NCBI GenBank assembly: GCA_029262375.1
Contig: JAJCZM010000039.1
Location: 1-64,000 of the forward strand
Source of the DNA: Deltaproteobacteria bacterium
GTDB lineage: Bacteria; Desulfobacterota; Binatia; UBA1149; SPBQ01
Reading direction: 5' to 3'
Length of the DNA: 64,000 nt
Shown one piece after another: positions 1-64,000 of the stretch (the first letter of the stretch is position 1; the number at the start of each line of letters is the position of its first letter). The notes below the pieces were generated by a model, which saw nothing but the letters and a program-made list of their open reading frames with translations, was not told the origin of the DNA and did not search any database. A program made the translations under genes and the position numbers.

Positions 1-125
1 TCGGCCGCCTTGCCGGCGGCACTGGGCTCGGCCGCCTTGCCGGCGTCCGGCGAATCGGCCGTCTGGGTATTTTGGGCGGTTCGGGATGGATTGTCGGCGT
101 CGTTCGGTGAGCTATCGGAAGACAT
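1..125 (-). CDS. N-terminus of unidentified Ala-rich protein (partial)
   Basis: An open frame on the minus strand starts with ATG at 125 and runs off the window edge after 41 complete codons. The visible N-terminus is hydrophilic and low in complexity: it begins MSSDSSPNDADNPSRT and contains a repeated block (AGKAAEPSAAGKAAE) encoded by a repeated GC-rich DNA segment. There is no signal peptide or membrane segment in the part seen. It is divergent from the gsp operon, with 140 bases between the two starts. No function can be assigned; it could also be an unstructured leader of a longer cytoplasmic protein. No clear Shine-Dalgarno sequence precedes the ATG, so the start is provisional. Confidence 0.45.
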   Translation of the reverse strand, partial: MSSDSSPNDADNPSRTAQNTQTADSPDAGKAAEPSAAGKAA

Positions 126-230
126 GATTGTGGGTTGCGACGCCTGATCGAGGGCGACGACGCGAGGCGAAGAGTAACGCGCCCCCTATAGGCGGTCAAC
201 TTGGCCGTGCAGTCCCGAACACGTCAAAAC

Positions 231-259
231 TTGAATTGCTTCAGGGATTTACCTAGGTA
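231..259 (+). promoter_or_regulatory. Possible sigma70-type promoter for the gsp operon
   Basis: TTGAAT (231-236) and TAGGTA (254-259) are separated by 17 bases in the 140-base gap upstream of gspC. The expected start of transcription would fall about at the GTG start codon at 266, so this promoter would give a leaderless gspC transcript; alternatively translation begins at the in-frame GTG at 275. The match to consensus is moderate and no experiment supports it. Confidence 0.25.
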
Positions 260-265
260 CGCGAA

Positions 266-1150
266 GTGCGCGAAGTGTTTGATGCTGTCGTCTTACGGCG
301 CACGACCCGAGTCCTGCAAGCTCTCCTGATCGTCGCCGCTGCGTATGGCGGCGCCCTGGCCTTCAATTCAGGGCTCGCCCTATGGCTCGACGAGCCCGCC
401 AAGGCGATCAAGACGAAGTCCTCGGCCGCACCCAAAACGGCGACTGCCTCTTCGCAGAATCCTCGTCGCGTAAGTTACGCACCAATCTTCGAACGAAACT
501 TATTCGGATCTGAGCCCCTCGAAGCGCCCGCAGGTGCCGCTCCGGTGGCCGGCGCGAGCCACGGCGACCTAGTCCTCAAGGGCACGGCCGAAATGAACGG
601 TCGAGGCTTCGCCGTGTTTGCCAACAAGAGTTCGGGTAAGCAAGACGTGTTCGCCGTCGGCGAGGAAGTATTCGACGGCCCGAAGCTCGTCGGCGTGCAG
701 CCGTCCAAAGTCGTACTCCTGAGTGGTGGACGACGCATCACGCTGGAGATCTCGGATGAGCAGGCCGACAAGCCGTCAGGCTCGAAAGGCGACGCGAGCG
801 CCGGCAGCGGCAGCATCAAGAAGACCGGGGAAGGAACCTACCTCGTCGATCGCCGCGAGGTGGACCACACGATAGAGAACCTCAGCACGGTCATCACGAA
901 GATGCGCGCCGTACCCTACATCAAGGACGGTGAAAGCCTGGGCTTCAGAGTGTTCAACATTCGCCCAAGCTCGATCTTTGAGCGGATGGGCCTTAAGAAC
1001 GGCGACGTGATACAAAACGTCAACGGCAACGAGTTGCGCGACCCTCAGAACGCGCTCTCACTGCTCGACTCGGTCGCATCAGCGGATCAGATCCGAATCG
1101 ACCTACTGCGCAATCGCGAACCGACTACGCTAAGCTACACGATTCGATGA
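266..1150 (+). CDS. gspC: Type II secretion system protein GspC
   Basis: This inner-membrane subunit (294 aa) links the secretion platform to the secretin GspD. It has one N-terminal membrane segment (about residues 17-40), a flexible Ser/Thr/Lys-rich periplasmic linker, the homology region (about 70-165, beginning YAPIFERNLFG) that binds the secretin N0 domain, and a C-terminal PDZ domain (about 205-294, with the GLKNGDVIQNVNG segment). The length is normal for a GspC of the PDZ type. The start is GTG at 266; GTG at 275 is also possible. It opens a twelve-gene operon and its TGA overlaps the ATG of gspD by four bases. Identification rests on domain order plus position. Confidence 0.88.
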   Translation: MREVFDAVVLRRTTRVLQALLIVAAAYGGALAFNSGLALWLDEPAKAIKTKSSAAPKTATASSQNPRRVSYAPIFERNLFGSEPLEAPAGAAPVAGASHGDLVLKGTAEMNGRGFAVFANKSSGKQDVFAVGEEVFDGPKLVGVQPSKVVLLSGGRRITLEISDEQADKPSGSKGDASAGSGSIKKTGEGTYLVDRREVDHTIENLSTVITKMRAVPYIKDGESLGFRVFNIRPSSIFERMGLKNGDVIQNVNGNELRDPQNALSLLDSVASADQIRIDLLRNREPTTLSYTIR

Positions 1151-3276
1151 GAAAGCCGCGCAAACCTCTACAGCTCGCCGTCGTCGCCCTACTCGCGACC
1201 TGCGTCCTCGCCACGACCACTGCGACGGTCGGGGCCGAGGAAAAAACGCGCCGCACGGCGAACGCCGACGGGAACTTCACCATCCACTTCGAGAACGTGG
1301 AGTTGCCGGTATTCGTCAAGTTCATCAGCAAGGCCACGGGGCGCAACTTCGTGTTCACGGAGAAGGTCGGCGGCACCGTAACGGTGGTCTCACCGAATCC
1401 CGTGACTGCCGAGGAAGCGTTCACCGTATTCCAGTCGGTTCTGGCCGTGCGTGGCCTCACGATGATCGACGACGGCATCGTCACCCGCGTCGTTCCATTG
1501 AAGGAAGCCCGCACGGGCGGCTCCGGCGTAATCGACGGCGACGCCAGACACACCGGCTTCGCAACACGCCTGCTTCCGCTCACCAACGTTGCCGCCGCCG
1601 ATGTCTCGCGGGTACTAGAACCGCTGGTTTCCAAGGAAGGCGCGCTCGTCGCATACGCCGCGACCAATACCCTGATCGCGACCGACACCGTCGCAAACCT
1701 CAACCGCATGAGCGGTATCGTCACCGCACTCGACGTACCTGGAAACCAGGAGTCGGTCGAAGTCATTGAACTCGAGCACGCCGATGCCGATACGGTGGCC
1801 GGGCACCTCAGGTCCATCCTGTCGGAGTCGCCGTCGCGCGCTGTGTCGTCCGGAAAGGACAAATCGGCCCCGTCGCCCTCGCCCAACGGAACGTCGTTTC
1901 GCGTCGTCGCCGACGCACGCACCAATGCGCTGATCGTGACGGCCACGACCATGGACCTGCGCAAGATCCGCGAACTTGCGCGAGACCTCGACCGCCCGCT
2001 CAAGGCCGGCGACGAACGAATTCACGTGTACTACGCTCGTTACGCCGATGCGGAAGATCTGGTCGCCGTTCTCGAGCAGACGCTCAACGTCCGAAAGCGA
2101 GCCCAAGGCCGCGGGCTGGACCAGGGCGGCAAAGGCGGAAACTCCTCGAACGACGGTGGACTGTCCTCGCTCGGGGACAATCTGAGCGTATCGGCGGATG
2201 CGGCAACGAATTCGGTGATCATCGCCGGTTCGAACCAGGACTACCAAACCGTTCTTTCACTGCTCGCGAGCCTCGACATCTCCAGACCCCAAGTATTCGT
2301 CGAAGCCATCGTTGCCGAGGTCTCTCTCGCCAGGGCGAGAGAACTCGGAATCGAACTGCAGGGCGGTATCGATACCGGCGACGGCACGTTGCTGCTTCGC
2401 TCGAACCTTGCAGTCCTAGGGGCCGCGTTCGGCGGCGGAGCTGCTGGTGTCGGTCTGCTGAACGCCCTCGGCGGAGCCGTGGCGGCCGCGACCAGCGATA
2501 AGACGATCGAGGGACCGGATGGCAAAGAAATCCCAGCCCAGGTCGGCCTGCTCCGCGCACTGTCTGAGGACGGCGACGTGGAGATTCTATCGGCGCCAAC
2601 TCTGCTCACGCTGGACAATCAGGAAGCCGAGATATTGGTCGGCCAGAATGTTCCTTTCGTTACCGGTCAGGGGGTTGATCGTGCGGCCGTCGGCAACGTC
2701 TTCACCAGCGTCGATCGCCAGGACGTCGGTATCAAGCTCAAGATCAAGCCTCAGGTTTCAGAAGGCGACAACGTCATTCTCGAGGTGGAAGAAGAAGTAT
2801 CGGCGCTCGTCGCCAACGCGCTACTCGATGCCAACCAAGTCGGCCCCACGACGACGATTCGGTCGGCGAAGACCACGGTCAGTGTCGCCGATGGCCAAAC
2901 CGTCATCATCGGCGGACTGATCAGTGATTCGATCATGAAGCGCGATTCCAAGGTTCCCATTTTGGGCGACATCCCGTTCCTGGGACGCTTGTTCCGTGTC
3001 GACTCCGACGCACGCGAGAAGGTCAACCTGCTGGTCATCCTCACGCCTCACATCATTCGCAACAGCGAGGACCTACAGATCGTGTCCGAGCGAAAGCAAC
3101 AGCGATTCGAGACCGGCATCCCCGCCGCCAACCTCGACGTCCCCAAGGTAAGCAGTCACACGAACCCTCCGCCGCGCGTCATTCGCGAAGAGCGCCTCGG
3201 CGATGCCCCCGTCGAGGCCGAGGACAAGGGCACGCGCTACCTTCTGCCCGCCGACGACTCCAAGAAAGGCTCTTGA
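1147..3276 (+). CDS. gspD: Type II secretion system secretin GspD
   Basis: The protein (709 aa) forms the outer-membrane channel of the type II secretion system. It starts with a signal peptide (about residues 1-30, hydrophobic core LAVVALLATCVLATTTATVG). N0 and N1-N3 ring-forming domains follow to about residue 400, and then the C-terminal secretin domain with the conserved segment EILVGQNVPFVTGQ. An Ala/Gly-rich stretch near residues 425-445 lies in the membrane-barrel region. The charged tail after about 640 would be periplasmic and could bind a pilotin; none is seen in the window. It overlaps gspC by four bases, and gspE starts 19 bases after its stop. Family assignment is secure. Confidence 0.95.
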   Translation: MRKPRKPLQLAVVALLATCVLATTTATVGAEEKTRRTANADGNFTIHFENVELPVFVKFISKATGRNFVFTEKVGGTVTVVSPNPVTAEEAFTVFQSVLAVRGLTMIDDGIVTRVVPLKEARTGGSGVIDGDARHTGFATRLLPLTNVAAADVSRVLEPLVSKEGALVAYAATNTLIATDTVANLNRMSGIVTALDVPGNQESVEVIELEHADADTVAGHLRSILSESPSRAVSSGKDKSAPSPSPNGTSFRVVADARTNALIVTATTMDLRKIRELARDLDRPLKAGDERIHVYYARYADAEDLVAVLEQTLNVRKRAQGRGLDQGGKGGNSSNDGGLSSLGDNLSVSADAATNSVIIAGSNQDYQTVLSLLASLDISRPQVFVEAIVAEVSLARARELGIELQGGIDTGDGTLLLRSNLAVLGAAFGGGAAGVGLLNALGGAVAAATSDKTIEGPDGKEIPAQVGLLRALSEDGDVEILSAPTLLTLDNQEAEILVGQNVPFVTGQGVDRAAVGNVFTSVDRQDVGIKLKIKPQVSEGDNVILEVEEEVSALVANALLDANQVGPTTTIRSAKTTVSVADGQTVIIGGLISDSIMKRDSKVPILGDIPFLGRLFRVDSDAREKVNLLVILTPHIIRNSEDLQIVSERKQQRFETGIPAANLDVPKVSSHTNPPPRVIREERLGDAPVEAEDKGTRYLLPADDSKKGS

Positions 3277-3295
3277 GCAAGGACTGCTTCGGCCG

Positions 3296-5005
3296 ATGTC
3301 CTCGCCAAACCTAAGCGATTCGATCGACAACCTGTTGTTGCGCGCCGGTCTGTCTCGCGAGGTGATCGCGCAGGCGCGCAGCAAGTCGGATGACAACGCC
3401 GAGTTCGGCGCCGAACTCGAAACCCTCGCAGGGCTGGGACAGGACAGATTTGCCGCCCTGGTGGCGGAGCGCCTCGGACTCCCCTTCTCGCCCGACATCA
3501 TCGACGAAGCCGACCCAGAGATTCTCGAACGCGTGACGATGCAGTACTGTCGGCGCAACCGTCTGCTACCGCTGCGCATCGCGCACCGCAGACTGCGCGT
3601 AGCGACCGCCGACCCGGTTGCCATCGGACCGCTCGACGATCTGCGCGTCCTGTTCCAGTGCGAGGTCGATCCGATCGTCGTACCGGCCCCCGTCTTACTG
3701 CACGGAATCACGCAGGCTTTCGACCGCGCGTCGGCGATGTCGGATCGCATGATGGACGACTTCGAAGACGAGCACGCCATCGACATCACGGACGCCGACT
3801 TCGAGATCCCCGACCTTTTGGAAGCCGACGACGAAGCCCCGATCATTCGCCTCGTCAATACGATGATCTTCCAGGCAGCAAAGGAAGGTGCGAGCGACAT
3901 CCACATCGAGCCGTTCGAGCGCAATTCTTCCGTCCGTTTCCGGGTCGACGGCATGCTCATCGACAAGCTTTCGCCGCCGCGGCGCCTGCACGCCGCGATC
4001 GCCTCGCGCATCAAGGTGATGGCCTCGATGAACATCGCCGAGAAACGATTGCCCCAAGACGGCGGCATTCGAACCCGCGTGGCGGGCCGGGACCTCGACG
4101 TACGTGTTTCGACGCTGCCGACTTCGTTCGGGGAGCGCGTCGTCATGCGTCTGCTCGACCGTGGCTCGACGTTGATGGGTCTGGAAGAGATCGGATTTCA
4201 TGGCCGAAGCCTCACCGGGCTGCGAAAGCTCATACAACAGAGTCACGGCATCATTCTGGTAACCGGCCCGACCGGTAGCGGTAAGACGACGAGCCTGTAC
4301 GCCGCCCTGTCCGAGATCAATTCGGTCGATAAGAACATCATCACGATCGAAGATCCGGTCGAGTATCAGATCCCGGGAATCGGCCAGATCCAGGTCAATC
4401 CCAAGATAGACCTGACGTTTGCTGCCGGGCTTCGCTCCATCCTGCGCCAGGATCCCGATGTCATCATGGTCGGTGAGATTCGAGATTCGGACACTGCGCG
4501 CATTGCCATTCAAGCCGCGCTCACGGGACACCTGGTGCTCAGCACTTTGCATACGAACGACTCGTTTGCGGCGATCACCCGTCTTCTCGACATGGGAATC
4601 GAGCCGTTCCTGGTCAGTTCGTCGGTCATTGGCGTCGTCGCGCAGCGTCTCGTACGCAAGCTCTGCCGGCAGTGCAGTCAGGCGGTATCACCGGCGGAAA
4701 GCGGCGTGGCGGAGCTCGGCCTGGGTTACCTTCTGGGCGATACCTCGGGGCTGCGAATCCCCGGCGAAGGCTGCGATAGCTGCCGCCAGACCGGCTACCA
4801 GGGCCGAACCGCCATCCATGAGATGCTCACGATCGACGATACGACGCGCTCCTACATCATGCAGAATAGCGATGCCGCGACGATGCGTGACATCGCCGTG
4901 GCGCGAGGAATGAGCACCATTCGCGACGATGGCGCGGAAAGAGTTCGTCAGGGCGTCACTTCGGTCTCAGAAGTGTTGCGAGTGACGACCGCCGACATAG
5001 ACTAG
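3296..5005 (+). CDS. gspE: Type II secretion ATPase GspE
   Basis: This cytoplasmic hexameric ATPase (569 aa) powers pseudopilus assembly. Its features are an N-terminal GspE_N domain (to about residue 160), a Walker A loop GPTGSGKTT with Lys330, a Walker B segment DPDVIMVGEIRD near residue 385, and a C-terminal four-cysteine zinc site (Cys457, Cys460, Cys493, Cys496) typical of GspE. The ATG at 3296 (MSSPNLSD) is chosen because the frame also stays open upstream, into the end of gspD, but with no conserved residues there. It follows gspD by 19 bases and precedes gspF by 7. Without the zinc motif PilB would be a rival; the neighbours settle it as GspE. Confidence 0.94.
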   Translation: MSSPNLSDSIDNLLLRAGLSREVIAQARSKSDDNAEFGAELETLAGLGQDRFAALVAERLGLPFSPDIIDEADPEILERVTMQYCRRNRLLPLRIAHRRLRVATADPVAIGPLDDLRVLFQCEVDPIVVPAPVLLHGITQAFDRASAMSDRMMDDFEDEHAIDITDADFEIPDLLEADDEAPIIRLVNTMIFQAAKEGASDIHIEPFERNSSVRFRVDGMLIDKLSPPRRLHAAIASRIKVMASMNIAEKRLPQDGGIRTRVAGRDLDVRVSTLPTSFGERVVMRLLDRGSTLMGLEEIGFHGRSLTGLRKLIQQSHGIILVTGPTGSGKTTSLYAALSEINSVDKNIITIEDPVEYQIPGIGQIQVNPKIDLTFAAGLRSILRQDPDVIMVGEIRDSDTARIAIQAALTGHLVLSTLHTNDSFAAITRLLDMGIEPFLVSSSVIGVVAQRLVRKLCRQCSQAVSPAESGVAELGLGYLLGDTSGLRIPGEGCDSCRQTGYQGRTAIHEMLTIDDTTRSYIMQNSDAATMRDIAVARGMSTIRDDGAERVRQGVTSVSEVLRVTTADID

Positions 5006-5012
5006 TCGCTTC

Positions 5013-6230
5013 GTGCCAATCTACGCATACAGGGGCGTGTCGCTCGCGGGGCGCAACGTCACCGGCAACATCGAGGCGGATTCCCCCAAATCCGCCCGTG
5101 CCGAACTGCGCATCCAAGGCATCCTCGCTTCAGACCTGCGCGCCGGCGCGGCGACTCAGACCGGCGCACGCAGCCGGGTCTCCTTGCTCAGCCGTCGCGT
5201 CTCCGTGCGCGAACTATCGCGAACGGTTAGACAGCTGGCCACGCTGCTCTCGGCCGGAATCCCCCTGCTCGACGCGGTCACGTCGCTCGCCAAGCGGCCG
5301 CTCGCTCCGGCGATGACCGCCGCTTTGGGAAGCATTCGATCCGACCTCACCGAAGGCACGAGCTTCGAGGGCGCCGTCGCGAAGCACCCCGGTGTGTTCC
5401 CTCCGCTGTACAGCGGCATGATTCGCGCGGGAGAAGCCACCGGCGCGCTCGAGGCCGTGCTTCATCGGATAGCCGATCACGCGGAATCCACGGCGCGCCT
5501 GCAGGGGCAGCTGCGCGCCGCCATGACGTATCCGGTGATCATGATGGTCGTAGGCGGCGGCATCGTGACCTTCCTGCTCGCCTACGTGGTGCCGCAGGTA
5601 ACGCGCGTCTTTATCGAGGCGAACCAAACGCTCCCCTTACCGACGCGCGTCATGATGGCATTCGGTGAATTCGCCGCCGCCTGGGGCCTGCAAGTCGCGT
5701 TGCTACTCGCGATCGGCCTACTCGGACTTCGCTACGCGTGGACCACCGAAACCGGAGGCCGACGCATGGAGCGCATTGCGTTTCGCCTACCATGGTTCGG
5801 CGAGGTCCTGCGAAATGTAGCCATGGCCAGGCTCTCACACACGCTCTCGACATTGGTTGCGGGCGGAATGCCGCTCGTGGAATCGCTGCGCGTTTCGCGC
5901 GACGTCACAGGATCACGGATGGTGGCCGATGTTCTCGGACGTTCGGCCGAAGCGGTCTCACAGGGCGAGCCGCTGTCGCCCAATCTCGCCAAGAGCAATC
6001 TGTTCAACCCCATGGTGGTCGACATGATCGCGGTCGGTGAACGCAGTGGTGATCTCGACAACATGCTGGCCCGCTCCGCCGAGGCCCTCGACGAAGAAGT
6101 GCGAGCCAATATCGAGACCATGACCGGATTGCTCGAACCGATCATGATACTGTTCATGGCCGGCGTGGTGCTGATGGTCATTCTCGCCGTACTACTGCCC
6201 GTTTTTGAGATGAATCAACTAGTACGCTAG
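5013..6230 (+). CDS. gspF: Type II secretion inner-membrane platform protein GspF
   Basis: This polytopic platform protein (405 aa) couples GspE ATP hydrolysis to pseudopilin insertion. Two T2SSF domains lie at about residues 70-195 and 272-395. Membrane segments are visible near residues 174-196 (VIMMVVGGGIVTFLLAYVVP), 229-247 and 375-398. The start is GTG at 5013 (MPIYAYRG, the usual GspF beginning), seven bases after the gspE stop. The family is shared with PilC of type IV pili, but the operon makes GspF the right name. Confidence 0.94.
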   Translation: MPIYAYRGVSLAGRNVTGNIEADSPKSARAELRIQGILASDLRAGAATQTGARSRVSLLSRRVSVRELSRTVRQLATLLSAGIPLLDAVTSLAKRPLAPAMTAALGSIRSDLTEGTSFEGAVAKHPGVFPPLYSGMIRAGEATGALEAVLHRIADHAESTARLQGQLRAAMTYPVIMMVVGGGIVTFLLAYVVPQVTRVFIEANQTLPLPTRVMMAFGEFAAAWGLQVALLLAIGLLGLRYAWTTETGGRRMERIAFRLPWFGEVLRNVAMARLSHTLSTLVAGGMPLVESLRVSRDVTGSRMVADVLGRSAEAVSQGEPLSPNLAKSNLFNPMVVDMIAVGERSGDLDNMLARSAEALDEEVRANIETMTGLLEPIMILFMAGVVLMVILAVLLPVFEMNQLVR

Positions 6231-6269
6231 GAGCGTACGTGAGCGATTGTACGGTAGGGATTGTAAGTT

Positions 6270-6683
6270 ATGAACCAGCGCGGATTTACCCTGATTGAAA
6301 TTCTCGTCGTCGTGATGATCCTCGGCCTACTGATCTCGCTGGCCGCGCCGCGTATCATCGGCCGCACCGACGATGCGCGTGTCACCAAAGCGATGGCCGA
6401 CATCAAGGCGATCGAAGAAGCGCTCGCGCTCTACAAGCTCGACTCGAGTCGTTACCCGACCACCGAGCAGGGACTGCTCGCGCTGATCGAGCAGCCTACC
6501 ACGGGCGACATTCCACGCCGTTGGCGTGAAGATGGCTATCTCGAGCGCGTTCCACTGGACCCCTGGGACAACGAGTTCATTTTCGCCAGCGACGCCCGGA
6601 GCTACATCCTGCGCAGCCTCGGTGCCGACGGCGCCGAGGGTGGCGAAGGTGTGGATGCAGATATCGACTCGCGAGACTTCTAG
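6270..6683 (+). CDS. gspG: Major pseudopilin GspG
   Basis: This is the main subunit of the type II secretion pseudopilus (137 aa). The five-residue leader MNQRG ends at the prepilin peptidase site, and the mature protein starts FTLIE with the conserved Glu at +5, followed by a hydrophobic helix. The C-terminal half has the GspG-type beta region (RVPLDPWDNEF) and a Gly/Asp-rich loop likely to bind calcium (DGAEGGEGVDADID). It stands 39 bases after gspF. No prepilin peptidase (GspO) gene is present in the window, so processing must rely on a gene elsewhere. Confidence 0.95.
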   Translation: MNQRGFTLIEILVVVMILGLLISLAAPRIIGRTDDARVTKAMADIKAIEEALALYKLDSSRYPTTEQGLLALIEQPTTGDIPRRWREDGYLERVPLDPWDNEFIFASDARSYILRSLGADGAEGGEGVDADIDSRDF

Positions 6684-6693
6684 CGCCGGCTTC

Positions 6694-7212
6694 GTGCGCC
6701 GCGCGCGCAGCGAGCGAGGTTTCACGCTGATCGAACTGAGCCTTGTGCTCGTCATCATCGGGGTCTTGCTCACGCTGACCGTCCCGCGCCTGGGTCTGCT
6801 CGCGGAGTCTCGACTCGAAGCCGCCGCAAGCAAGCTGGCAGCCACATTGTCCTATCTACATGAAGAGGCCGCCTTGCGCGGACGCATCTACCGCGTGCGC
6901 TTCGACCTCGATCGCGAGTCATGGACAGTAGACGCGCAAGCCCCGTACGCGGACGGAGAGATCGCAGACGGTTTCGTCTCGACGTGGGACCCATTCGCCG
7001 AGCCGACCCAGTATGAAGACGGACTCGATCTTCGCTTCGTGAGCACGGCCAACGGTCGCTCGACCGTTGGAACTACCGACGTCTATTTCTTGCCGGAGGC
7101 CGGACCCGGCGGCATCACGGTGCGCTTGGCCGACGATGACCGAGCCGTCGAACTCGAACTAGACACGGTAACCGGTTACGTGCGCACGAAGCGGGTCGGT
7201 GACACACTGTGA
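6694..7212 (+). CDS. gspH: Minor pseudopilin GspH
   Basis: This minor pseudopilin (172 aa) has a prepilin signature, MRRARSERG then FTLIELSLVLVIIG, with Glu at +5. The frame is open far upstream into gspG. GTG at 6694 is chosen because it gives a normal nine-residue basic leader right after the gspG stop; ATG at 6655 would overlap gspG by 29 bases and add a 13-residue leader extension. The globular part is mostly beta. Its stop overlaps the GTG of gspI. Confidence 0.85.
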   Translation: MRRARSERGFTLIELSLVLVIIGVLLTLTVPRLGLLAESRLEAAASKLAATLSYLHEEAALRGRIYRVRFDLDRESWTVDAQAPYADGEIADGFVSTWDPFAEPTQYEDGLDLRFVSTANGRSTVGTTDVYFLPEAGPGGITVRLADDDRAVELELDTVTGYVRTKRVGDTL

Positions 7213-7724
7213 GGCGCTCTCGCCGACGCGGCAGCGGTTTCACCCTGCTCGAGATCTTGGTGGCGGTGTCCGTACTTGGAATCGCGCTAGTCAGCCTACT
7301 CGGACTGCACGCACGCAACATCCGTCTCACCGCGCAGACCCAAGACATGACCACGGCGGCGATGCTCGCATCGCGACTCGTAGCGGTCACCAAGGCGGGA
7401 ACGATGCCGCGCGAGGGCGTGGAAGAAGGTCGATTCATCGCAAGCGAGCGCGAGTCGGTAGGTGGCGACGAAGTCTACGGTGGCGAAGGCAGTGAGGATT
7501 TCGTCTGGCGCCGCGAGGTTGGACCGCCCGAGTTCCCGATGCCGAGCGAGGTCGAACCGCGGCTGATCCGAGTATCGGTCAGGCGCGAGGGTGAGACGCG
7601 ACCGGCCGCCGAGCTCAGCTTCCTGATGGCTGACAAGCGCAAGCTGATCCAAGTGATGGCGGCCGCCGCGGCGTATCGAAAATCGCAGACGTCGAACGGT
7701 TCCAACGGCAGCGGCGAAAAATGA
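7209..7724 (+). CDS. gspI: Minor pseudopilin GspI
   Basis: This minor pseudopilin (171 aa) belongs to the tip complex with GspJ and GspK. The leader MRRSRRRGSG is followed by FTLLEILVAVSVLG, which carries the cleavage Gly and the Glu at +5. It starts at GTG 7209 inside a GTGA overlap with gspH and ends in an ATGA overlap with gspJ. The call is based on the type IV pilin-like N-terminus and the position between gspH and gspJ, since GspI sequences diverge beyond the helix. Confidence 0.85.
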   Translation: MRRSRRRGSGFTLLEILVAVSVLGIALVSLLGLHARNIRLTAQTQDMTTAAMLASRLVAVTKAGTMPREGVEEGRFIASERESVGGDEVYGGEGSEDFVWRREVGPPEFPMPSEVEPRLIRVSVRREGETRPAAELSFLMADKRKLIQVMAAAAAYRKSQTSNGSNGSGEK

Positions 7725-8458
7725 TGGCCACGAGACACCCGACTTCGACGAACTCGATTCGAGGCGTGACGCTGCTCGAACTCCTCGTCTCAGTCGCCAT
7801 CCTCGGTGCGGTAGCGAGCCTTCTCTGGGGCACGTTCTCTCGCACCTGGGCTGGCCGCGTGTATGCCGAGTCTCGCGCCGCGACGTTTGCCACCGCGCGC
7901 TCGGCGGTGTCCTGGCTCGAGCGCGATATCGCCGGCGGCGGCAGCGCAGGCAGCTACCCCGCCGGGCCCGCCCTTTTCGTCAGCAAAGGCGTCGAACAGC
8001 GCGAAAGCCAGGATCTGGACACCCCACTGCTGCACCTGACGACGGCGAGTGCGCTCGGAACGGCCGCCCTCGAGGTTGCGCTCGGCCGAGACGTTCCACT
8101 ACCGGGACCTCAACGCGCTGAACAGGCTCGCGTGCTGTATCGACTGGAGCGCGCCGAGCAAGACGGTGGACCGCCACAGGAGCCGCTCGCACTGGTACGC
8201 TACGAGTGGCGGCCCGCGAGCGACGAAGAGCGCGAACTCGCATCCCGCGTCGTGCTGGCGCGAGACATCATTTCCATTCGCCTGCGCTTCAGCCTCAACG
8301 GCACCGATTGGAAAGAGGAGTGGGAGGCCGGAACCGGGCGATCGAACGTGCTGCCCAACATCGTCGAGACGCGACTCGTGTTGGCCGATGCGAGTGGCCA
8401 ACCGGTCGAATTCGTCTCCGCGACGACAGTCATCGCCGGAGGGCAGCCGAGTGGGTAG
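7721..8458 (+). CDS. gspJ: Minor pseudopilin GspJ
   Basis: This tip pseudopilin (245 aa) has a fifteen-residue leader ending RG, then VTLLELLVSVAILG. The first mature residue is Val rather than the usual Phe, and Glu+5 is kept. The C-terminal domain is long, as expected for GspJ. ATG at 7721 overlaps the gspI stop, and gspK begins at a GTG just before its own stop. The function is known from the family: GspJ binds GspI and GspK in the pseudopilus tip. Confidence 0.86.
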   Translation: MMATRHPTSTNSIRGVTLLELLVSVAILGAVASLLWGTFSRTWAGRVYAESRAATFATARSAVSWLERDIAGGGSAGSYPAGPALFVSKGVEQRESQDLDTPLLHLTTASALGTAALEVALGRDVPLPGPQRAEQARVLYRLERAEQDGGPPQEPLALVRYEWRPASDEERELASRVVLARDIISIRLRFSLNGTDWKEEWEAGTGRSNVLPNIVETRLVLADASGQPVEFVSATTVIAGGQPSG

Positions 8459-9563
8459 ACCAATTCACCGTCGGCCCAGCGAACGCGGGATTGCTCTGCT
8501 CATCGCGATCGTAACGGTGACGCTCGTGACGATTTCAGTCATGCAGTTCACCCACGGTCGCCAAGTAGACTATCGGCGAACGGCGCACTGGATCCAGGCG
8601 CGGCAGGCTCAGCTATACGCCGACGATGCCATCGAGATGGCACGCATCGTACTAGCGGCTGACCGCGCCGCCGACGCCATCGCCGGCGGTGGCGACGGAC
8701 TCACCGAGGAATGGTCCACACGCTTTTGCGCGCCGCGCACGGCCGGTTCCTGTTCGTCGGTGGGACTGAGTTTCTGCCCCCTCCCGGCACTCGACGGCAC
8801 CGACAATACCGTCGCGCTGCGCATCGAAGACATGTCGGGCCACTACAATCTCAATCGGCTGCGCCGACGCCACAATACGGAGATGGAACGCGAGGTCGCC
8901 ATAGACCTGTTCTCCAGCGTCGACGTATCGCCCGATCTGATCGGCCCCCTGGTGGACTGGATCGACCGAGACGGCTCACTGTACAGATACGGGAACGGCG
9001 CCGAGCAACCACAGTATGGGGACACCAAGCCACCGTACGGGCCGCGCAACGATGAGTTCGCATCGTTTCGTGAACTCGCGCTCGTCAAGGGCTTCAAGCA
9101 CGACGACCTGGTAAAACTGCGCCCGTTCGTGGACACCCTCCCCTCCGATGCCGTCGAATCAATCAATATCAATACGGCGCCCATTCCTGTACTACGCGCC
9201 CTGCGCGCGGTGGATCCGATCATGGCGGACGAGAGTCTGATCAACGCCATCGCCGCCGAGCGCTGTCTCAGCCCGTTCACGAGTACCAGCGACCTAGCCA
9301 ACCGCGTCGACGGCTTCCCATCGCGGGTCAACAACGACCGCTGGCTGCGTTTCGAGAGCAGTTACTTCCGTGTGCTGGCCACTGCCCGCGTAGACGAGGT
9401 ATACCAGTCGGTCGAGGCGCTACTTCATCGCACCGACCAGGGGATCCGTGTAGTGTACTATCTCGCTCGACGCGGCGCGGTGATCCCCGGAGTGGATCTC
9501 TCGCAAGAGTCGTCGACGCAAGGTTCCGATTTCTTGGGAACAAGGCGCATAGGGGCTTTCTAG
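8451..9563 (+). CDS. gspK: Minor pseudopilin GspK
   Basis: This is the largest minor pseudopilin (370 aa) and the cap of the tip complex. The leader MGRPIHRRPSERG is followed by IALLIAIVTVTL. As in other GspK proteins the Glu at +5 is missing (Ile here), which fits its place at the very tip. The large alpha domain contains the NxNTAP-like segment SININTAPIPVLRAL typical of GspK (helix-hairpin-helix region). The start is set to GTG 8451, which overlaps the gspJ stop; the frame is open for 400 bases upstream inside gspJ, but that part has no pilin features. Confidence 0.88.
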   Translation: MGRPIHRRPSERGIALLIAIVTVTLVTISVMQFTHGRQVDYRRTAHWIQARQAQLYADDAIEMARIVLAADRAADAIAGGGDGLTEEWSTRFCAPRTAGSCSSVGLSFCPLPALDGTDNTVALRIEDMSGHYNLNRLRRRHNTEMEREVAIDLFSSVDVSPDLIGPLVDWIDRDGSLYRYGNGAEQPQYGDTKPPYGPRNDEFASFRELALVKGFKHDDLVKLRPFVDTLPSDAVESININTAPIPVLRALRAVDPIMADESLINAIAAERCLSPFTSTSDLANRVDGFPSRVNNDRWLRFESSYFRVLATARVDEVYQSVEALLHRTDQGIRVVYYLARRGAVIPGVDLSQESSTQGSDFLGTRRIGAF

Positions 9564-9565
9564 GC

Positions 9566-10945
9566 GTGGCCAACCACATACTGGCCATACATCTGACCGC
9601 AGGACGACTGAGTGTAGCAGCCGCGGAATCGACGCTACGCTCGTTGCGAGTGACCACGCTCGCGGAAGTCCTGCCGGGCAGCGAGCAGGCGGCCGCCATC
9701 ATCGGCGACCGCAAGTGGGATCGTGTAATCGCTTCCCTGCCGTCTGAAGCGGCGGTCTACCGAATGCTCGAGCTGCCATTCTCGGATCGCCGACGGCTCG
9801 CGCAGGCCGTCGGTCCAGCCCTGGAAGACTACGTCCCGTTCTCGCTCGACGAATCGATAAGCAGTTTCGATGCGACCTCTACCGCCCCCGACCGACCGCT
9901 GCTTGCGGTCATGGCCGGCCGCGCCGCACTGGATGCACAACGCGAATCTCTGATCGCGTACGGCTTGTCGCCCGAGCGCTTCATCTGGGCGCCCTCCGCA
10001 ACCCTCGGTGCCTACCGACACGCCGTCGGCGAAGGGGTCGCGTTCACGGCGATCGACGTCTCCGAAGACGGCGCCATCGTCGGCTGTTTCGACGAGCACG
10101 GTCTCACCGGCCTACGTGTGGTCGACGGCGCCGACGAAACGACGCTAATTCGAAACCTCACCTGGTCGGTCCGCACACTCGACCCGTCTTCCGACCGTGT
10201 TGTCGTGGGCGGAACGCGCGTGCAGACGATCCACATCGGGTTGTCGGAGACGCTCTCGGGACTTCGTTTCGAAGCACTTCCGACTGCTTCGCCGGTAGAA
10301 ATGCCGCACCACCTCGAGACCGGATGGCGCAACTCCGCGGTCGCGCTGGGCCTCGTGTTGGCTGCTGCCGGAGAACTAGGGAAGCCCAGCATCGAATTTT
10401 CGGCCTCCGGGCAAGATGCGTCGGGAGCCGGCGGGGAACTTCGCGACGCCGGACGCTCGCTGCTGCCCTGGGCCGTCGTTGCCGCTGCGTCCTTCGCATT
10501 GGCGGGCTCGCTCGAATACGCGCGGCTGTCAAAGACCGAAGCCGCGCTCGAACGACGTGCCGAGGCGATCTATCGCACTGCGATCCCATCGGGTTCCGGT
10601 GGAACGGCGCACAAAATGAAACTCGAGCTACGAGCGGGGCAACTCGAGCGCGAGCGTGCTGACTCTGCAAGCTCGCGTACGCACGCTGGACCGCTTTCGG
10701 TCCTGCTCGACATGTCGAAGCAGGTGCCGCGCGAAATCGCCGTCGAGTTCGACTCTTACGTGTACGATGCGCCGAGCATCCGACTGAGCGGCCACGGTGC
10801 CTCATTCGAAGTCGTTACCCGCTTGCAGCAGCTACTCGAGGAACGCGAGACATTCGCGAATGTCGAGGTCAGCGACGTCCACTCGGCGGTTTCGGGTGAC
10901 GGCGTCGAGTTCGAAATGACGATCACTCTCGGGGGGAATGCGTGA
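9566..10945 (+). CDS. gspL: Type II secretion protein GspL
   Basis: This 459 aa protein has an N-terminal actin-like cytoplasmic domain (about residues 1-250, starting MANHILAIHLTAG), a single membrane helix near residues 297-318 (LLPWAVVAAASFALAG) and a short periplasmic ferredoxin-like domain. GspL anchors GspE to the membrane platform and pairs with GspM. GTG at 9566 is two bases after the gspK stop, and the stop overlaps gspM. Sequence similarity alone is weak for this family; topology and operon position carry the call. Confidence 0.82.
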   Translation: MANHILAIHLTAGRLSVAAAESTLRSLRVTTLAEVLPGSEQAAAIIGDRKWDRVIASLPSEAAVYRMLELPFSDRRRLAQAVGPALEDYVPFSLDESISSFDATSTAPDRPLLAVMAGRAALDAQRESLIAYGLSPERFIWAPSATLGAYRHAVGEGVAFTAIDVSEDGAIVGCFDEHGLTGLRVVDGADETTLIRNLTWSVRTLDPSSDRVVVGGTRVQTIHIGLSETLSGLRFEALPTASPVEMPHHLETGWRNSAVALGLVLAAAGELGKPSIEFSASGQDASGAGGELRDAGRSLLPWAVVAAASFALAGSLEYARLSKTEAALERRAEAIYRTAIPSGSGGTAHKMKLELRAGQLERERADSASSRTHAGPLSVLLDMSKQVPREIAVEFDSYVYDAPSIRLSGHGASFEVVTRLQQLLEERETFANVEVSDVHSAVSGDGVEFEMTITLGGNA

Positions 10946-11508
10946 AGCGCTACGTCGAAATGGCGCGTGAAGCGTTGACGGCAGCACTCGGTCGCCTCAA
11001 TCCTCGAGAGCGGCGCCTCGTCGGCATCTTCAGCGCACTAGCCGCAGTAGCGTTCCTCTACGTCGGCATCATCGAACCCATCGTCGAGCAGCGCACACGC
11101 ATGGAGCGTCGCATCGAGACCCTGTCGGGCGATCTGGCTCAGCTCCAAGCATTGGCGGGCCGAATCCGCCGGCTCGAGGGCGAACTCGGTCAGAAGACGG
11201 CACCGACCAATGCCAGCAAAGATTTCTCGCTGTTCTCGTTCATCGATAAGGCGACGTCCGCGTCGGTTGCTGCGGATGCCGTGGCATCGATGAATCCCAC
11301 GCGACGCAGACTGCCGGAGGGCAACGAAGAACATTCGGTCGAACTACGGCTTCAGGATATTGCACTCGGTGAACTCGTAGGCCTGCTGCGCCAAATAGAG
11401 CTCGCCGACGAGCCCGTCTACATCAAGCGATTGGACCTGCAGCGTCGCTACGACGACCGCACGCGCTTCGACGCTACCATCATCGCCGGAGCCGTTGCCG
11501 CAACATGA
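10942..11508 (+). CDS. gspM: Type II secretion protein GspM
   Basis: This 188 aa bitopic protein has a short cytoplasmic N-terminus with the NPRERRLVGIF motif seen in GspM/PilO-like proteins, one membrane segment (about residues 27-45), a coiled coil (about 47-80) and a small periplasmic domain. GspM stabilises GspL. It starts at GTG 10942 inside the gspL stop and ends in an ATGA overlap with gspN. Confidence 0.82.
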   Translation: MKRYVEMAREALTAALGRLNPRERRLVGIFSALAAVAFLYVGIIEPIVEQRTRMERRIETLSGDLAQLQALAGRIRRLEGELGQKTAPTNASKDFSLFSFIDKATSASVAADAVASMNPTRRRLPEGNEEHSVELRLQDIALGELVGLLRQIELADEPVYIKRLDLQRRYDDRTRFDATIIAGAVAAT

Positions 11509-12374
11509 AGCGGACTCTCGCCTTCGTGGCGTTACTGATCGCCTTTGTTTTCTGGACGTTCCCCCACAGGATGATCGTCGAGCGAGCGCTGTCGAATCGA
11601 CTCGGTGGAACAGGCGTGGCGTATTCGATTGATGAGATCTCTTGGGCGTGGCCTGTCGGCTACCGGCTCGACGGCGTAACGCTCGGAACCGCGACCTACT
11701 CCACCAAGCTGGATTCGCTATGGATGGGGCTGGGAATCTTCTCACGCCGTTTGGACTTCGAAGCCGCAGGTTGCGGGGGGCAACTCGAAGGAAGTATTGA
11801 CGGCGATCCGCAAGGGCGCCGGCTCTCCGTAGTTTTCTCCGACATCGATCCCTCTTCGTGTGCCCGACTCGACGCACTCGTGGTCGGTGGACGGATCGAC
11901 GGAGCTCTCACGCTAGCGGGACTAGGCGGCGGCCAACGCACGGGCGTTCTCGGGCGCACCGCAGCGAGCGGAACCATAGAGGTCAACGCAAACGGCGGTA
12001 CGGTCTCGGGGCACCTGCCGTCGCGTGCGCCGGCCAAAGCCGATGGCACACCTACGGGTCTTGCGATTGGCTCCTGGGAATTCAACGACGCGCACCTCAA
12101 AGCCCACGTCAACGATGGCAACGATCTCGTGGTCGACACGTTTACGGCACGGGCCGAGGGCGTCGAATGGCGCGTTGCTTCCGGCTCGCTCCTCGGCGGA
12201 CAGGGCGGTCGCGTCGGCGTGAACGCATCGATGGAAGCGAGACGGCTCGACGAATCGGGACGATCGAAAGCAATCATCGGTTTGCTCCCAAAAGCCGGCG
12301 AGAACGATCAGGGGTGGCGACGCTATCGGCTCTCGGGAACGCTCGACGCACCGAAAATCATCGGACTGCGCTAA
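11505..12374 (+). CDS. gspN: Type II secretion protein GspN
   Basis: This 289 aa protein has an N-terminal signal anchor (MKRTLAFVALLIAFVFWTFP) and an AsmA/GspN-like beta-rich periplasmic body. GspN occurs in a subset of type II systems; its exact role is not settled. It is the last gene of the operon. Its TAA (12372-12374) interleaves with the stop codon of the convergent receiver-LpxC gene, so there is no room for a terminator between the two operons. Confidence 0.75.
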   Translation: MKRTLAFVALLIAFVFWTFPHRMIVERALSNRLGGTGVAYSIDEISWAWPVGYRLDGVTLGTATYSTKLDSLWMGLGIFSRRLDFEAAGCGGQLEGSIDGDPQGRRLSVVFSDIDPSSCARLDALVVGGRIDGALTLAGLGGGQRTGVLGRTAASGTIEVNANGGTVSGHLPSRAPAKADGTPTGLAIGSWEFNDAHLKAHVNDGNDLVVDTFTARAEGVEWRVASGSLLGGQGGRVGVNASMEARRLDESGRSKAIIGLLPKAGENDQGWRRYRLSGTLDAPKIIGLR

Positions 12375-13636
12375 CCGAGTTCCAACTGCTGGCTAAGCAA
12401 ACGGACCAGCTCGACGTTCTGCCCATGCCCGGTCTTGCGCGCATGGACGCGGGCGCGCAACGGCCTTCCTAGCAGGTACAGATCGCCCAGCATGTCGAGG
12501 ATCTTGTGACGCGCAAGCTCTTCCGGGAAGCGCAGCTCGGTATTCACGATCCCCTGCTCTCCGATGAGAATGAAGTTGCTGAGCTGACCGCCCTGGCCGA
12601 GCCCTGCCGTCTCGAGTGCACGGATCTCTTCGACGAAACCGAAGGTTCGAGCCGGCGCGATCTCCGCGCGAAACGCGTCGGCATCGCTCAGAACGAACGT
12701 ATACGTCTGCTCGCCGACCGGATCTGGGTAAGACAACTCGTAGGTTACTTCGAGATGATCGCAAGGACTGACACGAAGAAATCGATCATCATCAAATTCG
12801 AGACCAAACTCGCGATCGGGTGCGGCGACCGGCATCGAAGCGTCTTGATCAACGACACCGACGGAGTCGATCAGCGCGCAGAACTCAGCGGCGGAGCCGT
12901 CTAAGATAGGCACCTCGCCCTCGACCTTCACCAAGAGATTGGTGATTCCGTACGCATGCAACGCCGACAATAGGTGCTCAACCGTGCGGACCGAGAAGCC
13001 ATCCTTGTGTAGCGACGTCGCATATCCTGTTGAATCTACATTGGACACAACCGCAGCGATCGACTGCTCGCTCCCCACACGACCGAAACGAATACCGCTA
13101 CCCGGCGGGAGCGGAAGCAGAATCAGCCCGGTACGCACGCCGCTGTGCAATCCGAGACCGCTGCCGACCACACTCTTCGCGATCGTGCGCTCGACAACAC
13201 GCGGTGCGTCAGTAGGCGCGCGATCGGCGGCCGTCACTCCGGCTGGAGCCGACTTGACCGGACCACTCTCGCCCGCAGGATTCAGTGCACGTCCGACGCT
13301 GCTCAGCAGGCCGTCGATCGAGAACGGTTTCTCGATAAAATCGACCGCTCCGAGACGCGTCGCTTTCACCGCCATTTCGACGTTTCCATGCCCCGACAAC
13401 ACGATGACCGGGAGCGAGGCATGGCTCTGCTTGATGCGCGACAACACTTCGATGCCGTCCAGCCCCGGCATCCACACATCGAGAAGCACCAGGCCCGGAT
13501 CGCAGGCGTCGACGCAGCCAAGCGCTTCCGTTCCGTCAGCCGCCGTGACGACCTCGTAGCCTTCGTCACGAAGCACACCGCCGATGGAATCACGTACGCG
13601 CGAATCGTCGTCTACTACAAGAATGGTCTCGCTCAT
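12371..13636 (-). CDS. lpxC: Response-regulator receiver domain fused to LpxC deacetylase
   Basis: This 421 aa fusion joins two complete domains. Residues 1-118 are an NtrX-like receiver: acidic pocket Asp9/Asp10, phospho-acceptor Asp53 (LVLLDVWMP), Ser81 and Lys103 (DFIEKPF). An Ala/Pro linker (119-145) leads to LpxC, which removes acetate from UDP-3-O-acyl-GlcNAc in the first committed step of lipid A synthesis. All catalytic residues expected from E. coli LpxC are present: Glu220 and His221 (TVEH), His377 and Asp381 (RHKILDMLGD), and His404 (KTGHG). The NtrX AAA+ and DNA-binding domains are absent. Its ATG overlaps the stop of the upstream histidine kinase by four bases, so the two are very likely partners. 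I infer that phosphorylation of the receiver changes LpxC activity or stability. No other LpxC is in the window. Confidence 0.95.
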   Translation of the reverse strand: MSETILVVDDDSRVRDSIGGVLRDEGYEVVTAADGTEALGCVDACDPGLVLLDVWMPGLDGIEVLSRIKQSHASLPVIVLSGHGNVEMAVKATRLGAVDFIEKPFSIDGLLSSVGRALNPAGESGPVKSAPAGVTAADRAPTDAPRVVERTIAKSVVGSGLGLHSGVRTGLILLPLPPGSGIRFGRVGSEQSIAAVVSNVDSTGYATSLHKDGFSVRTVEHLLSALHAYGITNLLVKVEGEVPILDGSAAEFCALIDSVGVVDQDASMPVAAPDREFGLEFDDDRFLRVSPCDHLEVTYELSYPDPVGEQTYTFVLSDADAFRAEIAPARTFGFVEEIRALETAGLGQGGQLSNFILIGEQGIVNTELRFPEELARHKILDMLGDLYLLGRPLRARVHARKTGHGQNVELVRLLSQQLELG

Positions 13637-15882
13637 GCGTCGGCCTCGGGCGCTCCGTCGGGGAACTCCAGCGCGAAGCGGATACCATGGGGCTCTACGT
13701 CGTGTAATCGCAAGTAAGCGTGATGATCGGCGGCAATCGACGCGACGATCGCAAGCCCGAGGCCCGTCCCTTCCGACTTGGTCGAGAAGTAAGGCTCGAA
13801 GACGCGGGCGCGGTACTCTACTGGAATACCCGGGCCGCGATCACTGACCTCGAGCACGACGCGAGAAAGAGCCGCTTCGTGTCGCGTACGCACCATGACA
13901 TGCGGAGCGTCTCCGCCACCGTTCGCGCTCGCCCCTACCGACGCAACGGCATTGTCGATGAGGTTCACCAGAACGCGCTTGATGCTGTCTCGGTCCATCA
14001 CCACACTCGGCAGATCGGCGGCAAGTTCGGCGACAATGCGTAAATCCGGGCGCGACTGCGTGTAGAGCGGCATGGTTTCTTCGACGAGCGCATTGAGATC
14101 GTGCGGTCGCTTCTCGGAGCTCGTTTGGCGCGCAAACGTCGAAAATTCATTGACGAGATTCTTCAAGCTATCGACCTCGTTGACGATCGTCGATGTACAC
14201 TCGTCTAGCAGGGCGGCGTCATCGCCATCGAGGCGATCCTTGAGTCGGCGTTGCATTCGCTGGGCGGACAATTGGATTGGTGTGAGCGGATTCTTGATCT
14301 CATGCGCAATCCTGCGCGCGACTTCACGCCATGCTTCCATGCGCTGAACCTGAACGATCTGGGAAACGTTTTCTATGAACAGCACGTAGCCGGAACTCTC
14401 GCCAAGTTCGCCTTCCAGGCTGGTCACCGTCACCAACAGCGTGCGCGCCTCGTCCTCACGCTGGACGTTCAGCCGAGTCCCGGAAGGCACTTCGCCACGC
14501 TGAAGTTCACGCAGCAGCGACGCAACCTCCGGATAGCCCGATTCGTCGAGCACGGCCGCAGCGTCGCGACCAACCAGTGCATCGGCCGTCAGTCCCAGCA
14601 GCGATGTAACGGCGGCGTTCACTGTCGATACGTGCCCGTGCTCATCGACCGACAACACACCCGCATCGATATTATGGACGATATTCTCGATGTAGCGGCG
14701 GCGCTCTTCGAGCGTCGCATGGCTGGTCTTGAGCTCCGCCGTCATCGAATTAAAAGACTGCACGAGCGTTCCGATTTCGTCGCCGCCGACCTCTTCCAGC
14801 CGAACGTTCCAGTCGCCTTCGGCTACGCGTTTGGTCGCCGCCACAACATTAGCGAGCGGTTCAGTGATCCCCTTGGCTAGGTATAGCCCCAGCCAGGTAG
14901 CCGAGAAGATGACCACCAGCGAAGCCAGCGCCATCGTGAGAACATAGAGGTTCTTGAACGGCCGCTTGTTGAGTTTGAGCGAACGATAGTCCCGGAACGC
15001 TGCGAGGATTTCGTCACTCCAAAGCCGAGGACTGCGGTCGACCAGCAGATCGACCACCACCATGCCGATAATGTCGTCGCCGTTGGCTACAACCGGCGCG
15101 GCGCCACGAACGACATCGCTCTCGCCTAGCGACTCCACGCGGGTCGCGTCGTTGCCGTCGAGTATGAGTCCTAGAAGCTCGCGATCGGCGCCGAGCGGCA
15201 CACCGGTCGGGGTCGACTCGCTGAATACCGTGACGAGTTCGCTCGAATCGCGCCTGATCACTTGGATGGTCCCTAGGCCGTACGCGGCCTGGTACGACGC
15301 GATCTTCGCCTTCAGTGCATCGTTCGCTGTCGCCGGCAGTGTTCCTTCGGCGGTGACGAGCTGGTCCGCCAACGCGCGCGCGTGAGCCAGCGAGTCGTCA
15401 CCCGCTTGTTGATAGTACGTCTGTGCCAACTGCCAGGCTCCACGCAGCGCTCCCTCGACCTCGGTATCGAACCATCCGTCGATCGCGTTCGTGCTGAACT
15501 CCAGCGACAGCAACAACATCACGACAGCCGGAAAGGAAGCAATCGTCACGAACGCCATCACCATGCGGCTGCGGAGTTGCGCCCCCGGAAGCTTCAAGCG
15601 CCACTCGAAATACAGCTTCAGCAGATTGCGAACGACCAGAAAGACGAGCAGCAACAGCAGCACGACGTTCAAGTTCACGATGAGGAAAGAGAAGACGTTG
15701 CCGGCGGCGCCGTCAGCCGCCCCCGGACGACGAATCTCCCAAAGCGCGAAAACGAATACGGCAAGACCAGCCGCTACGATGAGCGCGGCTTCGCGGCGAC
15801 GACGGGAGCGTTCCTCGTCGGTCATCGGCGTAAGGCCGCCGTCCGACTTCTTCTCGCTCTCGCTACTGCCTGCAGTGGCCAC
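13633..15882 (-). CDS. NtrY-like membrane sensor histidine kinase
   Basis: This 749 aa kinase has two close N-terminal membrane helices (about residues 30-85), a third near 105-130, a periplasmic sensor region, a fourth helix near 315-335, then HAMP, PAS, HisKA and HATPase_c domains. The phospho-accepting His527 lies in IAHEIKNPLTPIQ, the NtrY-type H box. The ATPase shows the N box (VNLIDNAVASVGA), DRGPGIP and GTGLGLAI. The architecture is that of NtrY, whose usual partner is the regulator NtrX. Here the overlapping downstream gene keeps only an NtrX-like receiver, joined to LpxC. The stimulus is unknown; the large periplasmic loop makes an envelope signal plausible. Confidence 0.9.
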   Translation of the reverse strand: MATAGSSESEKKSDGGLTPMTDEERSRRRREAALIVAAGLAVFVFALWEIRRPGAADGAAGNVFSFLIVNLNVVLLLLLVFLVVRNLLKLYFEWRLKLPGAQLRSRMVMAFVTIASFPAVVMLLLSLEFSTNAIDGWFDTEVEGALRGAWQLAQTYYQQAGDDSLAHARALADQLVTAEGTLPATANDALKAKIASYQAAYGLGTIQVIRRDSSELVTVFSESTPTGVPLGADRELLGLILDGNDATRVESLGESDVVRGAAPVVANGDDIIGMVVVDLLVDRSPRLWSDEILAAFRDYRSLKLNKRPFKNLYVLTMALASLVVIFSATWLGLYLAKGITEPLANVVAATKRVAEGDWNVRLEEVGGDEIGTLVQSFNSMTAELKTSHATLEERRRYIENIVHNIDAGVLSVDEHGHVSTVNAAVTSLLGLTADALVGRDAAAVLDESGYPEVASLLRELQRGEVPSGTRLNVQREDEARTLLVTVTSLEGELGESSGYVLFIENVSQIVQVQRMEAWREVARRIAHEIKNPLTPIQLSAQRMQRRLKDRLDGDDAALLDECTSTIVNEVDSLKNLVNEFSTFARQTSSEKRPHDLNALVEETMPLYTQSRPDLRIVAELAADLPSVVMDRDSIKRVLVNLIDNAVASVGASANGGGDAPHVMVRTRHEAALSRVVLEVSDRGPGIPVEYRARVFEPYFSTKSEGTGLGLAIVASIAADHHAYLRLHDVEPHGIRFALEFPDGAPEADA

Positions 15883-15888
15883 GGCGAT

Positions 15889-16968
15889 CTAAGACTCGAA
15901 CAGGCCCTGCTGATCGCGGTCGGGGCGATTCGGCTTGATGCCGAAATGGGAGTACGCGCCGGCGGTGGCCACTCGGCCTCGCGGCGTGCGTTGGATGAAA
16001 CCGAGTCTCAACAGGTAGGGCTCGTAGACTTCTTCCAGTGTGCCGGCGTCTTCGCCCAGCGAGGCCGCGAGCGTATCGAGACCGACAGGACCACCGTCAA
16101 ACTTCTCGAGGATCGCGAGCATGAGTTGGCGGTCCATTGCATCAAACCCCAGCGAATCGACGCCGAGCATCTCGAGCCCATCGGCAACAACCTTGGTGGT
16201 CACGACTCCGGTTGCTTTGACCTGCGCGTAGTCACGCAGGCGCCGTAGTAAGCGGTTCGCGACCCGCGGGGTACCGCGCGAGCGTCTCGCGATATCGTGC
16301 GAGGCAGGGGTGTCCACATCGACTTCCAGCAAACCGGCGGATCGTGTCAGGATCGCAGCGAGTTCGTCGTCCTCGTAGAACTCCAAGCGGAACGTGTACC
16401 CGAATCGAGATCGCAGCGGCGCGGTGAGCAATCCCGACCGTGTAGTAGCCGCGACCAAAGTGAACGGACTGAGTTCGAGCGAGATCGTTCGCGCAGCCGC
16501 GCCTTCGCCGACCACGAGATCGATACGTCCGTCTTCCATCGCTGGATACAAAATCTCTTCGATGGCCCGCCCCAGCCGATGAATCTCGTCGATGAAGAGC
16601 ACGTCTCCGCTTTCGAGCGAGGTCAGGATTGCGGCCAAATCTCCCGCTTTCTCGATCACGGGGCCGCTGGTCTGATGAATTCGCACACCCATCTCGGCCG
16701 CAATGATGTGGGCCAGCGACGTCTTGCCGAGCCCGGGCGGACCGGCGAGCAGCACGTGGTCGAGTGTTTCCGAGCGTCCTCGCGCGGCCTGGATCGCAAT
16801 ATCGAGATTCTCGCGAACGCGGGTCTGCCCCACATATTCCTCGAGCCGCTTGGGACGTAGGCTGACTTCGCCCGCGATTTCTTCTTCGGCGGGTAGCGGA
16901 CTCACCGCGTCTAGTGCGTCCATCACATCCATGGCGTCCATTCCATCTTCGGACTCGGTCTCGATCAC
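15889..16968 (-). CDS. ruvB: Holliday junction helicase motor RuvB
   Basis: This AAA+ motor (359 aa) drives branch migration of Holliday junctions with RuvA. Walker A is GPPGLGKT (residues 76-83), Walker B is in [11 protein letters not shown], and the winged-helix C-terminal domain ends the protein (RTPRGRVAT). An acidic N-terminal extension of about 30 residues is longer than in E. coli. The GTG start overlaps the ruvA stop (GTGA). Six bases separate its stop from the histidine kinase, so the two-component pair is probably cotranscribed with ruvCAB. Confidence 0.97.
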
Positions 16969-17546
16969 GACAGTCGTACCAGTGAAGTTTTGATCAGTGT
17001 CTCGATACTCTCACCCGCGTCTTCCATACTTGCGCTCACCGCTTTGCGTGCCTGTGGTTCCTTGTACCCCAATGCCATGAGCGCCAACACCGCGTCGCTT
17101 TCGATTTGTGTGGATGCGCCTGCGCCTGAGGCGTCGGCTCCGGCAATCTCGACACGATCCTTGAGGTCTACAACGATCCGTTCCGCCGTTTTGCGTCCGA
17201 CGCCCGGAATTGCCACCAGCCGATCCACGGCGCCGCTACCGACGGCTTCGACGAGCGCGGCCGGTTCGAGTCCCGAAAGCACCGCCAGCGCCAGACGCGG
17301 GCCGATGCCGGACACCGTCCGGAGCAGAGTGAAGAGCGTGCGTTCTCGACGATCGTGAAACGCGAACAACTCGAGCGCGTTGTCTCGAAGATTCGTGATG
17401 ACGAAGAGGCTGACCTTTCCGCCTTCGTCTGGAAGTCTACAGAAGGTCGTGACCGAAACGGCGGCGCAGTAGCCCACTCCACCCACGTCTACGACGACCT
17501 CACCGGGCGATTTCTCGTCTAGAATTCCTTTTAGTTTCGCTATCAC
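16965..17546 (-). CDS. ruvA: Holliday junction recognition protein RuvA
   Basis: RuvA (193 aa) binds the four-way junction as a tetramer and loads RuvB. The OB-fold N-terminal domain ([20 protein letters not shown]), two helix-hairpin-helix motifs ([15 protein letters not shown] and [13 protein letters not shown]) and the C-terminal RuvB-binding domain are all present. It starts two bases after the ruvC stop and overlaps ruvB by four bases. Confidence 0.97.
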
Positions 17547-17548
17547 GG

Positions 17549-18190
17549 TCAGGTTCCGCCGCGCGGCTTGTCTCGTACGGCGCCGCGGCTCTTCTGCGCC
17601 GCGGTCTTGCGCAGCGCAGCCTTCTCCAGGGCGGCTTTCGCTACCGCCGCAAGGCCACCGCCACGACGTGCGCGCAGGGGCGTTTTCGCGCCGGGCCTAC
17701 CGAGAGCGCTCGCGACTTTGCCATCATAGCCGCTTCGCAGCGCGTAGCACGCCGCGGCCGCAAGGGCGTCGGCTTCATCCTCACCGGGCATCTCCGTGAG
17801 ATTGAGCAGTCGCACCACCGCCTCCTGCACGTCCAGCTTGCCGGCACGCCCGTGGCCGACCACGGCCTTCTTGATGGTGGCGGGAGAATATTCGGTGATC
17901 GGTACCGCACCGGCGGCGACCGCCGCCATGATCGCGCCGCGCGCTTCGCCCAACCTGAAGGCGCTTTGCACGTTGCGAGAGACGAAGTTGCGTTCGAGGC
18001 TGACCGCACTCGGGGCGTGCTGGGCTACGATCTCGACGATGTCTCGATGGATGTGCGCGAGGCGGCTCGCCAGCTCACCATTGCCGACCTTTAGTACGCC
18101 GGACGCCACGCGGACGAGCCGCTTACCCGAGATATCGATAATGCCCCAGCCGGTGAGCCGGGTTCCGGGATCGACGCCTAGAACGCGCAA
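17549..18190 (-). CDS. ruvC: Holliday junction resolvase RuvC
   Basis: RuvC (213 aa) cuts Holliday junctions. The RNase H-like core has Asp7 in LRVLGVDPGTRLTGWG, a Glu in SLERNF and acidic residues in GEDEADALAAA. TTG at 18190 is preferred over the upstream in-frame TTG at 18208 because AAAGGAGG lies five bases before it and the family normally begins MRVLGIDPG. A basic Ala/Lys/Arg-rich tail of about 50 residues extends beyond the usual end; it may add DNA affinity. First of the ruvCAB set; yebC lies upstream. Confidence 0.95.
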   Translation of the reverse strand: MRVLGVDPGTRLTGWGIIDISGKRLVRVASGVLKVGNGELASRLAHIHRDIVEIVAQHAPSAVSLERNFVSRNVQSAFRLGEARGAIMAAVAAGAVPITEYSPATIKKAVVGHGRAGKLDVQEAVVRLLNLTEMPGEDEADALAAAACYALRSGYDGKVASALGRPGAKTPLRARRGGGLAAVAKAALEKAALRKTAAQKSRGAVRDKPRGGT

Positions 18191-18195
18191 CCAGT

Positions 18196-18203
18196 CCTCC
18201 TTT
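18196..18203 (-). promoter_or_regulatory. Strong Shine-Dalgarno sequence of ruvC
   Basis: AAAGGAGG on the minus strand sits five bases before TTG 18190 and decides the ruvC start against the longer reading frame from 18208, which would place this site inside the coding region. Confidence 0.85.
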
Positions 18204-18331
18204 CGCAACCGCCGTGCGGATGCTTACAGCCACTTCCGCTGCCGCCACGCGCATTGCGCAGCCGGCCCCGTCTCATGCTCGGCTCCTCGGCTACGACCCA
18301 GGCTCAGCCTGGATGAAATCCATACGTCCGT

Positions 18332-19081
18332 TCAGCCGAAGATCGCGCTGAGCTCGTCGTCGTCGATATCGAAATTCGCCGACACGCGCTGAACATCGTC
18401 GTGCTCTTCGAGTGCATCGAGCAACTTGAGAGCGGTGGAGGCATCGGAACCCGCCAACGAGACAGTACTCTTGGGTTCAAGCACCATCTCCGCACTCTCG
18501 ATCTCGAATCCAGCCTGTTCGCATGCACGCCGCACATCTTCGAGCCGCTCGGTCGGTGTGACCACGAGGACCGCGCCGTCATCGTTTTGAACGTCGTCGG
18601 CACCAGCCTCAGCCGCTACTTCGAAGACGGCGTCTTCCGAAACGCCCTCACCACCGATGCGTACATGCCCAACACGATCAAACATGAAACCGACGCAGCC
18701 GTTCTCACCCAGGTTCCCATTGTATTTCGAAAACAGGTGACGAACATCTGCGACCGTTCGGTTCTTGTTGTCGGTCATGGCTTCGATCATGACCGCCATA
18801 CCGCCGGGCCCGTAGCCCTCGTAGGTGAGTTCGAGAATCTCGGCCCCTTCGAGTTCGCCGGTTCCCTTCTTGATCGCCCTTTCGATGTTGTCGCCGGGCA
18901 TGCTTTGCGACTTGGCAGTGCTCACCGCCGTTCGCAGCCTCGGATTGGCTTCGATGTCGCCGCCGCCCATACGCGCCGCAACGGTGATCTCCTTGATCAG
19001 CTTCGTAAAAAGTTTACCGCGCTTGGCATCCTTCGCCGCTTTCTTGTGCTTGATGGATGACCACTTGGAATGTCCCGACAT
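18332..19081 (-). CDS. yebC: YebC/PmpR/TACO1-family protein
   Basis: This 249 aa protein begins MSGHSKWSSIKHKKAAKDAKRG, diagnostic for the YebC family. The three-domain fold is complete and of normal length. Family members act as DNA-binding regulators (PmpR type) or as ribosome-associated factors that help translate proline stretches (TACO1 type); which applies here cannot be told from sequence. It lies directly upstream of ruvC with a 141-base gap in which I see no further gene. This yebC-ruvCAB order is widespread. Confidence 0.95.
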   Translation of the reverse strand: MSGHSKWSSIKHKKAAKDAKRGKLFTKLIKEITVAARMGGGDIEANPRLRTAVSTAKSQSMPGDNIERAIKKGTGELEGAEILELTYEGYGPGGMAVMIEAMTDNKNRTVADVRHLFSKYNGNLGENGCVGFMFDRVGHVRIGGEGVSEDAVFEVAAEAGADDVQNDDGAVLVVTPTERLEDVRRACEQAGFEIESAEMVLEPKSTVSLAGSDASTALKLLDALEEHDDVQRVSANFDIDDDELSAIFG

Positions 19082-19265
19082 GAATGCTCGCGTTTGGCCA
19101 CAGGTTTGCGCTACTCTGTCTGCTCACTGACCACGCCGGGTGCAACTTGCTGCTGCACCCCCCACGGGCTCTCAGTGACACGCCGTTCACGCTCGGCCGA
19201 AAGTCCTTGTTACCACAGGGCTATCGGGAGGTAAACGGCGCTGCGAACGCATGTCGGAGGCGAGG

Positions 19266-20192
19266 ATGTCGAGGCAGTGGTGGAGGATTCCGGCCACTCG
19301 GAACGCACAGGTTGACCGTGCGATCGCGTGTGCTCGGGCGCGGTCGCCCCACAATCAGCACTGCGGCACCCTGCAGCCGCCAAGGGGAACTCCCAGTCGG
19401 CGGTCCGCCGGCATCGTTTCAGTCGTCGGAACCTTGTTTTTCGCGGTATCGACGCTTTCGGCCTGTACGGCGACCGCCCAGCCTCCCACCGCGCTCGAAG
19501 ACAGGGCCTACGGCCCGTCCATCCTGACCCCGCGCGCCACCGAGATGGGAATCGCCTCTTGGTACGGGCCGGGATTCCACGGCAAGCTCACGGCGAACGG
19601 CGAACGCTACGACCAGAACGGCATGACCGCCGCACATCGGACCTTGCCGCTGGGCACATGGGTGGAGGTTCGCGAGCTACGCACCAACAAGACTGTCAAA
19701 GTGCGCGTCAACGATCGCGGTCCCTACAAGCAAGGCCGCTCGATCGACCTGTCCTACGGCGCCGCGAAAGCGCTCGATATCGTGGATCGGGGCACCGCGC
19801 CGGTCGAAATCCGCTTGCTCGACAACGACTACACGGGCTGGCCCACCATCCTGCATAGTGTTCAGATCGGCGCGTTCAGCCGTCGTTTGGTTGCCGACCG
19901 GCTCGGCTACACAGCCGCCGATCACGGCTATCGCGCGTATCTCAAACTGGTAGGGACCGAAGCCCCGCTCTACGGCGTTCGCGTCGGTCCCTTTCGGGAA
20001 CGCGCACAAGCGAAGAACGTTGCACGCGCGCTAAGACGCGACGGCTTCGACGTGCAGCTGGTCGACGAGGATCCGCGAACTGCAGGCTACCTCCTGGACC
20101 GCCCCCAGCGCGCCGACAGCTCGAGGCCGTCCAACAACCAGATGCACTCCAGCAAGCCGACCCACTCCAACAGACCAACGCAACCCAGATAG
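19266..20192 (+). CDS. rlpA: RlpA-family lipoprotein with SPOR domain
   Basis: This 308 aa protein is related to RlpA, a septal peptidoglycan-cleaving lipoprotein. It has a double-psi beta-barrel domain (about residues 93-190, starting MGIASWYGPGFHG and containing VNDRGPY) and a C-terminal SPOR domain (about 198-275) that binds denuded septal glycan. A lipobox LSAC (Cys67) follows a hydrophobic stretch, but the ATG at 19266 leaves an unusually long 46-residue hydrophilic leader. That ATG is supported by GGAGG five bases upstream (19256-19260). The tail after about 285 is Ser/Asn/Gln-rich. It converges on cutA. Confidence 0.85.
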   Translation: MSRQWWRIPATRNAQVDRAIACARARSPHNQHCGTLQPPRGTPSRRSAGIVSVVGTLFFAVSTLSACTATAQPPTALEDRAYGPSILTPRATEMGIASWYGPGFHGKLTANGERYDQNGMTAAHRTLPLGTWVEVRELRTNKTVKVRVNDRGPYKQGRSIDLSYGAAKALDIVDRGTAPVEIRLLDNDYTGWPTILHSVQIGAFSRRLVADRLGYTAADHGYRAYLKLVGTEAPLYGVRVGPFRERAQAKNVARALRRDGFDVQLVDEDPRTAGYLLDRPQRADSSRPSNNQMHSSKPTHSNRPTQPR

Positions 20193-20199
20193 AAAGTTG

Positions 20200-20529
20200 C
20201 TAATTGCCGCCGGCGGCCTCAAGCAGCCAAGCGAGATAGCTGTCGGCAACAGCGGTCGGGTCGAGAACGACGAACTCCGGTACATCGTAGGAGTGCAGTT
20301 CCTGCACACGCTGTTCCAGCGCCGGCACACAATCATCCGACGTCTTCACGATGAGCAGAACCTCGTCGTCGCTGGTCACGTTGCCCTGCCACCGATACGT
20401 CGACGTGACAGGGACTCGACTGACACATGCCGCCAATCGTTCCTCTACCAAGGCCCGCGCAAGCGACTCGGCTTCGGTCGTAGCAGCCGAGATCAGCACG
20501 ACGATCGGGCGACGCAGGCGCTCACTCAT
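20200..20529 (-). CDS. cutA: CutA-family protein
   Basis: This 109 aa trimeric PII-like protein is named for divalent-cation tolerance in E. coli, though the true role of the family is unclear. Characteristic segments are RLAACVSRVPVTSTYRWQG and DDEVLLIVKTS. The frame is open far upstream, but ATG at 20529 is the family start and overlaps the stop of the upstream HAD-like gene in an ATGAGTGA arrangement. It converges on rlpA with seven bases between the stops. Confidence 0.93.
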   Translation of the reverse strand: MSERLRRPIVVLISAATTEAESLARALVEERLAACVSRVPVTSTYRWQGNVTSDDEVLLIVKTSDDCVPALEQRVQELHSYDVPEFVVLDPTAVADSYLAWLLEAAGGN

Positions 20530-21640
20530 GCGATTGCGCCCCCTCCCCTGGCTCACGCCGGGGCACGATGTCCTCATCGGCCACGGCTTCGACGTATCGA
20601 TCGGCTGCCGCGACCGCTTCGCCACGGACGGCGTCTTTACGCCCGCGGTACGACCACTGCCGCGCCAGCGCCACGTAGTCAGGCAATGCAGAGGCTCCAC
20701 CGAGCGGTTCTGTCGGTTGACCCAACGTACGTCGCACGCCCGACGCACCACGGGCAAACCAACCGCCTCTCGCGACCGGAAGCATCATACCCGCGGCAAC
20801 CAAGCGCCGACGCGCCGAACCGACGCGCCCGCGGCCTACCGTTCGGTGGGCATCGGCGGCCGCGAAGCTGGCAGCCAACTCTGACGGCGGTAGACCGATG
20901 TCTCGGGCTACGTCCACAACGCCGCCAACGTCGAGAAGACCCGCGCCGTAAAGGCGAAGCGCGCACTGAAAATAATCGTCGAACCACACCAGTCGTCGGC
21001 CGAACGCGCTCAGGGATTGTGCGGGCAACGGCCGCTGGCGCAGGATGAAAACACCGCCGACGCGAAAGCGCGGTAGCGGCTCCGCGAGTAGGCTTCGCAC
21101 GGCACGAGAATGCTGACGATGCACGCCGGCAACATCGAGCACTTCGAGCGCGAGTTCGGGGCCGACGCGTCGGGCGACTATGTCGGCGTATAGCGAGTAG
21201 ATGAACGGATCGGACTCCCAGTCGTCACCGAAGAGGTACTCGGTAGCGCCTGCCGGAACATCGCGGGCATGCTCGAGGAGCTTCTGTGTCTTGTAGCCGA
21301 TCTGCTCCAGGAGTGCGTTGAAGCGGCCACGGACGAGGTTGCCTACCTGATTCTTGAACGTAATTCCGTCGTACTCGATCCCGTCCATCGCGAGTTTTTC
21401 GCGGATCGCGTTGCCGATCTGCGGCGGCGAAGCGGACAGGAAATGCAACGCGACGGGCTGTAGGCTTCGACGCCCCGTACGATGCAACCCCTTGATCAGC
21501 GGCACCGCGCCGGGAACGGCGATCTTGTCGGCACCCGACTCGAACGGCACGCGAAGCAGCCCACGCAGCGACTCGAAATGAGAAACAAGGTAGGTCTTGT
21601 CCAGGTCCCACAGGTAGATGGTGTTGTGATCTCGTGACAC
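20522..21640 (-). CDS. HAD-type phosphatase related to APP1/DUF2183
   Basis: This 372 aa protein has HAD motifs in order: DLDKT (Asp12 and Asp14), Ser69 in HFLSASPP, a Lys near 117 (IGYKTQK) and GDDWESDP (138-145). The last resembles the GDSxxxDPEIY signature of the APP1 lipid-phosphatase family, so a phosphatidate-type phosphatase is possible but unproven. The C-terminal 200 residues are not recognised. GTG at 21640 is chosen because GGAG stands five bases upstream; ATG at 21661 and GTG at 21682 are alternatives. It overlaps cutA by eight bases. Confidence 0.65.
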   Translation of the reverse strand: MSRDHNTIYLWDLDKTYLVSHFESLRGLLRVPFESGADKIAVPGAVPLIKGLHRTGRRSLQPVALHFLSASPPQIGNAIREKLAMDGIEYDGITFKNQVGNLVRGRFNALLEQIGYKTQKLLEHARDVPAGATEYLFGDDWESDPFIYSLYADIVARRVGPELALEVLDVAGVHRQHSRAVRSLLAEPLPRFRVGGVFILRQRPLPAQSLSAFGRRLVWFDDYFQCALRLYGAGLLDVGGVVDVARDIGLPPSELAASFAAADAHRTVGRGRVGSARRRLVAAGMMLPVARGGWFARGASGVRRTLGQPTEPLGGASALPDYVALARQWSYRGRKDAVRGEAVAAADRYVEAVADEDIVPRREPGEGAQSHE

Positions 21641-21712
21641 GGCGGCTCCAGTGCCTGGCATAGTAGCAGGACCACGCGCCACACGCTGATCGCGCCCCCG
21701 AATTCTCGCAGG

Positions 21713-22438
21713 TCAGCACAGACCGATTGACGCCAACGCAGAGCGCGTTCGAGCGAGGTCGTCCTTCGCGTCGCCGAGCTCCGCTCCTTCCGGTGCCATG
21801 CGCCGGACGAGGCGCTGCAGTGACGCGGCATCGTCTACGTCGTCCCACGGGTCGAGTTCTGCGTATTCGATACCCTCGGTTTCGAGCCGCTCGCGGCTCG
21901 CCGACAGCACGGCCTCGCTGCTCCATGGAATATCCGAGCCCAGTATTGCCGTCGGCACGATCCGTGCGGCGAGCAGGTAGTAGCCTCCATCGCGCGCGGG
22001 GCCCAGGCACACGTCTACGTCTCGAAGTGCCTCGACCGACTGCGCTATCCGATCCAACGGAAGATCCGGCGAATCGGCCCCGATGACGACCACGCGCGGG
22101 CACTCGGCGAGTTCACTAGCGATGGCAGCTTGCATGCGCGCCCCGAGATGCCCCTGCACCTGCGCGACCAGGCGTGCCCCCGCCTCACTACAGATACGCC
22201 CCAAATGCCCGTCCTCGAGCGTTTCGAGCATCCTCCTTGCCTCCAGTGCCTCCGGCGTCTCGCAGGTGCCGTGAACGACGACCTCGGAACCCGTCCCGAC
22301 CGCGCGCTCGACGGTATCTGCAAGAAAGGCATGGTAGAGCTGGGCTGCCTGCCGGGGGGTCAGAGGCGGGCAAAGACGCGTCTTGACCGTCCCCGCCCTT
22401 GGCTCTTTCGCCATGATGATGATTCGGTGGGACGCCAC
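21713..22438 (-). CDS. DUF2064 / TIGR04282-family nucleotidyl- or glycosyltransferase
   Basis: This 241 aa protein has a GT-A-like fold: the first strand and loop RIIIMAKEPRAGTVKTRL, the middle motif VVIGADSPDLP and GPARDGGYYLLA are the family hallmarks. Members are annotated as glycosyltransferases of arsenosugar biosynthesis or as nucleotidyltransferases; no partner gene for arsenosugars is seen here. GTG at 22438 is chosen because the ATG at RIIIM would remove the first beta strand, and longer starts run into the rplU promoter region. It is divergent from rplU. Confidence 0.75.
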   Translation of the reverse strand: MASHRIIIMAKEPRAGTVKTRLCPPLTPRQAAQLYHAFLADTVERAVGTGSEVVVHGTCETPEALEARRMLETLEDGHLGRICSEAGARLVAQVQGHLGARMQAAIASELAECPRVVVIGADSPDLPLDRIAQSVEALRDVDVCLGPARDGGYYLLAARIVPTAILGSDIPWSSEAVLSASRERLETEGIEYAELDPWDDVDDAASLQRLVRRMAPEGAELGDAKDDLARTRSALASIGLC

Positions 22439-22535
22439 GCAGCGACTGTGCCACGCCGCATCGCGCCACGCGAAACGCCGTGTTGACTTCAAATGCCGTG
22501 CGGGCCAAACTTCCCTGCTTTCGAGGAGCCCAAAC

Positions 22536-22847
22536 ATGGCGTACGCAGTCATCAGAACCGGCGGTAAACAGTATCGCGTGAACGAAGGAATGACCCTGGC
22601 AGTCGAGAAACTCGACGGTAGCCCGGGCGATGCGGTGGAATTCGCCGATGTCCTGCTACGCAACAACGGCTCGGAAACGACGGTCGGTTCGCCCATCGTT
22701 GACGGAGCGAAGGTCACAGGCGTCATCGTCCGCCAGGACCGCGGCGAGCGCATCCTCGTATACAAGAAGAAGCGCCGTAAGAACTACCGTCGTCGCCAAG
22801 GGCACAGGCAGTTCGAAACCACCGTTCGCGTAACCGCGATCAGCTAG
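22536..22847 (+). CDS. rplU: Ribosomal protein bL21
   Basis: This 103 aa large-subunit protein begins MAYAVIRTGGKQYRV and contains the basic signature YKKKRRKNYRRRQGHRQ. ATG at 22536 is preceded by GAGGAG. It heads the rplU-rpmA-obgE-proB-proA-nadD-rsfS run. Secure. Confidence 0.98.
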   Translation: MAYAVIRTGGKQYRVNEGMTLAVEKLDGSPGDAVEFADVLLRNNGSETTVGSPIVDGAKVTGVIVRQDRGERILVYKKKRRKNYRRRQGHRQFETTVRVTAIS

Positions 22848-22881
22848 CCGCCAGAATCTTCGGACAGTAATCAGACCGGCA

Positions 22882-22925
22882 GCAATTGGGCCGACAGGAA
22901 TTGGGCCGCACAGGAATTCGGATAG
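22882..22925 (+). repeat. Tandem 16-base imperfect repeat upstream of rpmA
   Basis: Two and three-quarter copies stand head to tail in the 78-base rplU-rpmA gap: GCAATTGGGCCGACAG (22882-22897), GAATTGGGCCGCACAG (22898-22913) and GAATTCGGATAG (22914-22925). The last copy abuts the rpmA ATG and replaces any normal Shine-Dalgarno sequence. Confidence 0.7.
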
Positions 22926-23180
22926 ATGGCACACAAAAAAGGCCAAGGAAGTAGCCGCAACGGGCGCGATACCGAAGGTAAGCGCCGCGGCGTTAAGATC
23001 TACGACGGCCAGGCCGTGGTCGCAGGCAACATCCTGGTGCGTCAGCTCGGCACCCGCATTCATCCCGGCACGAACGTCGGAATGGGACGCGACTTCACCC
23101 TGTTTGCGAAGATCGAAGGCAAAGTGAAATACGAACGTGTCGGTCGCGATAAGAAGAAAGTCTCAATCTACCCGGCCTAG
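22926..23180 (+). CDS. rpmA: Ribosomal protein bL27
   Basis: This 84 aa large-subunit protein ([15 protein letters not shown]...) contributes its N-terminal tail near the peptidyl transferase centre. It has no cleavable Firmicutes-type N-terminal extension. No good Shine-Dalgarno sequence precedes its ATG; the tandem repeat 22882-22925 occupies that place. It is followed after 24 bases by obgE. Confidence 0.98.
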
Positions 23181-23204
23181 CGGTTCCGCCGGGCAGTATC
23201 TCCC

Positions 23205-24230
23205 TTGAAGTTCATAGATGAAGCCCGCATCCGAGTGGCTGCGGGCGACGGCGGCGACGGCTGCGTTGCATTCCTACGTGAAAAGTACCGACCGATGGGC
23301 GGTCCGTCGGGCGGCGACGGCGGCAACGGCGGCAGCGTCATCGCGGTCGCTGATCGTGGCGAGAATACGCTGTTCGCGTATCGCAATCGCAAACTCCTCA
23401 AAGCCGAGCGCGGCGAAAACGGTCGCGGCAAGAGTCAGCACGGACGCTGTGCCGACGATCTCTACATTCGTGTCCCACCCGGGACGATCATCTGTGAGCT
23501 AGACAGCGGTAAGGTCCTGGCCGACTTGGCGGACCACGGTGACGAGGCGGTCATCGCACGCGGCGGCCACGGCGGTGCGGGGAATGCGAGATTCGCCACT
23601 TCGACACATCAGGCGCCGCGTCGCGCCGACGCAGGTAAAGCCGGCCAGCAACTCGAGCTGACATTGGAGCTGCGCCTGCTGGCAGACGCCGGGCTCATTG
23701 GACTTCCGAACGCCGGCAAATCGAGTCTGCTTGCACGGGTATCCGCCGCCCGGCCCAAGATCGCGGATTATCCGTTCACGACCCTCACGCCGGTGCTCGG
23801 CGTGGTGACGGTCGGCATGGACGCGACGTTCGTCATTGCCGATATTCCCGGTCTCATCGAAGGAGCCCACGACGGGAAAGGCCTAGGGACCACCTTCCTG
23901 CGCCACGTAGAGCGCACTTCCGTACTTCTGCACTTGGTGGATGCATCCGAGCATGATGACGAGGCGGTGCTCCGAGATTTCGACCTGATCAACGCAGAGT
24001 TGGCGGCACATTCGGCTGAACTCGCACAGCGGCCGCAGCTCGTGGTCGTGACGAAAATAGACCTTCCCGATACTCAGGCTCGTCTCGAAGCCTTGCGCCA
24101 CGAATTCGGCAAGCGCAACATCGAACTACATACGATTTCATCCGCCACCAGCGAGGGCTGCCAGAAATTGATGGACGCCACGCTCGCAGCGGTACTCGAG
24201 GCGCGGCGGGCAAACCAAGCCGAAGACTGA
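23205..24230 (+). CDS. obgE: Ribosome-assembly GTPase Obg/CgtA
   Basis: This 341 aa GTPase acts in late 50S assembly and stress signalling. It has the Gly-rich Obg fold (residues 1-158, with GGPSGGDGGNGG and RGGHGGAGNARF) and a G domain with P-loop GLPNAGKSS, switch region DYPFTTLTP, DIPGLIEGA and TKID. It lacks a C-terminal OCT domain. The start is TTG at 23205 (KFIDEARIRV). Confidence 0.97.
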   Translation: MKFIDEARIRVAAGDGGDGCVAFLREKYRPMGGPSGGDGGNGGSVIAVADRGENTLFAYRNRKLLKAERGENGRGKSQHGRCADDLYIRVPPGTIICELDSGKVLADLADHGDEAVIARGGHGGAGNARFATSTHQAPRRADAGKAGQQLELTLELRLLADAGLIGLPNAGKSSLLARVSAARPKIADYPFTTLTPVLGVVTVGMDATFVIADIPGLIEGAHDGKGLGTTFLRHVERTSVLLHLVDASEHDDEAVLRDFDLINAELAAHSAELAQRPQLVVVTKIDLPDTQARLEALRHEFGKRNIELHTISSATSEGCQKLMDATLAAVLEARRANQAED

Positions 24231-24246
24231 ATCAAGAATCTCAACG

Positions 24247-25404
24247 ATGCAGAGCGAGTCGAAGAAAACGATCATCCCCGCAGTTCGCCGGCTGGTGGTG
24301 AAACTTGGCAGCTCGATCGTCACGACATCGTCGGGGATGAATCGCGAACGCGTCGGCGAGCTAGCTGCTCAGATGGCACGGCTACGACGCGATGGTCTGG
24401 AAGTCGTCATCGTTACATCCGGGGCACGCGCCGCCGGTCTGTCACGACTCGGTCTCGATAGAATTCCTTCCTCGATCCCCGAACAGCAGGCCGCCGCTGC
24501 CATCGGGCAGATCCGCCTGATGCATCTGTACGAGCAGCTGTTCACCGACATGAACCTTCACGTTGGACAGGTGCTACTCACTGCGTCGGATCTCGGCGAT
24601 CGAACACGCTACCTCAACGCTCAACGGACAATCGATCACCTACTCGCGCACGGCATCATTCCTATCGTCAACGAAAACGACTCGGTGGCGGTCGACGAGC
24701 TGAAGTTCGGTGACAACGACCGGCTCTCCGCACTCGTAGCCGGGCTCGTCGGCGCCGACCTACTCGTACTGCTGACCGACGTGGACGGCGTATTCGCCAG
24801 TGACCCGCGCATTGGCGACGCCGAACTCATCTCGACAATCGCGAACGTGGACAAAGCAGTATTGAGCGCAGCCGGATCCGCCGGTGCTCTCGGTACCGGA
24901 GGCATGGCAAGCAAACTCGAAGCGGCGCGCACTGCCGCGCATCGCGGAATCCCGACGATCATCGCCAACGGGACCAAAGAAGGAATCCTCGCCAGCGTGA
25001 TGAACGCGAACACGGACTGCGGCACTCTCGTCTCGGCTTCACAGTCGCCGATCTCAAACCGAAAGCATTGGATCGCATACGGCATGCCCGCACGTGGAAC
25101 GCTCGTACTCGATGCAGGAGCAGTAAAGGCGCTCTCGCAGCGCGGCGGGAGTCTGCTGCCCTCGGGAATCACCGACGTACGTGGCGAGTTCACAGCCGGC
25201 GAATGCGTGCGCTTGGCGGGTCCGAACAACACCGAATTCGCGCGCGGCTTGGTGGTCTACGACTCTGCCGACTGCAAGCGCATTCAGGGACGCGCCAGTA
25301 CCGAGATCGAATCGGCACTCGGTTACCACATGGGCGACGAGGTGGTACACCGCAACGACCTGGTCATGCTCGACGACGTCGACCTGGAGAACGACACACG
25401 ATGA
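24247..25404 (+). CDS. proB: Glutamate 5-kinase
   Basis: ProB (385 aa) phosphorylates glutamate in the first step of proline synthesis. The amino-acid kinase domain (to about residue 265) shows VVKLGSSIV, NENDSVAV and GTGGMASKLEAA, and a PUA domain (about 288-365) completes the E. coli-type architecture. The enzyme is usually feedback-inhibited by proline. Its stop overlaps the ATG of proA by four bases. Confidence 0.97.
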   Translation: MQSESKKTIIPAVRRLVVKLGSSIVTTSSGMNRERVGELAAQMARLRRDGLEVVIVTSGARAAGLSRLGLDRIPSSIPEQQAAAAIGQIRLMHLYEQLFTDMNLHVGQVLLTASDLGDRTRYLNAQRTIDHLLAHGIIPIVNENDSVAVDELKFGDNDRLSALVAGLVGADLLVLLTDVDGVFASDPRIGDAELISTIANVDKAVLSAAGSAGALGTGGMASKLEAARTAAHRGIPTIIANGTKEGILASVMNANTDCGTLVSASQSPISNRKHWIAYGMPARGTLVLDAGAVKALSQRGGSLLPSGITDVRGEFTAGECVRLAGPNNTEFARGLVVYDSADCKRIQGRASTEIESALGYHMGDEVVHRNDLVMLDDVDLENDTR

Positions 25405-26669
25405 ACGCCGTAAGCCCCGAAGCGCTCGAATACGCGCGCGAGATCTGCCGAGGGGCACGAGAAGCGTCGCACACTCTCGCATTGCTCGACGATGGCACGC
25501 GCAGCGCCGCACTACGCGCCGGCGCCGAGCGGCTGCGAAAAGAGCGAAGTCGCATCGAAGAAGAGAACGCCAAGGACTTGGCAGCCGGCCGGAGCTGCGG
25601 GCTCAGCGCCGCCCTGCTCGATCGTCTCACACTCACGCCGGAGCGCATCGAGGGGATGGCCGAGGGCTTGGAGATCGTCGCCGGCCTGCCGGATCCGTTG
25701 GCCGACTCTATCGCCGACTGGGAAGCGCCGTCGGGAATCCACATCAATCAGGTGCGCATTCCGATCGGCGTCATCGCGATCATTTACGAATCACGCCCGA
25801 ACGTCACCGCAGACGTCGCCGCCCTGTGCATCAAGGCCGGAAACGCGGCCATTCTCAAAGGCGGAAAGGAAGCGTTTCACTCGAACTCAGTCATCGCGGA
25901 TCTCTTGGGCGAAGAATTCCAACGCGCCGGTATTCCTGCGGCCGCACTCTCGCTCGTGCGTCGCACGGATCGCGAAGTAACCACCGCACTGCTCGCACAG
26001 GAAGACGGCCTCGACGTCATCATTCCGCGCGGCGGCCCGAGCCTCGTTCGTGCGATTGCACAGCACTCGCGCGTGCCGGTCATCAAGCACTACGAAGGTG
26101 TATGTAACACCTATGTCGACGCCGAAGCGGACCTCGCCATAGCCGCCGAGATCGCGATGAATGCCAAGGTGCAGCGTCCCGGCGTCTGCAACGCGATGGA
26201 GAACCTCGTCGTGCACGCAGACGTCGCGCGCACCTTCCTACCCGAGATCGGCTCTCGTTTGGCTGACGCAGGCGTCGAGCTGCGCGCGGACGACCGTGCG
26301 CTCGGCCTGCTGCCGCAGGCGACGCCGGCAACCGAGGAGGATTGGTCGACCGAGTACCTGGACCTCGTCCTCGCCGTCAAGATAGTTGACGGAGTCGATG
26401 ACGCGGTGTCGTTCATCAACACGCACGGGTCAGGGCATTCCGACGCCATCGTCACACGCAACGAGACCACCGCCGATCGATTTCTTCAGGGCGTCGACTC
26501 GGCAGTCGTCTATGCAAACGCATCCACGAGGTTCACCGATGGTTTCGCGTTCGGATTCGGCGCCGAGGTAGGCATCTCAACCAACCGTATCCATGCGCGT
26601 GGCCCCATGGGACTGCGAGAGTTGACGACGTACAAGTACGTGGTGCGCGGCAACGGGCAGATCCGCTAG
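25401..26669 (+). CDS. proA: Glutamate-5-semialdehyde dehydrogenase
   Basis: ProA (422 aa) reduces glutamyl phosphate to the semialdehyde. The catalytic Cys lies in RPGVCNAMENL, and the NADP fold shows IGVIAIIYESRPNVT. ATG at 25401 (MNAVSPEALEYAREI) is used because the open frame upstream is inside proB. ProB and ProA act as a complex, which fits the overlap of the two genes. Confidence 0.97.
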   Translation: MNAVSPEALEYAREICRGAREASHTLALLDDGTRSAALRAGAERLRKERSRIEEENAKDLAAGRSCGLSAALLDRLTLTPERIEGMAEGLEIVAGLPDPLADSIADWEAPSGIHINQVRIPIGVIAIIYESRPNVTADVAALCIKAGNAAILKGGKEAFHSNSVIADLLGEEFQRAGIPAAALSLVRRTDREVTTALLAQEDGLDVIIPRGGPSLVRAIAQHSRVPVIKHYEGVCNTYVDAEADLAIAAEIAMNAKVQRPGVCNAMENLVVHADVARTFLPEIGSRLADAGVELRADDRALGLLPQATPATEEDWSTEYLDLVLAVKIVDGVDDAVSFINTHGSGHSDAIVTRNETTADRFLQGVDSAVVYANASTRFTDGFAFGFGAEVGISTNRIHARGPMGLRELTTYKYVVRGNGQIR

Positions 26670-26673
26670 CAGG

Positions 26674-27339
26674 ATGGGCAAACGCCTCGGCATCTTGGGG
26701 GGCACCTTCGACCCGGTTCATCTGGGCCACCTGCAGGCTGCACGCGATACCGCCGCAGCCTGTGATCTCGACGAAGTACTGCTCGTGCTATCCGCGCGCC
26801 CTCCGCACAAGCCGCAAGCCGAGCCCGCGCCGATCGCCGATAGGCTGCAGATGCTGGAACTGGCCACCGCGGGGGACCCCCTGTTCGAGGTGTCCGACAT
26901 AGAGGCTCGGCGCTCCGGCCCCTCATACATGATGGATACGCTGAGCGCCCTGGCCGAGCAGCACAGCGATACCCGACTCGCCCTGATCATGGGCTACGAT
27001 GCCTATACCGACATCGACACCTGGTACCGAGCCGGTGATCTGCTCGAACTGGCGGACGTCATCGTCACCTCTCGGCCCGACCATGCGCGCAGGGCGCCCA
27101 CGACGCCCCTGAAACCGCCAATTGCTGCGCGAAATGCTTGTTGTTATGATCCCGACATCGGTCGCTACATCCACAGCAGCGGGCATTCGCTCCGCTACCA
27201 TCAACTGACGACAGGACTTTCGATCTCTGCCTCGGCCGTTCGAGCACAACGAGCCGCGAAGCAAGACATCACCGACTTGGTAGGCTCGCGAGTGGCCGAC
27301 TACATCGAGAAACGGCAACTCTACGTTACAACCCTATGA
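26674..27339 (+). CDS. nadD: Nicotinate-nucleotide adenylyltransferase
   Basis: NadD (221 aa) makes deamido-NAD from nicotinate mononucleotide. The nucleotidyltransferase motif GGTFDPVHLGHL (residues 8-19) and the C-terminal ISASAVR motif are present. It begins four bases after proA and its stop overlaps the start of rsfS. Confidence 0.96.
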   Translation: MGKRLGILGGTFDPVHLGHLQAARDTAAACDLDEVLLVLSARPPHKPQAEPAPIADRLQMLELATAGDPLFEVSDIEARRSGPSYMMDTLSALAEQHSDTRLALIMGYDAYTDIDTWYRAGDLLELADVIVTSRPDHARRAPTTPLKPPIAARNACCYDPDIGRYIHSSGHSLRYHQLTTGLSISASAVRAQRAAKQDITDLVGSRVADYIEKRQLYVTTL

Positions 27340-27785
27340 CCAAAGTCACGGATCTCCCCAAAACCATTCTGAAGAACGTGCCCGCGCAGGCGCTCGAGGA
27401 CATGAAGGCCAAGACGCCGGCAGCCGCTCTAGCCAAGTCGGCCGCCCATCTGGTATCCGACCGCAAGGCGAGCGACATCCTGGTCATCGACCTCAGTGAG
27501 CGCTCCTCCATCACCGACTACTTCGTTTTGTGCACAGGCCGCTCAGATGTACAGGTCCAGGCCATCTGCCATTGCGTCGCGGAGGGCCTCCAGGAGCAAG
27601 GGATCCGTCCGTTCTCTTCCGAGGGGCTGGAGAACGGTCAGTGGGCACTCATGGACTACGGTGACGTAGTAGTCCACGTTTTCCAGAAGGCCACGAGAGA
27701 ACTCTACGACCTCGAGAAGCTCTGGGTCGACGCACCACGTTGGACCTATGATGCAGGCTCTGCAATATCGGTCGAACCTAGCTAA
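27336..27785 (+). CDS. rsfS: Ribosomal silencing factor RsfS
   Basis: RsfS (149 aa) binds bL14 and blocks subunit joining in starvation. The core runs from about residue 38 (SDRKASDILVIDLSERSSITDYFVLCTGRSD) to 135, with the usual LEGLENGQW-like segment (SEGLENGQWALMDYGDVVVHVF). The first 35 residues are an extra hydrophilic extension. It overlaps nadD by four bases, the common nadD-rsfS arrangement. Confidence 0.95.
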   Translation: MTKVTDLPKTILKNVPAQALEDMKAKTPAAALAKSAAHLVSDRKASDILVIDLSERSSITDYFVLCTGRSDVQVQAICHCVAEGLQEQGIRPFSSEGLENGQWALMDYGDVVVHVFQKATRELYDLEKLWVDAPRWTYDAGSAISVEPS

Positions 27786-27825
27786 ACCGCATCGACAACG
27801 ATCAAACGAGAAGACGGTACCGTAA

Positions 27826-29103
27826 ATGCTTCGCAGAATTGCAACAGTCATAGCCGCAGTAGCCCTGATCGGTGCAGTCTGCACGCAGGTTTACTTCAAC
27901 GCCCAGGAAGCAACGTTCAGGCTAACGCCGGACCACACGTTCACCCTTCCGCTCGGCGTACTCATGCTGGCCTCGCTAGTCGCGGGCGCTCTGTTCATGT
28001 TCCTGATCACCCTCGCTCGTGAAGGTCGCCACGCACTGAGCGATTGGCAGGTCCAGCGCGAGAAGCGTGTCGAGGAACGCAATATCGAACACCGCCGACA
28101 GGCCCGATCGCTGTCGCTGGCCGGCGACTATCAGCGTGCGCGTACGCTGTTCGCCAAGGCCGCAAAGCGCCGCGCCCCCGATGTCCTCGACGTCATCGAC
28201 TATGCAGGGACCTATCTAGTGGAGGGTCGGGCCGATGAGGCACGGCGCATGCTCGAAGAAGGTCAGAAAGACTTCGGCAACGACCCGCTTCTGCTCGCTG
28301 CGCTCGCGCGCGCTTGCTCGGGGTGTGGAGACACGGCCGCTGCAATCAGTGCACTCGAACGCGCGCTGGCCGTCTATCCGGCGAGCGTAGAGATCCTCAA
28401 GTCACTGCGGGACCTTTTGTTCGACTCTGAGTCGTGGGCTCGTGCCGTCGAGGTCCAACAACGCATCGTAGAACTGACGAGCCAAGACGAAACCGAGCGG
28501 CGTCGCTTCGCCGGCGCCAAGTTCGAAGCCGCCATGCGTCTGGAAGGCAGCGAGCGCGAAGCAGCGCTGCGCGCGCTGAGCGGTACCGACCCCGACTTTG
28601 TCCCGGCGATCATCGAGCGATCGCGCGCTCTCGCCGCCGCCGACGATGGCAAGCAGGCTTTCAAGGTCCTCGAGAAGGCGGCGAAACGACGTCCCCACAC
28701 GGCCATACTCGACGGACTGGAGGCGCTCAGCGGATCTGATCAGGTCGCGCGCATGACCAAGCTCTATTCGAAGCTGGTCGTGGCCTTTCCCGAAGACCAG
28801 CCACTACGCCTACGATCCGCCGCGTATCTGTTGTCGGCCGATCGCGCCGAGGACGCCGCCAAGCTCCTCGATGGAACGCCGGGCGACGGCGCTGCTAAGT
28901 ATGCGCATCACGCGCTGACTGCGAAGGTCCATGCCGCTCGAGCAGAACCCGATATGGAGCAAGCATCCTATCGTGACGCCGTTGTTTCGAATCCGCCCGG
29001 TGCGAACGATCTGCGTTGTGGCGATTGCGGGCGGCGTGCGATGGACTGGACCGCACGTTGCGGGCACTGCGGTAGCTGGAACTCGATCGACACTGCGGCG
29101 TAA
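27826..29103 (+). CDS. LapA-LapB fusion: two-helix anchor, TPR array, rubredoxin-like zinc site
   Basis: This 425 aa protein joins what are two genes in E. coli. Residues 1-65 form a LapA-like (DUF1049) hairpin of two membrane helices (about 5-23 and 42-63). Residues 75-380 are a tetratricopeptide array as in LapB/YciM. The C-terminus has the LapB rubredoxin-like metal site with Cys398, Cys401, Cys412 and Cys415 (CGDC, ten residues, CGHC). In E. coli LapB brings LpxC to the FtsH protease and so limits LPS synthesis, and LapA is its neighbour. Here the fusion follows rsfS after 40 bases. Its role in LPS control is inferred from homology. The array looks shorter than in E. coli LapB. Confidence 0.82.
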   Translation: MLRRIATVIAAVALIGAVCTQVYFNAQEATFRLTPDHTFTLPLGVLMLASLVAGALFMFLITLAREGRHALSDWQVQREKRVEERNIEHRRQARSLSLAGDYQRARTLFAKAAKRRAPDVLDVIDYAGTYLVEGRADEARRMLEEGQKDFGNDPLLLAALARACSGCGDTAAAISALERALAVYPASVEILKSLRDLLFDSESWARAVEVQQRIVELTSQDETERRRFAGAKFEAAMRLEGSEREAALRALSGTDPDFVPAIIERSRALAAADDGKQAFKVLEKAAKRRPHTAILDGLEALSGSDQVARMTKLYSKLVVAFPEDQPLRLRSAAYLLSADRAEDAAKLLDGTPGDGAAKYAHHALTAKVHAARAEPDMEQASYRDAVVSNPPGANDLRCGDCGRRAMDWTARCGHCGSWNSIDTAA

Positions 29104-29115
29104 GCGTCTGCTCGC

Positions 29116-30291
29116 TCAACCGTGAGAGATCCGCTCGGCAACCTTCGCTAAATCCACCAGCTCGTGAACGTCGTGCCCGAACTCGGGCACCGCGACGCGC
29201 GCAACGTCGTCCGGCAGTCCGGCCTCGAACGACTCTCGTCGCAAATCCTCCGCGTCCGCGATTCGCTCGCCATCGCGGAAGGTACGGATCAGCCAGTCCG
29301 CTAGTTCAGCGCTGCCTCCCTCCTCGATGATCGCCCTGCGTATGTGCTCATCTCCGGTGAGCACGAACTCGCCGTCCGGCTCTTCGTCGCGCTCGCCCTG
29401 CTTTCGCAACGACTCGTCGGTATGCACGCGGTTCATCACAACGCCTCTGAGCGAGACACCCAAGTCCTGCATGCGTTGCGCGAAGGCCTCCGATTCGCCC
29501 AATATCTGTTCGTCGGGACCGGCAACCAGAACGAACGCCGTGTCGTCACCTTCGAGCAGCGTGCGAACCCGTTGCCCGCGCTCATTGATTCCATCGAACA
29601 ACTGCTCCATCGCCACGAAGAAATCGGAGATCTGCGCGAGAGCCTGCAGACCGGTGGCGTCCTCGATACGGTCGAATAGAAAGCGCACGGTCCGACTGGC
29701 GGTTTTCCAGGCGCGCCATCCCACCGATGCAGAGGGCCTGACGAACCAGCCCACCACACTCTTGTCGAGGAAGTCCTCGAGCCTGCGCGGCGCTTCCAGA
29801 AAATCGAGCGCGTGACGCGTCGGAGGTGTATCGAGCACGATCAGGTCGTAGCGGCCGGACTCATGGATCCGACACAACTCCTCGATGGCCATGTACTCGG
29901 CCGAGCCCGCAAACGACTGCGAAAGATGCTGGTAGAATTCGTTGCGGAGTATCGTGTCTCGGGTTTCTTCATTCGGCGCATGCCGCGAGATGAAATCATC
30001 CCATGCACTTTTCTGATCGAGCATGCCCGCCCCTAGGCTGCCGATCCCCGTCGTCCCCGGACGCGCAGCCTCGAGCTTCGCGGCGTCGATCTCTTGAATC
30101 CCAGGATGTAGGGAAACAAGCCCCAACGACTGCGCGAGACGTTTCGCAGGGTCTATCGTAAGCACCATCGAGCGGCGGCCAGACAGCGCACCTTCCAACG
30201 CGATGGCCGCCGCGGTCGTGGTCTTTCCAACCCCACCGCTACCGACGCAGACGATCAAGCGATGTTCGGCGATGACGTCGCGCAGGCTCAC
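29116..30291 (-). CDS. ArsA/Get3-family ATPase (second of a pair)
   Basis: This 391 aa SIMIBI ATPase has the deviant Walker A loop GSGGVGKTT (about residues 17-25), switch-type TIDPAKRLAQSLG, and DTPPTRHALDFLEAPRRL, all typical of ArsA/Get3 proteins. Bacterial members with no ars genes nearby have no settled function; membrane-protein targeting or anion-linked roles are both possible. It starts within the stop of the preceding ATPase gene, so the two are translationally coupled and may form a heterodimer. It converges on the LapA-LapB gene with 12 bases between stops. Confidence 0.85.
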   Translation of the reverse strand: MSLRDVIAEHRLIVCVGSGGVGKTTTAAAIALEGALSGRRSMVLTIDPAKRLAQSLGLVSLHPGIQEIDAAKLEAARPGTTGIGSLGAGMLDQKSAWDDFISRHAPNEETRDTILRNEFYQHLSQSFAGSAEYMAIEELCRIHESGRYDLIVLDTPPTRHALDFLEAPRRLEDFLDKSVVGWFVRPSASVGWRAWKTASRTVRFLFDRIEDATGLQALAQISDFFVAMEQLFDGINERGQRVRTLLEGDDTAFVLVAGPDEQILGESEAFAQRMQDLGVSLRGVVMNRVHTDESLRKQGERDEEPDGEFVLTGDEHIRRAIIEEGGSAELADWLIRTFRDGERIADAEDLRRESFEAGLPDDVARVAVPEFGHDVHELVDLAKVAERISHG

Positions 30292-31235
30292 TGCCGATGC
30301 TCCGCAGGATCTGCAATGAGCGAAGCGAGTTCCAGTACTTCACGCCGACCGAATTCCTCAACTCTCATCAGCGGCAGTCGTTCGGGCTCGATACCGGTCG
30401 ATGCGACGAATTCGGCGATCGACTCGGCCTGAACTTGCAGCCAGCCCAGTTCTCGTTGCCCTGCGGCTGCGACACGCGCGAGGCCGGCGTCGGCGCCGTC
30501 CATCGGCTTCGAGAGGAGCTTCGAGAGCACCGCTGCCGCTCCATCGGGCGCAGCAGCGCGCGCTCGATTGACGAAGATACGACCTATCGGGAGTTCGAGA
30601 TCACCGCGAAGTTGCTCGACGATCTCCGCAGCCTCGACCATCGGCATCGACTCCGGCGTCGCCACGACATGAACCGCGGTTCGTTTAGCGTCACGCAGAA
30701 GGTCCAGGATGCGTTGCGATTCTCGATGCACCAGACCGGAGTTGAACGTCTTCGCGGCCGCCGCCGGCATGCGTAGATACTGAAGACTGTGACCGGAGGC
30801 TCCGGCATCGACGACGATCCGATCCCAGACCGGTTGACCGTCGGACTCGCGGTCGTGCTCATACCAGAGCTTGCCTACCGTCATGAGTTCTTTGAGGCCC
30901 GGTGCTGCGGCCACGAAGTAACGATAGATCCGGCTATCCAGAACGGTGGCAAGGACTCGTCGCACCGGAAGGATCAGCGCGAGATACTCGGCAAGTGCGT
31001 TCTCGCCGTCGATACACGCGTAAGACAGGCCCGGGGCAACCTCTCGCGGTTCGGCCAGCGCTCCCTGAGACACGTCGCGAACACCCAGCGCACGGGCCAG
31101 GCCTGCGGGAGCGGCCAACTCGACGGCCAGCGTACGATGCCGCGCACGTGCGTATTGGGTCGCCAACGCCGCCGCGACGGTGGATTTGCCCACCCCGCCC
31201 TTACCGACGACCACTTCGAAAGGTTTACCTGCCAC
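30288..31235 (-). CDS. ArsA/Get3-family ATPase (first of a pair)
   Basis: This 315 aa ATPase shows VVVGKGGVGKSTVAAAL as its deviant Walker A loop and VDAGASGHSLQYLRMP in the place of the ArsA DTPPT(G/R)H motif. It is shorter and more divergent than its partner, mostly outside the nucleotide site. The pair is transcribed away from bamD across a 221-base divergent gap. The coupling with the next gene (four-base overlap) suggests a two-subunit machine of unknown cargo. Confidence 0.83.
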   Translation of the reverse strand: MAGKPFEVVVGKGGVGKSTVAAALATQYARARHRTLAVELAAPAGLARALGVRDVSQGALAEPREVAPGLSYACIDGENALAEYLALILPVRRVLATVLDSRIYRYFVAAAPGLKELMTVGKLWYEHDRESDGQPVWDRIVVDAGASGHSLQYLRMPAAAAKTFNSGLVHRESQRILDLLRDAKRTAVHVVATPESMPMVEAAEIVEQLRGDLELPIGRIFVNRARAAAPDGAAAVLSKLLSKPMDGADAGLARVAAAGQRELGWLQVQAESIAEFVASTGIEPERLPLMRVEEFGRREVLELASLIADPAEHRQ

Positions 31236-31468
31236 CGCTCGCGTCCTTACTTCGGTCCACGCCGCGGTTCAACCTGATACGCCGATTGGCCGATTGTCCG
31301 CTAGGCGCGACGGCGAATACGCAGCGCGCCGATGGACGCCGGCTCAAGTCGCGGCTACATTGTTGGCTTGGCTGGTTTGGCCCGCTGTTGATTCGACGCG
31401 CCAGGCGCCCAGATCACTGCACGACTCCGCCTTCCACACAGCACACTAAGCACACGATGCAGAAGACG

Positions 31469-31490
31469 CAGACGAAGCAGACGAAGCAGA
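31469..31490 (+). repeat. 9-base tandem repeat at the bamD start
   Basis: CAGACGAAG is repeated two and a third times (31469-31490) just before ATG 31499. If translation starts at ATG 31457 the repeat encodes Gln-Thr-Lys units ahead of the signal peptide; otherwise it is untranslated leader. Confidence 0.6.
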
Positions 31491-31498
31491 CCAATCTC

Positions 31499-32161
31499 AT
31501 GCGGCGATTCAGTGCCTTGAGTGCGACGCTACTCATAGTTTGCCTCGCGGCGAGCGGCTGCGGCGCCCCACCCCCAATGGGCGAAGTGGAACTTTTCGAG
31601 GAAGCCAACCGCGAGTTCGAAGCCGAGCAATTCACGCTATCCTCGCAGCACTACGAAGAACTGCTGGAGCAGCACCCCTTCTCCGACTTGGCCGAGATCG
31701 CACGCATCCGAATCGCGCACTCGTACTACCTCAACGGCAACTACGACAGAGCGGTCGCCGCGTTCAACGACTTCGAGCGCCTTCACCCGGCAAGCCCACT
31801 GATGGGGTTCGTGGAATATACCATCGGCATGTCCTATCTCGACCAGATACGTCCGGCCGATCGCGACAAGTCGTCGGCTAACAACGCGATGCGCCAGTTC
31901 GAGCGCGTCCAGAATCGATACCGCGGTACGCTCTACGGAGAGCTGGCGGGGTTCCGAATTACAGAGTGCCGCGAGATACTCGCCGGCCACGAACTGGTCG
32001 TCGGCGACTACTACCGACGTGTGGGCAAGACCGCGGCTAGCATGCGGCGCTATGGGTTCCTCGTAAAGACCTACCCGGATACCGATGCAGCCGTGCTCGG
32101 GCGCAAGCGCCTCGGCGAGACCGGTACGCTAGGCGACGTCCTCAACAAAGTAACGCCGTAG
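31499..32161 (+). CDS. bamD: Outer-membrane assembly lipoprotein BamD
   Basis: This 220 aa lipoprotein of the BAM complex inserts beta-barrel proteins into the outer membrane with BamA. It has a lipoprotein signal with lipobox LAASGC (Cys21) and TPR-like helical repeats from about residue 35 (FEEANREFEAEQFTLSSQHY) to 205. ATG at 31499 gives a compact signal peptide; ATG at 31457 would add 14 residues of Gln-Thr-Lys repeat. Its 3' end overlaps the convergent phosphatase gene by 33 bases, so antisense transcripts are expected there. Confidence 0.88.
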   Translation: MRRFSALSATLLIVCLAASGCGAPPPMGEVELFEEANREFEAEQFTLSSQHYEELLEQHPFSDLAEIARIRIAHSYYLNGNYDRAVAAFNDFERLHPASPLMGFVEYTIGMSYLDQIRPADRDKSSANNAMRQFERVQNRYRGTLYGELAGFRITECREILAGHELVVGDYYRRVGKTAASMRRYGFLVKTYPDTDAAVLGRKRLGETGTLGDVLNKVTP

Positions 32162-32887
32162 TTGCGCGACGGCCGAGCCGTCAAACCCGATGTCCTCTAG
32201 ATAACCCTCGACGCTCCCCCATCGTTCACGAAGCTTGGCAAGCGTGTACCGCATGCGCTGCGGCGGGCTCGAGATGAGATAGTCGATCGCGTCCGAATCG
32301 AGGCCCGCTTCGCGCATCTGCTCACGATACCCCTCGATCACTTGCGCGATGTTTCCTTGTGAGCGCGCGTAGTCGGTAACGATGGCGTCCTCGTCCACGC
32401 CCACGGCACAGAGCAAGACCGCCGCGAGTACCCCGGTACGGTCCTTGCCCGCACTGCAATGGAAGAGCACCGCACCGGGACCGGGGGCAGCGATCGCTTC
32501 GAGCACGGCACGAACTGCGTCGCGTCCCTCATCGAGCATGGCGACGTAGCGCTCCTCGAGATCGATACCGCGCCAGTCGACGCTATCGTCGTAGGGATTG
32601 AGTGTGACGGCCATCATCGGCGTATGCCGGTGCGCTACTCGGCTCCCCACATACGCACCGAGGCCGTCGCTATCGAGTTCCGCCCCACTGCGCAGGTCGA
32701 AGACCACGCGTAACTCGAGGGCCTCGAGAAGCGCCGCGTCGCCGTCATCGACCCGATGGAGTCCATCCGAGCGAATCGCCCTCCCGTAGCGGGTGGTCCC
32801 ACCAGCACGGGTCGGGAATCCTCCCAAATCACGTATGTTATACGCGGTCTTCAGCTCTATCGGGCGACCATGCATGCGCGGTTTCAT
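32129..32887 (-). CDS. Tyrosine phosphatase family protein (Y_phosphatase3)
   Basis: This 252 aa protein has the CX5R phosphatase loop HCSAGKDRTG with Cys144 and Arg150, and an N-terminal NIRDLGGFPTRAGGTTRYGR segment typical of the bacterial PTP/lipid phosphatase family (MptpB-like). Substrates in this family include phosphotyrosine and phosphoinositides; the substrate here is unknown. There is no signal peptide. It is divergent from the SAM-riboswitch operon and overlaps bamD at its 3' end. Confidence 0.88.
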   Translation of the reverse strand: MKPRMHGRPIELKTAYNIRDLGGFPTRAGGTTRYGRAIRSDGLHRVDDGDAALLEALELRVVFDLRSGAELDSDGLGAYVGSRVAHRHTPMMAVTLNPYDDSVDWRGIDLEERYVAMLDEGRDAVRAVLEAIAAPGPGAVLFHCSAGKDRTGVLAAVLLCAVGVDEDAIVTDYARSQGNIAQVIEGYREQMREAGLDSDAIDYLISSPPQRMRYTLAKLRERWGSVEGYLEDIGFDGSAVAQLRRYFVEDVA

Positions 32888-32926
32888 AGCCGTAGCCGGC
32901 CGGCCGCGCGAGCCCCGGCGATTTCT

Positions 32927-32955
32927 TTGACTGGTCCTGTGCGCTTCTGTACTCT
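32927..32955 (+). promoter_or_regulatory. Sigma70-type promoter of the SAM-riboswitch operon
   Basis: TTGACT (32927-32932), a 17-base spacer and TACTCT (32950-32955) stand directly before the riboswitch. The predicted start near 32961-32962 places the riboswitch at the 5' end of the transcript, which supports both calls. Confidence 0.65.
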
Positions 32956-32962
32956 GTGAATT

Positions 32963-33080
32963 GCTTTATCGAGAGTGGTGGAGGGAGTAGGCCCTGCGAA
33001 ACCACAGCAACCGGCCCGTCGTACCTGGGGCGCTGGTGCTAAATCCTACGCCTGAGGAAACAGCGGGCGAGAGATGAGGC
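32963..33080 (+). promoter_or_regulatory. SAM-I (S-box) riboswitch
   Basis: The sequence follows the SAM-I consensus in order: TTATCGAGAGTGGTGGAGGG, AGGCCCTGCGAAACCACAGC, AACCGGC, then GGTGCTAAATCCTACGC and finally GAGAGATGAGG. Helix P1 forms between GCTTTATC (32963-32970) and GATGAGGC (33073-33080), eight pairs with G-U. A GGCAAGG element (33078-33084) overlaps the P1 3' strand and is complementary to CCTTGCC (33109-33115), giving an antiterminator; AGAG (33088-33091) can also pair with CTCT (33104-33107). S-adenosylmethionine binding should stabilise P1, release CCTTGCC and let the downstream terminator form. The controlled genes handle sulfur and threonine/methionine-type chemistry, as expected. 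Confidence 0.93.
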
Positions 33081-33102
33081 AAGGTACAGAGACGCACTCC
33101 AG

Positions 33103-33146
33103 CCTCTTCCTTGCCCTTCTTGGGTCCCGCAGGAAGAGGTTTTTTT
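33103..33146 (+). terminator. Riboswitch-controlled intrinsic terminator overlapping the start of the first gene
   Basis: CCTCTTCCT (33103-33111) pairs with AGGAAGAGG (33131-33139), nine pairs, followed by a run of seven T (33140-33146). The 3' arm AGGAAGAGG is also the only Shine-Dalgarno-like sequence for the TTG at 33145, with five bases between. Formation of the hairpin would therefore both end transcription and hide the ribosome binding site. Confidence 0.88.
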
Positions 33147-34023
33147 GTACCCGCTTTCTGCAAACCACGGTTTGAAACCAGCGCTCATCGAGCGAGCACG
33201 CGTGCTCGTGATCGGCATGGGTGCGCTCGGCTGCCCGGCCGCCAGTTCTCTGGTCACTTCACTCGGCGCATCGAGCCAACTGACGGTGATCGATCCCGAT
33301 CAGATCGAACTCTCGAACCTACAACGACAGCCGCTATTCGACGACGCGGACATAGGCGCGCAAAAGGCGGCGGTCGCGGTGGAAAAACTGGCGGTAGACA
33401 CTGTCTGTACGCTTACGCCGATCTACGCACGTTTCGATGCGAACAATGCCGACGAACTCGTCGCGCGCCATGACTACGTAATCGACGCGACCGACGATCC
33501 CACGACCAAGTTTCTGATCAACGACGTATGTGTACGCCTCAGCGTCCCCTTCTCTTACGCCGGCGTCGTACGAACGGGCGGCCAGGCGATGGCAGTCGTC
33601 CCCGGCACGACTGCCTGCCTGCGATGCGTGTTCCCCGACGGGCCGGATTCGGCCGAAGACGATCGCGGTTCGTGCAGCAATCAGGGAATCCTCGCACCAG
33701 TGGCGGGTGTCATTGGCGCACTGGCGGCCGTCCACGCGATCGAACATCTCTGCGGCGCAGGTCGCGACCGCGCGACGATGACGATCTACGAATTACGCGG
33801 TACGCGATTTCGCCGCGTCACCTTCGATCGGCGTCACGATTGCTGCGCCTGCACGTCCACCGCGACCAGCGAGACCAAAAATGTTTCCCACGCCCCGGGA
33901 GAGCCGGGGCTATCGAACGCCCCGAACGAGTCGGGGCTATCCACACCGAGATCCTGCGAGGAATCGGACGCATCCGTAGTTGTCGGAGCGGATCTCAGGA
34001 GCACATCAACATGTCATTCGTAA
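33145..34023 (+). CDS. ThiF/MoeB-type E1-like adenylyltransferase lacking the N-terminal RYxRQ arm
   Basis: This 292 aa protein should adenylate the C-terminus of a ubiquitin-like sulfur carrier. It keeps the nucleotide loop VLVIGMGALGCPAA, VIDPDQIELSNLQRQPLF, GAQKA, DATDDPTTKFLIND and two zinc CxxC pairs (CLRC and CCAC). It starts almost at the first strand: the RY-x-RQ segment, which in MoeB supplies an arginine to the partner subunit's active site, is absent. The only start available is TTG 33145 in the terminator U-tract. The last 50 residues are a low-complexity tail with a doubled nine-residue unit. It overlaps the next gene by 13 bases. The carrier is probably the CysO-like protein at 35330. 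Confidence 0.85.
   Translation: MYPLSANHGLKPALIERARVLVIGMGALGCPAASSLVTSLGASSQLTVIDPDQIELSNLQRQPLFDDADIGAQKAAVAVEKLAVDTVCTLTPIYARFDANNADELVARHDYVIDATDDPTTKFLINDVCVRLSVPFSYAGVVRTGGQAMAVVPGTTACLRCVFPDGPDSAEDDRGSCSNQGILAPVAGVIGALAAVHAIEHLCGAGRDRATMTIYELRGTRFRRVTFDRRHDCCACTSTATSETKNVSHAPGEPGLSNAPNESGLSTPRSCEESDASVVVGADLRSTSTCHS
33891..33944 (+). repeat. Two tandem 27-base hairpin repeats
   Basis: Two direct copies of a 27-base unit (33891-33917 and 33918-33944) each form a seven-pair stem with a five-base loop: GCCCCGG with CCGGGGC, and GCCCCGA with TCGGGGC. The closing pair changes from G-C to A-T on both sides, a compensatory change. The units are in frame with the E1-like gene and encode nine-residue repeats ending GLS. 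Confidence 0.8.
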
Positions 34024-35276
34024 CCGGTCTGAAATGCCGCGAGTGCGGCGAGTCTTACGAAATAGCGGCCCTTAACGTCTGTGAGTATTGCTTCGGCCCG
34101 CTCGAAGTCCAGTACGATTACGCGGGAATCAAAGCCGCCGTCAGTCGTGAGACGATCGAGGCGCGGCCGCAAAACCTCTGGAGATACCGCGAACTGCTTC
34201 CCATCGAGACGGAGCCGCGCATCGGTCTGTATTCGGGCTACACCCCGCTGGTAAAAGCCGAACGCTTGGCTGCGGAACTTGGAGTCGACGAACTCTACGT
34301 GAAGGACGATTCGGTCAATCACCCAACGTTCTCGTACAAGGATCGCGTGGTTTCAGTCGCGATCACGAAAGCAATCGAGCTCGGTTTCGATACGGTCTCC
34401 TGCGCGTCGACCGGCAACCTCGCGAACTCGGTGTCGGCACATGCGGCGCGCGCCGGTCTGCGTTGTTTCATCTTCATTCCTGACAACCTCGAGCAAGGAA
34501 AGGTCATCGGGTCGGGCATCTACAAGCCGACGACCGTCGCAATCTCGGGCAACTACGACGATGTGAATCGGCTCTGCACCGAGATTGCCGACAAGTACAA
34601 GTGGGCCTTCGTCAACATCAACCTACGACCGTTCTACACCGAAGGTGCGAAGACCTACGGCTTCGAAGTGGCAGAGCAACTAGGTTGGAAGCTTCCGCAG
34701 CACATGGTCATCCCGACCGCAGGCGGAACCATTTTGCCCAAGGTCGCAAAGGCATTCGAGGAACTGATAGATGTCGGTTTGGTAGACGCCGCCCCATCAC
34801 GAATCTACTCAGCACAGGCCGGCGGCTGCGCCCCCGTCGTCAACGCCATCCACAGAAAGAGCGACCTGATCGAACCGGTCAAACCGAACACGATCGCCAA
34901 ATCGATCGCCATCGGGAATCCGGCGGACGGTTACTACGTTATCAAGGCCGTCGAGAAGAGTGGTGGCTGGGGCGAGTCCGTAACCGACGATGAGATCATC
35001 GCCGGCATTCACCTTCTCGCGCGCACCGAAGGCATCTTCACGGAGCCGGCCGGTGGCACGACGGTCGCCGTCACGAAGAAGCTCATCGAGCAGGGACGCA
35101 TTCCGCGTGACGAATCGATAGTGATCAGCGTGACCGGCAACGGCTACAAGACGATCGAAGCGGTGGCGCCCGGCATCCCCAAACCACAAGTCATTCCGGC
35201 AAAGCTGTCGGATTTCGACGCCTTGTACGAGGCCGCGGGAGAGCCGCCCCTTTCGGACAAGGCCGTGAACGGTTGA
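34011..35276 (+). CDS. thrC: Threonine-synthase-like PLP enzyme with N-terminal zinc ribbon
   Basis: This 421 aa fold-type II PLP enzyme has an N-terminal zinc ribbon (LKCRECG ... CEYCFGPLEV) as in cyanobacterial and archaeal threonine synthases. The PLP lysine is Lys110 (PTFSYKDRV), and CASTGNLANS and PTAGGTILPK bind cofactor and phosphate. Threonine synthase converts O-phosphohomoserine to threonine. Placement under a SAM riboswitch and beside a sulfur carrier raises the alternative that this copy uses O-phosphohomoserine and a thiocarboxylate to make homocysteine; that is inference. ATG at 34011 is preceded by AGGAG, and the open frame upstream is within the E1-like gene. Confidence 0.85.
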   Translation: MSFVTGLKCRECGESYEIAALNVCEYCFGPLEVQYDYAGIKAAVSRETIEARPQNLWRYRELLPIETEPRIGLYSGYTPLVKAERLAAELGVDELYVKDDSVNHPTFSYKDRVVSVAITKAIELGFDTVSCASTGNLANSVSAHAARAGLRCFIFIPDNLEQGKVIGSGIYKPTTVAISGNYDDVNRLCTEIADKYKWAFVNINLRPFYTEGAKTYGFEVAEQLGWKLPQHMVIPTAGGTILPKVAKAFEELIDVGLVDAAPSRIYSAQAGGCAPVVNAIHRKSDLIEPVKPNTIAKSIAIGNPADGYYVIKAVEKSGGWGESVTDDEIIAGIHLLARTEGIFTEPAGGTTVAVTKKLIEQGRIPRDESIVISVTGNGYKTIEAVAPGIPKPQVIPAKLSDFDALYEAAGEPPLSDKAVNG

Positions 35277-35329
35277 GTTGCGCGGCGCCCTCGCCTCGAC
35301 AATAAGAGAGTCTCTCAAGGAGGAATCCA

Positions 35330-35608
35330 ATGGCAGTGCAGGTTCGCATACCCACCCCGCTTCGCAAGTTTACAGATGGACGCGACACCGTAGAGATCGA
35401 CGGCGATTCAGTCAGCGCGATCATCGCCAACCTAGACGTCAAGTACCCGGGGCTTAAGGACCGTATCTGTGACGAAGACGGATCCGTGCGTCGCTTCGTG
35501 AATTTGTACGTCAACGGTGACGATATTCGCTTCCTCGACAATCTGACATCGGCTGTGAAAGAGGGCGACGAGATTTCGATCGTTCCTGCGATCGCCGGCG
35601 GTCGCTAG
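35330..35608 (+). CDS. CysO-like (ThiS/MoaD fold) sulfur-carrier protein
   Basis: This 92 aa ubiquitin-like protein closely matches the pattern of mycobacterial CysO: IPTPLRKFTDG, RRFVNLYVNGDDIRFLDNL and the C-terminal PAIAGGR. Such proteins carry sulfur as a C-terminal Gly-thiocarboxylate made after E1 adenylation. Here a single Arg follows the Gly-Gly (Gly90-Gly91-Arg92), so a protease would have to trim it first; none is in the window. It has a strong AAGGAGG Shine-Dalgarno site and lies 53 bases after the threonine-synthase-like gene and 19 before cysM. Confidence 0.9.
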   Translation: MAVQVRIPTPLRKFTDGRDTVEIDGDSVSAIIANLDVKYPGLKDRICDEDGSVRRFVNLYVNGDDIRFLDNLTSAVKEGDEISIVPAIAGGR

Positions 35609-35627
35609 CGCGAGCGCGCATCTGCGC

Positions 35628-36569
35628 ATGCCATCACCCGAGCCACAGAACTCCGGCCCGGTGTACCCCACGCTCACGGATCTGATCGGCAATACACCGC
35701 TGGTCGAAATTCGAAAGCTGCGCGGGGACATCAGTCCGGGCGTCACGATCTACGCCAAGCTCGAGGGCTTCAACCCTGCGGGCTCGGTCAAGGATCGCGC
35801 AGCATGGAATATGCTGCGCAGGGGTATGGAATCGGGCGCACTCAGCCCCGGCAAGACCATCTTGGACTCGACATCCGGGAACACGGGGATCGCGCTTGCA
35901 ATGCTTGGCGCGGTGCTCGGCTACCCCGTTACGCTCGTCATGCCGGGCAACGTCTCGGACGAACGAAAACGCATCGTCGCCGCCTACGGCGCAAGGCCCA
36001 TATTTTCAGACTCGCTGGAAGGCTCGGACGGCGCGTTGCTGCTGTGTCGCCAGATGTACGATGATGACCCCGAGAAGTACTTCAAGCCGGACCAATATTT
36101 CAACGATGCAAACCCGGAGGCCCACGTACTGACGACCGGTCCCGAGATCTGGGCGCAGACTGAGCAGAAGATCACGCACTTTGTCGCTTCGATTGGAACC
36201 AGCGGCACGGTAATGGGAACCGGCCGCTACTTGAAGAGTGTAAACGACACGATCGAGGTCATCGCCGTCGAGCCGGAAGATGCGTTCCACGGAATCGAAG
36301 GTCTCAAGCACATGGCAAGCTCGATCGTTCCCGGGATCTACGAAGAAACACAGCTCGACCAGAAGCTCGGCGTGTCTACCGAGGACGCGTATGCCATGGT
36401 GCATCGCCTCGCTGCCGAGGAAGGTTTGCTGGTAGGTCAATCCAGCGGTGCGGCCCTCGTGGGCACGCTGCGTGTAGCATCGGAGCTGACCGAAGGCGTC
36501 ATCGTCACTATTTTCCCGGACTTCGGTGACCGATACCTCTCAACCAACCTCTGGTTGGCCGAGTCCTAA
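35628..36569 (+). CDS. cysM: Cysteine synthase B-type enzyme CysM
   Basis: This 313 aa PLP enzyme of fold type II has the cofactor lysine at Lys55 (GSVKDRAAW), STSGNTGIALA and SIGTSGTVMGTGRYL. It is closest in pattern to mycobacterial CysM, which uses O-phosphoserine (or O-acetylserine in other groups) and thiocarboxylated CysO rather than free sulfide. Adjacency to a CysO-like gene supports that chemistry. The segment TYGARPIFSDSLEGSDGA also recalls the CysM subgroup. The NIL-domain gene follows after 13 bases. Confidence 0.92.
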   Translation: MPSPEPQNSGPVYPTLTDLIGNTPLVEIRKLRGDISPGVTIYAKLEGFNPAGSVKDRAAWNMLRRGMESGALSPGKTILDSTSGNTGIALAMLGAVLGYPVTLVMPGNVSDERKRIVAAYGARPIFSDSLEGSDGALLLCRQMYDDDPEKYFKPDQYFNDANPEAHVLTTGPEIWAQTEQKITHFVASIGTSGTVMGTGRYLKSVNDTIEVIAVEPEDAFHGIEGLKHMASSIVPGIYEETQLDQKLGVSTEDAYAMVHRLAAEEGLLVGQSSGAALVGTLRVASELTEGVIVTIFPDFGDRYLSTNLWLAES

Positions 36570-36582
36570 CGCGGAGGGCCAC

Positions 36583-36822
36583 ATGGCTATTCATCGCTTC
36601 TATCTCACCTACAGTCAGGAACAGATCAAAGAACCCGTCATCTACCAGGTCGCGCGTAAGTACGACGTGATTACGAATATTCGCGGCGCGTCCATATCCG
36701 ACCATATAGGCATCGTCGCACTCGAACTCGAAGGCGAAGAAGATGTGATAGATGAAGCAGTTGCTTGGATCGCCGAGCAGGGCATCAAGGTGGAGCCCAT
36801 CCAGAAGAACGTCATCGAGTAA
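36583..36822 (+). CDS. Stand-alone NIL-domain protein
   Basis: This 79 aa protein is a single NIL domain, the ferredoxin-like fold that senses methionine in the ATPase MetN and is found beside homocysteine-forming enzymes in anaerobes. It begins MAIHRFYLTYSQEQIKEPVI and contains FDVxxNIRxAxI-like YDVITNIRGASI. A GGAGG site precedes ATG 36583. It probably gives allosteric or sulfur-transfer support to the surrounding enzymes. Confidence 0.82.
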   Translation: MAIHRFYLTYSQEQIKEPVIYQVARKYDVITNIRGASISDHIGIVALELEGEEDVIDEAVAWIAEQGIKVEPIQKNVIE

Positions 36823-36850
36823 CGACGGCGGTAGGCTGCGGCAATCAGCA

Positions 36851-37354
36851 ATGAGTCTCGACGATCGCCAACTCGAGCGCTACGCGCGTCAGGTAATCAT
36901 CCCCGGCGTTGGCGCAAGAGGACAACAACTCCTTCTAGCTAGCCGCGTCCTCGTCATGGGACGCGATGATGGAAGGGAGATCGCAGCGGACTATCTCTCC
37001 AGAGCAGGCGTCGGCCTCGCAAGTCCGGATGACGAGACGATTGATTGTGCAATCGTCTGCGACCTCGAATCGCTCACGCACGCGCAACTTAGCGAACTAG
37101 CCGCATGCACGTACCCGGTCGTGTGCTACACACTCGCAGCAACGACAATCCACGCAGGAACGTACATCCGCGGAGAAGACGAAGCGCCCCACCCCTTTCA
37201 TCGCCATCCCCCGCTGCCTCGACCTGACACGGAGACAAGCGGCAGCATGCCCGCCGTCGTACGTTTTGCCGCCTGCGATGCAGCGGCGTCCGCGATCGCC
37301 GTCCTTCTCGAATGGACGAACGAGTCGAACACGCGGGAGTTTGATCTTGCGTAG
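36851..37354 (+). CDS. Degenerate E1-like (pseudo-ThiF/MoeB) protein retaining the RYxRQ arm
   Basis: This 167 aa protein opens like a MoeB: LERYARQVIIPGVGARGQQLLLASRVLVMG (residues 8-37, Arg10 and Arg13 in RYARQ). It then loses the ATP loop (MGRDDGRE in place of GxGxxGxP), the SNLQRQ segment and all zinc cysteine pairs, and rejoins the family near its end (AACDAAASAIAVLLEW). It cannot bind ATP in the usual way. Because the E1-like protein at 33145 lacks just the segment kept here, the two may act as a heterodimer, like the active and inactive halves of eukaryotic E1. Its stop overlaps the TTG of the radical-SAM gene. Confidence 0.72.
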   Translation: MSLDDRQLERYARQVIIPGVGARGQQLLLASRVLVMGRDDGREIAADYLSRAGVGLASPDDETIDCAIVCDLESLTHAQLSELAACTYPVVCYTLAATTIHAGTYIRGEDEAPHPFHRHPPLPRPDTETSGSMPAVVRFAACDAAASAIAVLLEWTNESNTREFDLA

Positions 37355-38573
37355 TCCGGTTCACCTCAAGCTCGACCTAGCCGTGTACGGAGTGAGGCTT
37401 GGCGAAGAACTCGCCAAAGAGCGAATATTTTCAGCGCCCGCGTCTGCCCGCGATTTCGCGAGCCGTGACGTCGAACTAATCCTCCCAGAGGATATCGTCG
37501 CACGATGCCCAGTTGGAACCCGATCGGCGTCCAAGTCACCGTACCTGTTACGCAACGTAGACGACCAGTTCGTCATAGAAGATGACTCAGGCGAACGAAC
37601 GCCGGTCGGCGTGGTTCCACCGCCCCGCTTCTACAATGAAGCGACAACAGCAGGCACGCCGATGTGGCAGGTCGGTACCGTGCACGCAGGCTACCTCTCG
37701 ATCGATCCGGCAACGACGTGTGGTTTCGCGGCCAAGGGTGCAGCGTGCCAATTTTGCACGATGCAGAACGATACCTCCGCCACCGGAGCGGCTCCACGAA
37801 CGGTAGAGGAAGTCCTGGAGGTGGTACGCGCAGCCTTCGACGAAGGCGCGGCCGAGTTTGTGTACTTCAATACGGGCTACTTCGATTCCGACGACGGCGG
37901 CTTTGCCTTCCTGCAACCTTACGTCGAAGCGATCAAGAAACACTTCGACACGCTCGTCGCACTGCAAATCCACCCACCGAAGGACAATCAATGGATCGAT
38001 CGCACGTATGCCGCAGGCGTGGATGCACTGAGCTACGCCATCGAGATCCACGACCCGGTTGCGCTCGCTAAGTTTTGCCGGGGCCGCTCGGAGTTCATCG
38101 GCCGGCAGCGCTACTATGATGCGTTGGAGCACGCTGCGACCATATTCCCCAGCGGAACGGTCTGGAGCGACCTCATCGTTGGTTTGGAGTCTCTCGAGTC
38201 AACGAAGGAAGGTATTAGCGCACTGACTGACATGGGCGTACTCCCGATCCTGAGCCTGTTCCGGCCGCTCGATGAGACCGAGCTGCGAGAACATGCGCCG
38301 CCGGCCCCGGAAAGTGTCGCGCCTGTCTACGCGCACCTATATCAAGCCGTCCGCGACGCGCGTATCAACGTGCAGTTCATGCGAGATCTCGGCTACGCCA
38401 TCACTCCCATAGAGGCTCGCTTTTTCGCGGGCGAGGATGCTAAATTGGACGTGGCCGTGAGCAGCTTTTACCGATCGAAGATCGGCTCACGGGCGGTTCG
38501 CGGCCTGTCGAAGTTGCGGCGTCGACTTCGCGTGAAAACAGTCAGCGACTCGTTCGACTCCTCTCGACTCTGA
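37347..38573 (+). CDS. Divergent radical-SAM protein with CX8CX2C cluster motif
   Basis: This 408 aa protein has three cysteines spaced Cys125-x8-Cys134-x2-Cys137 (TTCGFAAKGAACQFCTMQ), followed by a TIM-barrel pattern (FVYFNTGYFDSDDG). This fits a radical-SAM enzyme with a widened loop, like some NifB/MSMEG_0568-type families, instead of the classic CX3CX2C. The substrate is unknown. TTG at 37347 is chosen because GGGAG lies seven bases upstream and it overlaps the preceding stop by eight bases; TTG 37341 is an alternative. Coupling to the pseudo-E1 gene suggests a joint role in sulfur chemistry. Confidence 0.72.
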   Translation: MRSPVHLKLDLAVYGVRLGEELAKERIFSAPASARDFASRDVELILPEDIVARCPVGTRSASKSPYLLRNVDDQFVIEDDSGERTPVGVVPPPRFYNEATTAGTPMWQVGTVHAGYLSIDPATTCGFAAKGAACQFCTMQNDTSATGAAPRTVEEVLEVVRAAFDEGAAEFVYFNTGYFDSDDGGFAFLQPYVEAIKKHFDTLVALQIHPPKDNQWIDRTYAAGVDALSYAIEIHDPVALAKFCRGRSEFIGRQRYYDALEHAATIFPSGTVWSDLIVGLESLESTKEGISALTDMGVLPILSLFRPLDETELREHAPPAPESVAPVYAHLYQAVRDARINVQFMRDLGYAITPIEARFFAGEDAKLDVAVSSFYRSKIGSRAVRGLSKLRRRLRVKTVSDSFDSSRL

Positions 38574-38613
38574 ACGCGATCGTGGACTCGCCGCGGTCAA
38601 GAACACACAACCC

Positions 38614-40050
38614 ATGGATGTCGTAGTCGATACCAGACCTCTTTGGGTAATCCTCCTTTCGCGTTCGACCCGCTTCCTGAAGATCGCACTCGGCCTGTTC
38701 GTCTACTGGGCCATCCTCGCGATGGACCGGCCGCCGGACCTCCCGCCTGAAGGGCAACGCGCATTGGCGGTCTTCGGACTCTGCGTCATCTTCTGGGCGC
38801 TGAACGTCATCCCTTTGATGATCACCAGCCTGTTGGCGATCATTCTGATCTCATGGACCGGCGTGATGAGTCACGAAGAGGCCTTCGCCCTCTTCGGTAA
38901 CTCGGCGGTCTTCTTCATTCTGGGCGCCTTCATCCTCGCCGCATGCATGATGAAGTCGGGCCTGTCGACGCGAATGAGTCTCGTATTTCTCCAGCGCTTC
39001 GGTCACTCACCTCGCACGTTACTGATCGCGATCTTCTTGCTGAACGCGTTCATGTCCTTCTTCATGTCGGAGCACGCGGTCGCCGCGATGAACTTCCCCA
39101 TCATCGCAGAGATCGTCGCCGTACTCCGGCTTCGTCCTTTCCGAGGAAACTACGCCAAGGCATTGTTCATCGCGCTAGCCTGGGGCTCGACAATCGGAGG
39201 CGTGGCCACACTGCTCGGAGGCGGCCGTGCACCGCTGGCGCTCGCCGTACTCGAGCAGGTCACGGATGAAACGCCGTACACGTTCCTCTCATGGATGCTG
39301 CACACGCTGCCGGTGGTGCTCACGATGCTCTTCGTGGGCTATTTGGTGATCACACGCTGGTTCCCAGTGGACGTCGCGAGCGTGAAGGATGCGGAGGTAG
39401 CGCTCGCGCAGAAGGTTCACGACCTCGGCCGCACGACGCTCGAACAGCGCGCCATCGGTCTCGTCATGATCGCAACCATCGGCGTGTGGATTGTCGCCGG
39501 CCACGAACTGGGCCTTGCTAACGTCGCGCTCGCCGCCGTCGTGCTGCTCTTCCTTCTACGCTTGGTCGAGTGGCGCGACGTCGAGGAGTACGTCAATTGG
39601 GGCATCATCTTGATGTATGGCGGAGCGATTTGTCTCGGGAAGGCTCTGGCCGCGTCGGGAGGCGCGTTGTGGCTGGCGGAAAGCACCGTCGGAGCTTGGG
39701 CGGGCAGTCCGACGTCGGTCGTGGCCGCGCTCTCGTTGGCAACGTGGCTACTGACGGAAGCAATGAGTAACTCAGCGGTCGTTGCGCTGATGATGCCCGT
39801 CGGGTTGGCAATTGCAGAAAACGTCGGCCTCGCTCAGTCGCTGATCGCGCCGATCATCGCAGTACCGGCCGGCTTGGCGTTCGCGTTTCCCATCGGCACA
39901 CCGGCCAACGCTATTGCCTATTCGTCGGGCTATCTCCGACTTCGCGACCTGATCTTCCCAGGAATGTTGATGGGTTTCGTTGCGTGGATCGTGTTCAATC
40001 TCGCGGCCAATTTCTACTGGCCGTTGCTCGGATCCGCGCTTGCCGGCTGA
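38614..40050 (+). CDS. DASS/SLC13-family anion transporter
   Basis: This 478 aa integral membrane protein has about 11-12 hydrophobic segments and DASS-family motifs: a first SNSA-like site (FGNSAVFFILGAF), LLTEAMSNSAVVALMMPV and AFPIGTPANAIAY, which together form the sodium and substrate sites. Members carry dicarboxylates, sulfate or other divalent anions with sodium. It follows the radical-SAM gene by 40 bases with no visible terminator, so it may be the last gene of the SAM-repressed operon; sulfate or a sulfur compound is then a plausible substrate, by inference only. Confidence 0.85.
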   Translation: MDVVVDTRPLWVILLSRSTRFLKIALGLFVYWAILAMDRPPDLPPEGQRALAVFGLCVIFWALNVIPLMITSLLAIILISWTGVMSHEEAFALFGNSAVFFILGAFILAACMMKSGLSTRMSLVFLQRFGHSPRTLLIAIFLLNAFMSFFMSEHAVAAMNFPIIAEIVAVLRLRPFRGNYAKALFIALAWGSTIGGVATLLGGGRAPLALAVLEQVTDETPYTFLSWMLHTLPVVLTMLFVGYLVITRWFPVDVASVKDAEVALAQKVHDLGRTTLEQRAIGLVMIATIGVWIVAGHELGLANVALAAVVLLFLLRLVEWRDVEEYVNWGIILMYGGAICLGKALAASGGALWLAESTVGAWAGSPTSVVAALSLATWLLTEAMSNSAVVALMMPVGLAIAENVGLAQSLIAPIIAVPAGLAFAFPIGTPANAIAYSSGYLRLRDLIFPGMLMGFVAWIVFNLAANFYWPLLGSALAG

Positions 40051-40064
40051 AACGCCGCTGCGTC

Positions 40065-40370
40065 CTAAGCCGCCGGCGGAACCGCGAGATCGAACTCGTA
40101 GCCAAACACTTCGACGAGAACGAGGCAGATGGCGAGAATACCGGCGAGCGTGACTGCCATCGCACCGATCACGAGGCCGGTCAGCAGCAGCACGCTGATG
40201 ACGCCCGCGATGCTCACCAGTGGCGCGAGAATAGCGCTGCGGTTGAACGGATCTACCGGCGCAACAAACGCTGCCAAACCACCGCTGCGTGCTTCCTCTG
40301 AAACGTCGTTGAACACGCCGCGAACCTGCTGCGCCACCTGCTCGAACATTTCTTCAAATCCCCAGGCCAT
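40065..40370 (-). CDS. Small two-helix membrane protein, unidentified
   Basis: This 101 aa protein has a hydrophilic N-terminal half (MAWGFEEMFEQVAQQVRGVF...) and a continuous hydrophobic stretch (about residues 45-92) long enough for two membrane helices. I do not recognise a family. It lies 74 bases downstream of the secreted-protein gene at 40445, in the direction of the sigma-factor operon, so it may be a distal member of that operon. It converges on the transporter gene with 14 bases between stops. Confidence 0.55.
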   Translation of the reverse strand: MAWGFEEMFEQVAQQVRGVFNDVSEEARSGGLAAFVAPVDPFNRSAILAPLVSIAGVISVLLLTGLVIGAMAVTLAGILAICLVLVEVFGYEFDLAVPPAA

Positions 40371-40386
40371 ATTGTTCTATACCTTC

Positions 40387-40413
40387 GCTCTCCGCGCTCT
40401 CCGCGCTCTCTGC
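40387..40413 (+). repeat. 9-base tandem repeat between two small genes
   Basis: Three head-to-tail copies of GCTCTCCGC (third copy GCTCTCTGC) fill part of the 74-base gap between the genes at 40065 and 40445. No function is evident. Confidence 0.6.
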
Positions 40414-40444
40414 GACATCAGCGCCGCTTGCTCTACTCGCGCGG

Positions 40445-40924
40445 TTACGGGGCCGGCGACGTCTTGATACTGATTAGCACGGTGCCGGCCTCGCAGCGAT
40501 TGCTCTTGATCAAGATACCGGCGTTGCGATTCAGTTTCAGATCGACGTTCACCACCGGACGGTTGGCCTGATTCAGTATGAGTCGCAGCTTGAGGTGAGT
40601 TGCCGTGCTCTCGGTAGTCGTCACCTGCAGAAAGCCGTTGGCGGGCACGTTCATGCCGCACTGATCCCCGCTGGAGACGGCGCATGTTTGCATTGCGAGT
40701 AAGGCGTAGCTGCGGAACGGCAAGGATCGCAGATCGGCTCGCATCGCTTCCAAGCGAGGATCAAAGCTACCGCGCTCTTTGGTTGCGAGTACGGCGACAA
40801 TTTTGAGGATCGAGCTCTCTTCCTCCGCGCCCGCCTCAGAGGTCCCGAACAAAAACGTCATGGCGGGCACGACGAAGCAGAGGCCAAGAAGACCTGCGGA
40901 TGTGATGTGGGCTATCCGGCGCAT
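40445..40924 (-). CDS. Unidentified secreted protein
   Basis: This 159 aa protein has a clear signal peptide (MRRIAHITSAGLLGLCFVVPA..., cleavage near residue 33 after GTSEAGA). The mature part is predicted beta-rich with three cysteines (CAVSSGDQC and RCEAG) that could form disulfides, and it contains LKLRLILNQANRPVVNVDLKL-like alternating strands. I do not recognise a family. It follows the anti-sigma gene by three bases, so it is part of the ECF sigma operon and may be its output or sensor. Confidence 0.7.
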   Translation of the reverse strand: MRRIAHITSAGLLGLCFVVPAMTFLFGTSEAGAEEESSILKIVAVLATKERGSFDPRLEAMRADLRSLPFRSYALLAMQTCAVSSGDQCGMNVPANGFLQVTTTESTATHLKLRLILNQANRPVVNVDLKLNRNAGILIKSNRCEAGTVLISIKTSPAP

Positions 40925-40927
40925 GAG

Positions 40928-41614
40928 TTAGCGGTCCAGGCTTAATGTATTGACGCCGAAGCCCTCTGCGTCATTCGAATCTCCGACCCAAATGACACGA
41001 GTTTTTGTCTTGGGCCGCATCCAAGTAGTCACATTGTGACCCGCCGCGACCTCCATCGAATCGATGCGCACGGGGCGAACACGAGTACGCGCAGCAGAAG
41101 CGGTCATGAAGCCGGCAGAAGCCGCCGAAGAAGGAAGATTGGAAACCGCGGAAGCCGTCGCACCCGGCGCCGGCCCCACTCGCGGTGCCTCTCGATCACC
41201 GCCTTGAAACGAGACCATGAGAGCCACCGCGGCTGCGGCCGCCGCTAGGGCACCGGCGCGGGCCGGGATCCATGCCCCGTCCCCTACCAGCGTCCCCAGC
41301 CAGTCGCCAAAGCGACGGCCGATCGCCGGCCTATTATTGCCCGTGTTGCCCGCGGCGGGTTGAAACATCGGCGCAAGCCCGGGGTCTCTATCGAGTTCAG
41401 CCTCGATCGATTTCCACAGCCCTGAAACATCAACGGCCGTAACCCTGTCGGTTACGGCCGTTGTCAAAAGTGCATTGAGTTGCTGGCTGCTCGTTACTAG
41501 CGAATCGCACGACGTACACGCTGTTGCATGATCCGCAGCACTACGCATGTCTGCAGTTGAGAGCTCACCGTCCACATAACGGTCGAGATTTGCCTGGAAT
41601 TCGTTACAGTTCAC
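40928..41614 (-). CDS. Anti-sigma factor with zinc-finger (ZAS) domain
   Basis: This 228 aa protein starts with a zinc anti-sigma domain: Cys3, His29, Cys33 and Cys36 (HATACTSC) form the HX3CX2C motif. A membrane helix follows near residues 112-132 (Ala-rich), then a periplasmic tail with a Val/Ala/Pro-rich region. It should hold the adjacent ECF sigma factor at the membrane until a signal acts on the tail. It begins 23 bases after the sigma gene. The coding region contains a perfect 14-base inverted repeat (41431-41463). Confidence 0.88.
   Translation of the reverse strand: MNCNEFQANLDRYVDGELSTADMRSAADHATACTSCDSLVTSSQQLNALLTTAVTDRVTAVDVSGLWKSIEAELDRDPGLAPMFQPAAGNTGNNRPAIGRRFGDWLGTLVGDGAWIPARAGALAAAAAAVALMVSFQGGDREAPRVGPAPGATASAVSNLPSSAASAGFMTASAARTRVRPVRIDSMEVAAGHNVTTWMRPKTKTRVIWVGDSNDAEGFGVNTLSLDR
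41431..41463. repeat. Perfect 14-base inverted repeat inside the anti-sigma gene
   Basis: CAACGGCCGTAACC (41431-41444) and GGTTACGGCCGTTG (41450-41463) are exact reverse complements around a five-base loop. In mRNA this is a very stable hairpin just after the ZAS-coding part. It is not followed by a U-run, so it is not a standard terminator. Confidence 0.9.
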
Positions 41615-41637
41615 GCTACTAATTACTTAGACGGCTG

Positions 41638-42216
41638 TCACAGTAACTCCTTCAGACGAGTTTGAAGCTTCTTTCGTGCATAGTGGAGTCTGCTCATCAC
41701 CGTCCCCAACGAGCAATCGAGCGCTTCGCTGATCTCTTCGTAGGAAAGGCCTTCGATTTCGCGCAAAAGTATGACCGCCCTATGATCGGGCGTCAAACCT
41801 TCGATCGCTTCGAAGATCTTCCTACCGAGCTCTCGATTGCGTACGGCATCGAAGGGATTCTCACCGCCTGCTTTGCCTCCGAGTCCGAGTGGCTCAAATA
41901 CCGCGCCTTCGACCGAAACGGACTCGTCGAACTCGACGGAAGACCGTTTCGACTCGCGCCGCTGCAGATCGATCGCCTGGTTGACCGCAATTCGGTAGAG
42001 CCAGGTGTAAAACGACGAATCCCCTTTGAAGCCGTCCAGATTGCGGAACGCCCGCACGAAGGTCTCTTGGACAACCTCTCGCGCATCGTCGGGATTGCGA
42101 ACCATTCCGATGACGACGCCCAACACACGTCGCTGATACCGCTCGACGAGCTGACGCGCAGCATCACGGTCGCCTGCCCTTGCCAGGTCGACAAGCTCGG
42201 AATCGGTTTGGTCCAC
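41638..42216 (-). CDS. ECF (RpoE-like) RNA polymerase sigma factor
   Basis: This 192 aa sigma factor has region 2 (about residues 20-90, with DAREVVQETFVRAFRNLDGF and FYTWLYRIAVNQAIDLQRR) and region 4 (about 135-188, with LREIEGLSYEEISEALDCSLGT and VMSRLHYARKKL). Linker length and motif spacing are RpoE-like. It leads the operon sigma - anti-sigma - secreted protein - membrane protein. The polA gene upstream is on the same strand with an 81-base gap. Confidence 0.95.
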   Translation of the reverse strand: MDQTDSELVDLARAGDRDAARQLVERYQRRVLGVVIGMVRNPDDAREVVQETFVRAFRNLDGFKGDSSFYTWLYRIAVNQAIDLQRRESKRSSVEFDESVSVEGAVFEPLGLGGKAGGENPFDAVRNRELGRKIFEAIEGLTPDHRAVILLREIEGLSYEEISEALDCSLGTVMSRLHYARKKLQTRLKELL

Positions 42217-42297
42217 TTCTGACGCTCCATGCCAACTACCATAGACGGGTCCACTTCAAGGTTATTCGAGAACCCACTGACAAAAGTTCTTTTTTCC

Positions 42298-44979
42298 TCA
42301 GTGGGCGCGGCCCCAGTCGGGTCCGCTCCCGATGTCGACGACCATCGGTACAACAAGCTCTGCAGCACCCTCCATGGCGTCCCGAACCAGCGTAACTACT
42401 TGATCCAGTTCGGAATCCGGGCATTCCACTAGCAACTCATCATGAATCTGTAAAACGAGCACCGCCTCGAGCTCGGTTTTCGCCAGAGCCCGGTCGAGGC
42501 GAACCATCGCATTCTTGATGATATCGGCGGCGCTCCCCTGAATGGGCGTATTGGTGGCCACACGCTCGGCCACTTGGCGCAGGCCGCCGTTTTCGCTCGT
42601 TAGGTCGGGCAGGTAGCGCCTTCGCCCCATCAACGTGGCCACATAGCCTCTCTCACGGGCCGAGGCGAGCGATTTGTCGTAGAACGTCCGCACGCCTGCG
42701 TATCGCTCGAAGTAGCGCTCTATGTGAGCAGAGGCGTCACTGCGGGAGATCCCCAGCTCTCGGGACATTCGAACCGGCCCCATACCGTAGATGACTCCGT
42801 AGTTGATCACCTTCGCCGTGCGGCGCATGTCGGGGGTGACGTCGCTTGGGTCCAGCTCGAAAATCTCCGCTGCGGTGGCGCTGTGGATGTCGAGCCCCTC
42901 TTCGAAGGCCGCAATAAGCGCCTTGTCCTTGGCCAAATCCGCAAGTACACGCAGTTCGATCTGATTGTAGTCTGCGGAGACCAGCAGGCGGTCCTTTCCT
43001 GCAACGAAGGCGCCGCGAATCTTGCGCCCGTCTTCCGTTCGAATCGGGATGTTTTGAAGGTTGGGGTCCTTCGAACTCAGACGTCCGGTCGCCGCCACCG
43101 TTTGGTTCAGGCGGGTGTGAATCCGCGAGCGATCGTCGACGAGTCGCGGAAGACTATCCACGTAAGTGGATTTGAGCTTGGCCAACGCACGATACTCCAG
43201 CACAAGCGCCGGAAGCGGATGCTTGTCGGCCAGGGCCATCAGAGAATCGCTATCTGTGGAGGCTCCGGTCTTCGTCTTCTTGATGCCCTTCGTCGGCAAC
43301 CCCAGTTTGACGAAGAGGATCTCACGCAGCTGTACCGGCGAAAGGATGTTGAACTCCTGTCCGGCTGCTTCGTAAACCGTCCCCACGAGTTTCTTCATGC
43401 GCTGATCGAAGTCCTTCGACAGGCCGGCCAGCAGTTCGGTGTCGAGCGCGATTCCGTAGGCTTCCAGCCGGCCGAGTATTCCGACGAGCGGCAATTCGAT
43501 GTCGTCGTAGAGTTTTTGTTGACGATGCTTCGTCAGTGCACGACGCATGATCGGCACGAGGCGTTCCAGCTGTTCGAGTCCGGCATCGATCGCCACCGCC
43601 GACGGAGCCGCGGTCGCAACCGCCTCCTCGAGGAATCGTTCAACGACATCGGCCGGCCCGTGATCTCCGGCCGACGGATCGTATAGGTACGAGCACACGC
43701 CCAGGTCCAGTGACTGCGGGCCGAGCGTCACGCCGTACTCTCGGCAGATCCGCTTGAGGTCATAGCCGCAGGGAGACAACTCGGCGGCCTCGAGCCCTTT
43801 CAATGCGTCGCGGACTTCCGCTTCGCCAACTACGAGTACGCGAACCCCCGCTCGGGAAAGCCCGAGCATGGGCGGCTGATCCTCATCTACGTCTGCAAAC
43901 AGCACCTCGTACTCGCGCTGCTTCGCTGCGCCCTTGGCGTTGACGATTTCGTTCCAGTCGCTCCCCATGTCGATGTCAACGGCGGCGCTCGCGTCGTCGT
44001 CATGCGGATCATCGAGGCTCAGTTGGTCGTCGCGAGCCGCGGCTTTTTTCTTCTTCTTCGGCGGCCCGGCATCCGCGACGCCGTCGTCGACACCCAACAG
44101 CGAGCGCAGACGCTCGGCCGTCCGCTGCATCTCCAGCTCCTCGGCCAATGCCAACAACTCAGTGGTGTGGGGAGATACGAACGCCAGATCGTCGAACTGT
44201 TGATCGATGGGGACGTCTTCGCGAACCGTAGCAAGGACCCTGGAGAGCCGGGCTGCCTCCGCCCCGGCTTCGATCTTCTTGCGGACACCGGCTGCCCCTC
44301 GAATCTTCAGCGTTTCAATTTCCTCCGTAGACGCGAGCATTTTCTCGATGGAGCCGAAATGCTGAATGAGTGCAGCAGCCGTCTTCGGGCCTACGCCTTT
44401 CACGCCGGGAATATTGTCGGTCGAGTCGCCCATCAGTCCCTGCACGTCGATCACCGACTCAGGCCCGACGCCGAACTTCTCCTCGACCTGCGGCGCCTTC
44501 ACGCGCTTGCCTTTGACAGGATCGAACAACCAGACGCGATCATTCACACACTGCATCATGTCTTTGTCGCCCGACACGATGACGACCTCATGCCCCTGTT
44601 TGGAGAAACGGGCGGCCAGCGTGGCAAGAATATCGTCGGCCTCGAAGCCGGGCACGGTGATACACTCGATCGCCATCGCCGAGATCAGTCGGCGCACCAA
44701 CGGGAATTGTTGGCGCAGCTCTTCGTCCGGCTCGGGACGATTGGCCTTGTATTCGGCATAGAGGTCCGACCGGAAGGTCTTCTCCGGACCGTCGAACGCA
44801 GCCGCTAGATGTGTGGGCTTCTCATCTCTGATCAATCGTTCGAGCATCGAGGCCACGCCGTGAATCGCGTTCGTGGGCACGCCCCCGGACGTACTGAGGG
44901 GCGGCAGCGCGTAGTAAGCGCGGAATGTAAAGAAGCTGACGTCGAGGACGTAGAGTCTGGATGGTTTTGCGGCGGACAC
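42298..44979 (-). CDS. polA: DNA polymerase I, proofreading site degenerate
   Basis: This 893 aa enzyme has a complete N-terminal 5'-3' exonuclease (SRLYVLDVSFFTFRAYYA, GDKDMMQ, LMGDSTDNIPGVKGVG) and a complete polymerase domain (SADYNQIELRVLA, RRTAKVINYGVIYGM, QIHDELLVE). In the middle domain the 3'-5' exonuclease acidic residues are missing: DxE is replaced (FADVDEDQ) and the later aspartates are not aligned. Removal of RNA primers and gap filling should work, proofreading should not. GTG at 44979 is preferred; TTG at 45000 and 45030 are in frame upstream but without a good ribosome site. Confidence 0.96.
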   Translation of the reverse strand: MSAAKPSRLYVLDVSFFTFRAYYALPPLSTSGGVPTNAIHGVASMLERLIRDEKPTHLAAAFDGPEKTFRSDLYAEYKANRPEPDEELRQQFPLVRRLISAMAIECITVPGFEADDILATLAARFSKQGHEVVIVSGDKDMMQCVNDRVWLFDPVKGKRVKAPQVEEKFGVGPESVIDVQGLMGDSTDNIPGVKGVGPKTAAALIQHFGSIEKMLASTEEIETLKIRGAAGVRKKIEAGAEAARLSRVLATVREDVPIDQQFDDLAFVSPHTTELLALAEELEMQRTAERLRSLLGVDDGVADAGPPKKKKKAAARDDQLSLDDPHDDDASAAVDIDMGSDWNEIVNAKGAAKQREYEVLFADVDEDQPPMLGLSRAGVRVLVVGEAEVRDALKGLEAAELSPCGYDLKRICREYGVTLGPQSLDLGVCSYLYDPSAGDHGPADVVERFLEEAVATAAPSAVAIDAGLEQLERLVPIMRRALTKHRQQKLYDDIELPLVGILGRLEAYGIALDTELLAGLSKDFDQRMKKLVGTVYEAAGQEFNILSPVQLREILFVKLGLPTKGIKKTKTGASTDSDSLMALADKHPLPALVLEYRALAKLKSTYVDSLPRLVDDRSRIHTRLNQTVAATGRLSSKDPNLQNIPIRTEDGRKIRGAFVAGKDRLLVSADYNQIELRVLADLAKDKALIAAFEEGLDIHSATAAEIFELDPSDVTPDMRRTAKVINYGVIYGMGPVRMSRELGISRSDASAHIERYFERYAGVRTFYDKSLASARERGYVATLMGRRRYLPDLTSENGGLRQVAERVATNTPIQGSAADIIKNAMVRLDRALAKTELEAVLVLQIHDELLVECPDSELDQVVTLVRDAMEGAAELVVPMVVDIGSGPDWGRAH

Positions 44980-45110
44980 CGGCCAACGTTCCGCGATCAA
45001 GAAGTCTGATGCAAGAGTGCGGCTGCGCAATCTTGACTCCCTGACAGGCCGTCGCTAGATATCGATTCGAGGCGCGGCCTTCCAGCCCTACCAGGCGCCA
45101 CTCCGGACAC

Positions 45111-45875
45111 ATGATCGAGGTCAAGTCCCTCACAAAGGCTTACGGTTCGTTCGCGGCCGTGAAGGATATCTCATTCACCGTCGCCACCGGGCAAGCGTGT
45201 GGATTTCTCGGGCCGAACGGCGCCGGGAAGACAACGACGATGCGCGTCATCACCGGCTACATGCCGGCGACGAGCGGTACGGTCGCCGTGGATGACTTCG
45301 ACGTCTTCGAACAATCGTTCGAGGTCCGCCGCAGGATCGGCTATTTGCCCGAGACCCCCCCGTTATACCTCGAAATGCGGGTCGACAAGTATCTGAGCCA
45401 CGTTGCCAAGCTCAAAGGCGTGGCCCGCAGCGCGCTCGCGGGCGCACGAGAGCGCGTCATCGAGGCCTGCGGACTCGACGAAGTGGCGACCAGGCTCTGC
45501 GGGCATCTTTCGAAGGGCTACCGCCAGCGTGTCGGGCTCGCACAGGCGCTCATCCACGACCCTGCTGTCCTCGTCCTTGACGAGCCGACGGTCGGACTCG
45601 ACCCTGCGCAGATCATCGAGATCCGCGAACTGATTCGCGGGCTTGCCACGGAGCGTACCGTCGTCCTGTCAACCCACATCCTGCCCGAAGTCGCTGAGAT
45701 CTGTCAGAAGGTAGTCATCATCAATACGGGCCGCATCGTACTGGAAAGCGACATCGAGTCGCTGACCGCCGCGGGCTCGCTGGAAGACGAGTATCTCAAG
45801 GCCGTCAGCGGCGAACAGCCATCTCGTTCGGTTGATGCCCACACGACTGTCCCTGTGAGGTCAACCGATGCGTAA
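45111..45875 (+). CDS. ABC transporter ATP-binding protein (GldA-type)
   Basis: This 254 aa ATPase has Walker A GPNGAGKTT, signature HLSKGYRQRVGLAQAL and Walker B VLVLDEPTVGLDP. The following genes encode an ABC-2-type permease and a GldG-like protein, an arrangement (gldA-gldF-gldG, or Gld-type exporters in many phyla without gliding) that points to an exporter of unknown substrate. It is divergent from polA, with 131 bases between the two starts. Confidence 0.92.
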   Translation: MIEVKSLTKAYGSFAAVKDISFTVATGQACGFLGPNGAGKTTTMRVITGYMPATSGTVAVDDFDVFEQSFEVRRRIGYLPETPPLYLEMRVDKYLSHVAKLKGVARSALAGARERVIEACGLDEVATRLCGHLSKGYRQRVGLAQALIHDPAVLVLDEPTVGLDPAQIIEIRELIRGLATERTVVLSTHILPEVAEICQKVVIINTGRIVLESDIESLTAAGSLEDEYLKAVSGEQPSRSVDAHTTVPVRSTDA

Positions 45876-46638
45876 CGTGTTGGCTATCGCCTGGCGCGAC
45901 ATTCGATCGGTCTTCGTTTCGCCGATTGCGTACGTGGTCCTGACGGGCTTCGTGCTGCTCGGCGGATGGTTTTTCTTCAACATGCTCGGTCAATTCAATC
46001 GTACGCTGGCGATGTACTCGGGGATTCAGGGCTACGACACGACGTGGATGAACCTCAACGACGCGGTCGTATCACCGCTGCTCCACAATCTGTCGATCGT
46101 ACTACTGATTGTCGTCCCGATGACAACCATGCGCAGCTTCGCCGAGGAGCGCAGTAACACGACGTACGAGTTGCTGTTCACGTCCCCGGTCCGAGTCACC
46201 GAGATCGTTCTCGGTAAGTTTCTCGCCGGAGTCACCCTCGTCACGATGATGATCGGCATGACGCTCATCTTTCCCGGCATCCTCTGGGTCTACGGGAATC
46301 CCGAAATGGGTCTGATCGTGAGCGGCTACTTGGGGCTCTACTTGTTGGCGATCGCGTATGTATCGGTCGGCAACTTTACGTCGGCACTAACGAGCAATCA
46401 GATCATTGCCGCGATGAGTTCGCTGGTCATCCTTCTACTGCTCCTCGTGATCAGTTGGCCGGCCGAGAGTGCCGGCCCCACGGTCAAAGCAGTGCTCGTG
46501 CATCTGTCGGCGGTGGATCACTTCAACACCATGGCACGCGGCGTCATCGATACCCGCGATCTCGTATACTTCGCGACGTTCACCGCGACCTTCCTCTTCC
46601 TGACCCACCGTGCAGTAGAATCAGCGAGGTGGAAGTAA
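45868..46638 (+). CDS. ABC-2-type permease (GldF-like)
   Basis: This 256 aa membrane protein has about six transmembrane segments and the ABC-2 layout (VFVSPIAYVVLTGFVLLGGWFF at the start, RSFAEERSNTTYELLFTSP in the first cytoplasmic loop). It starts at ATG 45868, overlapping the ATPase gene by eight bases, and is closely followed by the GldG-like gene. The membrane partner of the ATPase. Confidence 0.9.
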   Translation: MRNVLAIAWRDIRSVFVSPIAYVVLTGFVLLGGWFFFNMLGQFNRTLAMYSGIQGYDTTWMNLNDAVVSPLLHNLSIVLLIVVPMTTMRSFAEERSNTTYELLFTSPVRVTEIVLGKFLAGVTLVTMMIGMTLIFPGILWVYGNPEMGLIVSGYLGLYLLAIAYVSVGNFTSALTSNQIIAAMSSLVILLLLLVISWPAESAGPTVKAVLVHLSAVDHFNTMARGVIDTRDLVYFATFTATFLFLTHRAVESARWK

Positions 46639-46640
46639 CG

Positions 46641-48203
46641 GTGGCTCCTCGCGCTCCTATTCTAGGCATTATCGGCCTCGTACTGATCGCGTTCGGCCTG
46701 CTCGCTCACTGGATGACGTACGACCCGGCCGAGTCGTTCTTTTCATTCGGCTGGGTTGCGATGGCGCACGTCGTGGCCGGCGCGATCGCTTCGGCCGCAT
46801 ACCTGGCCATGGGATCCGGATCACTCTTCGATTTCGTACGACGTCGCTCAACGCGGTACGGGGTCAACGCAGCGACCTACTCGGTACTGTTCATCGCCAT
46901 GATCTTCATGGCGAACTTCCTCGGAACCCGCTATCACAGCCGCTTCGATCTCAGCACCGAACGGGTCAACAGCCTGTCCGACCAGTCTGTTGCCGTAGTC
47001 GATACCCTTGAAGCAGACCTGACGATCGACGCGTTCGTCGACGGCGGCGGCGACCCCGTTCTCGAGGAATTGCTTTCAGCCTATCGCTACGCGAGCGACC
47101 GGATCTCATACCGCATCATCGATCCCCAAGTCAGCCCGACGCTCGCGCAAGCCGCCGGCGTATCGCAGGTCCCAACACTCAAGCTGACGCTGGACGGAAA
47201 GAGCACTCTCGTCACCAACACAGACGAGCAGGACGTCACGAACGGCATTCATCGCATCTCGAGCGGCGTCACGAAACGAATCTACTTCATCGACGGACAC
47301 GGTGAACCGGATACCACGGACAAGCGTTCGCCGGGCGGCCTGGGATTGTTCGCCGAGGCCCTACGCAATCAGAACTATGACGTAGAGACGTTATTTCTAC
47401 CGGACCTTGCCGCGATCCCCGACGACGCCGCAGTCGTGATCTCGGTATCGGCGCCGAAAGAGTACTTCCCACATGAACTGGAAGTACTCTCGCGCTACAT
47501 GCGAAACGGTGGACGCGTGATGTACCTGCTCGAGCCACGCAGGAACGTCGAACTCGCGAAGTTCCTCGCCGGTTGGGGAGTGCTTGTAGGTGACGATGTC
47601 ATCATCGATCGACAGGTACGCTTGTTCGAAGGCATGTCGTTGGGGCTCGATCCGGTTGTCTCCGACTACAGCGATCACCCCGCCGTGGCAGCGCTCAATG
47701 ATCGCACTCTGTTCTCGCTCGCGCGTTCCGTCATCCCGGTGCAGTACCCGCCCGAGGGCCTCTTTCCCAAAGCGCTGCTGCTGACCGCGAAGACCACGTG
47801 GGCGGAGCGAGACCTCGACCTACTCTTTGACGAGGGGGAGGCCGAGCGATCGGACAACGAGATTGCAGGTCCGCTGCCGCTCGCGACGGCTGTCAGCGCC
47901 TTTGCCAACAAGATCGGCGGCGAGGGGGATGGCGAGTTCGAGATGGTAGTGTTCGGCGACGCAACGTTCGTCAGCAATCGCTTCCTACGCCAGCTCTTCA
48001 ACGACGCACTCGCACTCTCGGCGGTCGGCTGGCTTGCCGGACAAGAAGAGCTGATCTCTATCGTTCCTCGCGCGGTGCGAGCGTCACGCGCGCACCTGTC
48101 GGCAGACGAAGGTCGCACAGTGTTCTACCTGTCGGTACTTGTTCTGCCCGAGTTAGTTCTGCTGTGCGGTATCGCCGTTTGGTGGAGGCGCTCCTCTTCG
48201 TGA
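46641..48203 (+). CDS. GldG-like auxiliary ABC transporter protein
   Basis: This 520 aa protein has two N-terminal membrane helices (about residues 8-28 and 35-60), a third near 80, then a long periplasmic GldG/ABC-type uncharacterised domain (FLGTRYHSRFDLSTERVNSLSDQS is its hallmark) and a C-terminal membrane helix (VFYLSVLVLPELVLLCGIAVWW). GTG at 46641, two bases after the permease stop, is chosen over the longer open frame inside the permease gene. It probably forms the periplasmic part of the exporter. Confidence 0.82.
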   Translation: MAPRAPILGIIGLVLIAFGLLAHWMTYDPAESFFSFGWVAMAHVVAGAIASAAYLAMGSGSLFDFVRRRSTRYGVNAATYSVLFIAMIFMANFLGTRYHSRFDLSTERVNSLSDQSVAVVDTLEADLTIDAFVDGGGDPVLEELLSAYRYASDRISYRIIDPQVSPTLAQAAGVSQVPTLKLTLDGKSTLVTNTDEQDVTNGIHRISSGVTKRIYFIDGHGEPDTTDKRSPGGLGLFAEALRNQNYDVETLFLPDLAAIPDDAAVVISVSAPKEYFPHELEVLSRYMRNGGRVMYLLEPRRNVELAKFLAGWGVLVGDDVIIDRQVRLFEGMSLGLDPVVSDYSDHPAVAALNDRTLFSLARSVIPVQYPPEGLFPKALLLTAKTTWAERDLDLLFDEGEAERSDNEIAGPLPLATAVSAFANKIGGEGDGEFEMVVFGDATFVSNRFLRQLFNDALALSAVGWLAGQEELISIVPRAVRASRAHLSADEGRTVFYLSVLVLPELVLLCGIAVWWRRSSS

Positions 48204-49552
48204 AATGGTGGCGAACGCTACTGGCGGCGGCTCTGGCGGCGGCCATGGCGGCCTACATATTCTGGGTCGAGAATCCCCGCATCGAATCGGAACAAGCTGC
48301 GCTACAGCTCGCCGTCTTCGATCCTGAGCGCGTCGACAGGATTGAGCTACGCTACCCGAGAGATCCGACACTCGTCGTCGAGCGCGAAGGCGCACGGTGG
48401 CAGCTCCGTGAGCCACTCGTCGCCGCCGCTGACGAAGCGACCGTCCGCCTGCTGATCGACGCAATTCGCAACGTAGAAGTAGAACGCGGAATCCCCATCG
48501 CCGATGCAGAGGGCCTCGAGATCTACGGCCTGGCCGGAGAAGGAACCCGCGCGCACGTAGCGCTTCGGCTCGACGACGGAACCGATCTTCCTGCGATCAT
48601 CGTGGGCGACACCGCTCCGGTGGGGTATCAAACGTTCGTACGCGTGGAGGGAAGAGACGAGCTGCTGGTCACCCCCCTGCTCTTCCACGGCGGCGTCAAG
48701 AAGACGGCGTTCGATCTGCGATCGAAGACGATCTTCGCGATCGACCCCGGCGAAATTGACGAGTTCTCCATCGAATCGCCAGCCGGCCGGTATTCGCTCC
48801 AGCGCAAGGAAGGCAAGTGGTGGTTGCGCGCCCCCATCGCAGCGCGCGCTGACGACAAGACCGTCTCGGGGATTCTGGCGTCGCTTCCCGCCGTGACTGC
48901 CCTGGCATACTTTGATCAGGACGACCCGGATCGCGCGAAGTTCGGAATCGACGAGACAGCCCTACAGATCCAGCTGCAATTGTCGGGCGGCCGCAACGAA
49001 GGCCTACGTATCGGCCAACCAACCGAGGACCCGCCCGCCGGATTCTACAGCGAGCGCAGAAGCGACGGCCAGCTCTTCAAAGGACCGGACTGGCTGATCG
49101 CCCGCTACGGCGTCGACCTGTCCACGCTGAAGGACAAGCATTTGTTTTCGTGCGCCCTCGACGAGGTGCAGCGCATCGAGATCGCACGAGAAGACGGACG
49201 CAACTTCGTGCTGCAGCGAAACGGCGACAGCGGCTGGACAGCGCCATCCCATCCCGACGCCGCGCTCAATGCGCGCCGGGTCGAGCGAACCGCAAAGGGC
49301 CTGTTGGATCTGGCGGGCGAGTCGTTCGTCGCGGGCGCGACGAGCGCGAGTCATGGACTGGACACGCCCACGGTTACAGCAACCGTCAGCGGGCGCGGCG
49401 GCAAAGAATGCGGTACTGCCGTAGCAACACGTGCTCCGGGCGATGCGGGATTCTACGTGGCGAACGCAGAGACGGACACCGTCATGTCCATCCCCGAGTA
49501 CCTATACTCGCGTCTTGATGTGCTAGTCGACGATTTGGTGAGCGAGCCCTGA
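48200..49552 (+). CDS. DUF4340 protein associated with the GldA/F/G-type transporter
   Basis: This 450 aa protein has an N-terminal membrane anchor (MKWWRTLLAAALAAAMAAYIFWV) and two or three repeats of the DUF4340 beta domain (DRIELRYPRDPTLVVEREGARWQL, VQRIEIAREDGRNFVLQRNGDSGW). DUF4340 genes regularly follow GldG-like genes; the function is unknown. GTG at 48200 overlaps the GldG-like stop (GTGA). It converges on hisC with six bases between. Confidence 0.82.
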   Translation: MKWWRTLLAAALAAAMAAYIFWVENPRIESEQAALQLAVFDPERVDRIELRYPRDPTLVVEREGARWQLREPLVAAADEATVRLLIDAIRNVEVERGIPIADAEGLEIYGLAGEGTRAHVALRLDDGTDLPAIIVGDTAPVGYQTFVRVEGRDELLVTPLLFHGGVKKTAFDLRSKTIFAIDPGEIDEFSIESPAGRYSLQRKEGKWWLRAPIAARADDKTVSGILASLPAVTALAYFDQDDPDRAKFGIDETALQIQLQLSGGRNEGLRIGQPTEDPPAGFYSERRSDGQLFKGPDWLIARYGVDLSTLKDKHLFSCALDEVQRIEIAREDGRNFVLQRNGDSGWTAPSHPDAALNARRVERTAKGLLDLAGESFVAGATSASHGLDTPTVTATVSGRGGKECGTAVATRAPGDAGFYVANAETDTVMSIPEYLYSRLDVLVDDLVSEP

Positions 49553-49558
49553 CAAGGA

Positions 49559-50596
49559 TTAGTCGAGCATTGCCCCGAGGAACGCGTCCATGTCTTCGTC
49601 GGTTCCGACCGTGACGCGAACGCCTGAGCGCAGCACGGGCGTATCGAAGAACCTGACCAGAATGCCTCGATCGCGTAGGCGGCGCGACACGACGTCACCG
49701 CCGTCGTCGCCACAGTCGAGCCAGAAGAAATTCGCGCGCGAGTCTTCGATGCGATACCCGCGTGCGCGAAGTGTCTCGATCACACGGTCGCGCGTGCGCG
49801 CAACCTTCTGCACAGATCCCGTCATCCATTCGTAATCGTTGAGCGCCGCAACGCCACCGGCAATCGCCAGCCGCGAGACATTGTACGAGTCCTTCACCTT
49901 CGCCAGCTCAGCGATCAAAGCAGCACTCGCGAACGCTAGACCGAGACGTAGGCCGGCCAGGGAGAACGATTTAGAGAAGCTGCGCAGAACCAGCAGATTA
50001 GGATGGTCGACGAGCAACTCGAGCGCGCTCTCGCCTCCGAAATCCACATAAGCTTCATCGGCAACTACCAACCCCGGCGCGCGTTCGGCCGCGCGCGCGA
50101 TCTCGTTCAACCTGATCGGCGTGCCATACGGCGAATTCGGAGAGCAGAGGAAAATGACGTCTGCACCCGACATCAGCAGAGCCTCTGGTAGATCGGCTCC
50201 CGGCTCCATCGGCACTTCGATAGCGCGTGCGCCTTCAATCGAGGCCAACGTCGCGTACAGCGAATAGGTCGGAACGGGATACGCAACAGACCCGCCGTCG
50301 CAGGCACACGCTCGCAGACAGATCGCCAGCAACTCGTCTGATCCGTTGCCCACGAGCACTTGCTCGGGATCGACCCCGTAGCGCGCGGCGGCGGCCTCAC
50401 GTAACGGGTCCGCCAACGGTGCGGGGTACAGCGCTAATCGCGAGGCTGCGTCTGCAACCGCCGTAGCAACTCGAGGCGACGGCGGATACGGGTTCTCGTT
50501 CGTGTTCAGCTTGATGACGCGCTCGGCGTCCGATGGCTGCTCCCCAGGAACATAGCCGTGTAGAGCGGCAATACGCGGTGCTACGACGTTCTTCAC
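49559..50596 (-). CDS. hisC: Histidinol-phosphate aminotransferase
   Basis: This 345 aa fold-type I PLP enzyme transaminates histidinol phosphate in histidine synthesis. NTNENPYPPSP, the PLP lysine in LRSFSKSFSLAGLRLG and the C-terminal Arg motif (LRSGVRVTVG) fit HisC. GTG at 50596 overlaps the bepA stop, so the gene is translated with the heme/bepA operon and not with other his genes; none are seen. A HisC acting on aromatic amino acids is possible. Confidence 0.9.
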   Translation of the reverse strand: MKNVVAPRIAALHGYVPGEQPSDAERVIKLNTNENPYPPSPRVATAVADAASRLALYPAPLADPLREAAAARYGVDPEQVLVGNGSDELLAICLRACACDGGSVAYPVPTYSLYATLASIEGARAIEVPMEPGADLPEALLMSGADVIFLCSPNSPYGTPIRLNEIARAAERAPGLVVADEAYVDFGGESALELLVDHPNLLVLRSFSKSFSLAGLRLGLAFASAALIAELAKVKDSYNVSRLAIAGGVAALNDYEWMTGSVQKVARTRDRVIETLRARGYRIEDSRANFFWLDCGDDGGDVVSRRLRDRGILVRFFDTPVLRSGVRVTVGTDEDMDAFLGAMLD

Positions 50597-52035
50597 GGAA
50601 CGAGCCGGCCCGGACGCGGCAGCCCGGGATGGCGCGGTGGTCCCGCGTTGGCCTTCTCGAACTCCTCGATCTTCTTGGCGAGTTCTTCGCGCAACGGGCT
50701 GTCGGTCGGCAGGTTTGCATCGGCGCGCTTGTAGTAGCGCAGCGACTGCTCAACGTCTCCGTAGAAATCTGAGGACCGGCCGAACCAATAGTAGCCCTCA
50801 CCGGTCTGACTGTTCTTGTCCAGAGCGCGCCCGAGTTGCTGAAGCAGCGAAGGGCGATACGGATAGATGTCTACCGCCTTCTGAAAATAGGTAACCGCGT
50901 TCTCGTACTCGCCACGTAGGTAGTGGGCTTCTCCCATATCGGCCAGCGCATTCCAGTCTTGATCGTCACGCTCGACCGCTCTAGCCAAACGAACCAACGC
51001 CTTGTCGATTTCATTCTTACGCATGTAGGCTCGACCCAGCTCGCGGTCTACCTGCCTGCCCAACTGTTCAGCTTCCTCGAGATACTGGATCGCGAGATGG
51101 AAGTCGTCACCGTGGGCCATCAGAATACCGAGCAGCTCGAGTGCTTCTGGTCGATCCGCCTTCGAGGCCGCTGCCAGCCGTCGCTCGAAGGGAGGCACGG
51201 CTTGCTCGCGTGTCTGCGCGTAGCCACGAACGATCGCCTGCGCGCGCAAGAACTTCCAGCTCGGCTTAGGCTCGCCCATCTCCCATTCGTTCTTCTTCAG
51301 AACGGACTCGATATTCGCCAAGCGCTCGCCACTGAGAGGGTGCGACAGAAAGTAGGGAGGGATCAGAGTCGGGTTGATCTTCTGCTCTTGGTAAGTTTTG
51401 CGTAGCAGAGCAAGCATTCCCGCCGGATCGTACCCGGCATCAGCCGCGTACCGGATTCCCAGGTAGTCGGCCTCACGCTCAAAATCGCGCTGATATTTCA
51501 GCTGCTGACTCATGCCCGCCGCGATTGCCGCCTGGCCAAGCACCGGGTTGAGCGCAGTCAGGAATATTCCGAGAATCGTCGCGTAATTGACCGCCGCCGC
51601 TTTCGCTTGCTGACGTACCGAGTGATGCGCTGCTGCGTGGCCGATCTCGTGCCCCAGAACTCCGGCGATCTCCTGCTCGCTCTCTGCACGAGAGATGAGA
51701 CCCGCGTGAACGAAGATTTTGCCGCCGGGGACAGCAAAGGCGTTGATCGTGTCTTCGGCGACGACAAAAAATTCGTAGTCAAACGGCTGATCACCAAGCG
51801 TCTTGACCAACCGGTTGCCGATGTCGCTGACGAACGTGTTGATCTCGTGGTCGTGAATCAGCGGCAGCCCTACCCGCGCCTGCTCGAGGAATTCCTCCCC
51901 CATACGCCGTTCCTCAGTGATGGGCATGGCCGACGCCGATGCCGTCGCACCGGCCCCGAGGATCGCTACGACTACGAACGCGACGGCCGAGAGGGCCGCC
52001 ACCGTTCTACGCAGAACTGGCAACGTCAACCGCAT
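50593..52035 (-). CDS. bepA: BepA-like M48 metalloprotease with TPR domain
   Basis: This 480 aa periplasmic protease has a signal peptide (to about residue 36, TASASA), the M48 zinc motif HEIGH (His129-Glu130-His133), a Glu in [13 protein letters not shown] as third ligand and C-terminal TPR repeats (about 290-450). E. coli BepA degrades misassembled outer-membrane proteins such as LptD and helps their assembly. This links it to the LPS theme of the window. It overlaps hisC by four bases and lies downstream of hemB, with coding ends 28 bases overlapped. Confidence 0.9.
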
Positions 52036-52978
52036 AATAAGTGATGATCATGTCCGCGCCCGCGCGCTTGATCGAGGTGAGGGACTCAGCGACGGCGCGC
52101 TCTTCGTCGATCCAGCCGTTCGCCGATGCCGCTTTGATCATGGAGTACTCGCCACTGACCTGATACGCGGCCACCGGGCACTCGAACTCGGCCTTCACAC
52201 GCTGTACCACGTCGAGATAAGGAAGCGCCGGTTTCACGATAACGATGTCGGCGCCCTCCTCGAGATCGAGCGCAACCTCTCGCAATGCCTCGAGTCCGTT
52301 CGCCGGATCCATCTGATACGTACGCCTGTCGCCGAACTGCGGTGTAGACTCAGCGGCCTCACGAAACGGACCGTAGAACGCGGAACAGAACTTGGCAGCG
52401 TACGACATGATCGGAAGATCGCTGAAGTCCGCTTCATCGAGTGCGCTGCGAATCGCGCCCACTCGACCATCCATCATGTCGGAAGGAGCGACGATGTCGG
52501 CGCCCGCTCTCGCGTGAGACAGCGCTTCTTTGACGAGTAAACCGCAGGTCGGGTCGTTCGCGACGTCGCCGTCGTGAATCACACCGCAGTGTCCGTGGTC
52601 GGTGTACTCGCACAGACACACGTCTGTGATGACCATGACCTGGTCGCCCTGCGCTTCCTTGATGGCACGCACCGCCTGCTGGACGACGCCGTCATCGTCC
52701 CACGCATGGCTGCCTGTGGGGTCCTTCGCCTCGGGGATTCCGAAGAGCAGCACGGCGGGAATGCCCACGTCGGCTGCACGGGCCACGGAGTCGACGATCG
52801 CGTCGACCGACTCTTGGAAGACACCCGGCATCGCCCCGACCTCGTTGCGCACGCCCCGACCCGGCACGACGAACAGAGGAAGGATGAGGTCGTCAACGCC
52901 GACGGTCGTTTCACGCAACATGCGCCGCAGCGTCTCGTTCGAGCGCAGTCGGCGAAGTCTTTGCGACGGAAATCCCAC
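52007..52978 (-). CDS. hemB: Delta-aminolevulinic acid dehydratase
   Basis: HemB (323 aa) condenses two aminolevulinates to porphobilinogen. The zinc site [14 protein letters not shown] and the two Schiff-base lysines ([15 protein letters not shown] and [10 protein letters not shown]) are present, so this is a zinc-type enzyme. It lies nine bases after cobA/hemD and overlaps the start region of bepA by 29 bases. Confidence 0.97.
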
Positions 52979-52987
52979 GAAAAGATG

Positions 52988-54499
52988 CTACGGAAGCCCC
53001 TGCCTATTTGCAAAGTAGTCGATGATCTCGTCCGCCAAACACGCAGTCGTGTACTGTGAGGCGACGATTTTGGGAGTGATGCCGGTATCGCTGAGCGTCT
53101 CGGCAGTGATGGGCCCGATCGCCGCAACGACCACATCGCGAAGCAACGGCTCGCCGCCATCACCCATGATCGTCATGAAATTCGTCACGGTACTCGAACT
53201 GGTGAACGTCACGGCATCGACATCGTCGAGAAGCGCAGGATCGGCACTCGGTTGCGGGAGCCGCGTCTCATAGATCGCAACGACGTCCACGTCGGCGCCC
53301 TTCGCGCGCAACGCATCGGGAAGAACGTCGCGGGCGACCGCGGCTCTCGCGACTAAGAACCGCTTGCCTGCGGGGTCGCCCAATGCGTCCACGAGCGCCT
53401 CCGCACGGAACTCGCTGGGCTGCGCGGCGACCCTGACCCCTCGGCGTTCGATAGCGGCAGCCGTTGCCGGCCCTATCGCCGCGATGGAGACGCCGGCCAG
53501 ATCTCGGATGTCGTGCCCAGCCTTCAAGTAGCCCTTGAAGAATAGCTCGGCACCGTTGGGGCTGGTGAGAACCAGCCAGTCGTAGCTTCCTGCCTCGACA
53601 TACGCTCGCTCGACTCGCGCCCGATCCGGAGCGGGACAGATCTCGATCGTCGGAAACTCGATGACCTGCGCACCGGCGCGCTCGAGTAGCGTCGCCAGCG
53701 ATGCCGCCTGATGTCGCGCACGGGTCACGACGATACGGCGACCGAACAGCGGCAAGGATTCGTACCAGGCGATGTGTTCGCCGATTCCAGCCACGCCGCC
53801 GACGACAATCACGCCGGGAGGTCGCAGCCCTCGCGCCTCGATGGCCTCGGCCAAATGACCGAGCGTCGTGCGCACCGTTCTTTGCTGCGGAAGCGTTCCC
53901 CACTGAACGGCGGCCGCAGGAGTATCGGGGAGCATGCCCGCCTGCGCCAATCCACTGCTGATCTCTTCTGCACGCAGCATTCCCATGAGAAACACCAACG
54001 TTCCGCCCGTGGCAGCCAGCGGCTTCCAGCGCGGCGCGAGGTCTACAGATTCTTCTCCGGCGCGGGCAGTCACGAAGGTAACCGACGAGGTGTGTTCTCG
54101 GTGCGTAAGCGGGATCCCCGCATAGGCCGGCACGGCTACCGCCGAAGTCACGCCCGGGACGACCTCGAAAGGAACACCGGCGCGCGCACACGCCTCGGCC
54201 TCCTCGCCACCACGCCCGAAGATGAATGGATCGCCCCCCTTGAGGCGCACAACCACTTTCCCCTCGCCTGCGGCTTGGACCAGCGCAGTTTCGATGTCCG
54301 CTTGCGACACACTCGTGCGCCCTTGGCGCTTGCCGACCAAGCGAAGATCGGCATGTCCCGGAGCAAGTTCGAGAAGCTTGGGATTCGCCAACGCGTCGTA
54401 CAGGACTACGTCGGCGCGCGAGAGCGCATCCGCCCCACGCAATGTGATCAGACCTGGGTCGCCGGGACCTGCGCCTACCAAATAGACGCGCCCGCTCAT
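52988..54499 (-). CDS. cobA-hemD: Fused uroporphyrinogen-III methyltransferase / uroporphyrinogen-III synthase
   Basis: This 503 aa bifunctional protein has a SUMT domain at residues 1-240 (VYLVGAGPGDPGLITLRG, VVRLKGGDPFIFGRGGEE) and a HemD domain at about 250-500 (GRRIVVTRARHQAASLATLL, DWLVLTSPNGAELF). HemD closes the ring to uroporphyrinogen III, and the methyltransferase diverts it to precorrin-2 for siroheme or cobalamin. Its ATG overlaps the hemC stop. The fusion is common in anaerobes and deltaproteobacteria. Confidence 0.95.
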   Translation of the reverse strand: MSGRVYLVGAGPGDPGLITLRGADALSRADVVLYDALANPKLLELAPGHADLRLVGKRQGRTSVSQADIETALVQAAGEGKVVVRLKGGDPFIFGRGGEEAEACARAGVPFEVVPGVTSAVAVPAYAGIPLTHREHTSSVTFVTARAGEESVDLAPRWKPLAATGGTLVFLMGMLRAEEISSGLAQAGMLPDTPAAAVQWGTLPQQRTVRTTLGHLAEAIEARGLRPPGVIVVGGVAGIGEHIAWYESLPLFGRRIVVTRARHQAASLATLLERAGAQVIEFPTIEICPAPDRARVERAYVEAGSYDWLVLTSPNGAELFFKGYLKAGHDIRDLAGVSIAAIGPATAAAIERRGVRVAAQPSEFRAEALVDALGDPAGKRFLVARAAVARDVLPDALRAKGADVDVVAIYETRLPQPSADPALLDDVDAVTFTSSSTVTNFMTIMGDGGEPLLRDVVVAAIGPITAETLSDTGITPKIVASQYTTACLADEIIDYFANRQGLP

Positions 54500-55428
54500 C
54501 GAGCCGCCTCCTCGACGTCGGCAATGATCTCCTTACCGCCGCCGGCCAGGAGTTCTCGACCGACTTTCTCGCCGATGGTCTCAGCCGCATCGATCGGCCC
54601 GCGCGCATGCCGCCTCACACAACGCGTACCGTCGGGAGACGCGACCAGTGCGACAACGACGACTTCATCCGAATGACATTCGGCGTAGGCGCCGACCGGA
54701 AGATGACAACTACCGCCGAGCATACGCGCAGCCGCGCGCTCAGCAGTGACCGCCGCGCGCGACGCGTGATCATCGACTCGCACCAAAACCGACAGGACAT
54801 CAGCAGCGTCGTCTCGCGTAGTCATGCATAGTGCGCCCTGACCGGGTGACGGAATGAACTCGAACGGATCCAGCTCCAACCGTACCAAGGGCGCAGTAGA
54901 GATACCGAGCCGTTCTAGTCCAGCAGCCGCCAAGAAAGTGGCATCGAAGTCCCCCTTGATCAGGCGCGCAAGCCGCGTATCGATATTGCCCCGCAGCATC
55001 TGCACCTGCAGCGACGGATTGAGCGCTTTCGCCTGCGCTTCGCGGCGAAGACTGGTCGTGCCGATGACTGCATCCTCGCGCATCTGCGCGAGCGTGCCCC
55101 CGGACATCGAGAGTAGGACGTCGCGCGGATCGGCGCGTTCAGGTACGCAGCCTATGCGAATCCCTTCCGGTAGCTGCGTCGGCACGTCCTTGAGCGAGTG
55201 AACGGCAAAATCGACGTCGCCCGCCAGCAACGCGTCGTCGAGTTCCTTGACGAACAGCCCCTTGCCGCCGGCCTCGCGCAGAGGCCGATCCGCAACTTGA
55301 TCTCCTGTCGTAAGAACCTCGACGAGTTCGCACTCGAGGCCGTCTACTGCTTGCTCGAGTGTCCGACAGATCTGGCCGCACTGGGCCAACGCGAGCTTGG
55401 ATCGTCGTGTTCCGACGCGCAGCTTCAA
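54496..55428 (-). CDS. hemC: Porphobilinogen deaminase
   Basis: HemC (310 aa) polymerises four porphobilinogens. The start RVGTRRSKLALAQ, the DVPT segment HSLKDVPTQLP, and the cofactor-Cys loop (LGGSCHLPVGAYAE) are all present. TTG at 55428 overlaps the hemA stop by four bases and is the only start that keeps the first strand. It is followed without a gap by cobA/hemD. Confidence 0.97.
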   Translation of the reverse strand: MKLRVGTRRSKLALAQCGQICRTLEQAVDGLECELVEVLTTGDQVADRPLREAGGKGLFVKELDDALLAGDVDFAVHSLKDVPTQLPEGIRIGCVPERADPRDVLLSMSGGTLAQMREDAVIGTTSLRREAQAKALNPSLQVQMLRGNIDTRLARLIKGDFDATFLAAAGLERLGISTAPLVRLELDPFEFIPSPGQGALCMTTRDDAADVLSVLVRVDDHASRAAVTAERAAARMLGGSCHLPVGAYAECHSDEVVVVALVASPDGTRCVRRHARGPIDAAETIGEKVGRELLAGGGKEIIADVEEAAR

Positions 55429-56699
55429 GATTTCTTCCCCAAGCCAAACAGCTCACGCACGCTGCTGATCAGCGCGAGGCCTTCCTTCTCGGGACGATCC
55501 TGCTTCAACGAACGCGTCGGTTCGTGAAGCAGCTTGTTGACGATCGCACGCGTCATTTGATCGATGCGCTCGCGATCTTTGTCGGGCAGATCCGGCATCC
55601 GGGCCAGAGTCTTCGTCAGTTCTTCGGCGCGAACCGTCTCTGCGTGATCGCGCAGTGCCACGATCGTCGGCACGACCTCGAGCTGTTCGAGCCACTGCCA
55701 GAACCGGTCGACCTCCTCCTCAACGATGGCTTCACCGGAAACGGCTTCGCGCTTGCGCTCCCCCACATTGTCTTGCACGACCGTCGATAGATCGTCTACG
55801 TCGTAGAGATACGCGTTGTCGATGGAATTGATCGCGGGGTCGAAATTGCGCGGAACCGCAAGATCGATGAAGAACACGGGTTTGTTGCGTCGCTCCTTCA
55901 TGAGCGCGTCCACGGCGTCCGCGCTAAGAATCTCGCCCCCGCCCGAGGAACCGACCACCAGGTCGGCGAGCGGAAGATAGCTATGCATGCGTTCGAACGG
56001 CACGGGTGTACCGTTGAATCCCCGCGCGAGCTCGACCGCGTTCTCGTAGGTTCGGTTCGCAACCATCACTCTGGCCACGCCGGCACTCACCAGGTGTTGC
56101 GCAGCGGCTTCCGCGATCTCACCGGCACCGACGATCATGACGGACGCTCCTTCTAGCGTTTCGAAGATTCGCTGTGCCAAGTCGACGGCGACCGACGCGA
56201 CAGAAACCGAACGTGAGGCGATATCCGTCTCCGTACGGACTCGCTTCGCCACAGCGAAACTCTTGTGGAAGACACGGTGAAGAATCGGGCCGGCCGCATC
56301 CGCATCGGCGCTCAGCGCAAACTGCTCCTTGAGCTGTCCAAGGATCTGCGGCTCGCCGACCACCATAGAGTCCAAACTGGAAGCAACCCGGAACACGTGC
56401 CGGACCGCCTCGCGTCCATGAAGTTCGAAGAGGTGCTTGCCGCAGAGGTCCGCAGTGAGTTCGGTCGAATCGAACAGGCCCGTGCGCAGCGCAACGGCCG
56501 ATTCCTCTCCCGGCTCACAGCACGCTACGAGTTCTACGCGGTTGCACGTCGAGAGCGCTACAGCCTCGTGGATGCCCGGCAGTCCAAGCAATCTCGGCAG
56601 CACGGAATCGAGGCGACCGTTAGCGAGAGCTGCTTTCTCGCGCACCTCCACCGGTGCGGTGTGGTGGTTGAGCCCGACGATGAGAAGTTCAGTAGCCAC
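55425..56699 (-). CDS. hemA: Glutamyl-tRNA reductase
   Basis: HemA (424 aa) starts the C5 route to tetrapyrroles by reducing Glu-tRNA to glutamate-1-semialdehyde. The catalytic Cys is in LSTCNRVEL, and the NADPH site shows VMIVGAGEIAEAA and VVGSSGGGE. The C-terminal dimerisation domain is complete. The start is GTG at 56699, 14 bases after the hemX-like gene. hemL is not in the window. Confidence 0.97.
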   Translation of the reverse strand: MATELLIVGLNHHTAPVEVREKAALANGRLDSVLPRLLGLPGIHEAVALSTCNRVELVACCEPGEESAVALRTGLFDSTELTADLCGKHLFELHGREAVRHVFRVASSLDSMVVGEPQILGQLKEQFALSADADAAGPILHRVFHKSFAVAKRVRTETDIASRSVSVASVAVDLAQRIFETLEGASVMIVGAGEIAEAAAQHLVSAGVARVMVANRTYENAVELARGFNGTPVPFERMHSYLPLADLVVGSSGGGEILSADAVDALMKERRNKPVFFIDLAVPRNFDPAINSIDNAYLYDVDDLSTVVQDNVGERKREAVSGEAIVEEEVDRFWQWLEQLEVVPTIVALRDHAETVRAEELTKTLARMPDLPDKDRERIDQMTRAIVNKLLHEPTRSLKQDRPEKEGLALISSVRELFGLGKKS

Positions 56700-56713
56700 G
56701 CTACAGATGCCCC

Positions 56714-57541
56714 TCAGGAACCGAACGTCCCGCCGTGTTTGCCGGCAAGAGGCAGTAGGTTGACGGAGAGATACGAAACGACGACGAGGCTAAAGCCGAT
56801 AATCGTCAACGACGCCGCACGCCGGCCGCGCAACCCCGACGTCAGACGATAGAGCAACAGGCCGCCGTAGATCGACCAAGTCAGCAAAGAGAGCACTTCT
56901 CTCGGCTCCCAGGACCAGAATCGGCCCCACGCGTTCACCGCCCAGATGCCGCCACTCAGCATGCCGAGCGTTAGCAGCGGGAAGCCCCACGCCAGGCAGC
57001 TGTAGTTGAGTCGATCGAGTTGCTCGAGTGAAGGAAGGCGCGTGATCATCCAGCTGCGGCGACGACTCTTGAGTAGATTCTCTTGAACGAGGTAGACGAC
57101 GCTAACAGCGAACGCGACGGCAAAAACGGCATTGCCGAGAAATGCGAGCGTGACGTGCACCGGCAGCCAGGGGCTTCTCAGCGCAGCCGGCACGACAGCG
57201 CCACCGTCGTAGAGCATGACGCCGGCCAGGCTCAACCCGAAGGCCAGCGCCGAAACGACAGCCCCGAGGACCGTAAGGCGATAGCGCCCGCTAATGCCGA
57301 TGAAGATCCCGACGATCAGCCAGGAGAAGAATGACAGGCCCTCGCCGAAGGTCGTAACCGGGAGCAGACCCAGTTCATAGAGGCGGGCGAGAATGCCGCC
57401 GGTGTGCAGCACGAAGCCGATTCCAAGTGCGCCTGCACCGAACGCCCCCCAGCGACCTACAGGCCGCGCGACGTGAGCCGCGAACGCCATGGAGGCGATC
57501 AGGTAGGCAAGCGAGCTAATTTCTAGGAGTCCGAGTTCCAC
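56714..57541 (-). CDS. HemX/CcsA-type cytochrome c assembly membrane protein
   Basis: This 275 aa protein has about eight membrane segments and the tryptophan-rich heme-handling motif WGRFWSWEPREVLSLLTW near residues 195-212, as in the CcmC/CcsA/HemX family. Directly before hemA it matches the HemX position, a proposed regulator of HemA levels; the WWD-like motif also allows a role in cytochrome c maturation. GTG at 57541 is used. It is the first gene of the hemX-hemA-hemC-cobA/hemD-hemB run. Confidence 0.85.
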   Translation of the reverse strand: MELGLLEISSLAYLIASMAFAAHVARPVGRWGAFGAGALGIGFVLHTGGILARLYELGLLPVTTFGEGLSFFSWLIVGIFIGISGRYRLTVLGAVVSALAFGLSLAGVMLYDGGAVVPAALRSPWLPVHVTLAFLGNAVFAVAFAVSVVYLVQENLLKSRRRSWMITRLPSLEQLDRLNYSCLAWGFPLLTLGMLSGGIWAVNAWGRFWSWEPREVLSLLTWSIYGGLLLYRLTSGLRGRRAASLTIIGFSLVVVSYLSVNLLPLAGKHGGTFGS

Positions 57542-57649
57542 TGGGCCTCACTCCCGCGCTCGAGGCGCGTGGGGATTGCCCCAATTTAGCACTGGACGGC
57601 GGATATCCGAACGCCGGTCTCCGCTCAGACGAGACCCCGCCAACCGGGC

Positions 57650-59356
57650 CTACATCGGAACCTTGAGAACCTGCCCCTGCCGCAATCTGCTCGGATCGCG
57701 AATCCCGTTGTGAGTCTGCAAGACTCGGACCGAGGTCTGGTAGAGCTTCGCGATGTGCGAGAGGGTCTGGCCGCGAGCCACCTGATGGGTGCGGTACTGG
57801 GCCACCGCTCCCGACGGAATCTTGACGACCTGTCCCACCACGACGCGGTTTGCATCCTTGATACTGTTGTAGCGCTGCAGGGTCGTCATCGACAGGCCAT
57901 AGCGCTTTGCGACGTGAGAAAGCGTCTCTCCGCGGGCCACTCGATGCGTGGCCGGACGCGCATTCGCCGCGACGACGGCCGCAAACGCCCCACCACCCGA
58001 AACGGGAACCTTGAGCACTGCGCCGTATCGAAGATGGCGCGGATCGCGAATGCTGTTGTGGTACTGAAGCGCAGTTACCGTCGTGCGATATTTCTTTGCG
58101 ATCCCCGACAACGTCTCGCCTCGGCCAACTCGGTGACTGGCGTAGTACGAGGCCTGTTCCCGATACCGTATGGCGGTCGGCAGCTTCGCGTAGGATGCCA
58201 CGAACTGTGTTTCCACGGACGCCGGCACCTTCAGCCGATACCCCTTCGGAACGCGCAGTCGCCCCTTACCGACATCTGTAGCCAGTGAAGGGTTCAGCTC
58301 CATTAGCGTAGCCGACGTAACCCCAGCGGCCTTCGCCAAGTCGCCAAGCGGCACGTACGCGTCCACGACATGGTCGGCAGGAGCAACATATTCGACGTCC
58401 GACACCGGGCAGGACGCCAATGCCTTCGTCATCACGTCGTTCGCTGCAAGGAACTCCGAGTAGAAGTTTCGAGACGCAAATCCGAAATAGCGGCTGCGGT
58501 ATTTGTCGACGATGGTCGCGAGATTCTTCGTCTGAAGCTTGCGCACCGCGTACGCGATGCCGTTCGCTCCGTGATTGTATGCTGTGATGGCGAGCGGCCA
58601 GCTACCGAGCCGTTCGTAGTTCTCTCGCAGATATTTGGCCGCAGCCTCGGTCGCGAGCAAGGGATCTCGACGCTCGTCGACCACGTGATCGATGTGCAGG
58701 AATCGTCGGCCGGTACCGCGGGTAAACTGCCACATGCCTACGGCACTGGCGTGCGAGAATGCTCCAACGCGATAGCCCGACTCGACCAACGGGAGCGATG
58801 CGAGTTCTTGCGGCACACCGTGCTTGGCGAGAAGCTCGCGTATCGCTGGAAGATAGGGGCGCGCTCGATCGACCGAGCCGCACAGTTCATCGCCCAGTCC
58901 ACGCTGTCCGCGGATACGCCCGGCGAGCACCGTCGCCGACGGAGCATCCGGTCCGGCTTTGCCAAGCAGTGCGGCGATGCGTTTCTCTTCCGAGGTCTTG
59001 GGTGTAGAGCGCTCGACCTTCTTGATGACAGTCCCGAGGCGCTTCCCTTCTTCCTCTATGAAGTCGCGAATGGCGCGCGCCGTGGCAACATCGCTCTGGC
59101 CGCCGTCAACGATGCCGCCGATATCGGCAACCGACCAAACGAGTCCCATGTGATAGGGGTCGTGAAAAACGATCTGTCGGCGCGTATGCTTGCCGAAGAC
59201 GTCGGTCCAGAACTGGACGTTGTCTTCGAGCTCGGGGTAACGAATGAGCCCTGCGGAATCTTCGAGGCCCTTCGCGGCCTGCGCCTCCTGCGGATAGACT
59301 GCAGGGGCGACAGAAACGGTGAGAGTTAGTAGCGCTAAAATGAATGCTCGCGTCAT
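57650..59356 (-). CDS. MltD-like lytic transglycosylase with three LysM domains
   Basis: This 568 aa envelope enzyme cuts glycan strands with formation of 1,6-anhydromuramic acid. A signal peptide (MTRAFILALLTLTVSVAPAV) leads to a region with no recognised domain (30-150), an SLT domain with catalytic Glu192 (LPLVESGYR, SAVGMWQF) and three C-terminal LysM domains (each beginning HRV/HQVxxGxTLSxIAK). The SLT and LysM layout is MltD-like, but the lipobox of E. coli MltD is absent. ATG at 59356 is chosen because the open frame upstream to 59617 lies antisense in the neighbour and lacks a signal peptide. It is divergent from the binding-protein gene across 49 bases. Confidence 0.92.
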   Translation of the reverse strand: MTRAFILALLTLTVSVAPAVYPQEAQAAKGLEDSAGLIRYPELEDNVQFWTDVFGKHTRRQIVFHDPYHMGLVWSVADIGGIVDGGQSDVATARAIRDFIEEEGKRLGTVIKKVERSTPKTSEEKRIAALLGKAGPDAPSATVLAGRIRGQRGLGDELCGSVDRARPYLPAIRELLAKHGVPQELASLPLVESGYRVGAFSHASAVGMWQFTRGTGRRFLHIDHVVDERRDPLLATEAAAKYLRENYERLGSWPLAITAYNHGANGIAYAVRKLQTKNLATIVDKYRSRYFGFASRNFYSEFLAANDVMTKALASCPVSDVEYVAPADHVVDAYVPLGDLAKAAGVTSATLMELNPSLATDVGKGRLRVPKGYRLKVPASVETQFVASYAKLPTAIRYREQASYYASHRVGRGETLSGIAKKYRTTVTALQYHNSIRDPRHLRYGAVLKVPVSGGGAFAAVVAANARPATHRVARGETLSHVAKRYGLSMTTLQRYNSIKDANRVVVGQVVKIPSGAVAQYRTHQVARGQTLSHIAKLYQTSVRVLQTHNGIRDPSRLRQGQVLKVPM

Positions 59357-59405
59357 AGTCTTCCGGTGGTTCCAAGTCGGGCGAGTGTTCGATTCTACCA
59401 CCCGA

Positions 59406-60950
59406 ATGCGCGGCTTACTATTCCTTGCGCTTTGTTGTGTCGTTCTGCATGGCATCAGTGGCTGCGCCCGACCCGCGCCCTTGGAAGACGCGCCTTTTGT
59501 CATAGCCTTCGAGTCGGCACCGGGGACTCTCGACCCCCGTTTCGGTGTGGACGCATACTCCTCGCGAGTACGGAGCCTGGTCTTTTCCTCGCTCTTGGAA
59601 CTCGCCGGTGACGGCAACTACAGGCCTTACGCCGCGCGCGAATGGCACTGCGACTTCCTGAAACTCGAGTGTCGCTTCTCACTACGTCGCGGCCTGACGT
59701 TCCACGACGGTTCCGTACTCGACGCTCACGATGTGGCCGCGACCTACGCCGCCATCCTCGCCCCCGGCAGTGGATCGCCGAAGAAGGCACAGCTCGAAGG
59801 CATCACGCGGGTCGAGGCGGTAGACGACGAAACCGTCCGCTTCTCATTGAGTCACGCGTCGCCCACCATCCCCGAAGCGGCCACGCTGGGTCTACTTCCG
59901 GCCGAGCTTGCGGCGCGCCCACGTCTGTCACTCGATGAAATCGTCGGGTCGGGGCCATACGCGATAGACGGATACGACAGCGAGGAACGTATTCGCTTAC
60001 GCGCCTTTCCCGAGTTTCATCGCGGCGCGCCAAGCATCAACTCTCTCGAAGTACGTGTAGTCCCCGATGCACTGATGAGAGCGATGGAGTTGCGGCATGG
60101 GACCGTAGATCTCGTACAGAACGCGATAGACCCGGACACCGTCGAGTGGCTCGAAGAGAACGCGCCGGAGCTCCAGGTCATTCGCGCGCCGTCGAGTAAC
60201 TTCCAATACCTCGGCATGAATTTCGACAATCGCGTGCTAGCCGATGTCCGAGTACGACGAGCGATCGCCCACGCTCTCGACCTCGAGATCATCGCCGACC
60301 ACTTACTCGGCCGTGCGGCCAAGCGCGCCAGCGGTCTCCTTCCGCCCGAGCATTGGGCCTACTATGGGAACATCGCGCGCTACGACTACGATCCGCAACG
60401 TGCTATCGCGCTCCTCGAGGAGGCCGGCTATCACGATCCAGACGGCGACGGGCCACGACCGCGACTACGCTTCAGTTACAAGACCACTACCCACGAGCTC
60501 CGACGCCGAATCGCAGAAGCGCTAAAGGATCAACTCGGCGCCGTCGGAATCGAACTGGATGTGCGGACCTACGAGTGGGGAACTTTCTTCGCCGACGTAC
60601 GCAGCGGCAACTTTGATCTCTACACGCTCGAATGGGTAGGCATCGTCGACCCGGACATCTACAGACAGATCTTTCATTCGGCGATGATTCCGCCCGCCGG
60701 TAACAACCGTGGTCGCTACCGTGATGACGTGATGGACCGCCTGACGGATGCCGGACTTGCCGAGCTGCAGCCCACCCGGCGCTCCGCGATCTATGCCGAA
60801 GTGCAGCAGAGAGCAGCCGAGCAGCTACCGTACGTACCGCTGTGGTGGCCGGAACGTGTCGTGGTTGCAGCGCGCGATCTCGAGGGCTTCGTGCCCCACC
60901 CTTCTGGAACCCTACTCGGACTGGCGGCTGCACATCAGCGCAAGCGCTGA
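59406..60950 (+). CDS. Peptide-type ABC transporter substrate-binding lipoprotein
   Basis: This 514 aa family 5 solute-binding protein (Opp/Dpp/Nik type) has lipobox HGISGC (Cys20) and the family pattern TLDPRFGVDAYSSRV, FSLRRGLTFHDGSVLDAHDVAATY and LGMNFDNRVLADVRVRRAIAHALD. Dpp-type permeases start 1.5 kb downstream on the same strand, so they are the likely partners even though the YihY gene lies between on the other strand. The ligand is not predictable. Confidence 0.9.
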   Translation: MRGLLFLALCCVVLHGISGCARPAPLEDAPFVIAFESAPGTLDPRFGVDAYSSRVRSLVFSSLLELAGDGNYRPYAAREWHCDFLKLECRFSLRRGLTFHDGSVLDAHDVAATYAAILAPGSGSPKKAQLEGITRVEAVDDETVRFSLSHASPTIPEAATLGLLPAELAARPRLSLDEIVGSGPYAIDGYDSEERIRLRAFPEFHRGAPSINSLEVRVVPDALMRAMELRHGTVDLVQNAIDPDTVEWLEENAPELQVIRAPSSNFQYLGMNFDNRVLADVRVRRAIAHALDLEIIADHLLGRAAKRASGLLPPEHWAYYGNIARYDYDPQRAIALLEEAGYHDPDGDGPRPRLRFSYKTTTHELRRRIAEALKDQLGAVGIELDVRTYEWGTFFADVRSGNFDLYTLEWVGIVDPDIYRQIFHSAMIPPAGNNRGRYRDDVMDRLTDAGLAELQPTRRSAIYAEVQQRAAEQLPYVPLWWPERVVVAARDLEGFVPHPSGTLLGLAAAHQRKR

Positions 60951-60977
60951 CGCTGGACGAATGATCAACGCAGATAC

Positions 60978-61057
60978 GCGAGCGTGCGCTCGGCTATTGC
61001 ACCAGATCGGCGAGCGTACGCTCGGCTATTGCACCAGATCGGCGAGCGTACGCTCGC
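60978..61057 (+). repeat. 32-base tandem repeat over the 3' end of the YihY gene
   Basis: GCGAGCGTRCGCTCGGCTATTG... is repeated as 60978-61009 and 61010-61041, followed by a 16-base partial copy. Each copy contains the palindrome CGAGCGTACGCTCG (first copy with one mismatch). The second copy covers the stop codon of the minus-strand gene; the first is downstream of it. Confidence 0.85.
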
Positions 61058-62360
61058 CGATGCGCGTGTCGCGGGCGTCGGTTAGGTCGCGTAGGAGGGC
61101 TCGGACGTGGTCATCATCCCCGTCATCGTGGGCGAGTTCCAGCATCTCCGCGCGGCCGCCGCGTAGGAGGTCGAGCACGCGTGAGAGACCGATCTTACCG
61201 GGGCTGAGCGAGAGATAGCATCGCTCGGGGGTCTCATCACTGAGATGAACCAGTCCATCCGCCGACAACGCAGTGAGAATTTCGCGAATCACCCGTTGCG
61301 GAACGTCCATGTGGCTCGCAAGATCTTCGATCGTAGGCGCATCGCGCTTGCCGGCCGCTGCCATTGCCAACTCGGCGGCGATGGACAACCCGGCTCTTTC
61401 GCGCAGCGCGTGGCCCTTCACGCTGGATCGTCGGCGCTCGCGGCTGTACGACATGACGTTCTGAACCGCGAAAGAGATCTCGGCCCCAAACAGCACGATC
61501 ACCCAGCTCACGAACACCCAAGCCATCAACAGCGGCAGCTGCGCCATCGCGCCGTAGATGGCGTTGTAGTTCCCCACACCGAACTGGAACTGGATGTAGG
61601 TCCACTGCGTTAGATGCCAGATAGACCCCGCGATGATTCCTCCGGTAAGTGCCGGAACGAGTCGAACGCGTGTATTCGGGATCGCCATGTACAGGAACGC
61701 GAACAGCAGCCACATGACGCCGTACGCCGCATACGCGAGCAGCATCTCGGTAGCCGCCCCAACGCCGTAATACATCGCTATTGCTTCCATGCCGCGGCTA
61801 CTGCGAACGGCCGCGGTGAGGCTGGTCGCGACCACAAGCAAGATTGGCGCGACGAGTAAGACGCTGAAGTAGTCGGTAATGCGTCGCGCGAACGTTCGCG
61901 GCGACGCATCGTCCCAAATCGCGTTGAAGGAGCCCTCGATGTTCGTCATGACCGACACGAAGGTCATGAATAGGATCGAGCCACCAATGACGCCGAGGCC
62001 GGCGAAGCTGGTATTGTCGATGTAGGACACGATCAGTTCGATCGCGTCCGGCGATAGCAACGTAGCCCGCGAGAGGATCAGCTCTTCGAGGCGATCGCCG
62101 CGCCAGCCCAGTCCACGCAAAACCGCGAAGGCCAACGCCAGCGTCGGCACGAGGGCCATTAGCGAGGCGAAGGTCAGCGCCGAGGCCCGAACCAGGCAGA
62201 GGTCCTGAAAGAAGCCCTCTATCGTGATGAAGCCGACCCGCACGGCCGAGACGAGTACCCGGGTGAAACGGGAAGCGCCTTCCGTTCCTATCGTCCACAG
62301 CTCGACGAGGAGAAAGCGACCGGCCCTTTCGACGGCCCTGAGTGGAGATGCCTGGCTCAT
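61026..62360 (-). CDS. YihY/UPF0761-family membrane protein with C-terminal winged-helix-like domain
   Basis: This 444 aa protein has about six membrane segments in the YihY (formerly called RNase BN) domain, residues 35-300, including ASLMALVPTLALAFAVLRG and LPLLMAWVFVSWVIVLFGAEISFA. The residues 310-430 look like a winged-helix domain (IEDLASHMDVPQRVIREILTAL) as often seen in this family in deltaproteobacteria. The function is unknown; the RNase BN name is a historical error. Its last bases are part of a 32-base tandem repeat. Confidence 0.85.
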   Translation of the reverse strand: MSQASPLRAVERAGRFLLVELWTIGTEGASRFTRVLVSAVRVGFITIEGFFQDLCLVRASALTFASLMALVPTLALAFAVLRGLGWRGDRLEELILSRATLLSPDAIELIVSYIDNTSFAGLGVIGGSILFMTFVSVMTNIEGSFNAIWDDASPRTFARRITDYFSVLLVAPILLVVATSLTAAVRSSRGMEAIAMYYGVGAATEMLLAYAAYGVMWLLFAFLYMAIPNTRVRLVPALTGGIIAGSIWHLTQWTYIQFQFGVGNYNAIYGAMAQLPLLMAWVFVSWVIVLFGAEISFAVQNVMSYSRERRRSSVKGHALRERAGLSIAAELAMAAAGKRDAPTIEDLASHMDVPQRVIREILTALSADGLVHLSDETPERCYLSLSPGKIGLSRVLDLLRGGRAEMLELAHDDGDDDHVRALLRDLTDARDTRIGERTLADLVQ

Positions 62361-62492
62361 TGGTCCCGCAGTTCTGCCTTTCGGCGGAGGCAGCCCCAGC
62401 GCACGTACTGCGCGATGGGCTCGCTGACCACCGAGTGTAGCATGTATTGTGCAGTGTCAGCGTGGCCGAATCGAGGGCACAAAGAACGCCGC

Positions 62493-63422
62493 ATGCTCGC
62501 ATACACCGTCAGACGAATACTCGCCGCCATCCCTACCGCGCTCGGGGTGGCCACCGTCGTTTTTCTGCTGCTGCATGCGATTCCGGGCGACCCGGTCGAT
62601 GTGATGCTCGGCGAGACGGCGGCTCGGGCCGATCGCGCCGAATTGCGTGCGCATCTCGGCTTGGATCGGCCGATCCTCGTACAGTACGTCGGCTTCATGA
62701 CGGGTCTGGCTCGCGGAGACATGGGCGAGAGCATCCACAGCCGCCGCCCGGTAGTCGAGCTGGTCACGGAGCGGTTTCCGGCGACGTTGGCGCTCGCGGC
62801 GGCGGCAGCCCTAGCAGCTATATGCATCGCGCTGCCGCTCGGACTGCTATCGGCAGCCCGCCCGGGAAGCATGCTCGACCGCGGCTCGCTCACCGCCAGT
62901 CTTCTCGGAACCGCGCTACCGAATTTCTGGCTCGGACCGCTTCTCATTCTGTTCTTTGCGGTACACCTCGGCTGGCTCCCCGTCTCCGGCAACGACGGTC
63001 CCCGCCATTTGATCCTGCCGGCAATCACCTTGGGACTCTCATTGGCAGGTATCCTGACGCGCATGACACGTAGCACGGTACTAGAGGCGCTACACGAGGA
63101 TTACATTCGCACGGCTCGCGCGAAGGGCGTCAGCGAAACCAAGACCGTCGCGAAGCATGCCCTGGCAAACGCAGTAACACCGATACTCTCGGTCTTGGGC
63201 CTGCAACTGGGCTCCTTGCTGGCGGGCTCGGTAATCACAGAAACGATCTTCGCCTGGCCGGGGCTCGGTCGTCTCACCGTTCAAGCGATCTCAACACGCG
63301 ACTATCCCGTCGTCCAAGGCTGCGTGCTCATGATTGCCGGCAGCTATGTCCTCGTGAACCTCGCGACCGACCTCGCGTATGCCTGGGCAAACCCACGCGT
63401 GCGCTACGGCGAAGATGAATAG
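62493..63422 (+). CDS. Dipeptide/oligopeptide-type ABC permease (DppB-like)
   Basis: This 309 aa inner-membrane permease has six segments and the EAA-type loop HEDYIRTARAKGVSETKTVAKHAL, followed by the conserved ETIFAWPGLGRLTVQAI. ATG at 62493 (MLAYTVRRILAAIPTALG) is the normal family start. Its stop overlaps the ATG of the second permease by eight bases. Confidence 0.93.
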   Translation: MLAYTVRRILAAIPTALGVATVVFLLLHAIPGDPVDVMLGETAARADRAELRAHLGLDRPILVQYVGFMTGLARGDMGESIHSRRPVVELVTERFPATLALAAAAALAAICIALPLGLLSAARPGSMLDRGSLTASLLGTALPNFWLGPLLILFFAVHLGWLPVSGNDGPRHLILPAITLGLSLAGILTRMTRSTVLEALHEDYIRTARAKGVSETKTVAKHALANAVTPILSVLGLQLGSLLAGSVITETIFAWPGLGRLTVQAISTRDYPVVQGCVLMIAGSYVLVNLATDLAYAWANPRVRYGEDE

Positions 63423-64000
63423 CACGACGCAAGTGCAGGCCCTCATGGGATCGCGTTGGCAAGGTTCGCTGATCGCCGGCTTCGTGTGCCTCGCCCTGCT
63501 AGTGGTAGCAGCTTTGTTCGCGCCGCAACTATCGCCCCACGACCCGCTCGAACAGAATCTCATCGCCGACCTGGCCGAACCGAGCGCCGCCCATCTGCTC
63601 GGAACCGACAAGCTCGGTCGCGATCAGCTGAGCCGTCTGATCTACGGCGCGCGCGTCTCGCTCTATGTGGGTATCACGACAGTTACGATCTCACTGTTGA
63701 TCGGCGTTCTGCTCGGCGCCTTGGCCGGCTTTTCAGGCGGCGCCATCGACTATTGGATCATGCGCCTGGTGGATATCCTGCTAGCCTTTCCGGGAATTCT
63801 CCTCGCCGTTGCAATGAGCGCCGTCATGGGACCGAGCCTGACGAACGTCATCGTAGCGTTGAGCCTACTGGGTTGGACGGGCTACGCACGCCTGGTGCGC
63901 GCAGAGGTGCTCGGGATCCGGCGCCGTGAGCACGTCGAAGCAGCGACGGCACTCGGCGTACCGAGCGTTCGCATCGTGCTGCGGCACATCCTGCCACTGC
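63415..64000 (+). CDS. Dipeptide/oligopeptide-type ABC permease (DppC-like), cut by window end
   Basis: This partial gene starts at ATG 63415 (MNSTTQVQALMGS) and is open to the last base, giving 195 residues. The N-terminal helix, HLLGTDKLGRDQLSRLIYGARVSL and the start of the EAA loop (RREHVEAATALGVPSVRIVLRHILPL) are typical of DppC/OppC. It is the partner of the preceding permease; ATPase genes may follow beyond the window. Confidence 0.93.
   Translation, partial: MNSTTQVQALMGSRWQGSLIAGFVCLALLVVAALFAPQLSPHDPLEQNLIADLAEPSAAHLLGTDKLGRDQLSRLIYGARVSLYVGITTVTISLLIGVLLGALAGFSGGAIDYWIMRLVDILLAFPGILLAVAMSAVMGPSLTNVIVALSLLGWTGYARLVRAEVLGIRRREHVEAATALGVPSVRIVLRHILPL

Follow-up and report, generated by a model that had tools for sequence, protein, structure and literature searches.

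LpxC, which catalyzes the committed step in the synthesis of the outer-membrane lipid (lipid A) and is an antibiotic target, is encoded in the 64,000-nucleotide stretch of DNA analyzed here (the window) as a fusion to a receiver domain (REC), and the fusion gene directly follows a gene for an NtrY-like membrane sensor histidine kinase. We consider that the two probably form a two-component system whose response regulator is LpxC itself: the role of NtrX would have passed to LpxC, and NtrY would phosphorylate LpxC and thereby control lipid A synthesis.

Both genes lie on the minus strand, a detail not given in an earlier, sequence-only reading of the window. The kinase gene (13633-15882) encodes 749 aa with NtrY_N (28 bits against a cut-off of 23.2), HAMP, PAS, HisKA, and HATPase_c domains, the last four also above cut-off; the phospho-accepting histidine, His527 in the HEIKNP box, is encoded at 14302-14304. 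The REC-LpxC gene (12371-13636) encodes 421 aa. As the sequence-only reading had described, its start overlaps the kinase stop by four bases (13633-13636), and it joins a complete receiver in frame to a complete LpxC. The NtrX-type receiver spans residues 5-113 (13298-13624; PF00072, 7.6e-32), with Asp53 (13478-13480) as the predicted phosphorylation site, and the LpxC catalytic domain spans residues 150-414 (12395-13189; PF03331, 9.8e-81). Between them lies a linker, residues 120-148 (13193-13279), which an AlphaFold2 model renders with low confidence at 123-138. The LpxC match reached 271.6 bits against a Pfam cut-off of 27, and the protein passed the curated LpxC equivalog TIGR00325 (227.8 against 187.25 bits). 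The receiver, called NtrX-like in the earlier reading, indeed has NtrX as its top curated match (1.1e-40, far below that model's full-length cut-off), and fused receivers group with NtrX receivers in a tree built on few columns (support 94). Pfam gave no match to a sigma54 AAA+ or a Fis-type DNA-binding domain in REC-LpxC; the protein is therefore NtrX-derived rather than an NtrX, and at this locus it takes ntrX's usual place beside ntrY. Upstream of the kinase lie yebC-ruvC-ruvA-ruvB (15889-19081, minus strand; assigned from ORFs and Pfam). The gap between the ruvB and kinase ORFs is 6 bases, ruvB was found in 19/24 mapped loci of the window's class, and these four genes, the kinase, and REC-LpxC perhaps form one transcript.

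The same architecture recurs across the class. The sequence-only reading had pointed to Response_reg-then-LpxC proteins and adjacent kinases in other genomes, and we observed both: a single match spanning the full receiver and LpxC in 114/127 class genomes, and a kinase directly upstream of the intact fusion in 24/24 mapped class loci (L094 of G057, where a contig end cuts the fusion, was left out). Because of this recurrence, chance, an assembly error, or a frame artefact was rejected as an explanation. ORF length was not taken as proof, since open frames can be misleading when the DNA is GC-rich; instead, we relied on spanning matches and checked for the receiver in the loci. Matches covering only residues ∼112-420 were at first candidates for stand-alone LpxC, but their loci proved to encode REC-AAA+-LpxC or REC-long linker-LpxC. 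At least two fusions (L117 and L118) were present among the 80 loci listed in a scan of named genomes. In genomes beyond the class, kinase and fusion are frequently apart; a search for NtrY in 20 genomes, with G145 as an adjacent control, returned one match in 19 and none in G288.

We then compared the partners of LpxC in genomes with and without the fusion. The gene order in relatives is often lpxC followed immediately by ntrY-ntrX. Among the 67 stand-alone genomes (of 229) with both coordinates listed, NtrX was encoded within 6 kb of stand-alone lpxC in 32, always downstream and on the same strand, and in 30 of those 32 the distance was 2.2-3.5 kb, leaving room for ntrY. An NtrX ortholog was found in 3/68 fusion genomes as against 203/229 other genomes of the phylum (Fisher 4e-40, uncorrected for kinship), whereas NtrY was found in 66/68 and 199/229, respectively; the lists of fusion, NtrX, and NtrY-less genomes behind these tallies were transcribed by eye from the search output. 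The fusion genomes without NtrY were G288 and G293. In G331, the sole LpxC is a fused one and lies next to a complete NtrY-NtrX pair; G258 has NtrX and a stand-alone LpxC besides the fusion; the NtrX score in G104 lies at the threshold. NtrX is also absent from 26/229 genomes without a fusion. The directly upstream kinase, the NtrX-type receiver and NtrY-type kinase, the conserved phosphorylation and catalytic residues (below), and the retention of NtrY with loss of NtrX together support the kinase-REC-LpxC pairing put forward in the sequence-only reading.

From these data we infer kinase-to-receiver phosphotransfer, an effect on LpxC and its direction, a signal, and an order of evolutionary steps. 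The inner-membrane NtrY-like kinase would sense an envelope signal and autophosphorylate on His527, and the phosphate would pass to Asp53 of the LpxC-fused receiver. The receiver switch could then alter LpxC output directly, bypassing transcription, through a change in activity, stability, dimer state, or placement at the membrane. If this is true, the receiver in LpxC lets phosphorylation switch lipid A synthesis directly at its committed step. A built-in receiver in a large bacterial group suggests that LpxC is controlled directly by a signal instead of by gene expression.

A narrower form of this scheme, possible but in our judgment unlikely, is that phosphorylation works solely via stability: the receiver would decide whether a protease (Lon, or FtsH aided by a LapB-like adaptor) can reach LpxC, replacing the C-terminal degron. 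It is a special case of direct phospho-control. E. coli LpxC is controlled by LapB/YejM/FtsH proteolysis guided by a C-terminal degron, with no phosphorylation; that control is post-translational, as is the one proposed here, but the C-terminal tail of fused LpxCs is shorter. Following the last TGH/SGH-type motif, we counted 14-28 residues in 60/60 fused LpxCs measured, compared with 36-61 in 77/83 stand-alone LpxCs measured (17 unmeasured); the window LpxC has 17 residues after His404 (length 421), the degron being compared by tail length only. These short tails favor a stability switch, as does a LapA/LapB-like protein encoded within the window, which also means that other control may exist. 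However, tail loss holds only partly as a mark of fusion, and short tails occur without a receiver in six stand-alone LpxCs: L095 and L197 (16 each), L215 (22), L204 (27), L138 (30), and L212 (32). The LapB zinc ribbon (PF18073), tried as a sign of LapB, matched in 18/29 relatives but also in 10/14 controls, Gram-positives included, and is uninformative for that reason; many of these matches may, we presume, be RadA.

We regard it as quite improbable that the receiver is a relic or structural module from NtrX, serving dimerization or solubility, on an LpxC without phospho-control. All residues named in the sequence-only reading are in place: D9, D10, D53, S81, and K103 of the receiver, E220, H221, H377, D381, and H404 of LpxC, and H527 of the kinase. 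The D9/D10/D53/K103 pocket is invariant in 58/58 aligned fusions, and a scaffold would not need these residues; position 81 is Ser or Thr in 57/58, and its replacement by Cys in the remaining fusion (L076) fits a relic better. The LpxC residues, which we take to be its zinc ligands and catalytic residues, are likewise present in 58/58, and H527 and the N/G-box residues in 30/30 kinases beside fusions. Receiver helix alpha1 retains the NtrX pattern, a further point against a mere module; by sequence, the best solved receivers are 4d6x (titled Fis-family protein) and 5m7n (titled nitrogen assimilation regulatory protein), both presumably Brucella NtrX. The AlphaFold2 model (pTM 0.69) contains two good domains, and its LpxC domain overlays solved Aquifex LpxC with a TM of 0.95 by target length. 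The relative arrangement of the two domains is not fixed, and the linker between the aligned parts varies from 21 to 66 residues in the short forms. The want of a fixed REC-LpxC interface counts in favor of such a module, as does the variable linker; the retention of NtrY in 66 of the 68 fusion genomes, with NtrX in 3, argues against it.

We consider it highly doubtful that the receiver instead feeds back on the kinase, with NtrY binding REC-LpxC as a substrate or place sensor and signaling mainly to another regulator. Candidates for such a regulator are plentiful, as the window's genome gave 7 matches to NtrC-family regulators at E<=1e-100 with an NtrX query. However, no NtrX ortholog was found in the window's assembly (the best match scored 383 bits, true NtrX 526-592), and no NtrX-like regulator lay directly beside the kinase in the mapped fusion-genome loci, except in G331. 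That the fused enzyme is a second, specialized LpxC, with a stand-alone LpxC doing the essential work, is extremely unlikely: both forms do occur together in G103, G258, G344, G420, and G683, but there was one LpxC match in 119/120 LpxC-bearing class genomes (two in G420), and the stand-alone lpxC that the sequence-only reading had raised against itself was not found in the window's 4.8-Mb assembly (87% complete), where the single PF03331 match is the fusion.

Direct phospho-control of LpxC has partial parallels. Some response regulators, CheB and diguanylate cyclases among them, carry an enzyme as output and control it through the fused receiver; their outputs are signaling or protein-modifying, whereas LpxC is a committed-step biosynthetic enzyme. 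The window fusion also matches, under its cut-off, NCBIfam NF009667, the bifunctional LpxC-dehydratase, likewise an LpxC fusion but one in which LpxC is joined to another biosynthetic enzyme instead of a receiver. We found no report of a receiver-LpxC fusion in the literature searched, most subscription journals and preprints lying outside it. In R. sphaeroides without NtrYX, lpxC mRNA rose 8.8-fold and LPS about doubled, an effect that the authors call indirect, with no NtrX site at lpxC (PMC7240162); NtrYX acting on lpxC also appears in a 2025 review, where details of LpxC control in other systems "are still emerging" (PMC12444477). NtrYX shares with the window pair the kinase family, the receiver type, and the target enzyme. 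However, its regulator binds DNA and acts on mRNA, whereas the window receiver shares one polypeptide with the enzyme and is without DNA-binding and AAA+ domains. The D. vulgaris regulator DVU2934, a candidate NtrX ortholog, has lpxC as its single target (PMC3333781). In the EpsW-EpsZ system of Myxococcus xanthus, a phosphorylated receiver acts post-translationally to stimulate the enzyme that opens an envelope polysaccharide pathway (PMC12802240), a mode of action on an envelope-pathway enzyme shared with the proposed REC-LpxC. Unlike REC-LpxC, however, EpsW stands alone as a single-domain protein, acts on a phosphoglycosyl transferase, and is fed by a chemosensory system.

As to origin, ntrX, which in many relatives comes right after lpxC and ntrY, may have become fused to lpxC, and the sigma54 AAA+ part may have decayed and later been deleted, leaving receiver and enzyme. 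REC-AAA+-LpxC, found in 14 genomes, is interpreted as a fusion of NtrX with LpxC; L078 of G158, with REC and AAA+-LpxC in two ORFs, was likewise treated as a fusion. The sigma54 motif GAFTGA was present in 0/14 of these proteins versus 10/12 NtrX beside stand-alone lpxC. The series lpxC-ntrY-ntrX, REC-AAA+-LpxC, REC-LpxC would show a transcriptional circuit collapsing into one protein. The lineage-wide fusion, the lpxC-ntrY-ntrX neighborhood of relatives, and the REC-AAA+-LpxC forms all lay beyond the single-sequence view of the earlier reading.

In a tree of 58 of the 93 rows of a quick LpxC tree, the sampled fused LpxCs form a group separate from the stand-alone ones (bootstrap 100). The quick tree left out near-duplicate or split fusions (L058, L060, L062, L070, L078, L093, L104, L108, and L112) and 58/100 stand-alone LpxC ORFs. 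The receiver tree had the same omissions except that L078 was kept, and the kinase tree left out L058, L060, L062, and L070; the LpxC and receiver trees and the residue counts contain none of the later loci (L240-L269). The AAA+ forms nest within the short forms in the LpxC tree, so several AAA+ deletions or a regain would be needed. Since the receiver tree, with its few columns, places NtrX receivers inside the fused ones, it does not show a single fusion. In the kinase tree, the kinases next to REC-AAA+-LpxC cluster with NtrY from stand-alone lpxC loci and separately from the class kinases. As part of a reading that we judge jointly to be somewhat favored, the fused gene has been transferred across family lines and also to a second phylum; at least one family would have lost both lpxC and ntrX to it, and the resident NtrY, now an orphan, would have been co-opted by the fusion. 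In family f42, the fusion lies elsewhere in the genome; lpxC and ntrX are gone from the flanks of the kept ntrY in G083, and G230 retains an ntrX relic of 54-67 codons.

On the minus strand of the window, the gene order is yebC, ruvC, ruvA, ruvB, kinase and REC-LpxC, the last being a receiver fused to LpxC. The NtrY-like kinase (13633-15882, minus strand; 749 aa; Pfam NtrY_N, HAMP, PAS, HisKA and HATPase_c) starts 6 bases behind the ruvB ORF and overlaps by 4 bases the REC-LpxC gene (12371-13636, minus strand; 421 aa), whose single reading frame carries Pfam Response_reg (residues 5-113) and LpxC (150-414). ORFs, Pfam domains and residues thus confirmed the kinase overlapping a receiver-LpxC fusion that the sequence-only reading had observed, and every residue it named in the two proteins was present. 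The 59-contig assembly, of 4.8 Mb and 87.4% completeness, yielded no LpxC match other than the fusion. Because the fusion protein scores over the curated cut-off for an LpxC equivalog, routine annotation would probably label it LpxC, and its receiver could be overlooked. An AlphaFold2 model (pTM 0.69) gave two confident domains joined by a low-confidence linker (123-138), and its LpxC part overlays the solved Aquifex LpxC. REC-LpxC converges with a plus-strand gene (11505-12374), with a tail-to-tail overlap of 4 bases; this gene is the third of a gspL-M-N-like run in which L and N were named by position, and Pfam supports T2SSM, L weakly and the third gene not at all.

A single match spanning receiver and LpxC was found in 54 of the 58 nearest genomes. 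Among 127 genomes drawn from the class, 119 matched at E ≤ 1e-60. In 114 genomes the match ran from residue 5 or earlier to residue 404 or later; a contig end truncates four of the five partial matches (G057, G395, G401 and G415), the fifth being that of G398. A PF03331 search detected LpxC in 120 of the 127, once in 119 genomes and twice in G420. Two class genomes, G038 (99% complete) and G041 (96% complete), had zero LpxC matches, through either an assembly gap or real loss. Across 297 genomes drawn from the phylum, 281 matched at E ≤ 1e-28, and a fused LpxC was counted in 68: 36 contiguous REC-LpxC, two divergent (G258 and G300), 14 REC-AAA+-LpxC, 15 with a long linker and one truncated where its contig stops. 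For the last three groups every receiver was verified in a fetched locus, that of G168 through L117. In the match table, none of the other 229 genomes (few of which were opened) had a best E below 1e-61, and their weak matches may be to receivers only. In a second phylum, that of locus L118 (titled Terriglobia), 9 of 297 genomes carried the fusion; no NtrY stood beside it in the five mapped loci (L264-L268).

An NtrX query separated 39 genomes into two groups, 10 scoring 526-592 bits (eight stand-alone genomes, with LpxC lacking a receiver, plus G258 and G331) and 29, all fusion carriers, scoring at most 436 bits. A count over the 297 phylum genomes, irrespective of kinship, gave NtrX (E ≤ 1e-135) in 3 of 68 fusion genomes (G258, G331 and, at 2.3e-136, G104) versus 203 of 229 others, and the kinase (E ≤ 1e-60) in 66 of 68 (not G288 or G293) versus 199 of 229. 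Contrasts within families mostly agree. In family f42 the fusion occurs without NtrX in G083, G230, G253 and G334, whereas G119, G153, G180, G206, G275 and G315 have NtrX and no fusion; the corresponding genomes are one versus five in f63, and G066, G103 and G138 versus G167 and G195 in f25. The exceptions are f98, where G331 has both, and f48, where G258 has both and its congener G300 the fusion alone. NtrX was also not found in the fetched stretch around NtrY in 16 of the 18 genomes whose fusion has no adjoining kinase, although four stretches stop soon behind NtrY (under 1 kb in L217, L219 and L234, under 1.3 kb in L229), and for these the 297-genome search carries the claim. The other two stretches hold NtrX (L222, G331) and a stand-alone lpxC (L223, G258). 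Although G331 (L102 and L222) has no LpxC match besides the fusion, it retains a complete NtrY-NtrX pair with GAFTGA, possibly as a recent acquisition in which NtrX loss has yet to follow.

Family f42 offers an apparent natural replacement. G206 has the order ruvA-ruvB-lpxC-DUF4390 gene-ntrY-ntrX-Ser/Thr kinase with PEGA, and G315 and G275 keep the same lpxC, ntrY, ntrX order behind ruvB. In G083 the order is ruvB-DUF4390 homolog-ntrY-homolog of the G206 Ser/Thr kinase, with no lpxC or ntrX there, and its REC-LpxC sits on a different contig from ntrY. By tblastn, lpxC was not found in the G083, G230 and G253 stretches (the last ends 0.6 kb behind ntrY); in G230, a fragment right behind ntrY aligns with no more than the final 54-67 residues of NtrX, at 57-65% identity. 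Since lpxC and ntrX are missing around a retained ntrY and the fusion lies elsewhere, the fusion seems, in this one family and six loci, to have made both genes, and not ntrY, dispensable. The Ser/Thr kinase with a PEGA domain (L236:8925-10646) lies behind ntrX, its homolog remains behind ntrY once ntrX is gone, and it might be part of the same envelope circuit.

Stand-alone lpxC is closely followed by ntrY and ntrX in 7 of 22 fetched phylum loci (L202, L203, L204, L207, L208, L211 and L216, out of L095, L096 and L197-L216); in L215 only the kinase was seen. The arrangement also holds for 5 of 78 stand-alone loci of named genomes (L120, L123, L126, L137 and L151), which by their titles are mostly proteobacteria outside the phylum. 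The order recurs in L269 of the second phylum. In L156 (Desulfonema magnum) and L167 a kinase follows lpxC, and the 2.1-2.8 kb available beyond the kinase showed no NtrX. Where both coordinates were printed (67 stand-alone genomes), lpxC and NtrX shared a contig in 34 and lay within 6 kb in 32, with NtrX always downstream on the same strand. This neighbourhood agrees with S. fumaroxidans, in which lpxC is reported to stand immediately ahead of the operon that holds the DVU2934 ortholog (PMC3333781).

In an LpxC-domain tree of 93 sequences, one branch parted all 51 fused from all 42 stand-alone forms (SH-aLRT 100); a careful tree built from 58 of the 93 sequences retained the split (bootstrap 100, SH-aLRT 99, 100% of 200 bootstrap trees). 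A single origin of the fused LpxCs is allowed but unproved, no root having been inferred. L095 (G140) and L197 (G068), of family f27, are stand-alone LpxCs on a long branch from genomes without an NtrY match. In a receiver tree of few columns, fused receivers grouped with NtrX receivers (support 94), apart from other receivers and without clean separation inside the group; short-fusion receivers averaged 48.5% identity to NtrX receivers versus 33% to three other enhancer-binding receivers. In the kinase tree, the 20 class kinases formed one group (support 99), and the kinases beside REC-AAA+-LpxC, with that of L098, grouped with NtrY of stand-alone loci.

The INTERMEDIATES forms, in 14 genomes, have a receiver, a sigma54-type AAA+ domain with lid, and then LpxC, the AAA+ being called by Pfam on five loci (including L078, with its receiver in a separate ORF) and by homology in the rest. 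The GAFTGA loop is missing from all 14; GAFTGA or GSFTGA is present in 10 of 12 NtrX beside stand-alone lpxC (not L137 or L151). A helix-turn-helix-like segment precedes LpxC in eight of nine forms judged by eye (not L085). From these sequences, we read REC-AAA+-LpxC as NtrX probably fused whole to LpxC, its transcription part having decayed. The LpxC tree places these forms within the short ones, so AAA+ was either lost several times or regained, a choice that we can only infer. In L078 (G158) the receiver and AAA+-LpxC occupy two ORFs, and in its near relative L077 one gene, reflecting a frameshift, a sequencing error or a real split.

We propose that the kinase would phosphorylate Asp53 of REC-LpxC and that the phosphorylated receiver would then alter LpxC. 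D9, D10, D53 and K103 are present in 58 of 58 fusions, the catalytic residues in 30 of 30 kinases, and fused receivers retain an NtrX-like alpha1 helix. Alpha1 of a receiver sets kinase specificity. These features are compatible with working phosphotransfer. The pairing of kinase and REC-LpxC is well supported by genome comparison, and phospho-control of LpxC is its predicted function. By analogy with NtrYX, which is reported to restrain lpxC in two alphaproteobacteria (PMC7240162 and PMC12444477), phosphorylation may lower LpxC output; in the EpsW system, as described in PMC12802240, the phosphorylated receiver instead activates its enzyme. The fusion went unmentioned in the literature searched, which covered few subscription papers, and a term search of a 2026 review of LpxC control (PMC13333357) did not find "response regulator", "two-component", "receiver" or "fused". 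REC-LpxC would be a further variation on the response regulator with an enzyme output, and its evolutionary trail is unusually clear.

The LpxC tail after its motif is 14-28 residues long in 60 of 60 fused forms and 36-61 in 77 of 83 measured stand-alone forms (17 unmeasured), the six others, including L095 and L197 (16 residues), also having short tails. Such short C-termini make an E. coli-type degron less likely in fused LpxCs. About 14 kb from REC-LpxC, the window encodes a 425-aa LapA/LapB-like protein (27826-29103, plus strand). Its single chain combines TPR repeats with a LapA-type membrane domain, which scores over its cut-off, and a LapB zinc ribbon, which matches weakly and under its cut-off; a solved LapB-LpxC complex is on record (8v24).
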